DNA from: Ruminococcus flavefaciens
GTDB lineage: Bacteria; Bacillota; Clostridia; Oscillospirales; Ruminococcaceae
DNA: 43,541 nt
Assembly: GCA_902762855.1 (NCBI GenBank)
Contig: CACWPR010000008.1
Span: 1-43,541 of the forward strand
Direction of reading: 5' to 3'
Within the stretch, counting starts at the first letter, position 1, and each line of letters starts with the position of its first letter. Shown here one piece after another: positions 1 to 43,541 of the stretch. A program made the translations under genes and the position numbers. Below the pieces are notes generated by a model. The model did no database searches. It saw only the letters and a program-made list of their open reading frames with translations, and was not told the DNA's origin.

Positions 1-44
1 GAGACGAATCCCGGCCATATATTACAGATTTTCAGGACAAAACA

Positions 45-64
45 GGCGGACCCTAAGGTCCGCC
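45..64 (-). terminator. Intrinsic terminator of the dockerin metallopeptidase gene
   Basis: An 8-bp perfect stem (GGCGGACC / GGTCCGCC) has a 4-base loop. On the minus strand it is followed by a short T-rich stretch (TGTTTTG). It lies 13 bases after the stop codon of the minus-strand gene ending at 77. Confidence 0.75.
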
Positions 65-76
65 CGGAGCTTGTTT

Positions 77-2926
77 TTATTCCATTCCCTCTGGTGCAAG
101 AGAGTCCACCAGTTCCAGCAGGTACTTCTGTATGAGCAGAGCATCCTGCACAGTTATGCCGCTGTCAGCATTCTCATAGACGTTCGCATTGCGCTGTCCG
201 TCGGGAGTTATACGGTCCTTGTCGCTGCCTTCCACACCATACTTGTCAGCATTGGAGATAGACTGCATTACCAGTACCACGTCATTCATCTTGACCTCAC
301 CGTCGCAGTCAGCGTCGCCCCATACTATCTTTGTACCGGGGTCTGTTGAAGGAACTGTCACCTCTTCCTGACCGGAGTATGTCTCCGAAGGCTCCTCCAC
401 CTCACCACGGAATATCCTTATGAAGTCCAGTGAGCCGTTAAGGGTATTCTCGCCGTTGTTGTCAGCACCAGCACGGTAAGCAGCAGTGCTGTCGTCAACA
501 GTTACGGAATCCGCAACGTTCCTGGGAGTCACAGTCATAGCACCCTGAGCAACAATATTGCCGTCAGTCTTTATAGTTGCATTGCCGCCGCTGAGTATCA
601 CGCTGACCTTGGTCCACTTGCCGTCGGTCACTGCGTTTTCAGCACGTACCTCCTGAGGAACTGCTGAGCTTGCCGACAGTCCACCACGGAGCACTATGTC
701 ATTGTCCTCAAGACAAAGTTCAAGGTAGTCGCTGCTGTTTCCGAAGTAGAGCAGAGTCTCCTTTGAAGCTGTAGGGTCACGGTCAAGGACAGCAAGCTGT
801 ATCTCCATATCCTCGGTGTAAAGTGCGGACCTGTCAAGAGCCAGTGAGGAGCTGCCGTCGAAGGTGAGCACGCCCTGTGCGGACGTCCTCTCAGGCTCCC
901 ACTCTGCGCCTGTATTCAGCGCATAGGTGGAGGTGTATCTGTCTGTAGCATCATGGCTGCTGTCAGAGCCGAAGTCGTAGGCATAGAGCAGCTTGCTGGT
1001 GTACGGTCTGCTGCTTGCATAGGCCTGAGCGCTGGTCCAGCCGAAGGATGTACCCTGAGTGAACTGGATATTGTTATCGCTGTAGAGGTCACCGTCACCG
1101 GCTCCCTCACCGGAAAGGCTCGAATTCGCCATAAGGAAGGCAACTCCCTTGGCAGTGGCGTAGTCCGTCATAGTTGTGTTGCCGTAAACGCAGGCGCTCT
1201 CTATTACTCTGGCATTTCCGCTGATATTCGCTTTTCCCATTACGAGTCCGCAGTCGTCAACTCTGGCATTTCCGGAAACTACAGCATTCTCGCAGACCAT
1301 ACCGTAGCCGGCGATAACAGCGTTGTCAGAGACCTTTGCGCTGCCCTCGACTACTGCGTGGTCGAGTATCTTTACATTGCCTGTAACTGTAGCATTGCCC
1401 TTGACGATAGCGTCAGGAGCCACATATACCGTAGAGTCAACCTTTGCAGTACTTGCCACAAGTCCGCCGCCGTTAGGATGAGGAGTGTAGTTCGCCTGCT
1501 CCCACCAGTTTGAGCTTGTTGTGGGAACTGTACGCTTTGTTATGGAGATGCCGTCTCCGAATGTCACCTGATAGGGGTAGCGCTCCTTTGAGGAGAATGG
1601 AACGTTCTTCTCGGAGAACGTAGAGTTATTATCATAGATGCCCGGCAGTCCGTACTTATTTATACTGTCGAGACTCGGACAGGCTATAACGCTGAGATAA
1701 GCCTTGCCGCCTGTGTAAGGCACTGATACCTTCTCTCCTGACTTGAAGAGCTGAGAGTAGGTACACTTGCCGTCAGATGCCTGCTGGACTATGCAGGCTC
1801 TCCAGTCTGCGCCCTCAAGGTCTGACATTCCCTTCAGCTCAGCGGTAATGGTATCTCCGCTGACTTCAAGGGGAACTATATTGAGTCCTGCAAACTGAGG
1901 TGCTCTCTCAGTGGGAACTGAGTATGTGTTTCCTCCGGCGGGTTCAAGCATCGTATATATCTGCTGCCAGTTCCAGTCTCCCTGGCCGAGCAGCTCGCTG
2001 AGTCTTGCACGGTAAGCGTCGCCCTTCTTGAAATCAAGGCCTGCCATGTGGGCAGCGAACATTCCCAGGGTCTCGTTGAAGTCAGCAGGAGCCAGTCTCT
2101 CCACCTGGTCAAAGGGATATTCGTCCACCTGTCCCTCCTGGAGCATCTTCTTCACGAAATCGGCACCGTAGCCCTCCAGGTTGTCAGGATTCTCGGTAAG
2201 GTACTGTAAAAACGCCCATGATGCGTAGTAATCTCTTCCGCATGGGAAGGTGAAGCACAGGTTCTTCATGTATGTCTCGAAGAAGTCAGTGCCGTGGCCT
2301 GTTTCGTCGTTGGAATAATCGCTGTATAGGTACTGCTCTCTGTACCAGTTTCCGATAGCCTCCCACCATGCGTAGGAATACTTATTGTTGTTCCAGCCTC
2401 TCTGGTGAGCTGTCATAACATGGCCGAACTCATGAGGGAACACCCATGAAGGCGGGTCGTACTGCATTGAGTCCACGCAGCAGAACATATAGGCAAATCC
2501 ACCGCTGTCCCAGGACATATATGCCCAGTCATCCTGCATTCCATCAAGACCGGTACCGGAAATGTATATATTTGTCTTGTACTTCTTTCCGTCACGGAGA
2601 TAGTCCTCAACAGACTGGTCAGGCGGCGCCATTGAAAGGTCATTCATGTAAACGTTCCAGCAGTCCTCGAAATTCTTGGCATTTCTTTCAAGAAAGGTCT
2701 GTGTCACCTTGGAGGAGTCAGCACCGTTGCCCCAGATGAACTGGAAGTGCTCGGACTCGTAGTAGTGATAGTCACTGCGGAAATTAAAAAATGGGTCACG
2801 GACTGAATATTCGTCTGCGGCCACTGAAACAAGGCTGTACGGGGCCGTTGAGGCAAAAGGTACAGCCGACACCAGCATAGCCGCCGCCGATACGGCTGAT
2901 GCTGTACGTCTTATTCTCTTTTTCAT
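77..2926 (-). CDS. Secreted dockerin protein with DUF6055-like putative zinc metallopeptidase domain
   Basis: A 949-residue exported multidomain protein. Residues 1-37 form a signal peptide (KKRIRR, then a hydrophobic stretch and an Ala-rich cleavage region). The N-terminal globular part carries H-E-F-G-H at 165-169 and a downstream W-W-E-A with Glu189, a gluzincin-like zinc site, so peptidase activity is plausible but unproven; the region resembles DUF6055-type proteins. Residues about 497-600 are a run of hexapeptide-like steps (A-x-V-x-G/D-N/S) that should fold as a short left-handed beta helix. Residues about 645-845 look like a LamG/concanavalin-like sandwich. Residues 869-942 are a type I dockerin with two calcium-binding segments, starting D-A-D-C-D-G-E-V. 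The dockerin implies docking to a cohesin scaffold at the cell surface. The gene is monocistronic, with its own promoter and terminator. Localisation and dockerin are firm; substrate and catalysis are inferred. Confidence 0.85.
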   Translation of the reverse strand: MKKRIRRTASAVSAAAMLVSAVPFASTAPYSLVSVAADEYSVRDPFFNFRSDYHYYESEHFQFIWGNGADSSKVTQTFLERNAKNFEDCWNVYMNDLSMAPPDQSVEDYLRDGKKYKTNIYISGTGLDGMQDDWAYMSWDSGGFAYMFCCVDSMQYDPPSWVFPHEFGHVMTAHQRGWNNNKYSYAWWEAIGNWYREQYLYSDYSNDETGHGTDFFETYMKNLCFTFPCGRDYYASWAFLQYLTENPDNLEGYGADFVKKMLQEGQVDEYPFDQVERLAPADFNETLGMFAAHMAGLDFKKGDAYRARLSELLGQGDWNWQQIYTMLEPAGGNTYSVPTERAPQFAGLNIVPLEVSGDTITAELKGMSDLEGADWRACIVQQASDGKCTYSQLFKSGEKVSVPYTGGKAYLSVIACPSLDSINKYGLPGIYDNNSTFSEKNVPFSSKERYPYQVTFGDGISITKRTVPTTSSNWWEQANYTPHPNGGGLVASTAKVDSTVYVAPDAIVKGNATVTGNVKILDHAVVEGSAKVSDNAVIAGYGMVCENAVVSGNARVDDCGLVMGKANISGNARVIESACVYGNTTMTDYATAKGVAFLMANSSLSGEGAGDGDLYSDNNIQFTQGTSFGWTSAQAYASSRPYTSKLLYAYDFGSDSSHDATDRYTSTYALNTGAEWEPERTSAQGVLTFDGSSSLALDRSALYTEDMEIQLAVLDRDPTASKETLLYFGNSSDYLELCLEDNDIVLRGGLSASSAVPQEVRAENAVTDGKWTKVSVILSGGNATIKTDGNIVAQGAMTVTPRNVADSVTVDDSTAAYRAGADNNGENTLNGSLDFIRIFRGEVEEPSETYSGQEEVTVPSTDPGTKIVWGDADCDGEVKMNDVVLVMQSISNADKYGVEGSDKDRITPDGQRNANVYENADSGITVQDALLIQKYLLELVDSLAPEGME

Positions 2927-3010
2927 GGATAAGTCATCCTCCCTGTAATGAAAATAAAATAAAATATACCCGTAAACGGCCTGCCTATTGCCGTTCTCCC
3001 GGATAGGTAC

Positions 3011-3039
3011 ATCTTAACACAAAATTCACGGCCTGTCAA
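3011..3039 (-). promoter_or_regulatory. Sigma-A-type promoter for the dockerin metallopeptidase
   Basis: On the minus strand TTGACA (3034-3039) and TAAGAT (3011-3016) are separated by 17 bases. They lie about 85 bases upstream of the start codon at 2926, which is preceded by a GGGAGG Shine-Dalgarno sequence. Confidence 0.7.
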
Positions 3040-3128
3040 TAGTTTTTATATATTTTACCATCAGAAGTCAGATTTTCAAATGTTATTGCCCTCAAACCCT
3101 GACATTTGTTCACATATTGAAAAATCCC

Positions 3129-3157
3129 TTGCATTTGCGTGGATTTAGTGGTATAAT
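3129..3157 (+). promoter_or_regulatory. Promoter for the P-loop ATPase gene
   Basis: TTGCAT (3129-3134) and a perfect TATAAT (3152-3157) are separated by 17 bases, about 70 bases before the chosen start at 3229. Confidence 0.7.
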
Positions 3158-3228
3158 ATATCTTATAGGATTTTTCAATGATGTCTCCGGACCCGTTAGC
3201 CGGAAACAATGACCAAGGAAGTTGCCTG

Positions 3229-3888
3229 ATGAAAAAAATTACTGTTATCACCGGCCACTACGGCAGCGGCAAGACCAACCTCGCCGTAAATCTGGCCATT
3301 AACGCTGCTGCGGAGGGACGCTCCGTAGCCATAGCTGACCTGGATATAGTCAACCCCTATTTCCGCACCACCGATTTCCGTCAGCTTTTTGCCGAAAAAG
3401 GCATCAAGCTCATCGCCCCGGACTTCGCCAATACCAACCTGGACATCCCGTCCATACAGTTCGACGTTGAACAGCTCGCAGCCAGTGAGGACTGCCTCAT
3501 CATTGATGTGGGCGGCGACGACGCAGGCGCAGTTGCCCTGGGAAGATATGCGGAATCTCTTGAAAAATACGGTGACGAGCTGGATATGCTCTATGTCATA
3601 AACCAACGCCGCTATCTCACTCACACCCCTGACGAGGTCATCTCGCTCATGTATGAGATAGAGGCTGCGTCAAGGATGAAGCATACCGCTATCGTCAACA
3701 ACACCAATCTCGGTGATGAGACCACCTCCGCTATCGTGGAGGAGTCCCGGAGCTTCGCTGAGGAGACCTCCAAAAGGACAGGCCTCCCTGTGAGATACAC
3801 CGTATATCCCGAAGGCTGTCAGATACCCTCATCCGCCGAGGACGCTCTCCCGGCAAGAGTATTCGTAAAAAAGCCCTGGGAAAAGTAA
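3229..3888 (+). CDS. MinD/ParA-like P-loop ATPase
   Basis: A 219-residue cytoplasmic protein of the SIMIBI/MinD-ParA fold. The Walker A segment G-H-Y-G-S-G-K-T sits at residues 9-16, followed by N-L-A-V-N-L-A. An acidic strand A-D-L-D-I-V-N-P-Y-F-R resembles the switch region, and L-I-I-D-V-G-G-D-D is the likely Walker B. I chose ATG 3229, not the upstream in-frame ATG at 3178, because an AAGGAA ribosome-binding site lies 8 bases before 3229 and the protein then begins directly with the P-loop strand. It precedes the ferredoxin/oxidoreductase genes on the same strand, so a role in cofactor or complex maturation is possible but is inference from position only. A weak hairpin follows its stop. 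Confidence 0.8.
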   Translation: MKKITVITGHYGSGKTNLAVNLAINAAAEGRSVAIADLDIVNPYFRTTDFRQLFAEKGIKLIAPDFANTNLDIPSIQFDVEQLAASEDCLIIDVGGDDAGAVALGRYAESLEKYGDELDMLYVINQRRYLTHTPDEVISLMYEIEAASRMKHTAIVNNTNLGDETTSAIVEESRSFAEETSKRTGLPVRYTVYPEGCQIPSSAEDALPARVFVKKPWEK

Positions 3889-3892
3889 GCAG

Positions 3893-3916
3893 GATGCCGC
3901 TCCAACCGAGCGCATC
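3893..3916 (+). other. Bulged hairpin after the P-loop ATPase gene
   Basis: GATG(C)CGCTC pairs with GAGCGCATC (9 pairs, one bulged C, 5-base loop). No U-tract follows, so it is a poor intrinsic terminator and may be an attenuating or RNA-stabilising hairpin. It lies directly 5' of the larger structured leader. Confidence 0.4.
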
Positions 3917-3925
3917 TTAAAAAAC

Positions 3926-4047
3926 AGAACTTGTCTTCATAAGGTTTGTGCACAGCTTCCGCAGGAGCACGCCGAAGTCAGGACAAATACCCGTCACCGG
4001 CAAAAGTCCCATGGGAACTGGTGCCAAGGCTTATGAAGGCAAGTTCT
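3926..4047 (+). ncRNA. Structured 5' leader RNA (riboswitch-like) upstream of the ferredoxin/oxidoreductase operon
   Basis: The two ends of this 122-base element are complementary over 18 consecutive positions (3926-3943 with 4030-4047, one G-U pair and no mismatch). The enclosed 86 bases can form further helices. GGUUUGU at 3943-3949 pairs with ACAAA-UA-CC near 3983-3991. CACCGG pairs with CUGGUG around 3996-4022. It ends about 16 bases before the AAAGGAG ribosome-binding site of the ferredoxin. This is the geometry of a cis-regulatory RNA aptamer. I do not recognise the consensus of a known riboswitch class. No terminator hairpin separates it from the gene, so any control would be translational or via processing. 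A small inverted-repeat element is the alternative reading. Confidence 0.5.
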
Positions 4048-4080
4048 TAGATCACCTATTCTGAAAGGAGCGAATTGTGT

Positions 4081-4287
4081 ATGGCAAAAATGACAGTCAT
4101 TACTGAGCGCTGCAAGGGCTGCGGACTCTGTACCGCTGCCTGTCCCAAGAAGATCGTCAGTCTCCAGAAGGAGAAGCGAAACAAGAAGGGATATTTCTAC
4201 GCTGAATGTACCGACCAGTCTGCCTGCATCGGCTGCGCTATGTGCGCTATGATGTGCCCGGACTGCGCCATTACCGTTGAAAAATAA
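4081..4287 (+). CDS. korD: 2-oxoacid:ferredoxin oxidoreductase, delta (2x[4Fe-4S] ferredoxin) subunit
   Basis: A 68-residue bacterial-type ferredoxin. Two Cys motifs are visible: C11-x2-C14-x2-C17-x3-C21-P and C49-x2-C52-x2-C55-x3-C59-P. They would bind two [4Fe-4S] clusters and shuttle electrons from the catalytic subunits to soluble ferredoxin. ATG 4081 is preferred over the in-frame TTG 4075 because AAAGGAG (4064-4070) stands 10 bases before the ATG and only 4 before the TTG. It is the first gene of the four-subunit operon (delta, alpha, beta, gamma), 30 bases upstream of the alpha gene. The long structured leader immediately upstream suggests regulation at this gene. Confidence 0.88.
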   Translation: MAKMTVITERCKGCGLCTAACPKKIVSLQKEKRNKKGYFYAECTDQSACIGCAMCAMMCPDCAITVEK

Positions 4288-4317
4288 CTATAGTTATGTG
4301 AAAGGAGCTGTTTAGCT

Positions 4318-5376
4318 TTGGAAAGAAATCTTATGAAGGGCAACGAGGCTCTCGCAGAGGCTGCTATCAGAGCAGGCTGTAAGTGTTTCTTCGGTTACCC
4401 GATAACTCCCCAGACAGAGCTTGCCGCTTATATGGCAAAGCGTATGCATAAGGCAGGCGGCGTATTCCTTCAGGCTGAGTCTGAGATAGCTGCTATCAAC
4501 ATGGTCCTCGGCGCTGCATCTACAGGTGTAAGAGCTATGACCTCCTCCTCCTCCCCCGGAGTTTCCCTGAAGAGCGAAGGTGTTTCCTATATCGCCGGTT
4601 CTGACCTCCCCGCTGTTATCATCAACGTTGAGAGAGGCGGCCCCGGTCTGGGCGGAATCCAGCCTTCACAGGCTGACTACTGGCAGGCTACCAAGGCCCT
4701 CGGTCACGGCGACTTCCAGCTTCTCGTATATGCTCCCGCTTCCGTTCAGGAAATGGTAGACTATGTTGTAAAGGCCTTCGACCGTGCCGACAAGTACCGT
4801 ATGCCCGCTATGATATTAGCAGACGGTCTTCTCGGTCAGATGATGGAGCCTGTTACATTCCCTGAGATAAATCCCAATGCCTACGACAAGAGCGGCTGGG
4901 CTGCAAACGGCCATAAGAACGCAAGAGAGCACCACATCATCAACTCTCTCTACCTCAAGCCCGAAGAGCTTGAGAAGTCAATCACAGACCGTTTCAAGAA
5001 GTACGACATCATCAAGGAGACTGAGACAGAGGCTGAGCTCTACCTCACTGAGGACTGTGATATACTGGTATGTGCCTTCGGCGCTACAGCAAGAGTCGTA
5101 AAGTCCGCTGTAAACGACGCAAGAGCTCAGGGCATCAAGGCCGGTCTCTTCCGTCCCAAGACACTCTGGCCCTTCCCTGTAAAGGAAATAAACGAGGCTG
5201 CTAAGAACGCTAAGGCTCTCCTCAGCGTTGAAATGTCTATGGGTCAGATGGTGGACGACATCAAGCTGGCTATCAACTGCTCAAAGCCCGTACACTTCTT
5301 CGGAAGGACCGGCGGTGTTATCCCTACACCTGCTGAGGTACTGGACGAGATAAAGAAGATAGGAGGAAATCTGTAA
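4318..5376 (+). CDS. korA: 2-oxoacid:ferredoxin oxidoreductase, alpha subunit
   Basis: A 352-residue subunit that, with beta, oxidatively decarboxylates a 2-oxoacid to acyl-CoA and reduces ferredoxin. G-Y-P-I-T-P-Q-T-E (residues 26-34) is the conserved pyrimidine-side motif of the family, and the C-terminal third has the domain II pattern (L-F-R-P-K-T-L-W-P-F-P). The start is TTG at 4318: AAAGGAGC (4301-4308) is 9 bases upstream, whereas the nearest ATG (4333) would be 24 bases away. Its stop overlaps the beta start by one base (TAATG). The substrate may be 2-oxoglutarate (Kor) or branched-chain 2-oxoacids (Vor). Ruminococci are known to use branched-chain volatile fatty acids for amino-acid synthesis, so Vor is a serious alternative. 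Family assignment is firm; substrate is not. Confidence 0.88.
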   Translation: MERNLMKGNEALAEAAIRAGCKCFFGYPITPQTELAAYMAKRMHKAGGVFLQAESEIAAINMVLGAASTGVRAMTSSSSPGVSLKSEGVSYIAGSDLPAVIINVERGGPGLGGIQPSQADYWQATKALGHGDFQLLVYAPASVQEMVDYVVKAFDRADKYRMPAMILADGLLGQMMEPVTFPEINPNAYDKSGWAANGHKNAREHHIINSLYLKPEELEKSITDRFKKYDIIKETETEAELYLTEDCDILVCAFGATARVVKSAVNDARAQGIKAGLFRPKTLWPFPVKEINEAAKNAKALLSVEMSMGQMVDDIKLAINCSKPVHFFGRTGGVIPTPAEVLDEIKKIGGNL

Positions 5377-6149
5377 TGGCTGTTGTATTTGAAAGACCCA
5401 AGTCTCTTATAGACATCCCTACTCATTATTGTCCCGGATGTACTCACGGTATCGTTCACAGGATTCTCTGTGAGGTCATCGACGAAATGGGCATAGAGGG
5501 CGATACTATCGGTGTATGTCCTGTAGGATGCTCCGTTATGGCTTATGACTACTTCAACTGCGATATGATAGAGGCCGCTCACGGCCGTGCTCCGGCTGTT
5601 GCTACAGGTGTCAAGCGTACAAACCCTGACAAGTATGTATTTACATACCAGGGCGACGGCGACCTTGCTGCTATTGGTACTGCTGAGACAGTCCACGTTG
5701 CAACAAGAGGCGAGAATATCGTTGTTATCTTCATAAACAATACTATCTACGGCATGACCGGCGGTCAGATGGCTCCTACTACCATCCCCGGACAGGTAAC
5801 ACAGACTACCCCCTTTGGCCGTGACCCTCAGCTCGCAGGTTTCCCTGTAAGAGTATGTGAGATGCTCTCCACACTGACAGGTACAGCTCTTGCACAGAGA
5901 GTTGCTGTAGACAGCGTTCCTCACATCCGTGAGGCAAAGAAGGCAATCAGAAAGGCCTTCGAGAACCAGAAGGCCGGCAGAGGCTTCTCTATCGTAGAGG
6001 TACTCTCCACCTGTCCTACAAACTGGGGACTGGCTCCTCTTGACGCTATCAAGAGACTCCAGGATGAAATGATACCCTACTATCCTCTCGGCGTATACAA
6101 GGACGTAACAGAGGGAGTTTTCGAGAATGTTCAGGGAGGTAATGAGTAA
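5376..6149 (+). CDS. korB: 2-oxoacid:ferredoxin oxidoreductase, beta (thiamine diphosphate-binding) subunit
   Basis: A 257-residue TPP-binding subunit. H-Y-C-P-G-C-T-H-G (residues 17-25) opens the domain. G-D-G-D-L-A-A-I-G (93-101) followed by N-N-T-I-Y-G-M-T-G-G-Q (121-131) is the classic GDG...NN thiamine diphosphate/Mg motif of KorB/VorA proteins. It forms the catalytic site with the alpha subunit. Length is normal for the family (about 250-280). One-base TAATG overlaps at both ends (with alpha and gamma) indicate translational coupling and fixed stoichiometry. Confidence 0.9.
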   Translation: MAVVFERPKSLIDIPTHYCPGCTHGIVHRILCEVIDEMGIEGDTIGVCPVGCSVMAYDYFNCDMIEAAHGRAPAVATGVKRTNPDKYVFTYQGDGDLAAIGTAETVHVATRGENIVVIFINNTIYGMTGGQMAPTTIPGQVTQTTPFGRDPQLAGFPVRVCEMLSTLTGTALAQRVAVDSVPHIREAKKAIRKAFENQKAGRGFSIVEVLSTCPTNWGLAPLDAIKRLQDEMIPYYPLGVYKDVTEGVFENVQGGNE

Positions 6150-6679
6150 TGACTACTGAGATTCTTCTGGCCGGATTCGGCGGACAGGGCATCCTCTTTG
6201 CAGGTAAGATACTCGCCTACTGCGGACTCATGGACAATAAGGAGCTCTCATGGCTCCCTTCATACGGTCCTGAGATGCGTGGAGGTACCTGCAACTGCTC
6301 CGTAACTATCTCCGATGACCCCATCGGCTCTCCCCTGGTACTCACCCCCCACCTGCTCATCGCAATGAACCAGCCTTCATTCGATAAGTTCGTGTCCTGC
6401 GTAAGACCCGGAGGAAAGGTGTTCTTCGACAGCACCCTCATCGAACCTGAGACAGACAGAACAGACATCGAGCTGTATGGCATCCCCTCACAGCAGATGG
6501 CTGACGACAATGCTCTCAAGGGCGGTTCCAACATCATCCTTCTGGGCAAGCTCCTCAAGGAGACAAACATCTGCTCACTGGATACCATGAAGAAGGCTAT
6601 CGAGAAGGTCGTTCCTCCTAAAAAGGCGGCCCTCATCCCCAACAACTTCAAGGCTATAGAGCTTGGAATGAACGCATAA
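6149..6679 (+). CDS. korC: 2-oxoacid:ferredoxin oxidoreductase, gamma subunit
   Basis: A 176-residue gamma subunit. It starts with the signature G-F-G-G-Q-G-I-L-F-A-G-K (residues 9-20) and contains S-Y-G-P-E-M-R-G-G-T-C-N-C, both typical of the POR/KOR gamma domain. In related enzymes this domain takes part in CoA handling and complex assembly. It is the last gene of the operon, with a strong terminator directly after the stop. Confidence 0.9.
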   Translation: MTTEILLAGFGGQGILFAGKILAYCGLMDNKELSWLPSYGPEMRGGTCNCSVTISDDPIGSPLVLTPHLLIAMNQPSFDKFVSCVRPGGKVFFDSTLIEPETDRTDIELYGIPSQQMADDNALKGGSNIILLGKLLKETNICSLDTMKKAIEKVVPPKKAALIPNNFKAIELGMNA

Positions 6680-6686
6680 AAAAGTT

Positions 6687-6719
6687 CTCCCTCACGGCAT
6701 ACCGTGAGGGAGTTTTTTT
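6687..6719. terminator. Bidirectional intrinsic terminator between korC and the XRE gene
   Basis: CTCCCTCACGG (6687-6697) pairs perfectly with CCGTGAGGGAG (6702-6712) around a CATA loop. A T7 run follows on the plus strand, and on the minus strand AACTTTTTT follows. The minus-strand regulator ends inside the stem: its stop is at 6692-6694. Confidence 0.9.
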
Positions 6720-6922
6720 GGTATGAACACAGGGTCATCTGTGCGTTCGAGAAGATAATCCAGCGACACATTGAAGAAGTCCGCAAAAGCTATGAGCGTC
6801 TGGTAGTCCGCCTGCCGCTCGCCGCTCTCGTAGCGGCTTATGGTGTTCTGATTCATGTTCAGTTCCATAGCCAGCCTCTGCTGTGTCATCTTTCTGGCCT
6901 TCCGCAGTTCTTTTAATCTCAT
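6692..6922 (-). CDS. XRE-family helix-turn-helix transcriptional regulator
   Basis: A 76-residue single-domain Cro/C1-type DNA-binding protein. M-R-L-K-E-L-R-K-A-R-K-M-T-Q-Q-R-L-A is helix 1-2. N-Q-N-T-I-S-R-Y-E-S-G-E-R is the recognition helix region. D-F-F-N-V-S-L-D-Y-L-L is the usual C-terminal tail. The start at 6922 follows a GGTGG sequence 7 bases upstream; an earlier in-frame ATG (6946) has no ribosome-binding site. The last residues (L-P-H-G-M-P) are encoded by the shared terminator stem. It is divergent from the decayed gene at 7058, with two matching palindromes between them, so it probably controls that promoter and perhaps its own. Confidence 0.85.
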   Translation of the reverse strand: MRLKELRKARKMTQQRLAMELNMNQNTISRYESGERQADYQTLIAFADFFNVSLDYLLERTDDPVFIPKKLPHGMP

Positions 6923-6981
6923 CGTTTTCCACCAAAATGCAGTCATTGATTTGTGCGTTTAGTAGAATATTTTTCATATCC

Positions 6982-7011
6982 TTGACTTATATTATACCGT
7001 TTTGGTATAAT
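6982..7011 (+). promoter_or_regulatory. Promoter of the zinc-ribbon pseudogene, overlapped by an operator
   Basis: TTGACT (6982-6987) and a perfect TATAAT (7006-7011) are spaced by 18 bases. The -10 box lies within the right arm of the first XRE-type palindrome, so a bound repressor would block RNA polymerase. Confidence 0.75.
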
Positions 7012-7033
7012 AATATTATCCCAAAATGGGATA
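6993..7033. promoter_or_regulatory. Twin palindromic operators for the XRE regulator
   Basis: Two 17-bp palindromes are present: TATACCGTTTTGGTATA (6993-7009) and TATCCCAAAATGGGATA (7017-7033). Their centres are 24 bases apart. They share the pattern TAT-n-CC-(5)-GG-n-ATA and flank the predicted transcription start. The link to the adjacent XRE gene is inferred from position and symmetry. Confidence 0.7.
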
Positions 7034-7057
7034 AATACATTGAAGAGGAGAATATCT

Positions 7058-7488
7058 ATGGATCCCAACACTACTAAACTTTGCAAGCACTGTAAATCAG
7101 AGATGAAAAAGCCGAAAGCAAAAGTGTAACAGCAGAATCGGTCATCTATGACAAAGACGATATCAAGGTGACCTATACGGGAATGTCAGCCGATTCGCTC
7201 AATATAAGTACAGAGATAAAGCTGAAAATAGAAAACAGCTCCGATAAATCCGTTGTAGTCAGCAGCGATGATTTTTCAGTTGACGGCTATTCTATCAACG
7301 CATCCCTGCACACAGATGTTGCCGCAGGAAAAGCAGCAAATGACTCAATAACCGTACTGGACTCATATCTGAAGGATAATGGGCTATCCGGCGACTCTAT
7401 AAAAGAGGCTGAATTCATACTAAAGATATTTGATTCCAACAACTACAATGAAATAGACTCCGACACAGTAAAAATATCGCTCAGATAA
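7058..7488 (+). pseudogene. Zinc-ribbon/DUF4352-like protein gene broken by an internal frameshifting deletion
   Basis: It has a good promoter and ribosome-binding site (GAGGAG at 7045-7050) and an ATG at 7058. The first 23 codons encode a half zinc ribbon (K-L-C-K-H-C-K-S-E-M) and then hit TAA at 7127. The other frame opens upstream and reads A-E-S-K-S-V-T-A-E-S-V-I-Y-D-K-D-D-I-K-V-T-Y, the usual linker and start of the extracellular beta domain, running to 7488. Intact relatives, as I know the family, have a second CPxC, a transmembrane helix and a Ser-rich linker between these parts; these are missing. An internal GTG at 7168 could still start a 106-residue remnant, but no ribosome-binding site is evident. 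Confidence 0.7.
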
Positions 7489-7496
7489 AAAAACAT

Positions 7497-7521
7497 CCTC
7501 CCTCACCAAAAGTGAGGGAGG
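7497..7521. terminator. Bidirectional terminator between convergent genes
   Basis: CCTCCCTCAC (7497-7506) pairs with GTGAGGGAGG (7512-7521) around a CAAAA loop. It is flanked by an A-run on the left (U-tract for the minus strand) and TATCTTTAT on the right. It serves the pseudogene and the minus-strand operon ending at 7527. Confidence 0.8.
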
Positions 7522-7526
7522 TATCT

Positions 7527-8480
7527 TTATCTATGGTGACCGCTGTGGCTGTGGCTGCCGCCGTGGCCGCCTCCGCCGCCGCTTCTGTGACCGCCGCCGC
7601 CGCTGCTGGACTCTATCTTATGCTTGGTGACGTAGCTGCGGATGAGAACGTCGCTTTGCTCGTAGAGGTTGGACTTTTCCCGTGAAACGTAAGTGCTTGG
7701 GTTTGTGCTGCTCTTGAACCTGTAACGGCTCTTGGTGATTATGCAAATCAGCAGGCTCACAATAGCTCCGATGACCTCGGCGCCCATGAGTCTGAGCATC
7801 TTTTCGCCGGGAGCCTTCTTTTTTGTTATGTATGTCTTGCCGTCCATAACGTAGACATACACGTTCGGCTGAGAATCCGTATCGTGCTCATACTTGAACG
7901 AACCGGGGGAAGCATCCTCATTGTACTGCTCCAGCTTGTCGCAGAAAACATATATGCCGTCCCTTATCCTGTCAGCATCCGGCAGATTTCCGGATGACGG
8001 AAGATAGTAGTCCATTGTCTTGAATATCTTCTCACAGGTGTCGTCATCGTAATATATCATCGCTTTTCCGCTCTTGGAGATACAGTCATATGCAGGACTT
8101 TTTCCTGAGAGGTCCATGTAGTATATAAGGCCGTCAGTGTACTCACCAAAGGTGCTGTCATAGAGTATATCCGTGAATTCATCGGTATAGCTGTCAGTGT
8201 AGTAGGCTTTTTCATCACCGGCTATGTACACCATGACGTTCATCCCGATATTTCCGGCACAGGCCTTTACTGCCTCGTCAAGGCCCTCCAGAGTCCGGGG
8301 ATCGTCCTCAAAGAGGCCGCAGTTGTCCACCACTCCTGATTTTGAGGTGTCGCCGCTGAATCCCTGAGAGAGATTCTTGGGATTTCCTGACTTTGCGATA
8401 ACACTGTCAACAGCAAGCAGTCCGAATATACAGATGAGTACTAAAAATATGTTCAGAAGTACCTTTCCGAATTTTTTCAT
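7527..8480 (-). CDS. TPM-domain-like membrane protein with Gly/His/Ser-rich tail
   Basis: 317 residues. An N-terminal hydrophobic segment (about 7-29) acts as signal or anchor. An extracellular domain of about 150 residues resembles TPM/YgcG-type domains: V-D-N-C-G-L-F, then N-V-M-V-Y-I-A-G, and a D-G-L-I-Y-Y-M-D strand. A second transmembrane helix lies near 233-251. The cytoplasmic tail is basic and ends in S-G-G-G-G-H-R-S-G and further Gly/His/Ser repeats, which could bind metal or be disordered. Its ATG overlaps the stop of the upstream zinc-ribbon gene (ATGA), so the two are translated together. The exact function is unknown. The TPM assignment is from pattern, not alignment. Confidence 0.7.
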   Translation of the reverse strand: MKKFGKVLLNIFLVLICIFGLLAVDSVIAKSGNPKNLSQGFSGDTSKSGVVDNCGLFEDDPRTLEGLDEAVKACAGNIGMNVMVYIAGDEKAYYTDSYTDEFTDILYDSTFGEYTDGLIYYMDLSGKSPAYDCISKSGKAMIYYDDDTCEKIFKTMDYYLPSSGNLPDADRIRDGIYVFCDKLEQYNEDASPGSFKYEHDTDSQPNVYVYVMDGKTYITKKKAPGEKMLRLMGAEVIGAIVSLLICIITKSRYRFKSSTNPSTYVSREKSNLYEQSDVLIRSYVTKHKIESSSGGGGHRSGGGGGHGGSHSHSGHHR

Positions 8481-9538
8481 CCGAAGAATGCACCTCCAGT
8501 CAGTCCTAAGAATACGGCGACTGCTGCACCTATGCCAAGGCTGACCAGCCTCAGCATGCGGATATCAAGGGGCGGAGTGCCTGCCAGCTTGCCTGTCTGG
8601 CCGTTTATGGCGAACTCGTAGACCTTATCCTTGTATTTATACGTCATGAACCACACCGGCAGCATCATATACTCCCAGTCGGTATTCATTATATTGTACT
8701 GCTCAACGTGAACAGCAAGGGAATTATATGAGCCGATGCTGTCCCTGATGACCTTTTTTCCGGCCTGTGACGCTCTTGAACGTATCCTTGGGAATACTCC
8801 CGCCTTGTCCACGTCGTACTTATCAGCGAAGAATCCGCTGAGGTAGGACATTGAGAAGTCCTTGAGCTCACTGTAGTCGAAGGGCTCTATAGACTCCATG
8901 AGGAGGTCATCTATCTTGCTCTCGCCGTCTGCCGGTATGCCGTCAACGTAGATATTGCCTCGTCTGACAACTCTGAATTCCTTTGTCTCAGTGTAGGAAT
9001 AGCTGCCCGACACCCAATGGCGTATCTTCTTGCCCACTGCACTGAAATCGGCACTGACATTGCAGTCAGCCACCCAGAAAGGCACGTAAAGGCCGGTTAT
9101 CTTCTCGGCCTGCTGCTCGGACTTGAATTCCTTCGGGACGAACATCCGCTTCTGCACCCACCTGTTGAACATATCCAGAGCCATTTCCCTGTTGAGCTTG
9201 AAGCCTATGACCTTGCCAGGCCTGTAAGCGCCTGTCATCTTGCCTGCAAGAATGACAGGATTATGGCAGTAATAGCAGAAAAGGGCAGTCTGCTGGTCAT
9301 CGCACATTATATCAGCACCGCAGCTTGCACAGTGGAAGAGGTTTGTATGCTCCTCAAAGTCCTGCTGCATATTAGTTTCTTCGGCGCTTGGGATGCTGTT
9401 TTCTGTATCAGCGCATATCTGCTTTATCTCTTCAATGGTGAAACTGCTCAGGCAGTATTCACAGCTCAGTTTCTGTGTTACCGGGTCAAATTTCAGGTCT
9501 GCGCTGCAATTAGGGCATTTGTATTCTGCTGCGTCCAA
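8477..9538 (-). CDS. Zinc-ribbon protein with C-terminal membrane helix
   Basis: A 353-residue protein. It has two tandem zinc ribbons, C-P-N-C ... C-E-Y-C and C-A-S-C ... C-Y-Y-C. A long beta-rich middle follows, with Y-V-P-F-W-V-A-D and M-L-P-V-W-F-M-T-Y-K-Y (seen in TFIIB-type zinc-ribbon proteins of Clostridia). A hydrophobic C-terminal segment ends it. I place the start at TTG 9538, because AAAGGAGC lies 9 bases upstream and the protein then begins just before the first ribbon; the longer frame to 9610 has no such site. It is coupled to the TPM-like gene by a 4-base overlap, implying a joint envelope-associated role. The function is not known to me. Confidence 0.7.
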   Translation of the reverse strand: MDAAEYKCPNCSADLKFDPVTQKLSCEYCLSSFTIEEIKQICADTENSIPSAEETNMQQDFEEHTNLFHCASCGADIMCDDQQTALFCYYCHNPVILAGKMTGAYRPGKVIGFKLNREMALDMFNRWVQKRMFVPKEFKSEQQAEKITGLYVPFWVADCNVSADFSAVGKKIRHWVSGSYSYTETKEFRVVRRGNIYVDGIPADGESKIDDLLMESIEPFDYSELKDFSMSYLSGFFADKYDVDKAGVFPRIRSRASQAGKKVIRDSIGSYNSLAVHVEQYNIMNTDWEYMMLPVWFMTYKYKDKVYEFAINGQTGKLAGTPPLDIRMLRLVSLGIGAAVAVFLGLTGGAFFG

Positions 9539-9700
9539 TAAAGTCCAGCTCCTTTCGCAGAAAGTATCTATTTCATGTATATGTAAGCGTATATACATAT
9601 ATATTACCACATATCAGTATAATTTGCAAGAGCAATTTACAAAATCCGCAATAAATGAAACTATTTTTAGGAAAAATGCTTGTGGTATATCAGTTGCAGC

Positions 9701-9729
9701 TTGACAAGTTTAGTGAAATGAGTTATAAT
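9701..9729 (+). promoter_or_regulatory. Consensus promoter for citrate synthase
   Basis: TTGACA (9701-9706) and TATAAT (9724-9729) are both perfect and separated by 17 bases, giving an approximately 85-base 5' untranslated region before ATG 9823. Confidence 0.85.
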
Positions 9730-9822
9730 TGTAATGTGTAATACAATTTGTATTCTTCCGGGGATATGTTACTGCCATTCATCAAGCTCCGGAATTTTTT
9801 TATAGAAAGGGATGACGATATC

Positions 9823-11190
9823 ATGAAATACGGATTTTCCGAGGTCACACCTGAGATAACCGCTCTTGCTGAAAAAGCAATGGACGGCTACAGGATAGAC
9901 CCAACACTTTACACCCAGTACGACGTTAAACGAGGTCTTAGAGATATAAACGGAAACGGCGTCGTAGCAGGTCTCACCAACATAAGCACTATAAAAGTAC
10001 TCGACACCGGTGAAGGTATGCCCAATCACGGCGACGGCAAGCTCTACTACAGAGGCATCGACGTTGAAGATATCGTCGCTGGTTTTATAAAAGAAAAGCG
10101 TTTCGGATTCGAGGAGACCGTCTATCTCCTGCTCTTCGGCAAGATGCCCTCGGCTCACGAGCTAACAGAGTTCAGAAAGATACTTGCAGACTTCCGCAGA
10201 CTCCCCTCCTCATTCACAAGGGACGTCATCATGAAGGCTCCCAGTGACAACATGATGAACACCCTCGCCAAGAGCGTCCTTGCGCTCTATTCCTACGACG
10301 ATAATGCAAATGATATATCCATACCCAACGTACTGAGACAGTGTATCGAGCTTATAACCCTGTTCCCTGTACTTGCGGTATATGGCTATCAGGCCTACAG
10401 ATATTCCACCTTCGGGGGAAGTCTTTTCATCCACGACCCGGACCCGGAGCTTTCAATATCTGAGAATCTGCTCTATATGCTCCGCCCGAACAAAAATTAC
10501 ACCGAGCTGGAGGCACGTATCCTGGACCTGGCTCTGGTGCTCCACGCTGAACACGGCGGCGGAAACAACTCCACATTCACTGTACACGTCGTGTCCTCCT
10601 CCGGCACTGACACCTATTCCTCTATCGCTGCAGCTCTTGGCTCTCTGAAGGGTCCAAAGCACGGTGGAGCCAATATCAAGGTGGCAATGATGTTCGACGA
10701 CATGAAGGAGCACGTAGGCGACTGGACAGACGAGGAGGAGGTAAAGTCCTACCTCCGAAAGCTGCTCCACAAGGAGGCCTTCGACAAGGCAGGCCTTATC
10801 TACGGCATGGGACACGCTGTTTACTCACAGTCCGACCCAAGAGCAAAGGTGTTCAAGGGATTCGTTGAAAAGCTGTCCTCAGAAAAGGGACGTGAGGACG
10901 AGTTCAGACTCTATTCACTGGTGGAGCGTCTGGCTCCGGATGTAATTGCCGAGGAAAGACGCATCTATAAGGGAGTCTGTGCCAACGTGGACTTCTACAG
11001 CGGCTTCGTTTACCGTATGCTGGGCATCCCGGACGAACTGTTCACCCCTATATTTGCCACTTCGAGGATAGCCGGCTGGTCCGCCCACCGCATCGAGGAG
11101 CTCATCAACTCCAACAAGATAATCCGCCCTGCATACAAGGCTATATCCCCCATGAGAGAGTACACCGATATGGAAAATCGTATGGACTGA
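9823..11190 (+). CDS. Citrate synthase
   Basis: A 455-residue enzyme condensing acetyl-CoA and oxaloacetate to citrate, feeding 2-oxoglutarate and glutamate synthesis. The catalytic triad is visible: H280 in G-P-K-H-G-G-A-N, H331 in G-M-G-H-A-V-Y, and D390 in N-V-D-F-Y-S-G. A-E-H-G-G-G-N (242-248) is the substrate loop. Length and motifs match the clostridial citrate/2-methylcitrate synthase group, so some methylcitrate activity cannot be excluded. ATG 9823 is chosen (GAAAGG 12 bases upstream, consistent N terminus) over an upstream in-frame TTG at 9748. It has its own perfect promoter. The oxidoreductase operon nearby may use products of the same pathway. Confidence 0.92.
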   Translation: MKYGFSEVTPEITALAEKAMDGYRIDPTLYTQYDVKRGLRDINGNGVVAGLTNISTIKVLDTGEGMPNHGDGKLYYRGIDVEDIVAGFIKEKRFGFEETVYLLLFGKMPSAHELTEFRKILADFRRLPSSFTRDVIMKAPSDNMMNTLAKSVLALYSYDDNANDISIPNVLRQCIELITLFPVLAVYGYQAYRYSTFGGSLFIHDPDPELSISENLLYMLRPNKNYTELEARILDLALVLHAEHGGGNNSTFTVHVVSSSGTDTYSSIAAALGSLKGPKHGGANIKVAMMFDDMKEHVGDWTDEEEVKSYLRKLLHKEAFDKAGLIYGMGHAVYSQSDPRAKVFKGFVEKLSSEKGREDEFRLYSLVERLAPDVIAEERRIYKGVCANVDFYSGFVYRMLGIPDELFTPIFATSRIAGWSAHRIEELINSNKIIRPAYKAISPMREYTDMENRMD

Positions 11191-11248
11191 GCAGCTGGAA
11201 GCTGCGCCCTTCACGCTGCCGCTCGTAAACTCGCTCATTCTCTGCAAA
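11190..11248 (+). repeat. 59-bp intergenic direct repeat, copy 1
   Basis: Begins at the last base of the citrate synthase stop codon. It matches 11310-11368 at 57 of 59 positions; the copies start 120 bases apart. It contains an internal GCAGCTGGAAGCTGC inverted repeat at its left end. Confidence 0.85.
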
Positions 11249-11309
11249 GCGGTCAGTCTGCTTTCGCTTACGGCAATTTGTTCAGGGTGATAATTATCAC
11301 TACGCATTA

Positions 11310-11368
11310 AGCAGCCGGAAGCTGCGTCCTTCACGCTGCCGCTCGTAAACTCGCTCATTCTCTGCAAA
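11310..11368 (+). repeat. 59-bp intergenic direct repeat, copy 2
   Basis: Second copy with two substitutions relative to copy 1 (T to C and C to T, both near the left end). It lies 67 bases before the start of the epimerase gene. The sequence is non-coding in context and looks like a dispersed intergenic repeat family. Confidence 0.85.
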
Positions 11369-11435
11369 TGCACGAAGGGCACTCAACTAATCAGGCATTA
11401 CAAATTACGAATTAATATGAAAGGATGATGTTAAA

Positions 11436-12449
11436 ATGAAAAACACCACAAGCATTACTGAGCTCTGCGGACTTTCATGCATAAAGCTGGAGGCCGGCGG
11501 TTATGAGGCTTATATCGCCAACGAGGTAGGCTCCAACGTTATCCGCCTCAGAGACAACAAGAACGGCATGGAGTTCTTCCGTTTCAACAAGGACAATACT
11601 GCCGATACTATCAAGCAGTCAGCAGAGGTATGGGGACTTCCTACCCTCTACCTCCCCAACCGCTTTGCAGACGGAGTCCTCAAGACTTCCGACGCTGTTT
11701 ATCAGCTCCCTGTCAACGAGAAGGCTCCCTACAACAACCACATCCACGGTTTCCTCCACAAAAGATGCCACGAGGTAGTTGAGCACAATGCTGACAGCAA
11801 TTGTGCATGGGTAAAGACCCGCTACGTATACGACGAGAATGATGAGTTCTTCCAGTACCTACCTGTTCCCTTCGTTGCAGAGTACACATTTACTCTCTCC
11901 GAGAACGGCCTTGAGCAGAACATCGTGTTCACAAACACTTCCGGTACAAAGGTACTTCCAATGTCGCTGGCATCCCACACCACGATAAACGCTCCCTTTG
12001 CTGACGGCGGCAGGGAAGAGGACATCCGCCTGACAGTCCCGATAGGCAAGAAGTGCGAGCTCAACGAGAGATGCCTGCCCACAGAGAAGCTGAAGACTCT
12101 CACCATGTGGGACCTTGAATACAAGAACGGCAGCAAGTGCCCTGTATTGCAGGTTTGCGACAACGATATGTACTTCGGAGAGTATGCCGACCTTGACGGC
12201 GAGAAGTTCCACGGAGTCATCGCTGAGGACCTTGCCAGCGGAAAAAAGCTCTGCTACGAGGTATCAGAGGAGTACGGATTCTGGATAATCTGGAACGACA
12301 GAGGCTTCAATCACTACTTCTGTCCGGAGCCTATGACAGCTATGATAGACGCTCCCAACCTCAGCCTCCCTGCTGATGTTACAGGCTACCGTGAGATAAA
12401 GCCCGGTCAGACCTTCGAGACCCATGAGAGGTTCTTTACAAAATTATAA
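11436..12449 (+). CDS. Aldose 1-epimerase family protein
   Basis: A 337-residue beta-sandwich sugar mutarotase-like protein. N-N-H-I-H-G-F-L-H (around residues 105-113) holds the conserved His region. E-Y-T-F-T-L-S-E-N-G-L-E-Q-N-I is the typical central strand pair, and C-P-E-P-M-T-A-M-I-D-A-P-N is the C-terminal signature of this group. It would interconvert alpha and beta anomers of a hexose. It precedes cellobiose phosphorylase, whose products are glucose and alpha-glucose-1-phosphate, so an anomer-balancing role in cellobiose use is plausible. AAAGGATGATG provides the ribosome-binding site before ATG 11436. A hairpin without a U-tract follows the stop. Confidence 0.85.
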   Translation: MKNTTSITELCGLSCIKLEAGGYEAYIANEVGSNVIRLRDNKNGMEFFRFNKDNTADTIKQSAEVWGLPTLYLPNRFADGVLKTSDAVYQLPVNEKAPYNNHIHGFLHKRCHEVVEHNADSNCAWVKTRYVYDENDEFFQYLPVPFVAEYTFTLSENGLEQNIVFTNTSGTKVLPMSLASHTTINAPFADGGREEDIRLTVPIGKKCELNERCLPTEKLKTLTMWDLEYKNGSKCPVLQVCDNDMYFGEYADLDGEKFHGVIAEDLASGKKLCYEVSEEYGFWIIWNDRGFNHYFCPEPMTAMIDAPNLSLPADVTGYREIKPGQTFETHERFFTKL

Positions 12450-12482
12450 TGCTTAAAGAGCAGATGCAGAAATGGCCATTCC

Positions 12483-12503
12483 GGGGCGATATAATATCGC
12501 CCC
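12483..12503 (+). other. 9-bp GC-rich hairpin after the epimerase gene
   Basis: GGGGCGATA pairs with TATCGCCCC around a TAA loop. There is no U-tract, so it may stabilise the 3' end or act as a weak or factor-dependent terminator. Confidence 0.4.
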
Positions 12504-12585
12504 ATACTTATATCCGCAGGAAGAACGGGTAAAAATGCACAAAAAAGGTCCTAAAAAAAATACACCGCAATTTTTGCATAATCTA

Positions 12586-12614
12586 TTGTAATATATTCAA
12601 ATATATGGTATAAT
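12586..12614 (+). promoter_or_regulatory. Promoter for cellobiose phosphorylase
   Basis: TTGTAA (12586-12591) and perfect TATAAT (12609-12614) are spaced by 17 bases in a very A+T-rich stretch, 60 bases before the start codon. Confidence 0.75.
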
Positions 12615-12674
12615 AAAGCAAATGCGGTGTGTATCTCCGCTTTTATCACGTAAAAAATAAAAGGAGTATTGATC

Positions 12675-15131
12675 ATGAAGTTCGGATTTTTTGACGACGC
12701 TAACAAGGAATACGTTATCAATTCCCCCAAGACACCCTATCCGTGGATAAACTACCTCGGAAACCAGGGATTCTTCTCACTCATCTCAAACACAGCAGGA
12801 GGCTACTGCTTCTATAAGGACGCTCGTCTCCGCCGCATTACACGTTATCGCTACAACAATGTCCCCATTGATATGGGCGGACGTTATTTCTATATCAACG
12901 AGAACGGCACCATCTGGAACCCCGGCTGGTCACCTGTCAAGACTCCTCTCGACGAGTACCAGTGCCGCCACGGTATGGGCTACACTGTTATCACAGGTAA
13001 GAAGGACGGCCTCAAGGCTGAGGTTACTTTCTTTGTTCCCCAGAACTACGACGGTGAGGTTCAGCAGGTAGTTCTCACAAACGACAGCAGTGTTGCAAAG
13101 AACTTCAAGTTCTTCTCCTTCGCTGAGTGGTGCCTCTGGGATGCACAGGACGACTGCACAAACTTCCAGAGAAACTTCTCTACAGGCCGTGTTGAGGTAG
13201 AGGGCTCTACTATCTACCACAAGACAGAGTACAGAGACAGACGCAACCACTATGCTTTCTATACTGTAAATGACGATATTGACGGATACGATACAGACCG
13301 TGACTCCTTCATCGGACTCTACAACGGCTTCGGTGACCCCCAGGCTGTTACAGACGGCAAGGCTACAAACTCCTTCGCTGACGGCTGGTCTCCTATCGCT
13401 TCCCACTACAAGGAGATAACTCTCGCTCCCGGTGAGAGCAAGACTCTCGTATTCATCCTCGGCTACGTTGAGAACCCTGAGGACAAGAAGTTCGAGGCTG
13501 ACGGCCAGACTATCAACAAGGAAAAGGCCTACGCTATGATCGAGAAGTACAACACTCCCGAAAAGGTAGCAGAGGGTCTCGCTGAGCTGAAGGCTGCATG
13601 GGACAAGCTCCTGGGCATTTTCAACGTAAATACTCCTGATGACAAGGTAAACAGAATGGTAAACATCTGGAACCAGTATCAGTGTATGGTAACATTCAAC
13701 CTCTCACGTTCCGCATCTTACTTCGAGAGCGGTATCGGCCGTGGTATGGGCTTCCGTGACTCCAACCAGGATATCCTCGGTTTCGTTCACCAGATACCCG
13801 ACAGAGCAAGAGAGCGTCTTATCGACCTTGCTGCAACTCAGCTTGAGGACGGCGGATGCTACCACCAGTATCAGCCTCTTACCAAGAAGGGCAACTCCGA
13901 CATCGGCGGTGACTTCTCTGATGACCCGCTGTGGATGATCCTCTCCGTTGGCTCCTACATCAAAGAGACAGGCGACTGGTCTATCCTCGACGAGATGGTT
14001 CCTTACGACAATGACGAGTCCAAGGCTAAGCCTATGCTCGACCACCTGAAGGTTTCCTTCTACCACATCGCAAACAACCTCGGACCTCACGGCCTCCCGC
14101 TGGCTATGAGAGCTGACTGGAACGACTGTATCAACCTCTCCTGCTTCTCTGACAAGCCCGGCGAGAGCTTCCAGACATACACCAACCCCAAGTTTGCTGC
14201 TGAGGGCGGCTACTCCAAGACTGCTGAATCTGTAATGGTAGCTACACTCTTCACATACGCAGGTCCTGCTTACGTAGGCATCCTCCGTCACCTCGGCAAG
14301 AACGATGAGGCTGACCAGGCTCAGGCTGAGATCGACAAGATGAAGAAGAACGTCATGGAGTCTGCTTTCGACGGCGACTGGTTCATCAGAGCTTACGACG
14401 CATTCGGCAAAAAGATGGGCTCCAAGGAGTGCGAAGAGGGCAAGATCTTCATCGAGCCCCAGGGATTCGCTGTTATGTCTGAGATCGGTAAGGACCAGGG
14501 TGCTGACATCAAGACCCTTGAGTCTATCGACAAGTACCTCAACACTAAGTACGGTCTCGTACTTAACAACCCTGCATTCACAAAGTACTACATCCAGTAC
14601 GGTGAGATCTCCACATATCCCGGCGGATACAAGGAGAACGCAGGTATATTCACACACAACAATGCATGGATAATCTGCGCTGAGGCTTACGCTGGCCGTG
14701 GAGACAAGGCTTTCGAGTACTACAGCAAGATCGCTCCAGCATTCAACGAGGACATCTCTGACCTTCACAAGACTGAGCCTTACGTATACGGTCAGATGAT
14801 CGCCGGTAAGGATGCAAGCCGTTTCGGTGAGGGCAAGAACTCATGGCTCACAGGTACAGCAGCATGGAACATGGTAGCTATCTCACAGTACATCATTGGT
14901 GTACAGCCTGACTTCGACGGTCTGAGAGTTGACCCCTCCATTCCTCACGAGTGGGACGGTTTCACAGCAACTCGTCAGTTCCGTGGAGCTACATACAACA
15001 TCACTGTCAAGAACCCTGACCACGTTTGCAAGGGTGTAAAGAGCATGACTGTTGACGGCAAGGCTATCGACGGCTGTGTTATCCCTGTCAGCGAGGGCGG
15101 TACTCACGAAGTTGAGATCGTAATGGGCTGA
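12675..15131 (+). CDS. Cellobiose phosphorylase (GH94)
   Basis: An 818-residue cytoplasmic GH94 enzyme splitting cellobiose with phosphate into glucose and alpha-D-glucose-1-phosphate, which saves ATP. The N-terminal beta sandwich (about 1-300) is followed by an (alpha/alpha)6 barrel. [10 protein letters not shown] (357-366) and R-A-D-W-N-D-C (479-485, containing the catalytic acid) are hallmark motifs, and the full length matches the family (about 810). ATG 12675 lies 8 bases after AAGGAG; an in-frame TTG at 12669 is too close to it. Codon use is strongly restricted compared with its neighbours (few synonymous codons, GCT/GGT/CTC/AAG preferred), pointing to very high expression. It has its own promoter and terminator. 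Confidence 0.95.
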
Positions 15132-15145
15132 TAAAGCAAAAAATC

Positions 15146-15172
15146 AAGGGCAGGCTCTGAGCCTGCCCTTTT
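15146..15172 (+). terminator. Intrinsic terminator of cellobiose phosphorylase
   Basis: AAGGGCAGGC (15146-15155) pairs with GCCTGCCCTT (15161-15170), loop TCTGA, ending in a short TTTT. It sits only a few bases before the ribosome-binding site of the next gene. Confidence 0.75.
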
Positions 15173-15188
15173 CGTATAAGGAGGCACT

Positions 15189-15623
15189 ATGTTCAACGTT
15201 ATGGCATGGGGACTGGCTCTGGTGCTGACAGGGATAGTTACCGCTGCACTGGGAGCCGTCAACATATATTACAACAGATTCGTATTCAGGGAGTACGAGG
15301 AAACAGAGGCCGTCATCACCAAGCTGAAAGCAAGCAGTGAAAACGTGTTCAACCAGATGCGCTCCGTTACGATATACGCCGACTACGCCGTAAACGAAAC
15401 AGTTGTCACCGGGACCTATTATACCATACTGCCGGATAAGATAGTAAACGTCAAGCCCGGAGACATCGTGACGATACAGGTAAGTCCCAAAAATCCGAAG
15501 GTATTCAGGATACAGGACATCGAGGACACCAATGAGATGCAGACTACCCGCAGACGTTCTCCCCTTTTCACATATATCGGAGCAGGTATCGTCATTCTGG
15601 GTATCATATTGATCTATATATGA
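15189..15623 (+). CDS. DUF3592-like small membrane protein
   Basis: 144 residues with two transmembrane helices, about 5-27 and 125-143. Between them is an extracytoplasmic beta domain (E-E-T-E-A-V-I-T-K-L ... V-K-P-G-D-I-V-T-I-Q-V-S-P-K-N-P), the pattern of DUF3592 proteins. Function unknown. AAGGAGG precedes the ATG, directly after the terminator of the phosphorylase gene. No separate promoter is apparent, so it may depend on read-through. The terminator of this gene overlaps its own stop codon. Confidence 0.7.
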   Translation: MFNVMAWGLALVLTGIVTAALGAVNIYYNRFVFREYEETEAVITKLKASSENVFNQMRSVTIYADYAVNETVVTGTYYTILPDKIVNVKPGDIVTIQVSPKNPKVFRIQDIEDTNEMQTTRRRSPLFTYIGAGIVILGIILIYI

Positions 15624-15648
15624 GAACGCTGATGCGTTCTCTTTTTTT
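15622..15648 (+). terminator. Intrinsic terminator overlapping the DUF3592 gene stop
   Basis: GAGAACGC (15622-15629) pairs with GCGTTCTC (15634-15641), loop TGAT, followed by T7. The stem begins inside the TGA stop codon. Confidence 0.85.
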
Positions 15649-15688
15649 CGGATTATGTAAAATTCAGGTTAAACTTTCTCAAAGTCCC

Positions 15689-15717
15689 TTGACCTTTTGT
15701 CCGGTTGACATTATAAT
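15689..15717 (+). promoter_or_regulatory. Promoter for the Na/Pi symporter gene
   Basis: TTGACC (15689-15694) and TATAAT (15712-15717) are separated by 17 bases. A leader hairpin (CGGGAC 15750-15755 with GTCCCG 15767-15772) follows in the untranslated region. Confidence 0.75.
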
Positions 15718-15791
15718 AAAACTGGATAGATAAAATAGGGGCAAAATAACGGGACCCGAGGGAAGAGTCCCGAAACATCAGGAGAAAGACA

Positions 15792-17591
15792 ATGGACGAA
15801 GGATTTTCAATTTTTAACATCTTCACAATGCTCGGAGGACTTGCGTTTTTCCTATACGGTATGAACGTCATGTCCACAGGACTTGAAAAGCTCACCGGAG
15901 GCAAGCTGGAAAAAGCCCTGCAAAAAATGACCTCCAACAAACTAAAAGCCATAATGCTCGGTATGGGAGTCACTGTTGCCATACAGTCCTCCTCTGCCAT
16001 GACCGTTATGCTGGTCGGATTCGTCAACTCCGGCCTCATGTCGCTTGAACAGACCGTTGCGGTATGCTTTGGCTCCGACATCGGCACCACTCTTACAGCG
16101 TGGATACTCAGCCTTGCCGGTGTAGACGGAAAAAATCCATTCATAAGGATGCTCAAACCGACCTCATTTGCACCTCTGGTAGCACTTTTAGGTGTTATAC
16201 TGATAATGGGGGCAAAGAAAAATAAAAAGAAAGATATAGGCAGGATACTTGTTGGCTTTGCAATTATAATGACAGGTATGTCGCTGATGTCAGAAGCAGT
16301 TACCCCCCTTGCGGACTCGCCTAAATTCCAAAGCGGACTCACAGCATTCAAAAATCCGATACTCGGAGTACTCGTAGGTGCAGGCTTTACTGGCATAATT
16401 CAGAGCTCAGCCGCTTCTATAGGTATCTTACAGGCATTTTCCCAGACAGGAGCACTGACCTACGGAATGGCTCTTCCAATAGTAATGGGACTAAATATCG
16501 GCACCTGTGTTACCGCACTCATCTCAAGTATAGGTGTAAATAAAAGCGCCAAAAGAGTCGCCTGTATACACATTCTTATAAAGGTACTTGGCACACTGAT
16601 ACTCCTTCCTGTGTCAATGATACTGCAAAACGTTATCCACCTTGAGATATTTGATGAAACTGTAGGATATATCGGTATTGCTGTTATGCACTCAATATTC
16701 AACATCGCAATAACAGTTATCCTTCTCCCCTTCTCAAATGTACTTGTAAAGCTCTCACATATCATTATCAAGGATAAGGATGAGCCTGAGTCCAGCGATG
16801 CAGAAACACCTCATCCGATAGGACTTGACGAGCGTTTTCTCAAGACACCTGGCGTGGCTGTAGAGGCTTGCCGCAGAGCTGCTGAAGCAATGGCAGAGCT
16901 TACTGAACAGACTATCCTGATGGGTCTCAGATCTCTTACGGAATATGATGAGAACACCGCAAAGCAGGTCATCAAAAACGAGGACATCATAGACAACTTC
17001 GAGGACAAGATAAACAGCTATCTGATACGCATATCCAAGAGCAGCGTAACCGGAAAAGACAGCCGAAAGGTATCAAAAATGATGCACTGTGTCGGCAATT
17101 TCGAGCGTATCTCCGACCATGCAGTAAACCTTATAGAGTCTGCACAGGAGATGCAGGAGAAGAGCATCAACTTCTCTGCTGAGTGCCTCAACGAGATATC
17201 AGTCATCAACGAGGCTATCGCTGAGAATATCAGCATCGCTTTTGCCGCTTATAAGAGAGATGACCTCGCTCTCGCCCACAAGGTAGAGCCTCTTGAAGAA
17301 GTGGTGGACAACCTGAGCACAGAGCTGAAGAACCGTCACATCCGCCGTCTCCAGAACGACGAATGTACTGTTGAACTGGGATACATCTTCCAGGACATTC
17401 TCACCAATCTGGAGCGTATCTCCGACCACTGCTCCAATATCGCAGGATGCCTTATCGAGACAGACGAAAAGACCAACATTCACGCATATCTCCACGACGT
17501 AAAGGAGAACGACGAGACCTTCCGGAAGGAATACAGAGCTTATGCAGAGAACTACTTTGCAAAGCTGGACGCTCCGGTGGCAGTTGAATAA
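15792..17591 (+). CDS. Na+/phosphate symporter family protein with C-terminal PhoU-like domain
   Basis: A 599-residue inner-membrane transporter. The first 320 residues form two inverted Na_Pi_cotrans repeats, each with the Q-S-S signature (T-V-A-I-Q-S-S-S-A-M-T and I-I-Q-S-S-A-A-S-I-G), as in NptA/YjbB-type proteins that move phosphate with sodium. From about 350 to 590 is an all-helical PhoU-like domain with two helical bundles and two E-R-I-S-D-H segments, which may sense or gate according to phosphate. GGAGAAAG before ATG 15792 is the ribosome-binding site. It is monocistronic with a clear promoter, a leader hairpin and a terminator. Phosphate uptake would suit the nearby phosphorolytic enzyme, but the pairing is only positional. 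Confidence 0.88.
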   Translation: MDEGFSIFNIFTMLGGLAFFLYGMNVMSTGLEKLTGGKLEKALQKMTSNKLKAIMLGMGVTVAIQSSSAMTVMLVGFVNSGLMSLEQTVAVCFGSDIGTTLTAWILSLAGVDGKNPFIRMLKPTSFAPLVALLGVILIMGAKKNKKKDIGRILVGFAIIMTGMSLMSEAVTPLADSPKFQSGLTAFKNPILGVLVGAGFTGIIQSSAASIGILQAFSQTGALTYGMALPIVMGLNIGTCVTALISSIGVNKSAKRVACIHILIKVLGTLILLPVSMILQNVIHLEIFDETVGYIGIAVMHSIFNIAITVILLPFSNVLVKLSHIIIKDKDEPESSDAETPHPIGLDERFLKTPGVAVEACRRAAEAMAELTEQTILMGLRSLTEYDENTAKQVIKNEDIIDNFEDKINSYLIRISKSSVTGKDSRKVSKMMHCVGNFERISDHAVNLIESAQEMQEKSINFSAECLNEISVINEAIAENISIAFAAYKRDDLALAHKVEPLEEVVDNLSTELKNRHIRRLQNDECTVELGYIFQDILTNLERISDHCSNIAGCLIETDEKTNIHAYLHDVKENDETFRKEYRAYAENYFAKLDAPVAVE

Positions 17592-17598
17592 AAGATAA

Positions 17599-17627
17599 GG
17601 GACGCACACTGTGCGTCCCCTTTTATT
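17599..17627 (+). terminator. Intrinsic terminator of the Na/Pi symporter gene
   Basis: GGGACGCAC (17599-17607) pairs with GTGCGTCCC (17611-17619) around ACT, followed by CTTTTATT. Confidence 0.85.
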
Positions 17628-17636
17628 GCATATATC

Positions 17637-17665
17637 AAAAAACAGGACTGCAATGCAGTCCTGTT
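17637..17665 (-). terminator. Intrinsic terminator of the fatty-acid operon
   Basis: AACAGGACTGC (17641-17651) pairs with GCAGTCCTGTT (17655-17665), loop AAT. On the minus strand the stem runs into six T residues. It lies 5 bases after the acpP stop. Confidence 0.85.
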
Positions 17666-17670
17666 CGTTA

Positions 17671-17919
17671 TCAGTCCTCAGACTCTTCTGCGTCAGCGTT
17701 CTTCTCGATGTAGTTAACGATGTCGCCTACAGTCTTGATCTCCTCAACAGCCTCATCGGGGATAGAGAGATCGAACTCGTCCTCGATAGTTGTGATAAGG
17801 TCAACGACGTCCAGTGAATCAGCACCGAGATCGTCCTGGATGTTAGCCTCAGTTGTTACCTCTTCAGCTTCCACGCCGAGCTGCTCGGCGATAATATCCT
17901 TGAGCTTTTCAAAAATCAT
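17671..17919 (-). CDS. acpP: Acyl carrier protein
   Basis: An 82-residue acidic four-helix carrier of growing acyl chains. D-L-G-A-D-S-L-D holds Ser35, the site for the 4'-phosphopantetheine arm. GGAGG precedes the start. It is the last gene of the fatty-acid operon, 57 bases after accA; in many Clostridia acpP is near fabH/fabD instead. The terminal position next to the terminator may favour stable, abundant message. Confidence 0.95.
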
Positions 17920-17976
17920 ATTTAAGTCCTCCTTTTAATCTATGGCATATCCTGCCTCTGCAAGATCGGTATCCAC

Positions 17977-18783
17977 TCACTCAATGAATGCTCCGATCTT
18001 TCTAAACTTAGTATAACGTTCTTTCAGCAAAACGTCAATATCTTTTTCGCATTTTTCCGGAATTTTCTGTGACAAATATTCTTTAATATTCTCTGAAATT
18101 TTGTCTAAATCGTTATGTGCTCCTCCGAGAGGTTCTTCAATGATAGTTTCGGCCACTCCGAGAGCCACCATATCCTCTGCTGTGATACGCATTATCTCGC
18201 TTGCTTCCTGCTCACGGGAGGCGTCCTTCCAGAGTATGCTTGCAAATCCACGGGGTGAGAGAACAGAGTACTGAGCGTTCTCCAGCATAGCCAGCTCATC
18301 GCATACTCCCAGAGCCAGCGCACCGCCGCTGCCGCCCTCTCCGAGGACGATGGATATTACAGGTGTACGTATAGTCATGAACTCAGCAATATTCTTTGCA
18401 ATAGCCTCGCCCATTCCCCTTTCCTCAGCGGCAACTCCGCAGAAGGCGCCGGGGGTGTCTATAAAGCATATTACAGGTCTGTGGAACTTCTCTGCCTGAC
18501 GTGCCAGTCTCAGGGCCTTTCTGTAGCCCTCAGGGTGAGGCATTGCGAAGTTGCAGGCCTTGTTTTCGTTTATGTCCCTGCCCTTGACCTGAGCGATAAC
18601 TGTGACAGGGCGGCCGTCCAGACGGGCAATAGCGCCGTAGATAGCCTTGTCGTCGCCGCAGAGACGGTCTCCGTGGAGCTCATAGTAATCTGTGAACACC
18701 AGGGGCATATAATCCTTGATAGTGGGTCTGCCCTTTGTATGAACGAGCTGGAGCCTTTCCCAGGCTGACTTTTTCTCTTCCAT
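17977..18783 (-). CDS. accA: Acetyl-CoA carboxylase carboxyltransferase, alpha subunit
   Basis: 268 residues, crotonase-fold carboxyltransferase half that pairs with AccD to move CO2 from biotin to acetyl-CoA. Visible signatures are F-I-D-T-P-G-A-F-C-G, A-E-E-R-G-M-G-E-A-I-A and G-E-G-G-S-G-G-A-L-A-L-G (oxyanion/CoA loop). It lies 2 bases from the accD stop, implying coupling. It is somewhat shorter than E. coli AccA because it lacks much of the N-terminal extension, as is normal in Clostridia. Confidence 0.95.
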   Translation of the reverse strand: MEEKKSAWERLQLVHTKGRPTIKDYMPLVFTDYYELHGDRLCGDDKAIYGAIARLDGRPVTVIAQVKGRDINENKACNFAMPHPEGYRKALRLARQAEKFHRPVICFIDTPGAFCGVAAEERGMGEAIAKNIAEFMTIRTPVISIVLGEGGSGGALALGVCDELAMLENAQYSVLSPRGFASILWKDASREQEASEIMRITAEDMVALGVAETIIEEPLGGAHNDLDKISENIKEYLSQKIPEKCEKDIDVLLKERYTKFRKIGAFIE

Positions 18784-18785
18784 GG

Positions 18786-19634
18786 TCAGGCCTCCTTTCT
18801 GTCGTAGCCGTGGAGCTTGAGCAGATGTGAGAGTACGCTCCTCATCTTTCCGCGCTCAACTATCATGTCTACGAAACCCTTTTCGTGCATGAACTCAGCA
18901 AGCTGGAAGTCCTCCGGGAGGCGCTGCTTTATGGTGCTCTCGATGACTCTTCTGCCTGCAAAGCCGATAAGTACCTTCGGCTCAGCGATGATAATGTCGC
19001 CCAGTGACGCAAAGCTCGCTGTGACTCCGCCGGTGGTGGGGTCTGTGAGGACTGTTATATAGAGTCCTCCATTGTCGCTGTGGAGCTTGACTGCACCGGA
19101 GGTCTTTGCCATCTGCATAAGTGAAACTATGCCCTCCTGCATACGTGCTCCGCCTGATGCAGTGAACATCACAACAGGAAGTCCATTTTCAGTGGCATAC
19201 TCAAATGCACGGGTTATCTTCTCGCCCACAACGCTGCCCATGCTGCCCATCATATAGCGTGAGTCCATGACTCCAATGACTACCGGAGAGCCCTTTATGG
19301 TGGCAGTACCGGTTATGACAGCATCATTGAGGGATGTGCTCTCCCTGAGCTGTTCCTGCTTCTCGGTATACTCCGGGAAGTCGATAGGGTTGCCGCTTAT
19401 CATATCAGCGTCCATCTCCCTGAAGCTGTCCTTGTCAACGGTAATGGATATACGCTCAGGAGCGGAGAGCCTGCCGTGGTAGTTGCACTTAGGGCAAACT
19501 CTGTGGAGCTCCTCATACCGTGACAGGGGACTGAGCTCCTGACAGCGGGGGCACTTGAACATCGGCGGCTTGTATTCCTCATCGGCGCCGCCGTTGAAAC
19601 GCTTCTTTACTACGTCAAAAAAATCTTCAAACAA
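18786..19634 (-). CDS. accD: Acetyl-CoA carboxylase carboxyltransferase, beta subunit
   Basis: 282 residues with the N-terminal four-Cys zinc finger (C-P-R-C ... C-P-K-C, about residues 28-50) and the crotonase-like core (S-G-G-A-R-M-Q-E-G, T-G-G-V-T-A-S-F-A). The start appears to be TTG at 19634, with a GGTGA sequence 7 bases upstream. The next in-frame Met falls right at the zinc finger and would remove residues normally present, so the TTG start is preferred. The weak start may tune AccD level relative to AccC, whose stop is 39 bases upstream. Confidence 0.92.
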   Translation of the reverse strand: MFEDFFDVVKKRFNGGADEEYKPPMFKCPRCQELSPLSRYEELHRVCPKCNYHGRLSAPERISITVDKDSFREMDADMISGNPIDFPEYTEKQEQLRESTSLNDAVITGTATIKGSPVVIGVMDSRYMMGSMGSVVGEKITRAFEYATENGLPVVMFTASGGARMQEGIVSLMQMAKTSGAVKLHSDNGGLYITVLTDPTTGGVTASFASLGDIIIAEPKVLIGFAGRRVIESTIKQRLPEDFQLAEFMHEKGFVDMIVERGKMRSVLSHLLKLHGYDRKEA

Positions 19635-19673
19635 TCAATTTCACCGCAATTCTGTTAATATTGGCTGGGGAGG

Positions 19674-21029
19674 TCACTTTTTCTTGTGCTCCTCCATATA
19701 TCTTCCCAGGAATCCTATATCGTACTTTCCCTCTCTGAAATCGGGGTTGCGGATGAGTTCGAGCTGAAAGTCGATATTGGTATCAACACCCTCTACGATA
19801 AACTCTGCAAGTGCCCAGGTCATCTTATTTATAGCGTCCTGGCGGTCAGAGCCGTGGGCGATGAGCTTGCTTATCATTGAGTCGTAGTATGGGGTTATGG
19901 TATAGCCCTGATAAACTGCGCCGTCTATACGTATGCCGGGGCCGCCTGGCATATAGAGGGCAGTTATGGTGCCCGGTGAGGGACGGAAGTCCTTATCGGG
20001 GTTCTCTGCGTTGATACGGCACTCTATAGCGTGTCCACGGAGCTCAATGTCCTCCTGCTTTACGCTGAGAGTCATTCCGGAAGCTATCTCTATCTGAGCC
20101 TTTACCAGGTCAAAACCTGATACCTCCTCAGTAATGGGATGCTCGACCTGGATACGGGTGTTCATCTCCATGAAATAGAAGTCACGGTTGTCGTCCACAA
20201 GGAACTCGATAGTGCCGGCATTGTAGTAATTGCACTGCTTTGCGGCAGTTACGGCAGCCTGGCCCATACGCTGTCTCAGGGGTTCGTCAACTATAGGGCT
20301 GGGGCATTCCTCCAGGACCTTCTGATTTCTTCTCTGCATGGAGCAGTCACGCTCACCGAGGTAAACGTAGTTGCCATGCTGGTCAGCGATTATCTGTATC
20401 TCAACATGGTGTGGATTTATGAGGAATTTCTCGATATATACCGAATCGTCACCGAAGAAGTTCTTGGCCTCCTGCTGAGCGGCAGTTATCTGGGACTCCA
20501 GCTCCTCAGAGCTGTCAACTCTTCTGATGCCACGTCCGCCGCCTCCGGCAGAAGCCTTTACCAGCACTGGGTAGCCTGCCTTTTCAGCGAAGGCAGCAGC
20601 CTCCTCCAGGGACTTCACAGCGCCCTTTGTACCTGGTATTACCGGGACTCCGGCAGCAGCCATAGTCTCCTTTGCAGCAGCCTTGTTGCCCAGCATCTCA
20701 ATGGCATGATAGGACGGGCCGATGAAGGTTATATCATTTTTCTCGCAGAGCCTTGCGAAGTCGGCATTCTCCGAGAGAAATCCGAATCCGGGGTGTATGG
20801 CATCTGCACCTGTATTTATAGCAGCCTGAATGATAGCATTCATATTCAGGTAGCTGTCCTTTGTTGCGGGAGGTCCTATGCACACTGCCTCGTCAGCTAT
20901 CTGTGCATGGAGGGAATTTCTGTCAGCAGTGGAATACACTGCAACGCAGCGGACTCCCAGCTCACGGCAGGCACGTATGATACGCACTGCTATCTCTCCC
21001 CTGTTAGCAATAAGTACTTTTCTGAACAT
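19674..21029 (-). CDS. accC: Acetyl-CoA carboxylase, biotin carboxylase subunit
   Basis: A 451-residue ATP-grasp enzyme that carboxylates the biotin of AccB using bicarbonate and ATP. It begins M-F-R-K-V-L-I-A-N-R-G-E-I-A-V-R-I, the family signature. K-A-S-A-G-G-G-G-R-G-I-R is the glycine-rich ATP loop. E-M-N-T-R-I-Q-V-E-H contains the catalytic Glu/Arg residues. Full family length. AAAGGAG lies upstream of the ATG, and fabZ ends 36 bases before it. Confidence 0.95.
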   Translation of the reverse strand: MFRKVLIANRGEIAVRIIRACRELGVRCVAVYSTADRNSLHAQIADEAVCIGPPATKDSYLNMNAIIQAAINTGADAIHPGFGFLSENADFARLCEKNDITFIGPSYHAIEMLGNKAAAKETMAAAGVPVIPGTKGAVKSLEEAAAFAEKAGYPVLVKASAGGGGRGIRRVDSSEELESQITAAQQEAKNFFGDDSVYIEKFLINPHHVEIQIIADQHGNYVYLGERDCSMQRRNQKVLEECPSPIVDEPLRQRMGQAAVTAAKQCNYYNAGTIEFLVDDNRDFYFMEMNTRIQVEHPITEEVSGFDLVKAQIEIASGMTLSVKQEDIELRGHAIECRINAENPDKDFRPSPGTITALYMPGGPGIRIDGAVYQGYTITPYYDSMISKLIAHGSDRQDAINKMTWALAEFIVEGVDTNIDFQLELIRNPDFREGKYDIGFLGRYMEEHKKK

Positions 21030-21065
21030 TTACACTGTTCTCCTTTGTATAAGAGCGGCAGGGAC

Positions 21066-21515
21066 TCAGTCCTTGCTGCCGTCGGTGATGACGAAGGTTA
21101 TCTCGCAGGCAACAGCCTTTTCGCCGCCTACTGAAGCGATACCCTTGCCGACGCCCACAGGGCCTCTCTGACGTATCATCTCGACTTCAAGGTCGAGAAC
21201 GTCGCCGGGGACTACCTGTCTGCGGAACTTAGCCTTGTCGATGCCTCCGAAGAGACCTATCTTACCCTTGAACTCCGGCTTTGAGAGCATACAAACAGCT
21301 CCTGCCTGCGCAAGCATCTCCACCATGAGAACTCCGGGAGTTACGGGATAACCGGGGAAATGACCCTTGAACCAGAAGTCCTCCTCGGTGATATATTTTC
21401 TTGCATGGACCTTCACACCAACTTCCATATCAACAATCTCGTCAATGAGAAGGAATGGGTCACGGTGAGGGATTATTTCCATTATCTGTTCTTTATTCAT
21501 AAGTATATCAGACAT
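21066..21515 (-). CDS. fabZ: 3-hydroxyacyl-ACP dehydratase FabZ
   Basis: A 149-residue hot-dog-fold dehydratase that removes water from 3-hydroxyacyl-ACP in each FASII cycle. I-I-P-H-R-D-P-F-L-L-I-D is the N-terminal signature. G-H-F-P-G-Y-P-V-T-P-G-V-L-M-V-E holds catalytic His52 and Glu66. AAGGAGG precedes the ATG. It follows the paired membrane-protein genes by 14 bases, so they are in one transcript. No separate fabA/fabN is in this window, so how unsaturated chains are made is not shown. Confidence 0.95.
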   Translation of the reverse strand: MSDILMNKEQIMEIIPHRDPFLLIDEIVDMEVGVKVHARKYITEEDFWFKGHFPGYPVTPGVLMVEMLAQAGAVCMLSKPEFKGKIGLFGGIDKAKFRRQVVPGDVLDLEVEMIRQRGPVGVGKGIASVGGEKAVACEITFVITDGSKD

Positions 21516-21529
21516 AAAACTGTCCTCCT

Positions 21530-22345
21530 TCAGATACTTTCCATTTCGTCGTCTATGCCGTCGAATCTGTTGAAATCGTCATATGACCTGACCATTTTAC
21601 TGCCCTCGTAGGTAGTTGTAACAGTCAGCGGTACAAAATCCGGGTAGCCTTCCTTGTCTCTGATGTCCCTGTCGAATTTATCCACCAGCGCCGAGACTGC
21701 GATGATGAGGACAGCGTAAACAGACACAACCGGATTGATCAGAAGGAACGCAGCAGCGCTCATAACAGAGAACCACAGGTTCCAGCGTTCCCTGCGGAAC
21801 ACAAAGAATATCAGAAAAGCGGTACACAGGGCCAGCGCTGCGGCAGACACTCCCATATTAACGGTATATCTGTCCTTCAGCACGATAACGCTTATCAGCA
21901 CCATGACAAAGCCGAGTATGAGAGCGGCAATGGTACCGAAGCTCGCTCCTGTCCTTATCTCATTGCAGCTTGTTACCCTTCCGCCGTATTTACCGCCGAC
22001 TCTGTGGGCGGGCAGCTTTACTATTGTATCGTTGCTGCCGAAGTCAGGGATGATATATCTCAGCAGGAGGTAGAAATAGCCTCCGCCGGCAATGAATGCC
22101 GCTGCCAGATTTATGCCTCCTACGCCCTTGAATATTATGGGTTTCAGGAAAAGGCAAAGGGACATGAGATAGGCCACCACGTACAGCAGACCGTATACGT
22201 CCCTTGCTGCCAGCAGCCGTCCCTTCATCATCTGGTACTGAGACATCATGTTGTTATATTCCACCGCCTCCCGGTACTGCTCAGCACTTGCAGCAGTGAA
22301 CCTTCCGGAGCGGATGATGTCCTGAGTAAGATATTTATAAGTCAT
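21530..22345 (-). CDS. Uncharacterised multi-pass membrane protein in the fatty-acid operon (larger paralogue)
   Basis: 271 residues. A charged N-terminal cytoplasmic part (L-T-Q-D-I-I-R-S-G-R-F) is followed by about six hydrophobic segments (near 51-70, 78-98, 134-156, 164-182, 189-203, 205-221). A polar C-terminal tail carries D-I-R-D-K-E-G-Y-P-D-F-V-P-L (227-240). It shares the start pattern (I/L-T-Q-D-x-I) and the R/D-I-R-D-x-x-G-Y-P-x-F-V-x-L motif with the gene just upstream, so the two are paralogues. The start codon is directly adjacent to that gene's stop with no gap. I do not recognise a family. Location in the FASII operon between accB and fabZ suggests a membrane-lipid-linked role; that is inference. 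Confidence 0.75.
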   Translation of the reverse strand: MTYKYLTQDIIRSGRFTAASAEQYREAVEYNNMMSQYQMMKGRLLAARDVYGLLYVVAYLMSLCLFLKPIIFKGVGGINLAAAFIAGGGYFYLLLRYIIPDFGSNDTIVKLPAHRVGGKYGGRVTSCNEIRTGASFGTIAALILGFVMVLISVIVLKDRYTVNMGVSAAALALCTAFLIFFVFRRERWNLWFSVMSAAAFLLINPVVSVYAVLIIAVSALVDKFDRDIRDKEGYPDFVPLTVTTTYEGSKMVRSYDDFNRFDGIDDEMESI

Positions 22346-22966
22346 TCAGTTTTCCTCTATATCATTATCAATGAGCATAGGACCGCCGGACTTATCCCTG
22401 AACTTATCGAAGCTGTACTCCTCCGCTGTATCATCCATGACTCCGTCCTCAGCGCTCTCCTCGTCCCTGATGTATGAGCCGTTGAGTTGAACGAAATGCG
22501 GGTAGCCCACCTCGTCCCGAATCCGGGAGTCTATCTGGTCCATTTTCCGGAGGATGTAGGTATTAGCCAGGACAAGAATGATAAATGCAGGGTCCAGCAG
22601 AAGCATAGGTAGAGTAAGTCCCAGGCCCAGCCGCCAGATATGTATCCGTCTGAATACGATGAAATAGCCAAAAAGCAGAATATACACCAAAGCCATTACA
22701 AAGCAGAGGGTAAGTCCCATACTGCCCGAATGGTAGACCAGGGAATGCTTCCTTCCCAGGCCGAATGACATCATAAGAGCTATGAACACAGCGTTGAGGC
22801 CCACCATTGCCCAGAAGTCCCGGAGATAGCTCCGGCGCTCTCTTTGCATCCGCAGCATATGGGTGTTGAAATCCTGGACTTCACTGAACATTTCAGCAGA
22901 TGTTATATTTATATGAGCCTGGTCGATGTCATCCTGAGTTATGTATTTCAGCTCCGACAGTTTCAT
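22346..22966 (-). CDS. Uncharacterised membrane protein in the fatty-acid operon (smaller paralogue)
   Basis: 206 residues. The N-terminal cytoplasmic helix region (I-T-Q-D-D-I-D-Q-A-H) precedes three to four hydrophobic segments (near 50-69, 82-105, 112-138). Then comes R-I-R-D-E-V-G-Y-P-H-F-V-Q-L (148-161) and an acidic tail. The start overlaps the accB stop by one base (TAATG) and has no clear ribosome-binding site, so its translation probably depends on ribosomes finishing accB. That coupling ties it closely to acetyl-CoA carboxylase production. It is a paralogue of the next gene, with the same order of motifs but fewer membrane spans. No family recognised. Confidence 0.75.
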   Translation of the reverse strand: MKLSELKYITQDDIDQAHINITSAEMFSEVQDFNTHMLRMQRERRSYLRDFWAMVGLNAVFIALMMSFGLGRKHSLVYHSGSMGLTLCFVMALVYILLFGYFIVFRRIHIWRLGLGLTLPMLLLDPAFIILVLANTYILRKMDQIDSRIRDEVGYPHFVQLNGSYIRDEESAEDGVMDDTAEEYSFDKFRDKSGGPMLIDNDIEEN

Positions 22967-23451
22967 TATCTTATTATCATAACGGGCTCGTCATACTCCA
23001 CAGGCTGACCGTCATCCACAAGTATCTTGTCAACGATGCCATCATAGTCCGACTGTATCTCATTCATGAGCTTCATGGACTCGATTATCATAATAACGTC
23101 GCCCTTCTTGACCTCGTCGCCCACCTTAACGAATGGAGCCTTGTCAGGTGAAGGAGCCGCATAGAATGTGCCGACGATAGGAGCCTTGACCACATTTCCG
23201 CTTATTTCCTCAGCAACGGCAGCCTCGCTCTGTGCGAGAGCGGCCTCAGGTGCAGGAGCTGCGGCAGGAGCCTGAGCGCCCATAAATGGTACAGGCATTA
23301 CCGGCGGAGGTGCCAGAGGTGCCTTCTTGCCCTTCAGGGTGATAGTCTTTTCCCCGTCAGCTATATTGAGCTCGGAGAGCTCCTTCTTGTTGATGATGTC
23401 AGCCAGCTTTTCTATTGTATCAGTATCTACCATACCGAAGATGTCGCTCAT
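22966..23451 (-). CDS. accB: Acetyl-CoA carboxylase biotin carboxyl carrier protein
   Basis: 161 residues. A small N-terminal region, an Ala/Pro-rich flexible linker (about 44-82), then the biotinyl domain (86-161) with E-S-M-K-L-M-N, where Lys127 is the biotin attachment site. It carries carboxybiotin from AccC to the AccA/AccD carboxyltransferase. AGGAGG lies upstream of the ATG. Its stop overlaps the start of the smaller membrane-protein gene. Confidence 0.95.
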   Translation of the reverse strand: MSDIFGMVDTDTIEKLADIINKKELSELNIADGEKTITLKGKKAPLAPPPVMPVPFMGAQAPAAAPAPEAALAQSEAAVAEEISGNVVKAPIVGTFYAAPSPDKAPFVKVGDEVKKGDVIMIIESMKLMNEIQSDYDGIVDKILVDDGQPVEYDEPVMIIR

Positions 23452-23463
23452 TGTTGTTCCTCC

Positions 23464-24720
23464 TTAGTCTGTAACTTTCTTGAAGCAGAGTGTAGCGTTG
23501 TGTCCGCCGAATCCAAGGGAATTGGAAAGTGCAGCACGTACCTCCTGCTGTATATTGCTCTCTGTGCAGTAGTCGAGGTCACATTCCTCATCGGGCACCT
23601 TATAGCCTACGGTGCGGTGGATGAATCCCTCTTCTATGGACTTTGCACATATTATAGCCTCAACAGCACCGGCAGCGCCGAGGAGGTGTCCTATCATGGA
23701 CTTTGTAGAATTTATCTTTACTTTGTGAGCCTGGTCACCGAAAGCCACCTTGATAGCAGCAGTCTCGTACTTGTCATTGAGACCTGTTGATGTACCGTGA
23801 GCGTTGATGTAGTCAACGTCAGCAGGTGTGAGTCCGGCCTCCTGCATAGCAAGGGTCATGCCCATGCCTGCGGCCTCACCGGAAGGCATGGGAGAGGTCA
23901 TGTGGTAGCCGTCGCAGGTAGCGCCGTAGCCGGCTACTTCTGCATATATCTTAGCTCCTCTTGCCTTTGCGTGCTCGTACTCTTCGAGTATGACGATACC
24001 GCTGCCCTCACCGAGGACGAAGCCATTTCTCTCCTTGTCGAAGGGAATAGAGGCTCTCTCCAGGTCATCTGACTTGGTAAGTGCCTTCATATTGGCAAAT
24101 CCGGCATATGTGAACTCAACATTGGTGCTCTCTGTACCGCCTGCAATGGCAGCGTCGAGGTAGCCGTCCTTTATCTTGCGGAAGGCCTCGCCTATTGAGT
24201 GGGTAGCTGTAGCACAGGCTGTAGTAACGTCGAAATTCGCGCCTCTGAATCCGGTCTTCATTGAAATAGTGCCGGCAGCCATATTGCTTATCATCATGGG
24301 GATATAGAAGGCAGACATTCTGTCCGGACCTTTTTCGAGGTACTTGTTGTACTCAACAAGGGTAAGGTCGATGCCGCCGATGCCTGAGCCTACGATTACT
24401 CCCGCCCTGTAAGGGTCGAGGTCCGAAAAATCAGTACCTGCATCCTCAAGAGCCTCATGGGCAGCTACCAGAGCGAACTTAGTGAATCTGTCCATACGTC
24501 TTGCTTCCTTCTTGTCAAAGCATCCCTTAACGCCGAAATATGCCGTCTCGTCGAAATCTCTTACTGTTCCGGCTATCTTGACACCTGTGCGCTGGGTATC
24601 AAAACGGTCTATGAAAGAGAAGCCTATCCTGTTCTCCTTTACTCCTGTCCAGAATTTTTCAACTCCGGTACCGAGGGGCGTGACAGCACCCATTCCGGTA
24701 ATTACAACTCTTCTGCTCAT
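23464..24720 (-). CDS. fabF: 3-oxoacyl-ACP synthase II (FabF)
   Basis: A 418-residue thiolase-fold condensing enzyme for chain elongation. Catalytic Cys169 lies in T-T-A-C-A-T-A, His308 in N-A-H-G-T-S-T, and His345 in K-S-M-I-G-H-L-L-G, the complete C-H-H triad of FabF/FabB enzymes. Normal length (about 410). It follows fabG by 39 bases and precedes accB by 12. Confidence 0.95.
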   Translation of the reverse strand: MSRRVVITGMGAVTPLGTGVEKFWTGVKENRIGFSFIDRFDTQRTGVKIAGTVRDFDETAYFGVKGCFDKKEARRMDRFTKFALVAAHEALEDAGTDFSDLDPYRAGVIVGSGIGGIDLTLVEYNKYLEKGPDRMSAFYIPMMISNMAAGTISMKTGFRGANFDVTTACATATHSIGEAFRKIKDGYLDAAIAGGTESTNVEFTYAGFANMKALTKSDDLERASIPFDKERNGFVLGEGSGIVILEEYEHAKARGAKIYAEVAGYGATCDGYHMTSPMPSGEAAGMGMTLAMQEAGLTPADVDYINAHGTSTGLNDKYETAAIKVAFGDQAHKVKINSTKSMIGHLLGAAGAVEAIICAKSIEEGFIHRTVGYKVPDEECDLDYCTESNIQQEVRAALSNSLGFGGHNATLCFKKVTD

Positions 24721-24759
24721 ATTTTTTCCTTTCAGTTTATCTGTATTTATAGGCTGGCA

Positions 24760-25500
24760 TCACATGGAGATACCGCCGGATATTTCAATGACCTGTCCTG
24801 TAACATAGGATGCGTCATCTGAAACAAGGAATGACACCACAGAGGCTATCTCTTCGGGCTCGCCGTAGCGCTTCATAGCTACGACTTCAAGCATCCTGGC
24901 CTTCAGCTCGTCACTGAGAACGTCGGTCATGGGGGTGCGGATAAGTCCCGGAGCAACGGCATTGCAGGTGATGTTCTTCTTGCCGTACTCCTTTGCGATA
25001 GTCTTGGTCATGCCTATCATAGCGGCCTTGGAAGCCGAGTAATTTATCTGTCCGGGGTTGCCGTAGAGACCTGCCACAGATGCAACGTTGACGATGCGTC
25101 CGAATTTCTGTTTCATCATAATGGGGCAGGTGTGCTTGAGCATATTGAAAACGCTCTTCTGGTTAACAGCGATAACTGCGTCGTACTCGTCCTCTGACAT
25201 ACGTGCAAGGAGCTTATCCTTGGTGATGCCTGCGTTGTTCACGAGTGCTTCGATAGTGCCGAAGGTCTCCTTGACAGCCTTGACCATAGCCTCACAGTCA
25301 GCCATTTTTGAGACGTCTGCCGGGAATATCTCAGCCTTGACACCGAGAGCACGGCATTCCTCGGCGACTTCAGCAGCCTTGGCCTTGTCGCCTTCACTGG
25401 GGTAGTAATTGACGGCGATGTCAAAGCCGTCCTTAGCGAGTCTTTTTGCGATGCAGGCGCCGATTCCCTGAGAGGCGCCGGTTACTAATGCTGTTGGCAT
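24760..25500 (-). CDS. fabG: 3-oxoacyl-ACP reductase (FabG)
   Basis: A 246-residue SDR-family NADPH-dependent reductase. G-A-S-Q-G-I-G (8-14) binds cofactor, N-N-A-G (88-91) supports the core, and the catalytic Ser141, Tyr154 and Lys158 are present (Y-S-A-S-K). The start is ATG 25500, because GGAGG lies 8 bases upstream; the longer frame starting at 25515 would include the ribosome-binding site itself. Standard FASII position after fabK. Confidence 0.94.
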   Translation of the reverse strand: MPTALVTGASQGIGACIAKRLAKDGFDIAVNYYPSEGDKAKAAEVAEECRALGVKAEIFPADVSKMADCEAMVKAVKETFGTIEALVNNAGITKDKLLARMSEDEYDAVIAVNQKSVFNMLKHTCPIMMKQKFGRIVNVASVAGLYGNPGQINYSASKAAMIGMTKTIAKEYGKKNITCNAVAPGLIRTPMTDVLSDELKARMLEVVAMKRYGEPEEIASVVSFLVSDDASYVTGQVIEISGGISM

Positions 25501-25543
25501 AATGTTTACCTCCATTTATTTCAATGAGCGTCCGTGGACATTC

Positions 25544-26470
25544 TCAAAGTTTGAGCAGCTTTTCAGCTCCGTCGTTTATCTCCCTTACGATGTCAGCGCA
25601 GGACTTCACTTCATTAATCATACCTGCGATAGCGCCGCAGAGGAAGGAGCCGCTTTCGAGGTCGCCGTCAACAACGGCTCTGCGGAGAGCGCCTACAGTA
25701 AGGTTCTCGAACTCCTCCGGTGAAAGTGTACCGTCCTTCTCGCCGTTTGCCAGTTTCTTAGCGAACTTGGTCTTGACGTTTCTGCACGGATGTCCTGTAT
25801 AGCGTCCTGTTACAACGCTGTCTGTATCCTTTGCCTTTATTACTAGGTCCTTGAAAGTCGGATGTATCTGGCACTCCTCAGAAGCAAGGAAGCGTGTGCC
25901 TATCTGTACGCCCTCAGCTCCCAGCATAAAGGAAGCGGCCATGCCTCTGCCGTCAGCGATACCGCCGGCAGCGATAACGGGGATGCTTACAGCATCCACC
26001 ACCTGAGGTACCAGGCACATTGTAGTATTCTCACCAATATGTCCGCCTGACTCTGTGCCCTCAGCGATAACAGCGTCAGCGCCGGACTTTTCCATTCTCT
26101 TTGCAAGTGCAACGGAAGGAACTACAGGGATGACCCTGATACCTGCCTCTTTCCACGCAGGGACGTACTTTCCGGGGTTGCCTGCACCGGTAGTGACGAC
26201 CTTTACCCCCTCATCTATGACGAGCTGAGCCAGGTCGTCAGCATTAGGGCTCATGAGCATGATATTCACGCCGAAGGGCTTATCGGTCTTTTCCTTGCAG
26301 AGCCTTATCTGCTCACGAAGATAGTCGATAGGAGCGTTTCCGCCGGCGATGAGTCCGACACCGCCTGCATTTGAAACAGCAGATGCCAGTGTATGCTCAG
26401 CTACCCAGGCCATGCCGCCCTGGATTATGGGGTATTCGCATCCTAAGAGTTCTGTGATCCTTGTTTTCAT
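25544..26470 (-). CDS. fabK: Enoyl-ACP reductase II (FabK), flavin-dependent
   Basis: A 308-residue FMN TIM-barrel enzyme of the NPD/FabK family, catalysing the last reduction of the FASII cycle. C-E-Y-P-I-I-Q-G-G-M-A-W opens the barrel; G-T-E-S-G-G-H-I-G and G-A-E-G-V-Q-I-G-T-R-F are the FMN phosphate and catalytic loops. No FabI-type enzyme occurs in this operon, so FabK is probably the main enoyl reductase; FabK enzymes are known to tolerate triclosan. A related nitronate monooxygenase is unlikely given the operon. Confidence 0.92.
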   Translation of the reverse strand: MKTRITELLGCEYPIIQGGMAWVAEHTLASAVSNAGGVGLIAGGNAPIDYLREQIRLCKEKTDKPFGVNIMLMSPNADDLAQLVIDEGVKVVTTGAGNPGKYVPAWKEAGIRVIPVVPSVALAKRMEKSGADAVIAEGTESGGHIGENTTMCLVPQVVDAVSIPVIAAGGIADGRGMAASFMLGAEGVQIGTRFLASEECQIHPTFKDLVIKAKDTDSVVTGRYTGHPCRNVKTKFAKKLANGEKDGTLSPEEFENLTVGALRRAVVDGDLESGSFLCGAIAGMINEVKSCADIVREINDGAEKLLKL

Positions 26471-26487
26471 TCCGTTTTCTCCTTATA

Positions 26488-27480
26488 TCAGTATTCTAGG
26501 ATTATCCCGCCGTATGTCAGACCTGAGCCGAAGCCTATCAGAGCGAGTTTCTGACCTCTCTGGACAAGGCCTTTTTCAATGGCCTCTCCGAGAGCGAGAG
26601 GGATAGACGCACTTGACGTATTTCCATAGTGGTCAAGAGTTGTTATGAATTTATCCATTGGAGCGCCGAGCTTTTTGGCGGCGGTCTCAATAATGCGTAT
26701 ATTAGCCTGATGAGGGATGAACCAGTCGATGTCATCCTTTGTGATGCCTATTTTTCCGGCTGCAAGTTCAAAGGACTTAGGGAGTGCCTGAGTTGCGAAC
26801 TTGTATACCTCCTTGCCGTTCTGGCGGAGCTTGTGGAGGGGGCTGTCCTCGAAGTCGGAAGTGAAGTCAGCAGGCGGGTCCTGAGCTATCTCCGGAGCTA
26901 CCTGCATAGCTCTTGCATAGAGGTATTTTCCGCCGCTGCCGTCTGAGCCGAGAGCAGAGGAGTAGAGCTTGTCGCTGTACTCCACAACAGCCGCTGCAGC
27001 ACCGTCACCGAAGAGGATGCATGAACCTCTGTCAGTAAAGTCGAGAAAACGTGAAAGGGATTCGTTAGCTGAAACTAACACATATTTAATTGTCCTGTCA
27101 GTTTCCAGGAATCTTCTGGCCACATCAAGTGCATAAACGAAGCCCGTGCAGGCTGCATTCAGGTCAAAGGCGCCTGCATTTACCGCACCTGTCTCGTACT
27201 GTATAACGCTGGCCATACTGGGGGTATGGAAGTCTGCAGTAGCAGTGGTGGAAATAACAAGGCCTATCTCAGCAGGGTCTATACCAGCCTTTTCAATAGC
27301 CTCCAGGGAAGCCTTTTTACCCATATACCATGTGGGCTCCCAGCCTGCCATAGGGCGGCTGACGATACCGGTCCTTGTCCTTATCCACTCGTCATTCGTC
27401 TCAATAAACCGGGTAAAATCGTCATTTGTCAGTACCTGCTCAGGGACGTATTTTCCCATTCCCAGAATGTTGATTCCCAT
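26488..27480 (-). CDS. fabH: 3-oxoacyl-ACP synthase III (FabH)
   Basis: A 330-residue initiating condensing enzyme joining an acyl-CoA primer with malonyl-ACP. The triad is Cys111 (A-A-C-T-G-F), His257 (I-P-H-Q-A-N) and Asn287 (H-Y-G-N-T-S-S). First gene of the minus-strand FASII operon. AAGGAG precedes its ATG. About 250 bases separate it from divergent fabD; that gap holds two long palindromes. Primer preference (straight or branched) cannot be told from the sequence, although branched primers could come from a Vor-type oxidoreductase. Confidence 0.95.
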   Translation of the reverse strand: MGINILGMGKYVPEQVLTNDDFTRFIETNDEWIRTRTGIVSRPMAGWEPTWYMGKKASLEAIEKAGIDPAEIGLVISTTATADFHTPSMASVIQYETGAVNAGAFDLNAACTGFVYALDVARRFLETDRTIKYVLVSANESLSRFLDFTDRGSCILFGDGAAAAVVEYSDKLYSSALGSDGSGGKYLYARAMQVAPEIAQDPPADFTSDFEDSPLHKLRQNGKEVYKFATQALPKSFELAAGKIGITKDDIDWFIPHQANIRIIETAAKKLGAPMDKFITTLDHYGNTSSASIPLALGEAIEKGLVQRGQKLALIGFGSGLTYGGIILEY

Positions 27481-27552
27481 TAAAAAATCTCCTTAACACG
27501 ATAAATTATGAAAATATGGTTGTAAAACCCGAAAATTTATGTTATATTATTA

Positions 27553-27570
27553 GTGGATACATTCATCCAC
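27553..27570. promoter_or_regulatory. Palindromic candidate operator upstream of fabH
   Basis: GTGGATACATTCATCCAC: 6-bp arms GTGGAT / ATCCAC around a 6-base centre, 73 bases upstream of the fabH start in an A+T-rich promoter region. No regulator gene is adjacent. A FapR/FabT-type or unrelated repressor site is a hypothesis. Confidence 0.45.
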
Positions 27571-27653
27571 ACATTATATATTGTAAATCATTTCCGGTTT
27601 TTTTGCAATGATATTTTCAGACTTTATTCACCCGGAAACAAAATATCGTCTTT

Positions 27654-27670
27654 TTGAATAAATTATTCAA
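27654..27670. promoter_or_regulatory. Palindromic candidate operator upstream of fabD
   Basis: TTGAATAAATTATTCAA: perfect 7-bp arms TTGAATA / TATTCAA with a 3-base centre, 63 bases before fabD. Its form (TTGA...TCAA) recalls MarR/FabT-type sites, but it differs from the fabH-side palindrome, and assignment to a regulator is not possible here. Confidence 0.45.
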
Positions 27671-27732
27671 GAGATATTTGTGCGATTTATCCATTTATTT
27701 GTGTATAACACACAGAAAGGAAGTTTATCATT

Positions 27733-28647
27733 ATGACAATTTCACTATTTTCAGGACAGGGCTCCCAGACTCCCGGAATGGGCGGAGATATTATTGCCGC
27801 AGTACCGGAAGTTGCAGAGATATATGAGGCCGGCTCCGACATCCTGGGCATGGACCTGAAGGCTGTTTGCCTGGACGCACCTGCCGAGGAGCTCTCCCGG
27901 ACCATAAACTCCCAGCCTGCTATAATGGCTACATCCATGGCCTGCCTGAAGGCAGCCCAGCTCCGGGGATTTGAGTTTGACGGTGTTGCCGGACACTCCC
28001 TTGGTGAGTACGCTGCAATGTACGCCTCCGGAATGGTATCCCTTGAGGACGCTTTTCGCTTGATAAAGGCAAGAGCAGCCGCTATGGAGGAGGCCGTCTC
28101 ACAGACTAAGGGTGCTATGGCAGCAGTAATGAAGCTGGAGCCCGCAAAGGTGGAGGAAGTATGCGCCGCCGCACAGAATTTCGTCACCGCAGTAAACTAC
28201 AACTCCCCTGTACAGACAGTTATCGCAGGCACTCCCGAAGGCATTGAGGAGGTAACTCCCATATTCAAGGAAATGAAGGGCAGAGTCATCCCCCTCAACG
28301 TAGCCGGCGCATTCCATTCAAAGCTGATGCAGCCTGCTGCTGACCTTTTCTACGAGACTGCAAAGACAATAAACTTCTCCGCACCGGACAAGAAGTACTA
28401 CTCCAACGTTACCGGCGGAGAGCTCACCGACTTCTCAGACATGGCATCAATGCTTGCAAAGCACATCGTATCCCCCGTCCGCTTCACCTCAGAGCTCATG
28501 GCAATGAGCCAGGCCGGAGCTGACAGATTCGTTGAATTCGGTCCCGGCAGGACCCTCACAGGCCTTGTGAAGAAAACTCTCCCTGAGGCTGCCGCATTCA
28601 ACGTTGAAAATATGGAAACACTCGAAGGAGCTGCTATTTATGAGTAA
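27733..28647 (+). CDS. fabD: Malonyl-CoA:ACP transacylase (FabD)
   Basis: A 304-residue enzyme loading malonyl groups on acyl carrier protein. F-S-G-Q-G-S-Q-T-P-G-M-G opens the protein and G-H-S-L-G-E-Y-A-A holds the nucleophilic Ser with the family motif. G-A-F-H-S-K-L-M contains the partner His. GAAAGGAAG before the ATG is the ribosome-binding site. It is the only core FASII gene here outside the minus-strand operon, being transcribed divergently and followed by aroE with an 8-base overlap. Divergence from fabH would still permit joint control from the shared intergenic region. Confidence 0.95.
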   Translation: MTISLFSGQGSQTPGMGGDIIAAVPEVAEIYEAGSDILGMDLKAVCLDAPAEELSRTINSQPAIMATSMACLKAAQLRGFEFDGVAGHSLGEYAAMYASGMVSLEDAFRLIKARAAAMEEAVSQTKGAMAAVMKLEPAKVEEVCAAAQNFVTAVNYNSPVQTVIAGTPEGIEEVTPIFKEMKGRVIPLNVAGAFHSKLMQPAADLFYETAKTINFSAPDKKYYSNVTGGELTDFSDMASMLAKHIVSPVRFTSELMAMSQAGADRFVEFGPGRTLTGLVKKTLPEAAAFNVENMETLEGAAIYE

Positions 28648-29476
28648 ATTTGCCCTTACAGGCCACCCCCTGGGACATTCCATGTCCCCTCTCATACACG
28701 AAAAACTCTTTGCCCTCAGCGGAAAAGACGGCGAGTACAGCCTTCTTGACATCGCCCCTGAGGACCTCCCCTCTTCAAGAGCTGTCATTGAAGAGCACGC
28801 CGGAATGAACGTGACTATCCCTCACAAGCAGGCAGTCATCGCCCTTATGGACGAGTTGGGCGAGAGTGCAGAGAGATACAATTCCGTGAACTGTGTCAAG
28901 AACGACAACGGCCGTCTTATAGGCTATAACACTGACTGTGACGGATTTCTCAGGTCTGCTGAGGGACTTCCTCTCGGCGGCGAGGTAACTATACTCGGCT
29001 GCGGCGGAGTCGGCAGGATGATAGCCATTGAAACTGCCCTCCACGGAGGAAACATCACCCTTGCAGTCATCCCCCAGGACGTCCCGGCAGCTCAGGCTCT
29101 CATGGCAGAGATAATGCAGAAATGCCCCGGAGCATCAGTGAAGATAGCTGACATTGCCTCCCTTGAAGGCAGCCGTGACCTGCTGATAAATGCCACTCCC
29201 GTCGGAATGTACCCCAAGACTGAGGCCTGCGCCGTAAGTGACAGTGTCATAGAGAACAGCGGCAGTGTCTTCGACGTCATCTACAACCCCACTGAGACCC
29301 TCCTGATGAAAAAAGCCAGAGCAATGGGCAAGACCGCAGTAGGCGGCACTGCAATGCTGGTATATCAGGCAGTAAAGGCTCACGAGATATGGTACGGCGG
29401 CAGCTTCCCGGCAGAAGCTGTTTCAAAGATAATCACAGAGGTCGAGGACGCAGTCAATGCTATGAACAGCAAGTGA
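28640..29476 (+). CDS. aroE: Shikimate dehydrogenase
   Basis: A 278-residue NADPH-dependent enzyme reducing 3-dehydroshikimate to shikimate. G-H-P-L-G-H-S-M-S-P and N-V-T-I-P-H-K (catalytic Lys) are the substrate motifs, Y-N-T-D-C-D-G-F holds the catalytic Asp, and G-C-G-G-V-G-R-M is the cofactor loop. ATG 28640 follows GAAGGAG and overlaps the fabD stop by 8 bases; the longer frame (28604) lies inside fabD with no ribosome-binding site. A-Q-rich variation around the NADP loop is unremarkable. Next to aroK, so two steps of the shikimate pathway are co-transcribed. Confidence 0.93.
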   Translation: MSKFALTGHPLGHSMSPLIHEKLFALSGKDGEYSLLDIAPEDLPSSRAVIEEHAGMNVTIPHKQAVIALMDELGESAERYNSVNCVKNDNGRLIGYNTDCDGFLRSAEGLPLGGEVTILGCGGVGRMIAIETALHGGNITLAVIPQDVPAAQALMAEIMQKCPGASVKIADIASLEGSRDLLINATPVGMYPKTEACAVSDSVIENSGSVFDVIYNPTETLLMKKARAMGKTAVGGTAMLVYQAVKAHEIWYGGSFPAEAVSKIITEVEDAVNAMNSK

Positions 29477-29508
29477 CACAGTCCGGCCAGAGAAAAGGGA
29501 GGAAGAAC

Positions 29509-30006
29509 ATGACTATATTCCTATGCGGCTTTATGGGCTGCGGAAAGACTACCGTCGGCAAGCTGGCAGCCAAGAAGATAGGCTGTGGATTCACCGACAC
29601 CGATGACCTCATAGTCAGAACACTTGACATGACCATACCGGAAATATTCGAGCAGAAGGGGGAGCCTTTCTTCCGCACCACAGAGGCTGAGATAGTAAAG
29701 TCTCTATGCGGAAAGACAGTAGTTGCCGCCTGTGGAGGAGGAGCCATGCTCAACAGTGATACTGCCGCCGCTGCAAAGTCAGCAGGCAGTGCTGTGATAT
29801 TCCTTGATGTCCCCTTCGAGACCTGCTACGAGCGTATCAAAGACGACACCAACCGTCCCATAGTCATGCGCTCAACAAAGGAGGAGCTCCAGGCGCTCTA
29901 CGACCAGCGCAGGAGCGTCTATATGCAGAATTCAAATATACATATCGACTGCTCAGGAAGTCCTGTAGAGACTGCCGAAAAAATCGCAGAAGCAGTCAGG
30001 AAATGA
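29509..30006 (+). CDS. aroK: Shikimate kinase
   Basis: A 165-residue P-loop kinase making shikimate-3-phosphate. Walker A is G-F-M-G-C-G-K-T-T (7-15). T-D-T-D-D-L-I and F-F-R-T-T-E-A-E bind shikimate, and A-C-G-G-G-A-M-L is the family's third motif. ATG 29509 follows GGGAGG; the longer open frame overlaps aroE and is not used. Normal length. 32 bases after aroE. Confidence 0.93.
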   Translation: MTIFLCGFMGCGKTTVGKLAAKKIGCGFTDTDDLIVRTLDMTIPEIFEQKGEPFFRTTEAEIVKSLCGKTVVAACGGGAMLNSDTAAAAKSAGSAVIFLDVPFETCYERIKDDTNRPIVMRSTKEELQALYDQRRSVYMQNSNIHIDCSGSPVETAEKIAEAVRK

Positions 30007-30012
30007 CCCCAC

Positions 30013-31194
30013 ATGGAGAAAGCTATGCTTATATATAACGCACGGATAATCACAATGGACTCAGCCGGTGTCATCGAAAACGGCTGGATAGAGACCAGAG
30101 ACGGCCAGATAGCTGCCCTGGGCCAGGGTGCTCCGGAGACACTTCCGGAGGACAGCATCGACGCCTGCGGAGGCACCGTCCTCCCCGGATTCATCGATGC
30201 TCACACCCACCTCGGCATCATCGAGGACGGCCTGGACTTCGAGGGCGACGACTGCAACGAGTCCACCGACCCCTTCACACCTCAGATGAGAGCTATCGAC
30301 GGCATAAATCCCTTTGACCGCTGCTTTGAAGAGGCCCGTATGAGGGGAATAACCGCAGCGGCATCCTCCCCCGGCAGCGCAAATGCCTGCGGCGGAGAGA
30401 TATGCGCCATCAAGACCGACGGCCGCCGTATCGACGATATGCTCATAAAGCCCTGCGGCATCAAATTCGCAATGGGAGAGAATCCTAAGAACGTCTACAA
30501 TGACCGCTCCGAGACTCCCGTCACCAGAATGGCCGTAGCTGCCCTCATCCGTGAGGGACTCTACAAGGCACGCCGCTACGTCCACGACATGGACAGCTAC
30601 TACTCTGACAGTGAGAATTACGACCCGCCGGAGTACGACATAAAGTGTGAGGCGCTCATGCCTCTGCTGGACCGCAAGATGAAGGCATTTTTCCACTGTC
30701 ACCGTGCAGACGACATCTGCACAGCCATGCGTATCGCCAAGGAATTTTCCCTTGACCCCGTAATAATCCACGGCACAGAGGGCTGGAAGATAGCCGACAT
30801 AATCGCCCAGCAGGACATACCGGTGATATGCGGCCCAATAATCTGCGACCGCTGCAAGCCTGAAATGAAGGGCCTTGAGCTGAAAAATGCATCCATAATG
30901 CACGAAAACGGCGTAAAGCTGGCTATATGCACAGACCATACCGTCATTCCGATACAGTACCTTCCCCTTTCGGCACAGGCCGCAGTAAAGGGCGGACTGG
31001 ACCCTATGGAGGCACTGAAAATGCTCACCGTCTACCCTGCCGAGATACTCGGCATAGACGAGGTCACAGGCACCCTCGCTCCCGGCAAGGACGCTGACCT
31101 CCAGCTCTACAGGAAGGGCGAAAATCCCCTTGACCTCATGAGTGAGCCTGCACTGGTGATGATAAACGGAAAGGCCTGCCGCAGGGAGGTATGA
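30013..31194 (+). CDS. Uncharacterised metal-dependent amidohydrolase
   Basis: 393 residues of the amidohydrolase superfamily. An N-terminal beta sandwich is followed by a TIM barrel with D-A-H-T-H-L-G (H64, H66), F-F-H-C-H (H228, H230), I-I-H-G-T-E (H253) and C-T-D-H-T (D308), consistent with a mono- or binuclear metal site, and a C-terminal strand P-G-K-D-A-D-L-Q-L-Y. The pattern is closest to imidazolonepropionase/cytosine-deaminase-like hydrolases, but the substrate is unknown. It starts 6 bases after aroK and ends 1 base before the dockerin LRR gene. An alternative ATG at 30025 has GGAG 6 bases upstream and gives a more usual family start (M-L-I-Y-N-A-R). Confidence 0.82.
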   Translation: MEKAMLIYNARIITMDSAGVIENGWIETRDGQIAALGQGAPETLPEDSIDACGGTVLPGFIDAHTHLGIIEDGLDFEGDDCNESTDPFTPQMRAIDGINPFDRCFEEARMRGITAAASSPGSANACGGEICAIKTDGRRIDDMLIKPCGIKFAMGENPKNVYNDRSETPVTRMAVAALIREGLYKARRYVHDMDSYYSDSENYDPPEYDIKCEALMPLLDRKMKAFFHCHRADDICTAMRIAKEFSLDPVIIHGTEGWKIADIIAQQDIPVICGPIICDRCKPEMKGLELKNASIMHENGVKLAICTDHTVIPIQYLPLSAQAAVKGGLDPMEALKMLTVYPAEILGIDEVTGTLAPGKDADLQLYRKGENPLDLMSEPALVMINGKACRREV

Positions 31195-31195
31195 C

Positions 31196-32425
31196 ATGAA
31201 GAAGCTATTATCACTTCTGCCGGCAGCAGCGCTCCTTGCCTCCTCAATGCCGGTACAGTCAGTTTCAGCGGAGACTGACAGCAGCATAGAGTTCATCTAC
31301 GAGATAAATGACGGCAGTGCCGTAATTACCGGATATACCGGCTCGGACGCCGTACTCATCATCCCTGACACTATCGAGGACTACCCTGTTGAGGCCATTG
31401 CCGGCAGTGTATTCATGGGACTTGACGAGCTCACTGCCGCAGTTATCCCGGACTCGGTAAAGACTATCGGTGAGCGCAGCTTTTCAGCCTGCCCCAATCT
31501 CTGCACCGTAAGCATCGGCAGCGGAATGGAGACCGTGGGAGAATACGTATTTTCAGCCTGCCCCATGCTGACTTCCATAAGCGTCAGCGACGAAAACCCA
31601 ACATTTCTCTCAGTGGAGGGCTGTCTATGCAATGCTGAGGGAAGAAGGCTGCTGACCTACGCTGGTCCCAATGACGCAGTCATCCCGGCAGGAGTCACCT
31701 CTATAAGCAAGGCAGCATTCCTTGGCAAGACCGATCTGACATCCGCCGCAGTACCCTACGGAGTGACCTTCATAGGCGACTATGCCTTTTCCGGATGCAC
31801 AGGCCTGAGATATATCGCTCTCCCGGACACAGTCTCACAGATAGGCGCAGGCTGTTTCATGTCCTGCTCAGAACTTGAGACCGTAAAGCTGGGACTTCCC
31901 GTAAAGGCTATCAAGGACAACACCTTCAATGCCTGCTCCTCACTGAAATATATAACTATCACCGAGCGAGTATCCTCGATAGGCTCCCATGCCTTTTTCG
32001 GATGCTCCGAGCTCAGCGGGCTCTATATCCCTGAAACTGTTACGTCCATAAGTGAGACCGCCATAGGCCAGCACTACAGCATCAGAAACGGCGCTGTAGA
32101 GAACATCGCAGGATTTGTGGTCCACGGTGAGGAGGGTACAGCAGTGGAGAGCTACGCAGAGTCCGAGGGGATAACCTTCCGGAAGTTCATCTGCGGCGAC
32201 ATCAACGACGACGGCGCCATAGACGGTTCCGACGCTACAATGGCTCTCCGAGAGTATGCAAGTGTAGGCAGCGGCTACGGCACCACGCTCAATGCCTACG
32301 GTCAGCTTGCTGCTGACTATGACCTCACAGGAGGCATCGACGGCTCCGATGCTACGCTCATTTTGAAGGAGTATGCCCGCCGTTCCGCCTATGTTCCGGA
32401 GATCCCAGATGACGCAGCACTTTGA
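31196..32425 (+). CDS. Secreted leucine-rich-repeat (BspA-like) dockerin protein
   Basis: 409 residues. A signal peptide (1-25, L-L-A-S-S-M-P-V-Q-S-V-S-A) is followed by about nine LRR_5/BspA-type repeats (about 45-300; pattern I-P-x-S-V-x-x-I-G-x-x-A-F-x-x-C-x-x-L), typical of surface adhesion or binding proteins. The C terminus (about 340-397) is a dockerin with two D-x-N/D-x-D-G-x-I-D segments, including D-I-N-D-D-G-A-I-D-G-S-D and a repeat G-G-I-D-G-S-D-A-T-L-I-L-K-E-Y. GGGAGG lies 6 bases before the ATG. It is the last gene of the fabD-aroE-aroK-amidohydrolase series, an odd home for a surface protein; no separate promoter is obvious. Confidence 0.85.
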   Translation: MKKLLSLLPAAALLASSMPVQSVSAETDSSIEFIYEINDGSAVITGYTGSDAVLIIPDTIEDYPVEAIAGSVFMGLDELTAAVIPDSVKTIGERSFSACPNLCTVSIGSGMETVGEYVFSACPMLTSISVSDENPTFLSVEGCLCNAEGRRLLTYAGPNDAVIPAGVTSISKAAFLGKTDLTSAAVPYGVTFIGDYAFSGCTGLRYIALPDTVSQIGAGCFMSCSELETVKLGLPVKAIKDNTFNACSSLKYITITERVSSIGSHAFFGCSELSGLYIPETVTSISETAIGQHYSIRNGAVENIAGFVVHGEEGTAVESYAESEGITFRKFICGDINDDGAIDGSDATMALREYASVGSGYGTTLNAYGQLAADYDLTGGIDGSDATLILKEYARRSAYVPEIPDDAAL

Positions 32426-32519
32426 AGTGATGTCGCTTTAACGGGTAACATTGCTTTTTTTGCCAAAACGTCTGCTTTTCAGACCAAAAATTTCTATGCC
32501 CGTCCCCCCGTGACGGGTA

Positions 32520-32548
32520 TTGACATATCCGGCTAAAAATAGTATGAT
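32520..32548 (+). promoter_or_regulatory. Promoter for guaB
   Basis: TTGACA (32520-32525) and TATGAT (32543-32548) are separated by 17 bases. A hairpin CCCGTC (32499-32504) / GACGGG (32512-32517) lies just upstream, touching the -35 region. Confidence 0.75.
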
Positions 32549-32560
32549 TAAAGATAATAA

Positions 32561-34120
<1,560 letters not shown>

Positions 34121-34126
34121 CAAAAC

Positions 34127-34156
34127 GGCCTCCCGAAAGGGAGGCCTTATCTTTTG
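34127..34156 (+). terminator. Intrinsic terminator of guaB
   Basis: GGCCTCCC (34127-34134) pairs with GGGAGGCC (34139-34146) around a stable GAAA loop, followed by TTATCTTTT. Confidence 0.85.
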
Positions 34157-34170
34157 TCCATACAGAGAAA

Positions 34171-34193
34171 ATGCCTCCCATTCCGGGAGGCAT
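34171..34193 (-). terminator. Intrinsic terminator of the typA-lipoprotein operon
   Basis: ATGCCTCCC (34171-34179) pairs with GGGAGGCAT (34185-34193), loop ATTCC. On the minus strand it continues into TTTTC. It sits 8 bases after the stop of the last lipoprotein gene. Confidence 0.8.
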
Positions 34194-34201
34194 TGCATTT
34201 A

Positions 34202-34924
34202 TTACCAGATGATATAGTCATTGCCGTCGATGTTATATATACATATCCAGATGAAGTCAGTATCTCCCAGCTCAACACCCAGAGGGAAGTCATAGGAAGC
34301 ACGAGGGATGACCTCACCGCCCAGTCCGCTGTCATCGGTAGCGGAGAAGTTGAGGTATATGGGCAGGGCCATTTTAGTGCGTATCTCAGCGTCAGGAGCG
34401 AGCTCCTTTATCTTCTCGTCATAAGGGATGAAATTGAAGCCGCTGTTAGCATCCTTGCAGTCGGCAGCATAAACATAGGTGAACTTGAAATCAGCGCCCA
34501 CAAGGGCCTTGTACCTCTCATAATAGGAGTTAACATAGTCCTGGATGTCAGCGCAGCCGGATTCTGCCACCAGAGCGTCCAGATAGGGCTTGTAGCTCAC
34601 GCTTTCAAAGAGAGCGCTGTCCTTTTCTGCGATAGAGCAGAAGTAGTTGCTGAACAGCTTTCCCTCATCAATTGAGATATAACGGGTATCGAACTCAGTA
34701 GTTGCCAGCACTCCGTCATCCTGCTTGGAGAGAGTGGTGATATTAGCTCCATAGGGCATATCATCGGCTGAAACGTTCACATCATCTCCGATGTCCTCAA
34801 CAAGCGCATTGGGGTCCTTTTCCTTGCTCTCTGAGGAGGAGCCTTCACCGCCGCAGGAGAAAAGTGCAGCAGACATAGACACAGCAGCAGCCGCTGCAAT
34901 AATTTTACTGAATAAAGACTTCAT
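34202..34924 (-). CDS. Putative lipoprotein (distant paralogue of the upstream lipoprotein)
   Basis: 240 residues. The signal peptide ends in A-A-L-F-S-C-G-G, a lipobox whose Cys would be lipidated, and a Ser/Glu-rich linker follows. The globular part shares with the preceding gene the order Y-x-x-Y-L-D, a polar helix, then G-A-D-F-K-F-T-Y-V / G-G-S-F-K-I-T-R-V and a C-terminal strand near the end, so the two are distant paralogues. The start is ATG 34924 (GGAG 9 bases upstream); an earlier ATG at 34939 is joined to the upstream stop as TAATG. Function not recognised; extracytoplasmic, membrane-anchored. Confidence 0.72.
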   Translation of the reverse strand: MKSLFSKIIAAAAAVSMSAALFSCGGEGSSSESKEKDPNALVEDIGDDVNVSADDMPYGANITTLSKQDDGVLATTEFDTRYISIDEGKLFSNYFCSIAEKDSALFESVSYKPYLDALVAESGCADIQDYVNSYYERYKALVGADFKFTYVYAADCKDANSGFNFIPYDEKIKELAPDAEIRTKMALPIYLNFSATDDSGLGGEVIPRASYDFPLGVELGDTDFIWICIYNIDGNDYIIW

Positions 34925-34938
34925 ATCAAGCATCTCCA

Positions 34939-35691
34939 TTAACCAAAAGTATAGTATTTTCCGTCCTTCAGCAGGAAGAGAGTATTGAACTGGCTCACCA
35001 GCATAGACTCCTCACCGTCGGTATCCTCAGCCATTATATAGAAAGTGAAATATCTGAGCTCGCCTCCTGAATTCTTTACATTGGTACTGAAATCGCTGCT
35101 GCCGAACACCTCGTCCATATATTCAAGGAAGTCGTCGATGCCCTCCTGTTCGGAATCATATTCCTCTGAGGCTTCAGCCTTCACACGGGTTATCTTGAAG
35201 CTGCCGCCCATAATGTCGTTGAGGTTATCGCACTGTCCGTTGAAGGACTCCTCCAGGCCGTAACCGTAGTCCTTCTGGAGGAAGGTCTCCATGTCATCGC
35301 AGTATTCCGGGTAATTTATCTCCTTATATCCCTCAAAGTCCCTGTTCTGGAATGTGAGGAAGTAGCGTTCAAGGGTCTGCATGAGCTCTCTGGAGAATGC
35401 GGTATCGTCGTAATAGAGCTTTATACCGGTCTCAGGGTCAGTTCTGTAATCTCCAAGGTCGTAGTCCATAGCGCCCTCTTCGGGAGACTCAAGGGGCCAC
35501 TCCTCAGAGCTGCTGCCGGATGCTGTTTCATCTTCAGAGCTGCCGTTGCCTCCGGCAGCTACCTCTCCTGAGCCCTGTAAATATGTATCTGCTGCGGATG
35601 AGGAGGAAGATGCTTTGTCCGAGCATGAAGTCAGGCTGCAAAGTCCCAGAAGGGAGCAGAGTGCGAGAGCAGTGATAGCCGTTCTTTTCAT
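34939..35691 (-). CDS. Putative lipoprotein
   Basis: 250 residues. Lipoprotein signal with L-T-S-C-S-D at the lipobox, then a long Ser/Gly/Glu-rich linker (about 25-75) typical of surface-tethered proteins, then an acidic globular domain ending in F-L-L-K-D-G-K-Y-Y-T-F-G. That ending resembles the K-D-G-x-W/Y-x-F close of NTF2-like/DUF4878-type lipoproteins, but I cannot assign it. 25 bases after the LRR lipoprotein gene and directly coupled to the next lipoprotein gene. Confidence 0.72.
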   Translation of the reverse strand: MKRTAITALALCSLLGLCSLTSCSDKASSSSSAADTYLQGSGEVAAGGNGSSEDETASGSSSEEWPLESPEEGAMDYDLGDYRTDPETGIKLYYDDTAFSRELMQTLERYFLTFQNRDFEGYKEINYPEYCDDMETFLQKDYGYGLEESFNGQCDNLNDIMGGSFKITRVKAEASEEYDSEQEGIDDFLEYMDEVFGSSDFSTNVKNSGGELRYFTFYIMAEDTDGEESMLVSQFNTLFLLKDGKYYTFG

Positions 35692-35716
35692 AAGCGTAAT
35701 CCTTTCGTTCGGAGCG

Positions 35717-36424
35717 TCATTGTTCCGGAGAGAATTCCCCGTTATTTATCTTCTCTGCCCACTGAGCGGCTGCGGAGCCCTCAGGTGCATATACTGTCAC
35801 AGAAGGCAGCTCCTCAAGTCCCCAGTAATCATATTCAAGCTCAGGGTTTTCCACGGTAACAGAGGTGAGTCCGGTACAGCCTGTGAAAGCCTCCTCCTGT
35901 ACCTTGACAACGGATGCCGGGATAGTTATATCAGTGAGAGAGGTACACTCCACGAAGGCTCCCCTCTGTATCTCAGTAAGGCTCTGGGGCATATTAATTG
36001 AGTAAAGGTCAGCACATCCGCTGAAAGCGCACTCACATATCTTTGTAACGGAGTCCGGGAGCACCACTTCAAGGAGACCGTCCTTAGCCTCAAAGGCATA
36101 GAAGCCTATCTCAGTAACCGGAGCACCGCCCATTTCTGCGGGGACCTCCACAGTCTGGGCATTTCCCTTATAGCTTGTGATTATAGTATGCCCCTCATAG
36201 ACCTCATAATCGAACTCATCGTCTGTTGAAACGATGTCCCTGTCCCTTACGGTAGCAAGGGGCGCCCAGGATTCCAGCTCGGTAGAGACCTCAGCGGTCT
36301 CCTCCTGAGGCTGAGTCTCGTAGTCCGGGCTTTCCGAGTCCTGACCGGACTTTTTTCCGCCGCAGGCTGAGAGCAGTCCGGCTGAAAGGGCAAAAGCAAG
36401 AGAAACAGTAATTATCTTCTTCAT
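35717..36424 (-). CDS. Leucine-rich-repeat lipoprotein
   Basis: 235 residues. Lipobox L-S-A-C-G-G, an acidic linker (about 25-65), then about four LRR_5/BspA-type repeats (V-L-P-D-S-V-T-K-I-C-E-C-A-F-S-G-C-A-D-L and similar), ending with V-Y-A-P-E-G-S-A-A-A-Q-W-A, the usual cap of such proteins. Likely faces the outside and binds protein or glycan. No dockerin, so it is membrane-anchored rather than scaffold-bound, in contrast to the LRR protein at 31196. GGAGG precedes the ATG, 58 bases after typA. Confidence 0.82.
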   Translation of the reverse strand: MKKIITVSLAFALSAGLLSACGGKKSGQDSESPDYETQPQEETAEVSTELESWAPLATVRDRDIVSTDDEFDYEVYEGHTIITSYKGNAQTVEVPAEMGGAPVTEIGFYAFEAKDGLLEVVLPDSVTKICECAFSGCADLYSINMPQSLTEIQRGAFVECTSLTDITIPASVVKVQEEAFTGCTGLTSVTVENPELEYDYWGLEELPSVTVYAPEGSAAAQWAEKINNGEFSPEQ

Positions 36425-36482
36425 GATAGACCTCCGTTATGCGGAATATGTGAGGGGTATGTGTTGTAAAGATGAAATATCA

Positions 36483-38318
36483 TCAGCCGTTCTTGGCGGC
36501 ATTTCCTCTTATCTTAGCTCTCTGGGTATTGCTGAGGACTCTCTTTCTGATACGGAGGGACTCAGGAGTTACCTCAAGGAGCTCATCGTCAGCCAGGAAT
36601 TCAAGGCAGTCCTCAAGGCTGAGTGTTCTCGGAGGAACAAGACGGAGAGCATCATCGCTTCCGCTTGCACGGGTATTTGTAAGGTGCTTTCTCTTGCAGA
36701 CGTTGACAACGAGGTCCTCAGTCTTAGGAGAAGCGCCGACTATCATGCCCTCGTATACGGGAGTACCGGCAGTGATGAAGAGCTGACCACGCTCCTGAGC
36801 GTTGTAGAGACCGTAAGTAACAGCCTCGCCGGTCTCGAAGGAAACGAGAGAACCGGTGTTTCTGCGCTCGATGTCGCCCTTGTAAGGCTGATAGCCTTCA
36901 AATACGTGGCTCATGATACCCTCACCCTTGGTGTCGGTGAGGAATTCGCTCTTGTAGCCGAAGAGGCCTCTTGCAGGGATGAGGAATTCGATACGCATAC
37001 GGCTGCCCTGTGGGTGCATATCCAGCATCTCGCCCTTACGTGTGCCGATCTTTTCCATAACGGAACCAACGCAGTCCTCAGGCACGTCGATAACAAGGCG
37101 CTCCATAGGCTCCAGCTTCTGGCCGGTCTCCTCGTCCTTCTTGAAGAGAACACGGGGAGTAGAAACGCCCAGCTCATAGCCTTCACGGCGCATATTCTCG
37201 ATGAGGATAGAGAGGTGCATCTCGCCTCTTCCGGCAACACGGAAGGAGTCGGTGCTGTCTGTCTCCTCAACACGGAGAGAAACGTCACGGAGGAGCTCAC
37301 GGAAGAGTCTCTCACGGAGCTGACGGGAAGTCACGAACTTGCCCTCCTTGCCGGCAAACGGGCTGTCGTTAACGGAGAAAGTCATCTCAACAGTAGGCTC
37401 ACTTATCTTTACGAAGGGCAGCGGGTCAGGGGCTTCTGCAGCGCAGATAGTATCACCGATAGTGATGCCCTCGATACCGGATATCCAGACAATATCGCCC
37501 ATTTTAGCCTCCTGAACGGGAACACGGTTCAGGCCCTCTATCTGAAGGAGGGAGACTATCTTGGCATTGTAGTTCTTTTTGGAGCCTGTGTAGTCACAGA
37601 CAGTTACCTGCTGATTTACCTTGATATTGCCTCTTACGATACGGCCGATGCCGATACGGCCGACGTACTCATTGTAGTCGATAGAGGAAATGAGCATCTG
37701 GAGAGGCTCTTCCTCCTCACCCTTAGGCGGCTCTATGTAGTTGATGATAGTATCGAAAAGGGGCTTGAGGTCAGTACCGGCCTCATACTGGCTGAGAGAA
37801 GCAGTACCGCTTCTGCCTGAACAGAAGAGCAGCGGAGATTCGAGCTGTTCCTCGTTTGCATCCAGGTCAAGGAGAAGCTCCAGGACCTCGTCGCCTATCT
37901 CATCGAGACGAGCATCGGGACGGTCTATCTTGTTGACAACAACGATTATCTTGTGGCCCATTTCAAGAGCCTTTGAGAGAACGAAACGTGTCTGGGGCAT
38001 AGGACCCTCAGCAGCGTCAACGAGAAGAAGTACTCCGTCCACCATTTCGAGGACACGCTCAACCTCGCCGCCGAAGTCAGCATGGCCGGGGGTATCGATT
38101 ATGTTTATCTTAGTTCCATTGTACATAACGGAAGTATTTTTTGCGAGGATAGTGATGCCTCTCTCACGCTCGATGTCATTTGAGTCCATAACACGCTCAG
38201 CAACGGCCTGATTCTCACGGAACACACCGCCCTGTTTGAGCATCTCGTCAACGAGGGTAGTCTTACCGTGGTCAACGTGGGCGATGATAGCGATGTTTCT
38301 CAGATCTTCTCTTATCAT
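36483..38318 (-). CDS. typA: Translational GTPase TypA/BipA
   Basis: A 611-residue ribosome-associated GTPase of the EF-G/LepA group, linked to ribosome assembly and stress adaptation. G motifs: A-H-V-D-H-G-K-T-T (G1), E-R-G-I-T-I (G2), D-T-P-G-H-A-D-F (G3), N-K-I-D (G4) and S-G-R-S-G (G5-like). Domains II, III and V follow, with the TypA-specific C-terminal domain (P-R-T-L-S-L-E-D-C-L-E-F). Full length. The CGGAGGAAAG sequence precedes the ATG. It heads the cluster with three lipoprotein genes; no terminator is seen between typA and them. Confidence 0.95.
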   Translation of the reverse strand: MIREDLRNIAIIAHVDHGKTTLVDEMLKQGGVFRENQAVAERVMDSNDIERERGITILAKNTSVMYNGTKINIIDTPGHADFGGEVERVLEMVDGVLLLVDAAEGPMPQTRFVLSKALEMGHKIIVVVNKIDRPDARLDEIGDEVLELLLDLDANEEQLESPLLFCSGRSGTASLSQYEAGTDLKPLFDTIINYIEPPKGEEEEPLQMLISSIDYNEYVGRIGIGRIVRGNIKVNQQVTVCDYTGSKKNYNAKIVSLLQIEGLNRVPVQEAKMGDIVWISGIEGITIGDTICAAEAPDPLPFVKISEPTVEMTFSVNDSPFAGKEGKFVTSRQLRERLFRELLRDVSLRVEETDSTDSFRVAGRGEMHLSILIENMRREGYELGVSTPRVLFKKDEETGQKLEPMERLVIDVPEDCVGSVMEKIGTRKGEMLDMHPQGSRMRIEFLIPARGLFGYKSEFLTDTKGEGIMSHVFEGYQPYKGDIERRNTGSLVSFETGEAVTYGLYNAQERGQLFITAGTPVYEGMIVGASPKTEDLVVNVCKRKHLTNTRASGSDDALRLVPPRTLSLEDCLEFLADDELLEVTPESLRIRKRVLSNTQRAKIRGNAAKNG

Positions 38319-38537
38319 ATTTTCTTTCCTCCGGGTGCAAATTCATTCTCTTTGCTCAGACCTCACGGTCCTTATCCGCTGTACTGTGTCAGGCATCAGC
38401 GGCAAAAATTATCTGACGTTTACTATAATTATACACAACAGCGCAGTATTTCCGTGCAAAACCTCTTTTTTTCCGGGCATAAAAAAGTCCTTGCAGGGTT
38501 TGCAAGGGTGTAAAGCGGATGTTGTGTCAAAAGAAAT

Positions 38538-38559
38538 CGCCCCGAAGTTTATCGGGGCG
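38538..38559 (-). terminator. Intrinsic terminator of the tRNA Pro-Thr-Tyr transcript
   Basis: CGCCCCGA (38538-38545) pairs with TCGGGGCG (38552-38559) around a 6-base loop. On the minus strand ATTTCTTTT follows. It lies 5 bases after the tRNA-Tyr 3' end. Confidence 0.85.
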
Positions 38560-38563
38560 TTTC

Positions 38564-38649
38564 TGGTGGGAGAGGATGGATTCGGACCATCGAAGCTGAA
38601 AAGCAACAGATTTACAGTCTGCCCCCTTTGGCCACTCGGGAACTCTCCC
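38564..38649 (-). tRNA. tRNA-Tyr (anticodon GTA)
   Basis: 86 bases including an encoded CCA. Acceptor GGGAGAG/CTCTCCC pairs fully. The anticodon arm GACTGTAAATC shows GTA. The long variable arm is as expected for a class II tRNA-Tyr. T loop TCCGAATC is present. Last of three tRNA genes in the transcript. Confidence 0.93.
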
Positions 38650-38683
38650 AATTATGGATCTTGCATGATACAATGCAAAATAA

Positions 38684-38759
38684 TGGAGCTGGTGGACGGA
38701 CTCGAACCCCCGACCTGCTGATTACAAATCAGCTGCTCTACCAACTGAGCTACACCAGC
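38684..38759 (-). tRNA. tRNA-Thr (anticodon TGT)
   Basis: 76 bases including encoded CCA. Acceptor GCTGGTG/CACCAGC, D arm GCTCAGTTGGTAGAGC, anticodon arm CTGATTTGTAATCAG with TGT, and T loop GTTCGAGTC all present. 34 bases upstream of tRNA-Tyr. Confidence 0.94.
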
Positions 38760-38833
38760 GCTAATGCTTAATTATTATATCATACATTCTTGAGTTTGTC
38801 AAGTACTTTTTTTGAATTTTTTTGAAAAAATTC

Positions 38834-38910
38834 TGGTCGAGGCGACAGGACTCGAACCTGCGGCATCTTGGTCCCAAACCAAGCACTCTACCAAACTGAG
38901 CTACGCCTCG
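38834..38910 (-). tRNA. tRNA-Pro (anticodon TGG)
   Basis: 77 bases including encoded CCA. Acceptor CGAGGCG/CGCCTCG, anticodon arm CTTGGTTTGGGACCAAG with TGG, standard D and T loops. First gene of the tRNA operon, 39 bases after the -10 box. Confidence 0.94.
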
Positions 38911-38949
38911 GACTAACATTTCCGATAGTCCTTGTCGGACAGCTTTTAT

Positions 38950-38978
38950 ATTATACCAGCAATCAAGCAGATTGTCAA
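38950..38978 (-). promoter_or_regulatory. Consensus promoter of the tRNA Pro-Thr-Tyr operon
   Basis: On the minus strand TTGACA (38973-38978) and TATAAT (38950-38955) are both perfect and separated by 17 bases, as expected for stable RNA genes. Confidence 0.88.
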
Positions 38979-39053
38979 TAGTTTTCAGGAGTTTTGTATA
39001 CTTGCACAAATTTCCGCATCTCGTTATCGTTTCCGTTGGCAAAAAAGAAAAGA

Positions 39054-39069
39054 GGGAGCTTTCGCTCCC
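39054..39069 (-). terminator. Intrinsic terminator of the acidic helical protein gene
   Basis: GGGAGC (39054-39059) pairs with GCTCCC (39064-39069) around a TTTC loop (GAAA on the minus strand), followed on the minus strand by TCTTTTCTTTTTT. Confidence 0.75.
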
Positions 39070-39080
39070 CCGTTAAAGCA

Positions 39081-39374
39081 TTAGTCCTTTATCTCGTCAG
39101 CAGCGTCCTTGACAGCGTCAACCGCATCTTCAGCCGCATCCTTGATATCTTCAGCAGCGTCCTCAGCAGCATCAGCAGCATTTTCAACTGCGTCCTTAAC
39201 TGTATCGTCATTTATCTCGAAGTCGATGTTATCGTCTCCGCCGATCTCGTAATCATCATAAATATCGTCGTCGTAATCGTTATCAGCGCTGTCGCCCTTG
39301 AGAATCTTTGAGGCAACGTATCCGGCAGCGGCTGCTGCACCTGCGGCTAATACTGCAACAAAAAACTTATTCAT
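39081..39374 (-). CDS. Small membrane-anchored acidic protein with Ala/Asp-rich helical repeats
   Basis: 97 residues. An N-terminal Ala-rich hydrophobic helix (2-24, with A-A-G-A-A-A-A-A-G-Y) could anchor it. An Asp/Tyr-rich acidic stretch (about 28-52) follows. The C-terminal 45 residues repeat V/A-x-D-A-A/V-E/K-D-A-A-E-D, an amphipathic 7- or 11-residue pattern like LEA or YtxH-type helices. The start is ATG 39374 (AGAGGA upstream); the longer frame to 39398 would include the ribosome-binding site. It has its own consensus promoter (39451-39479) and terminator. Function unknown; a stress or envelope role is only suggested by composition. Confidence 0.75.
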   Translation of the reverse strand: MNKFFVAVLAAGAAAAAGYVASKILKGDSADNDYDDDIYDDYEIGGDDNIDFEINDDTVKDAVENAADAAEDAAEDIKDAAEDAVDAVKDAADEIKD

Positions 39375-39450
39375 TTTAAATTCCTCTTTTCTCCGCAAGA
39401 ATTATTTTTTTACCGAACCCCTTGCGACCGGATCACGATAAACTATACTT

Positions 39451-39479
39451 ATTATACCACACTCTGTTTTGAATTTCAA
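39451..39479 (-). promoter_or_regulatory. Promoter of the acidic helical protein gene
   Basis: On the minus strand TTGAAA (39474-39479) and TATAAT (39451-39456) are separated by 17 bases, leaving a leader of about 70 bases. Confidence 0.78.
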
Positions 39480-39483
39480 CTGT

Positions 39484-40206
39484 TTACATATTATTTGTTA
39501 AAAACATCAAAATTGAGAGTGCAGTTATTGGTGCAGTTTCACAACGAAGTATTCTTTTTCCCAGCCAGACCTGTACAGCACCAGTCTCGACCGCTGCCTG
39601 AGCCTCTTCCTTGTCAAATCCTCCCTCACTGCCAATGACCAGTCCTATGCTTTTGACGTCCTCAAATCCCACATCTCCGAAGGAGCGGCCGCCCTCTTCC
39701 TCGTACAGAATGACAGTCCTGTCCAGTTCCTTTATCATGGCGAGAGCCTCTTTGTAGCTTACCATAGGAGCGACCTCAGGGACTATCCCCCTCCCGGACT
39801 GCTTAGCAGCCTCCTCAGCTATCTTATTCAGCCTTACCAGCTTTTTTGCAAAGTCCTTTGAGTCCGGCCGTGAGACGCATCTCCTCGTGAGCACCGGGAC
39901 TATTCTCGTCACACCCAGTTCAACACTTTTCCGAACGATGAACTCCAGTTTGTCCAGCTTAGGGACAGCCTGGAACAACGTCACATCCACTGTAGGCTCA
40001 GCGGCACAGCGGTGCTTTTCAACAAGGTCCAGGTAGACCATATCGCCTGTGATGCTCCTGACATTACAGTTATAGTCGATACCGTTACAGCAGACCGTCA
40101 GCGGTTCTCCAGCCTTCATGCGAAGGGAAAAGCCCACATGATGAGCATCCGGTCCTGTAAGGCAGATATTCTCTTCATCTATCTCATTGGTAAAAAATCT
40201 CGGCAT
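39484..40206 (-). CDS. rsmE: 16S rRNA m3U1498 methyltransferase
   Basis: A 240-residue SPOUT-class methyltransferase that N3-methylates U1498 of 16S rRNA. M-P-R-F-F is the typical start. P-D-A-H-H-V-G-F-S-L-R-M is the N-terminal PUA-like motif. I-G-S-E-G-G-F-D-K-E-E and L-G-K-R-I-L-R-C-E-T-A are the trefoil-knot SAM-binding loops. GGAGAG before the ATG. Its usual partner prmA is not seen nearby. Its promoter overlaps the end of the upstream dockerin gene. Confidence 0.93.
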   Translation of the reverse strand: MPRFFTNEIDEENICLTGPDAHHVGFSLRMKAGEPLTVCCNGIDYNCNVRSITGDMVYLDLVEKHRCAAEPTVDVTLFQAVPKLDKLEFIVRKSVELGVTRIVPVLTRRCVSRPDSKDFAKKLVRLNKIAEEAAKQSGRGIVPEVAPMVSYKEALAMIKELDRTVILYEEEGGRSFGDVGFEDVKSIGLVIGSEGGFDKEEAQAAVETGAVQVWLGKRILRCETAPITALSILMFLTNNM

Positions 40207-40227
40207 AAGCTATCACTCTCCAGGACC

Positions 40228-40256
40228 ATTATACTATATATCGCCGTAAAAATCAA
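40228..40256 (-). promoter_or_regulatory. Promoter of rsmE, overlapping the upstream gene's stop
   Basis: On the minus strand TTGATT (40251-40256) and TATAAT (40228-40233) are separated by 17 bases. The -35 box includes the TGA stop (40253-40255) of the dockerin peptidase gene. Confidence 0.75.
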
Positions 40257-42025
40257 TAGTAGACCACTCTTCCGCCCAACTCCGTGAAGATACTGCTGAA
40301 CTGAGTCTTTGTCATAGTCACGCTGGAACCGGTATTCGGGTCTCTGTAGGTGAGGTAGTCGCCGTCAACTCCGCAAACCACTACAGCGTGTTCACCAGCC
40401 GGCCACTTTATGAGCTTGCCGGTCTTGTAGTCGAACCAGCTGTCATTATAGCGTATACCCTTCTGAGGGTCAGTGGTGTACCAGGCCACAACAGGACTTC
40501 CGCTCTTGACTATTTCTGCCAGTTCACCAACGGTAACGCCCTCTTTTGTCTTGACGCCTGCCTTGAATTTAGCAGCAGTCTGAGCGATAGGCTCATTAAA
40601 GACTCCGTATGAATAAGCACTTCTGGGGTCACCGATGAATCCTCTCTCCGGGTCGCCGCCGTAGACGGAGCCATTCTCATAATAAGGCAGCGGCTCCTTG
40701 GGCAGAGCCGTGACTATCTGTTCCATAGTAACGTTCACGCCATAATATTTCAGCAGCATATACAGAGCAGCACTTTCGCAGCCGGTAGGATAATCAGGAT
40801 GCTGGCAGTACTCCATAACATTGAGCATAACAGGCTTTTCCGGCTCAACCACAGGCGGCTCCGGAGGGTTCATCACAGCCTTTCTCAGAAGTGCCATATC
40901 AAAGCCGTTGACCTCAGTGTCCATAGTCATATCAGCAGCAGTGAACTGAACAGGAGTTATGGTTATCAGTCCGAGAAGACTTCTCTGGAGGATGACCATA
41001 TCCGAGATGTCGATAGTGCCGTTGAGATTGAGGTCTCCCATAAGTCCGCTGTGCACCCTTGCGATAACGGAGAAGTCAGAGTGTACGAGCTCGCTCTCAT
41101 TTCCGGCGGTATCCCTCGCAAACACCTTGAAGGTATATTTCTCATCCGGCAGCACAGCAATATTGACAGTCTTGCCGAAAACATCCGCAAGAGCACAGGT
41201 GCGCTCAGCTGTTTTCAACTCTGCACACTGCACCTCGCCGCCCTTTCTGTCATAGACTCCGCCCCACACTTTTTCGAGAGGCTGGTCAGAGCACACCGTA
41301 CCTGATATTTCCCAGCCGCTGCCGCTCTGTACGAACCAGCTTGGGAAGCTGCCGGACTCCACAAGCATCGAAGGCTCCTCGTCAGCGATACGATACATAT
41401 AATCCATGTACGCAAAGCCGGATATTCCGTTATATTCTATGTGGGCCCAGGTGCCGTTCGCCTTCGTGACCAGAAACTTTGCACCGTCTGGGATAGAGCC
41501 GATTATAGCGGTAGCAGTGCTGTGACCGGCTCTGATATTCAGCGCACCAACACCTTCAAGGCCCTTTGTTGTATAAACTCCGGCATAGTCAGCAGTACAT
41601 CCGCAGTCCGGGTCCGGAGCTGACTCCAGTTTTTTCATATAGCTCATATACGCATATCCCGATATTCCGTTATATTCTATGTGAGCCCATGTACCGTCAG
41701 CTTTGGTGACGGTAAACACCGCCCCTGCCGGGATAACGCCCAGTATAGAATAGGTCGTACCGTGACCGCTGCGGATGTTGAGATTCTCTCCGGCATCCAG
41801 GTCGTAGGTGGTATATGTACCGGCATAGCTGTCAGAGCAATTGCACTGGACGGCACTGGTCAAGAACTGGACCGCCTCAAATCCTATATGGAGGACCTCC
41901 TCATCAGTGCTGACCTCGGAAGAGAAGTCAGGCTCCTCAGCAGCCGCATAACAGCTCACAACAGGATAGTATGCGCCGGACACAGCAAGTATTACCGCAG
42001 CAGCGGCAGAAATGAGTTTTTTCAT
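40253..42025 (-). CDS. Secreted SH3-SH3-dockerin-C39-like cysteine peptidase
   Basis: A 590-residue exported protein. The signal peptide spans about 1-28. Two bacterial SH3 domains (about 62-132 and 142-212) share the pattern L-N-I-R-x-G-H-x-T ... G-T-W-A-H-I-E-Y-N-G-I-S-G-Y/F-A-Y-M and probably bind cell-wall peptide. A beta-rich Ig/FN3-like segment (about 225-322) comes next, then a dockerin (328-386, D-L-N-L-N-G-T-I-D-I-S-D). The C-terminal papain-like domain (395-590) is of Peptidase_C39_2 type: Cys416 in P-T-G-C-E-S-A-A, His546 in G-E-H-A-V-V-V-C-G, Asp562 in Y-R-D-P-N. Dockerins are usually terminal, so this internal position is uncommon. It would sit on a scaffold while contacting the wall. 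Substrate unknown: wall peptides, bacteriocin leaders or other cellulosome proteins are all possible. Confidence 0.87.
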   Translation of the reverse strand: MKKLISAAAAVILAVSGAYYPVVSCYAAAEEPDFSSEVSTDEEVLHIGFEAVQFLTSAVQCNCSDSYAGTYTTYDLDAGENLNIRSGHGTTYSILGVIPAGAVFTVTKADGTWAHIEYNGISGYAYMSYMKKLESAPDPDCGCTADYAGVYTTKGLEGVGALNIRAGHSTATAIIGSIPDGAKFLVTKANGTWAHIEYNGISGFAYMDYMYRIADEEPSMLVESGSFPSWFVQSGSGWEISGTVCSDQPLEKVWGGVYDRKGGEVQCAELKTAERTCALADVFGKTVNIAVLPDEKYTFKVFARDTAGNESELVHSDFSVIARVHSGLMGDLNLNGTIDISDMVILQRSLLGLITITPVQFTAADMTMDTEVNGFDMALLRKAVMNPPEPPVVEPEKPVMLNVMEYCQHPDYPTGCESAALYMLLKYYGVNVTMEQIVTALPKEPLPYYENGSVYGGDPERGFIGDPRSAYSYGVFNEPIAQTAAKFKAGVKTKEGVTVGELAEIVKSGSPVVAWYTTDPQKGIRYNDSWFDYKTGKLIKWPAGEHAVVVCGVDGDYLTYRDPNTGSSVTMTKTQFSSIFTELGGRVVYY

Positions 42026-42097
42026 CGTTTTGCTCCTTTGTTCTTATTGTTATTTTTTTGACGTTTCGCTTTAAAAATCGCTTATATAATATAGTTC

Positions 42098-42116
42098 AGT
42101 CCTCATAGGCGGACTG
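42098..42116 (-). other. Short inverted repeat upstream of the C39 peptidase gene
   Basis: CAGTCC (42098-42103) pairs with GGACTG (42111-42116) around a 7-base loop. It lies between the pilin terminator and the peptidase gene; no good promoter spacing was found here. Possibly a leader hairpin or operator. Confidence 0.3.
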
Positions 42117-42130
42117 TCACATTTTTCCTG

Positions 42131-42160
42131 AAAAAAGCTGCATCGCAAACGCAATGCAGC
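42131..42160 (-). terminator. Intrinsic terminator of the pilin-like gene
   Basis: GCTGCAT (42137-42143) pairs with ATGCAGC (42154-42160), with an extra GC/GC pair inside; on the minus strand it runs into TTTTTT (42131-42136). Confidence 0.82.
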
Positions 42161-42174
42161 CTGTCTGAGTCATA

Positions 42175-42723
42175 TCAAGAGTATTCTCCATCAGGACTGG
42201 GCCAGACTCTGTAAGCAGGTTTACACCCACCGCCGCCGTTGATGTCAGCCGTCCAGACCTCGATAGTGCTAATGTCATTCTGGCGATAACCTATCAGCCA
42301 TATATTGGCGTTTTTAGGTCCTTTGTACTTCACCTTTCCCAGCTTATCGATATAATCGGTATTATTCATAGCATCGCAGAAATCCTGACCGTCAGCATCA
42401 TCAGCGACCCAGCTTGTGCAATTTGCATTTGTCTTGCACACAAGAACAAGGTCATAGGAATCAGTGCCGGCACTGTTAGTAACAGTCACCGGAAACGACG
42501 TAGTATCGCACTTATAGAAAGACTCCGAAGCATCTTCGTCATCAGAAACGACGGAAAAAGCAGCCTTTCCGATAGAATTGCCGGCAGAAATATCAGCCTT
42601 TTTGTACGACTTTTTGATATAGCCGCTGAGCATGGGGATAAGGATAGCAGCCAGCACACCGATAACAGTAATTACGACGATAAGCTCGATAAGAGTAAAG
42701 CCCTTATGATTCCTTTTTTTCAT
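42175..42723 (-). CDS. Type IV pilin-like (pseudopilin) protein
   Basis: 182 residues. A short basic leader K-K-R-N-H-K-G precedes F-T-L-I-E-L-I-V-V, the prepilin peptidase (PilD-type) cleavage and methylation site: cut after Gly8, Glu at mature position 5. A 20-residue hydrophobic helix follows. The soluble domain has several Cys and ends near W-P-S-P-D-G-E-Y. Such proteins form thin pili or type II-like secretion pseudopili; in ruminococci pili aid cellulose adhesion. No peptidase, ATPase or other pilus gene is within the window, so it is an orphan here. GGGAGG precedes the ATG. It has its own promoter at 42795-42823 and a terminator. Confidence 0.88.
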   Translation of the reverse strand: MKKRNHKGFTLIELIVVITVIGVLAAILIPMLSGYIKKSYKKADISAGNSIGKAAFSVVSDDEDASESFYKCDTTSFPVTVTNSAGTDSYDLVLVCKTNANCTSWVADDADGQDFCDAMNNTDYIDKLGKVKYKGPKNANIWLIGYRQNDISTIEVWTADINGGGGCKPAYRVWPSPDGEYS

Positions 42724-42794
42724 ATTTCAACCCTCCCAAAAGATCTCCCTCTATAATGATGATATGCCCTATATTCGGCACTTTGTCTATTTAC

Positions 42795-42823
42795 AGTATA
42801 TTACAATAGGTAATAATTGTCAA
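42795..42823 (-). promoter_or_regulatory. Promoter of the pilin-like gene
   Basis: On the minus strand TTGACA (42818-42823) and TATACT (42795-42800) are separated by 17 bases, with a leader of about 65 bases. Confidence 0.8.
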
Positions 42824-43220
42824 GGCAATATTAATGGATTTTTTATTTTAACCGATTATTCGTCATTTTAAACAAATTTGTCCTGTTTCCTTGTCGCAAC
42901 GATATTTTCTTAGTCAAATACTCGCAGACAATTCCCTCAATAATTTACCACAAGTATACCCGGTACAACTTCCTATTCAAATGAGAATATCCGCTGTCAT
43001 ACGCAGTTCATCAATCAGAACTTACGCCAATAGCTTTAGCTCAGGTGCATTTTCATCGCAAAGCCCTCAGATCAGAACTGCGATCATTTAAATACCTGGT
43101 CAGATACATTAAATTTTCAATATAAAGTGGTTTGGTTCCGGCTCTTTATAAAAAGCGCCAGTCCATTTAGCAGAAACTATTGTGCATATCGCTGAAATTT
43201 TATTCTTTCAGATTTTCCTC
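42824..43220. other. Gene-free A+T-rich stretch
   Basis: Between the pilin promoter and the tRNA promoter I see no credible gene. One frame from TTG 42891 (66 residues) lacks a ribosome-binding site and protein-like composition. No long repeat or strong hairpin is visible. Confidence 0.6.
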
Positions 43221-43249
43221 TTGACTTTGTCCGATTTTTAGTGTATAAT
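43221..43249 (+). promoter_or_regulatory. Promoter of the tRNA Met-Glu genes
   Basis: TTGACT (43221-43226) and perfect TATAAT (43244-43249) are separated by 17 bases, 31 bases before the first tRNA. Confidence 0.85.
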
Positions 43250-43280
43250 AATACAGTCGCAAGTGTTGCGGCAATAATAT

Positions 43281-43357
43281 GGCGGCATAGCTCAGTTGGC
43301 TAGAGTACTCGGTTCATACCCGATTGGTCGTTGGTTCAAATCCTACTGCCGCTACCA
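43281..43357 (+). tRNA. tRNA-Met (anticodon CAT), elongator type
   Basis: 77 bases with encoded CCA. Acceptor GGCGGCA/TGCCGCT (G1-U72 as in Bacillus elongator tRNA-Met), anticodon loop TTCATAC with CAT. The anticodon stem has a C27-U43 mismatch at its outer end, and the T stem has a U-U mismatch (GTTGG/CCTAC). Elongator Met fits better than tRNA-Ile(CAT), but the two cannot be fully separated by eye. Confidence 0.85.
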
Positions 43358-43360
43358 AAG

Positions 43361-43385
43361 AAGCGTTATCTTTAAGATAACGCTT
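43361..43385 (+). other. 10-bp hairpin between tRNA-Met and tRNA-Glu
   Basis: AAGCGTTATC (43361-43370) pairs perfectly with GATAACGCTT (43376-43385) around TTTAA, then TATAT. It could be a weak terminator or an RNA-processing signal between the two tRNAs. Confidence 0.55.
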
Positions 43386-43390
43386 TATAT

Positions 43391-43465
43391 GGCCCGTTGG
43401 TCAAGAGGTTAAGACATCGCCCTTTCACGGCGGAATCATGGGTTCAATTCCCGTACGGGTCACCA
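43391..43465 (+). tRNA. tRNA-Glu (anticodon TTC)
   Basis: 75 bases with encoded CCA. Acceptor GGCCCGT/ACGGGTC, anticodon arm CGCCCTTTCACGGCG with TTC, T arm GGGTTCAATTCCC. Second gene of the tRNA pair. Confidence 0.93.
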
Positions 43466-43474
43466 TTCAACATT

Positions 43475-43514
43475 CTCGGAAACAGCGTAATTACGTTGTT
43501 TCCGAGTTTTTCTT
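43475..43514 (+). terminator. Intrinsic terminator of the tRNA Met-Glu transcript
   Basis: CTCGGAAACA (43475-43484) pairs with TGTTTCCGAG (43497-43506), followed by TTTTTCTTTT. Confidence 0.88.
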
Positions 43515-43541
43515 TTATAGTGAAAATCCGCTTTGTTCTTT

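Follow-up and report, generated by a model that had tools for sequence, protein, structure and literature searches.

The fab-acc operon of Ruminococcus flavefaciens carries, between accB and fabZ, two genes for paralogous membrane proteins, P1 and P2, and this pair is real, conserved and unnamed. Of 58 Ruminococcus genomes, 28 carry genes of this family at the same position, so the pair is not confined to one strain. Sequence comparison places P1 and P2 in a wider set of Ruminococcaceae membrane proteins, here termed 'GxPxF' and otherwise unnamed, and we tentatively read them as membrane partners of acetyl-CoA carboxylase (ACC). The locus was analysed in a 43,541-nucleotide stretch of DNA, referred to here as the window.

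The pair within the fab-acc operon

According to the ORF list and translations, the fab-acc operon is of standard make-up except that the P1 and P2 genes separate accB from fabZ. The features considered here are all on the minus strand:

17977..27480, minus: fab-acc run fabH-fabK-fabG-fabF-accB-P1-P2-fabZ-accC-accD-accA, gene order by tblastn
22966..23451, minus: accB, biotin carboxyl carrier protein (Biotin_lipoyl 6.7e-22); its stop overlaps the P1 start
22346..22966, minus: P1, 206 aa, subtype B; N-terminal part, about 4 predicted TM helices, GYPHF motif, acidic tail
22925..22942, minus: P1 N-terminal motif ITQDDI (translation; conserved in the family)
22490..22522, minus: P1 post-membrane motif IRDEVGYPHFV (translation, alignment)
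21530..22345, minus: P2, 271 aa, subtype C; P1-like with extra membrane segments, C-terminal end DDEMESI
22313..22330, minus: P2 N-terminal motif LTQDII (translation, alignment)
21632..21664, minus: P2 post-membrane motif IRDKEGYPDFV (translation, alignment)
21533..21553, minus: C-terminal end of P2, DDEMESI, similar to the M[DE]x[IL] endings of part of the wider relatives
21066..21515, minus: fabZ, next gene downstream of P2 (FabA-like 2.2e-28)

The description of P1 draws on the open reading frame and its translation, hydropathy, the family tree, the alignment and low-confidence AF2 helices. The initial annotation had placed two genes of 206 and 271 residues between accB and fabZ, which is confirmed by the open reading frames and by the Pfam matches of AccB and FabZ; the other Fab and Acc names in the run are those we take to apply from the sequences. 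Promoter-like sites upstream of fabH and a terminator-like stem beyond accA (17597-17621) are consensus matches only. An independent promoter for P1 and P2 was considered and rejected, the region containing only consensus matches, 16 of them against 11.0 (sd 3.3) in shuffles. A presumably fabD-like gene (27733-28647, plus strand) stands divergent from the operon and not within it, and the size of the fabK-fabG gap varies widely among genomes.

The accB stop and the P1 start have one base in common (TAATG) and the P1 start has no Shine-Dalgarno match of at least 4 nt, in agreement with the earlier statement that P1 overlaps the accB stop without a ribosome-binding site of its own. P2 begins directly after the P1 TGA stop, and to the earlier description of a gapless junction we add a weak AGGA 7 nt upstream of P2. 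The fabZ gene of the window has its own strong Shine-Dalgarno sequence, AAGGAGG, 8 nt upstream.

The proposed paralogy of P1 and P2 is upheld by BLASTP similarity beyond chance (E = 5e-7 in the N-terminal half and 7e-7 in the C-terminal half), at an identity of merely 27-30%, which makes the paralogy distant. In searches of the own-genome or genus set, P1 as query finds P2 at E 9.3e-5 and 8.7e-4, and P2 as query finds P1 at E 2.2e-4 and 2.8e-3. Both translations contain the two shared motifs that had been described, I/L-T-Q-D-x-I near the N terminus and I-R-D-x-x-G-Y-P-x-F-V after the membrane part. The window genes are most similar to those of genomes G024 and G040 (P2 60% in G024; P1 53% in G040 and 48% in G024).

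Both proteins had been called unrecognised, and profile searches of four libraries agree: Pfam and NCBIfam gave no family above cut-off, and PADLOC and PHROGs gave nothing at E ≤ 0.1. A defence or phage origin was rejected on the lack of matches in the latter two. The family profile had its best match to PDB sequences at E 0.089, none close, and for neither AF2 model did Foldseek find a PDB match at E ≤ 0.001. Searches of an open-access library brought up no paper on the pair, although one may still exist.

A tree of 56 proteins, together with the alignment, divides the family into subtypes A, B and C, of which the window's P1 belongs to B and its P2 to C. Common to nearly all members are the N-terminal segment Y[IL]TQxxIxxGxxN[IV]TSxEMxxExxx[YF]N, the membrane helices and GYPxFxxL, and most have a tail with [FY]Dx[YFI][RKN]. 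Over 54 sequences, with segment borders set by us, mean conservation reaches 0.59 for the N-terminal part, 0.51 for the post-membrane stretch and 0.47 for the tail. The helix segments score lower, at 0.35, 0.43 and 0.42, and contain few strongly conserved residues (N135 of P1 among them). From the alignment, we read the higher conservation outside the helices as that of an anchor with a binding surface, not of a transporter.

The earlier description of multi-pass membrane proteins also stands: hydropathy gives four segments in P1 and five in P2; some of these overlap and some could span the membrane twice, so the predicted count of about 4-6 helices is an estimate. Hydropathy and the AF2 models concur in predicting a helical membrane domain in each protein, the models being weak (P1: pLDDT 57.6, pTM 0.44, alignment of 4 rows; P2: pLDDT 60.5, pTM 0.50, alignment of 7 rows). 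Both models have a long first helix that continues into the membrane domain and a low-confidence tail. The only two strands in the P2 model, 15-18 and 241-244, lie one on either side of the membrane domain and may pair with each other. The charge distribution fits an N-in/C-in arrangement with both termini probably cytosolic. The N-terminal and post-membrane segments are both found in the slot family and its closest relatives and are both absent from most other aligned relatives; this joint presence and absence fits the formation of one small cytosolic module by the two.

Occupancy of the accB-fabZ slot

The slot was followed through a sample of 60 Ruminococcus genomes, the window's own included, drawn from a larger group. 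Relatives at E ≤ 1e-3 were found in 29 of these genomes with P1 as query and in 18 with P2. AccB was found in 59 of the genomes and FabZ in 58; of 63 stretches read, 62 retrieved ones and the window itself, 57 contain both genes without a break. A tree of Fab and Acc proteins was built for 58 genomes, G037 and G047 being unusable and the second fabZ contig of G015 being left out. Across these 58, the slot holds family genes in 28 (those of G040 are split across two contigs), a soluble gene in six, a Uma2-like gene in one (G029, L113 6115-6726) and nothing in 23, G049 and G029 having been assigned by hand to the soluble-gene and Uma2 classes, respectively. Two family genes are present in 22 of the 28 occupied slots, three in one and one in five. 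The fewest state changes on the operon tree are 5 for family versus non-family content and 8 for four states, and with these minima the trait looks old in Ruminococcus, with later losses and replacements.

The soluble gene, about 177 aa (up to 178 codons) and unrelated to the family, occupies the slot at loci L099, L111, L118, L121, L122 and L123; two of the six were scanned against Pfam, with no match above cut-off. Together with the Uma2-like gene, this makes seven Ruminococcus genomes with an unrelated gene in the slot. A search for decayed family remnants in the accB-fabZ gaps of 10 genomes gave nothing convincing (best E 0.041). Replacement of YqhY/Asp23 by P1 and P2 was also considered; since Asp23 (YqhY family) is present in all 60 genus genomes, the pair does not replace it and this idea was ruled out. 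A family gene also occurs away from the fab-acc operon in three genomes (G043, G059 and G005).

We further note two unusual loci. The second family gene of G041 (L076 10527-10889) encodes 120 aa without the middle membrane part and retains the N-terminal motif and GYPxF. A second fabZ-accC-accD contig of G015 (contig C47, L088) carries two family genes and may be assembly contamination.

The tight junction with accB recurs across the genus. Of the 27 measurable loci, 25 have the start of the first family gene within -4 to +3 nt of the accB stop, 21 of them with an overlap, and the other two have it at +11 and +39. Shine-Dalgarno matches of at least 4 nt precede none of the 27 first family genes, 15 of 22 second family genes and all 27 fabZ genes. 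The junction is common to the divergent subtypes A, B and C. Among 15 close pairs, the 12 with computable dS have dN/dS of 0.07-0.30, indicating purifying selection; the window genes versus G024 are among the three saturated pairs, for which dS is not computable. The soluble gene likewise starts close to the accB stop, at -1 in G039, G049 and G052 (where its ORF is cut short) and at +4 in G027 and G051, and G002 has an ATG at +4 but a listed ORF that begins later in another frame. Because an unrelated soluble gene is also tightly joined to accB, the tight junction alone is no proof of partnership.

Outside the genus, a family profile (A3) was searched against 247 genomes of the taxonomic family and 295 of the order, and matches at E ≤ 0.01 were obtained in 20 and 18 of these, respectively, own genome included. 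The best matches outside the genus are in G503 (1.1e-15), G143 (1.5e-12), G245 (7.8e-11), G068 (1.0e-9) and G107 (1.1e-7), and the family-like N-terminal segment is present in four of these five, G245 being the exception. A profile of three of these four aligns with the slot family at an hhalign E of 3.6e-14. The accB-fabZ slot itself is empty in G143, G068 and G107, with their family relatives located elsewhere.

Thirty genomes of other genera were hand-picked for AccB, and 24 of the 30 returned loci were read (23 genomes). FabF, AccB and FabZ are in one piece in 18 of these genomes, with an accB-fabZ gap of at most 100 bp in 17; in the eighteenth (G079) the slot carries a gene for an esterase-like alpha/beta hydrolase (L169 2005-2814). 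The remaining five have accB adjoining accC without fabZ (three genomes) or no such cluster (two). The earlier assertion that accB directly before fabZ is the standard order is thus true of 17 of 18 genomes, and from this count we regard the insertion as a Ruminococcus genus trait. An extension of the pair across Oscillospiraceae was not found in these 18 slots.

A wider group of GxPxF membrane proteins

The wider relatives of the slot family have a membrane core and G-x-P-x-F after the last helix, and most of those aligned lack the N-terminal ITQ...NIT segment. P164 and F166 are invariant, and G162 is present in at least 90%, of 37 aligned sequences that include P1 and P2. A profile of 12 non-FASII members of the group (A4) aligns with the slot family at an hhalign E of 1.2e-10, and a single Rnf-linked protein does so at 4.1e-9, against E 0.2 and 0.44 for two single unrelated membrane proteins used as controls. 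At E ≤ 0.05, A4 has matches in 55 of the 60 genus genomes, up to six per genome, and finds slot genes in 12 of the 28 genomes with family genes there. A combined profile (A6), some rows of which come from the same genomes as were searched, matches, at E ≤ 1e-3, 35 of 197 genomes at the level of the taxonomic family and 22 of 391 at that of the class; 19 of these 22 class-level matches lie outside the family and are weak (best E 1.7e-7).

The window's own genome has at least two further GxPxF copies, on contigs C18 and C41. The C18 copy (L005 5198-5752) lies downstream of rnf genes, as does a member at L162 5668-6222, the neighbours being what we take to be rnfG, E, A and B. The C41 copy (L156 5740-6369) lies beside nuoE/nuoF/hydrogenase-like genes, named on our assumption from their sequences, and similar placements occur at L161, L164 and L150; these linked members have M[DE]x[IL] in the tail, at the very end in L164 and L150. 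Further members lie beside yifB-like genes (L146, L148, L153, L159, L143, L144 and L131), several of them near rpoB-like and ftsW/rodA-like genes, and other recurring neighbours are phosphodiesterase-like, lysozyme-like and rpsF/ssb-like genes, all of these names being presumed from sequence.

Of 32 other relatives, 12 end in M[DE]x[ILV] (shuffle mean 0.08, maximum 3), and so do 8 of the 55 slot-family proteins (mean of 0.16 in shuffles, at most 2). These counts are not independent events, because the motif was noticed before testing and the sequences are related. The eight slot-family proteins comprise seven ending in MES[IL], P2 included, and one of the other 48; P1 is without the motif. The seven were picked by that ending, and the tree joins the same seven with support 0.94. 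Sought anywhere in the tail, the motif occurs in 8 slot-family proteins, within the range of shuffles (maximum 10), and in 21 of the others, above it (maximum 8). As a mark of the whole slot family, the motif was not borne out outside type C.

Candidate roles for the pair

What controls the pace of the first step in fatty-acid synthesis of Gram-positive gut bacteria is, to our knowledge, little understood. PMC5437119 says the same of Bacillus subtilis. The reading we tentatively prefer, at somewhat below an even chance, is that P1 and P2 form a membrane tether or attenuator of ACC, resembling CTI and YhcB in action and probably unrelated to them. The pair is coupled to accB, most conserved in its putative cytosolic parts, usually present as two genes and embedded in a lipid-synthesis operon, and this combination fits such a role. 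The paralogues P1 and P2 would be inner-membrane proteins translated from the fab-acc transcript, with translation of P1 coupled to that of AccB by stop and restart. One small cytosolic docking module, carried on a membrane anchor, would probably be made up of the conserved N-terminal stretch Y[IL]TQxxIxxGxxNITSxEMxxExxxYN, the post-membrane GYPxFxxL and the tail. The two proteins would assemble together and hold ACC at the membrane through AccB or another subunit, and ACC held there would set the entry of malonyl-CoA into FASII. We infer each of these steps: the shared transcript, topology, docking module, partner, assembly and effect. If true, the AccB-coupled pair would be an independent solution to the docking of ACC at the membrane, written into the operon itself.

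Proteins acting on ACC in comparable ways are known elsewhere. The plant CTI proteins, of which Arabidopsis has three related copies, are described in PMC7712654 as small membrane proteins that dock ACC at the envelope and attenuate fatty-acid synthesis. As described there, CTI has a single transmembrane domain and a coiled coil and binds the alpha-carboxyltransferase subunit, whereas P1 and P2 have no Pfam family above cut-off. In E. coli, YhcB, a protein with a transmembrane domain, binds AccA, a subunit of ACC, and has been associated with reduced fatty-acid synthesis; the interaction was seen in early stationary phase (PMC12977641). The B. subtilis protein YqhY (Asp23 family) is encoded with accBC and is thought to inhibit ACC (PMC5437119). 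In contrast to YqhY, P1 and P2 have no Asp23 domain (PF03780) among their Pfam matches at E ≤ 5. By analogy, P1 and P2 would at most work like CTI, YhcB or YqhY, with no sign of family membership found. YhcB has one transmembrane domain and differs from P1 and P2 in length and architecture. The pneumococcal fabKDGF-accB-fabZ-accCDA operon has the same gene order around the slot, and no gene is named between accB and fabZ in the passages of PMC4996995 that describe it.

Several observations count against the tether: non-family genes in the slot, 23 empty slots among 58, copies outside the operon, closest relatives outside the genus that lie elsewhere, relatives beside non-lipid genes, Asp23 in all 60 genomes and no significant fold match. 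The suggestion of the initial annotation that the pair is a membrane partner for lipid synthesis is only partly sustained, being favoured by the accB-tight slot in 28 of 58 genomes and opposed by the relatives beside non-lipid genes and the unrelated slot genes.

The strongest rival, which we hold nearly as probable as the tether, is that the accB-fabZ junction is permissive, tolerating extra genes and giving them steady co-expression, and that the pair has a general envelope role with no link to fatty acids. Under this reading one would place the unrelated slot genes of seven Ruminococcus genomes and of one genome of another genus, the soluble gene that likewise overlaps or nearly abuts the accB stop, the relatives beside Rnf, hydrogenase, rpoB/yifB, lysozyme-like and rpsF/ssb-like genes, and the family copies outside the operon in three genomes. 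However, 28 of 58 genomes have family genes at precisely this site, 25 of 27 loci retain the tight accB junction although subtypes A, B and C have diverged, and close pairs are under purifying selection, all of which argue against a merely tolerant site.

That the pair is a sensor of membrane state, its helices sensing lipid packing or thickness and its cytosolic module signalling to FASII enzymes, we consider unlikely. Polytopic proteins with conserved cytosolic parts and faster-changing helices, encoded in a lipid-synthesis operon, are compatible with a sensor, but there is no recognisable output domain in Pfam or NCBIfam, and strongly conserved helix residues are few (N135 of P1 among them). 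A small transporter or enzyme for acyl chains, whether for export or flipping, is very improbable: it would suit polytopic proteins adjoining FASII genes, but the most strongly conserved residues are outside the helices, only about 4-6 helices are predicted, no such family was found above cut-off and no PDB chain below E 0.089. Acyl export, an option raised by the initial annotation, is disfavoured specifically by the pattern of conservation, which is lower in the membrane helices than in the putative cytosolic parts.

The ACC tether could also be one case of a broader scheme, which we advance as a conjecture and think improbable as a whole. Ruminococcaceae would own a private group of membrane adaptors, whose copies in the fatty-acid/ACC, Rnf, hydrogenase and rpoB-yifB loci each hold the product of a neighbouring gene at the membrane through lineage-specific cytosolic parts, many of them ending in an M[DE]x[IL] peptide that would serve a common partner. 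In this scheme, the role of the pair coupled to AccB would be to place or throttle ACC. Even if the ACC role is false, the analysis brings to light an unnamed group of membrane proteins, which 55 of the 60 genus genomes match at E ≤ 0.05. At L131 and L144, apparently three members of this group lie in tandem.
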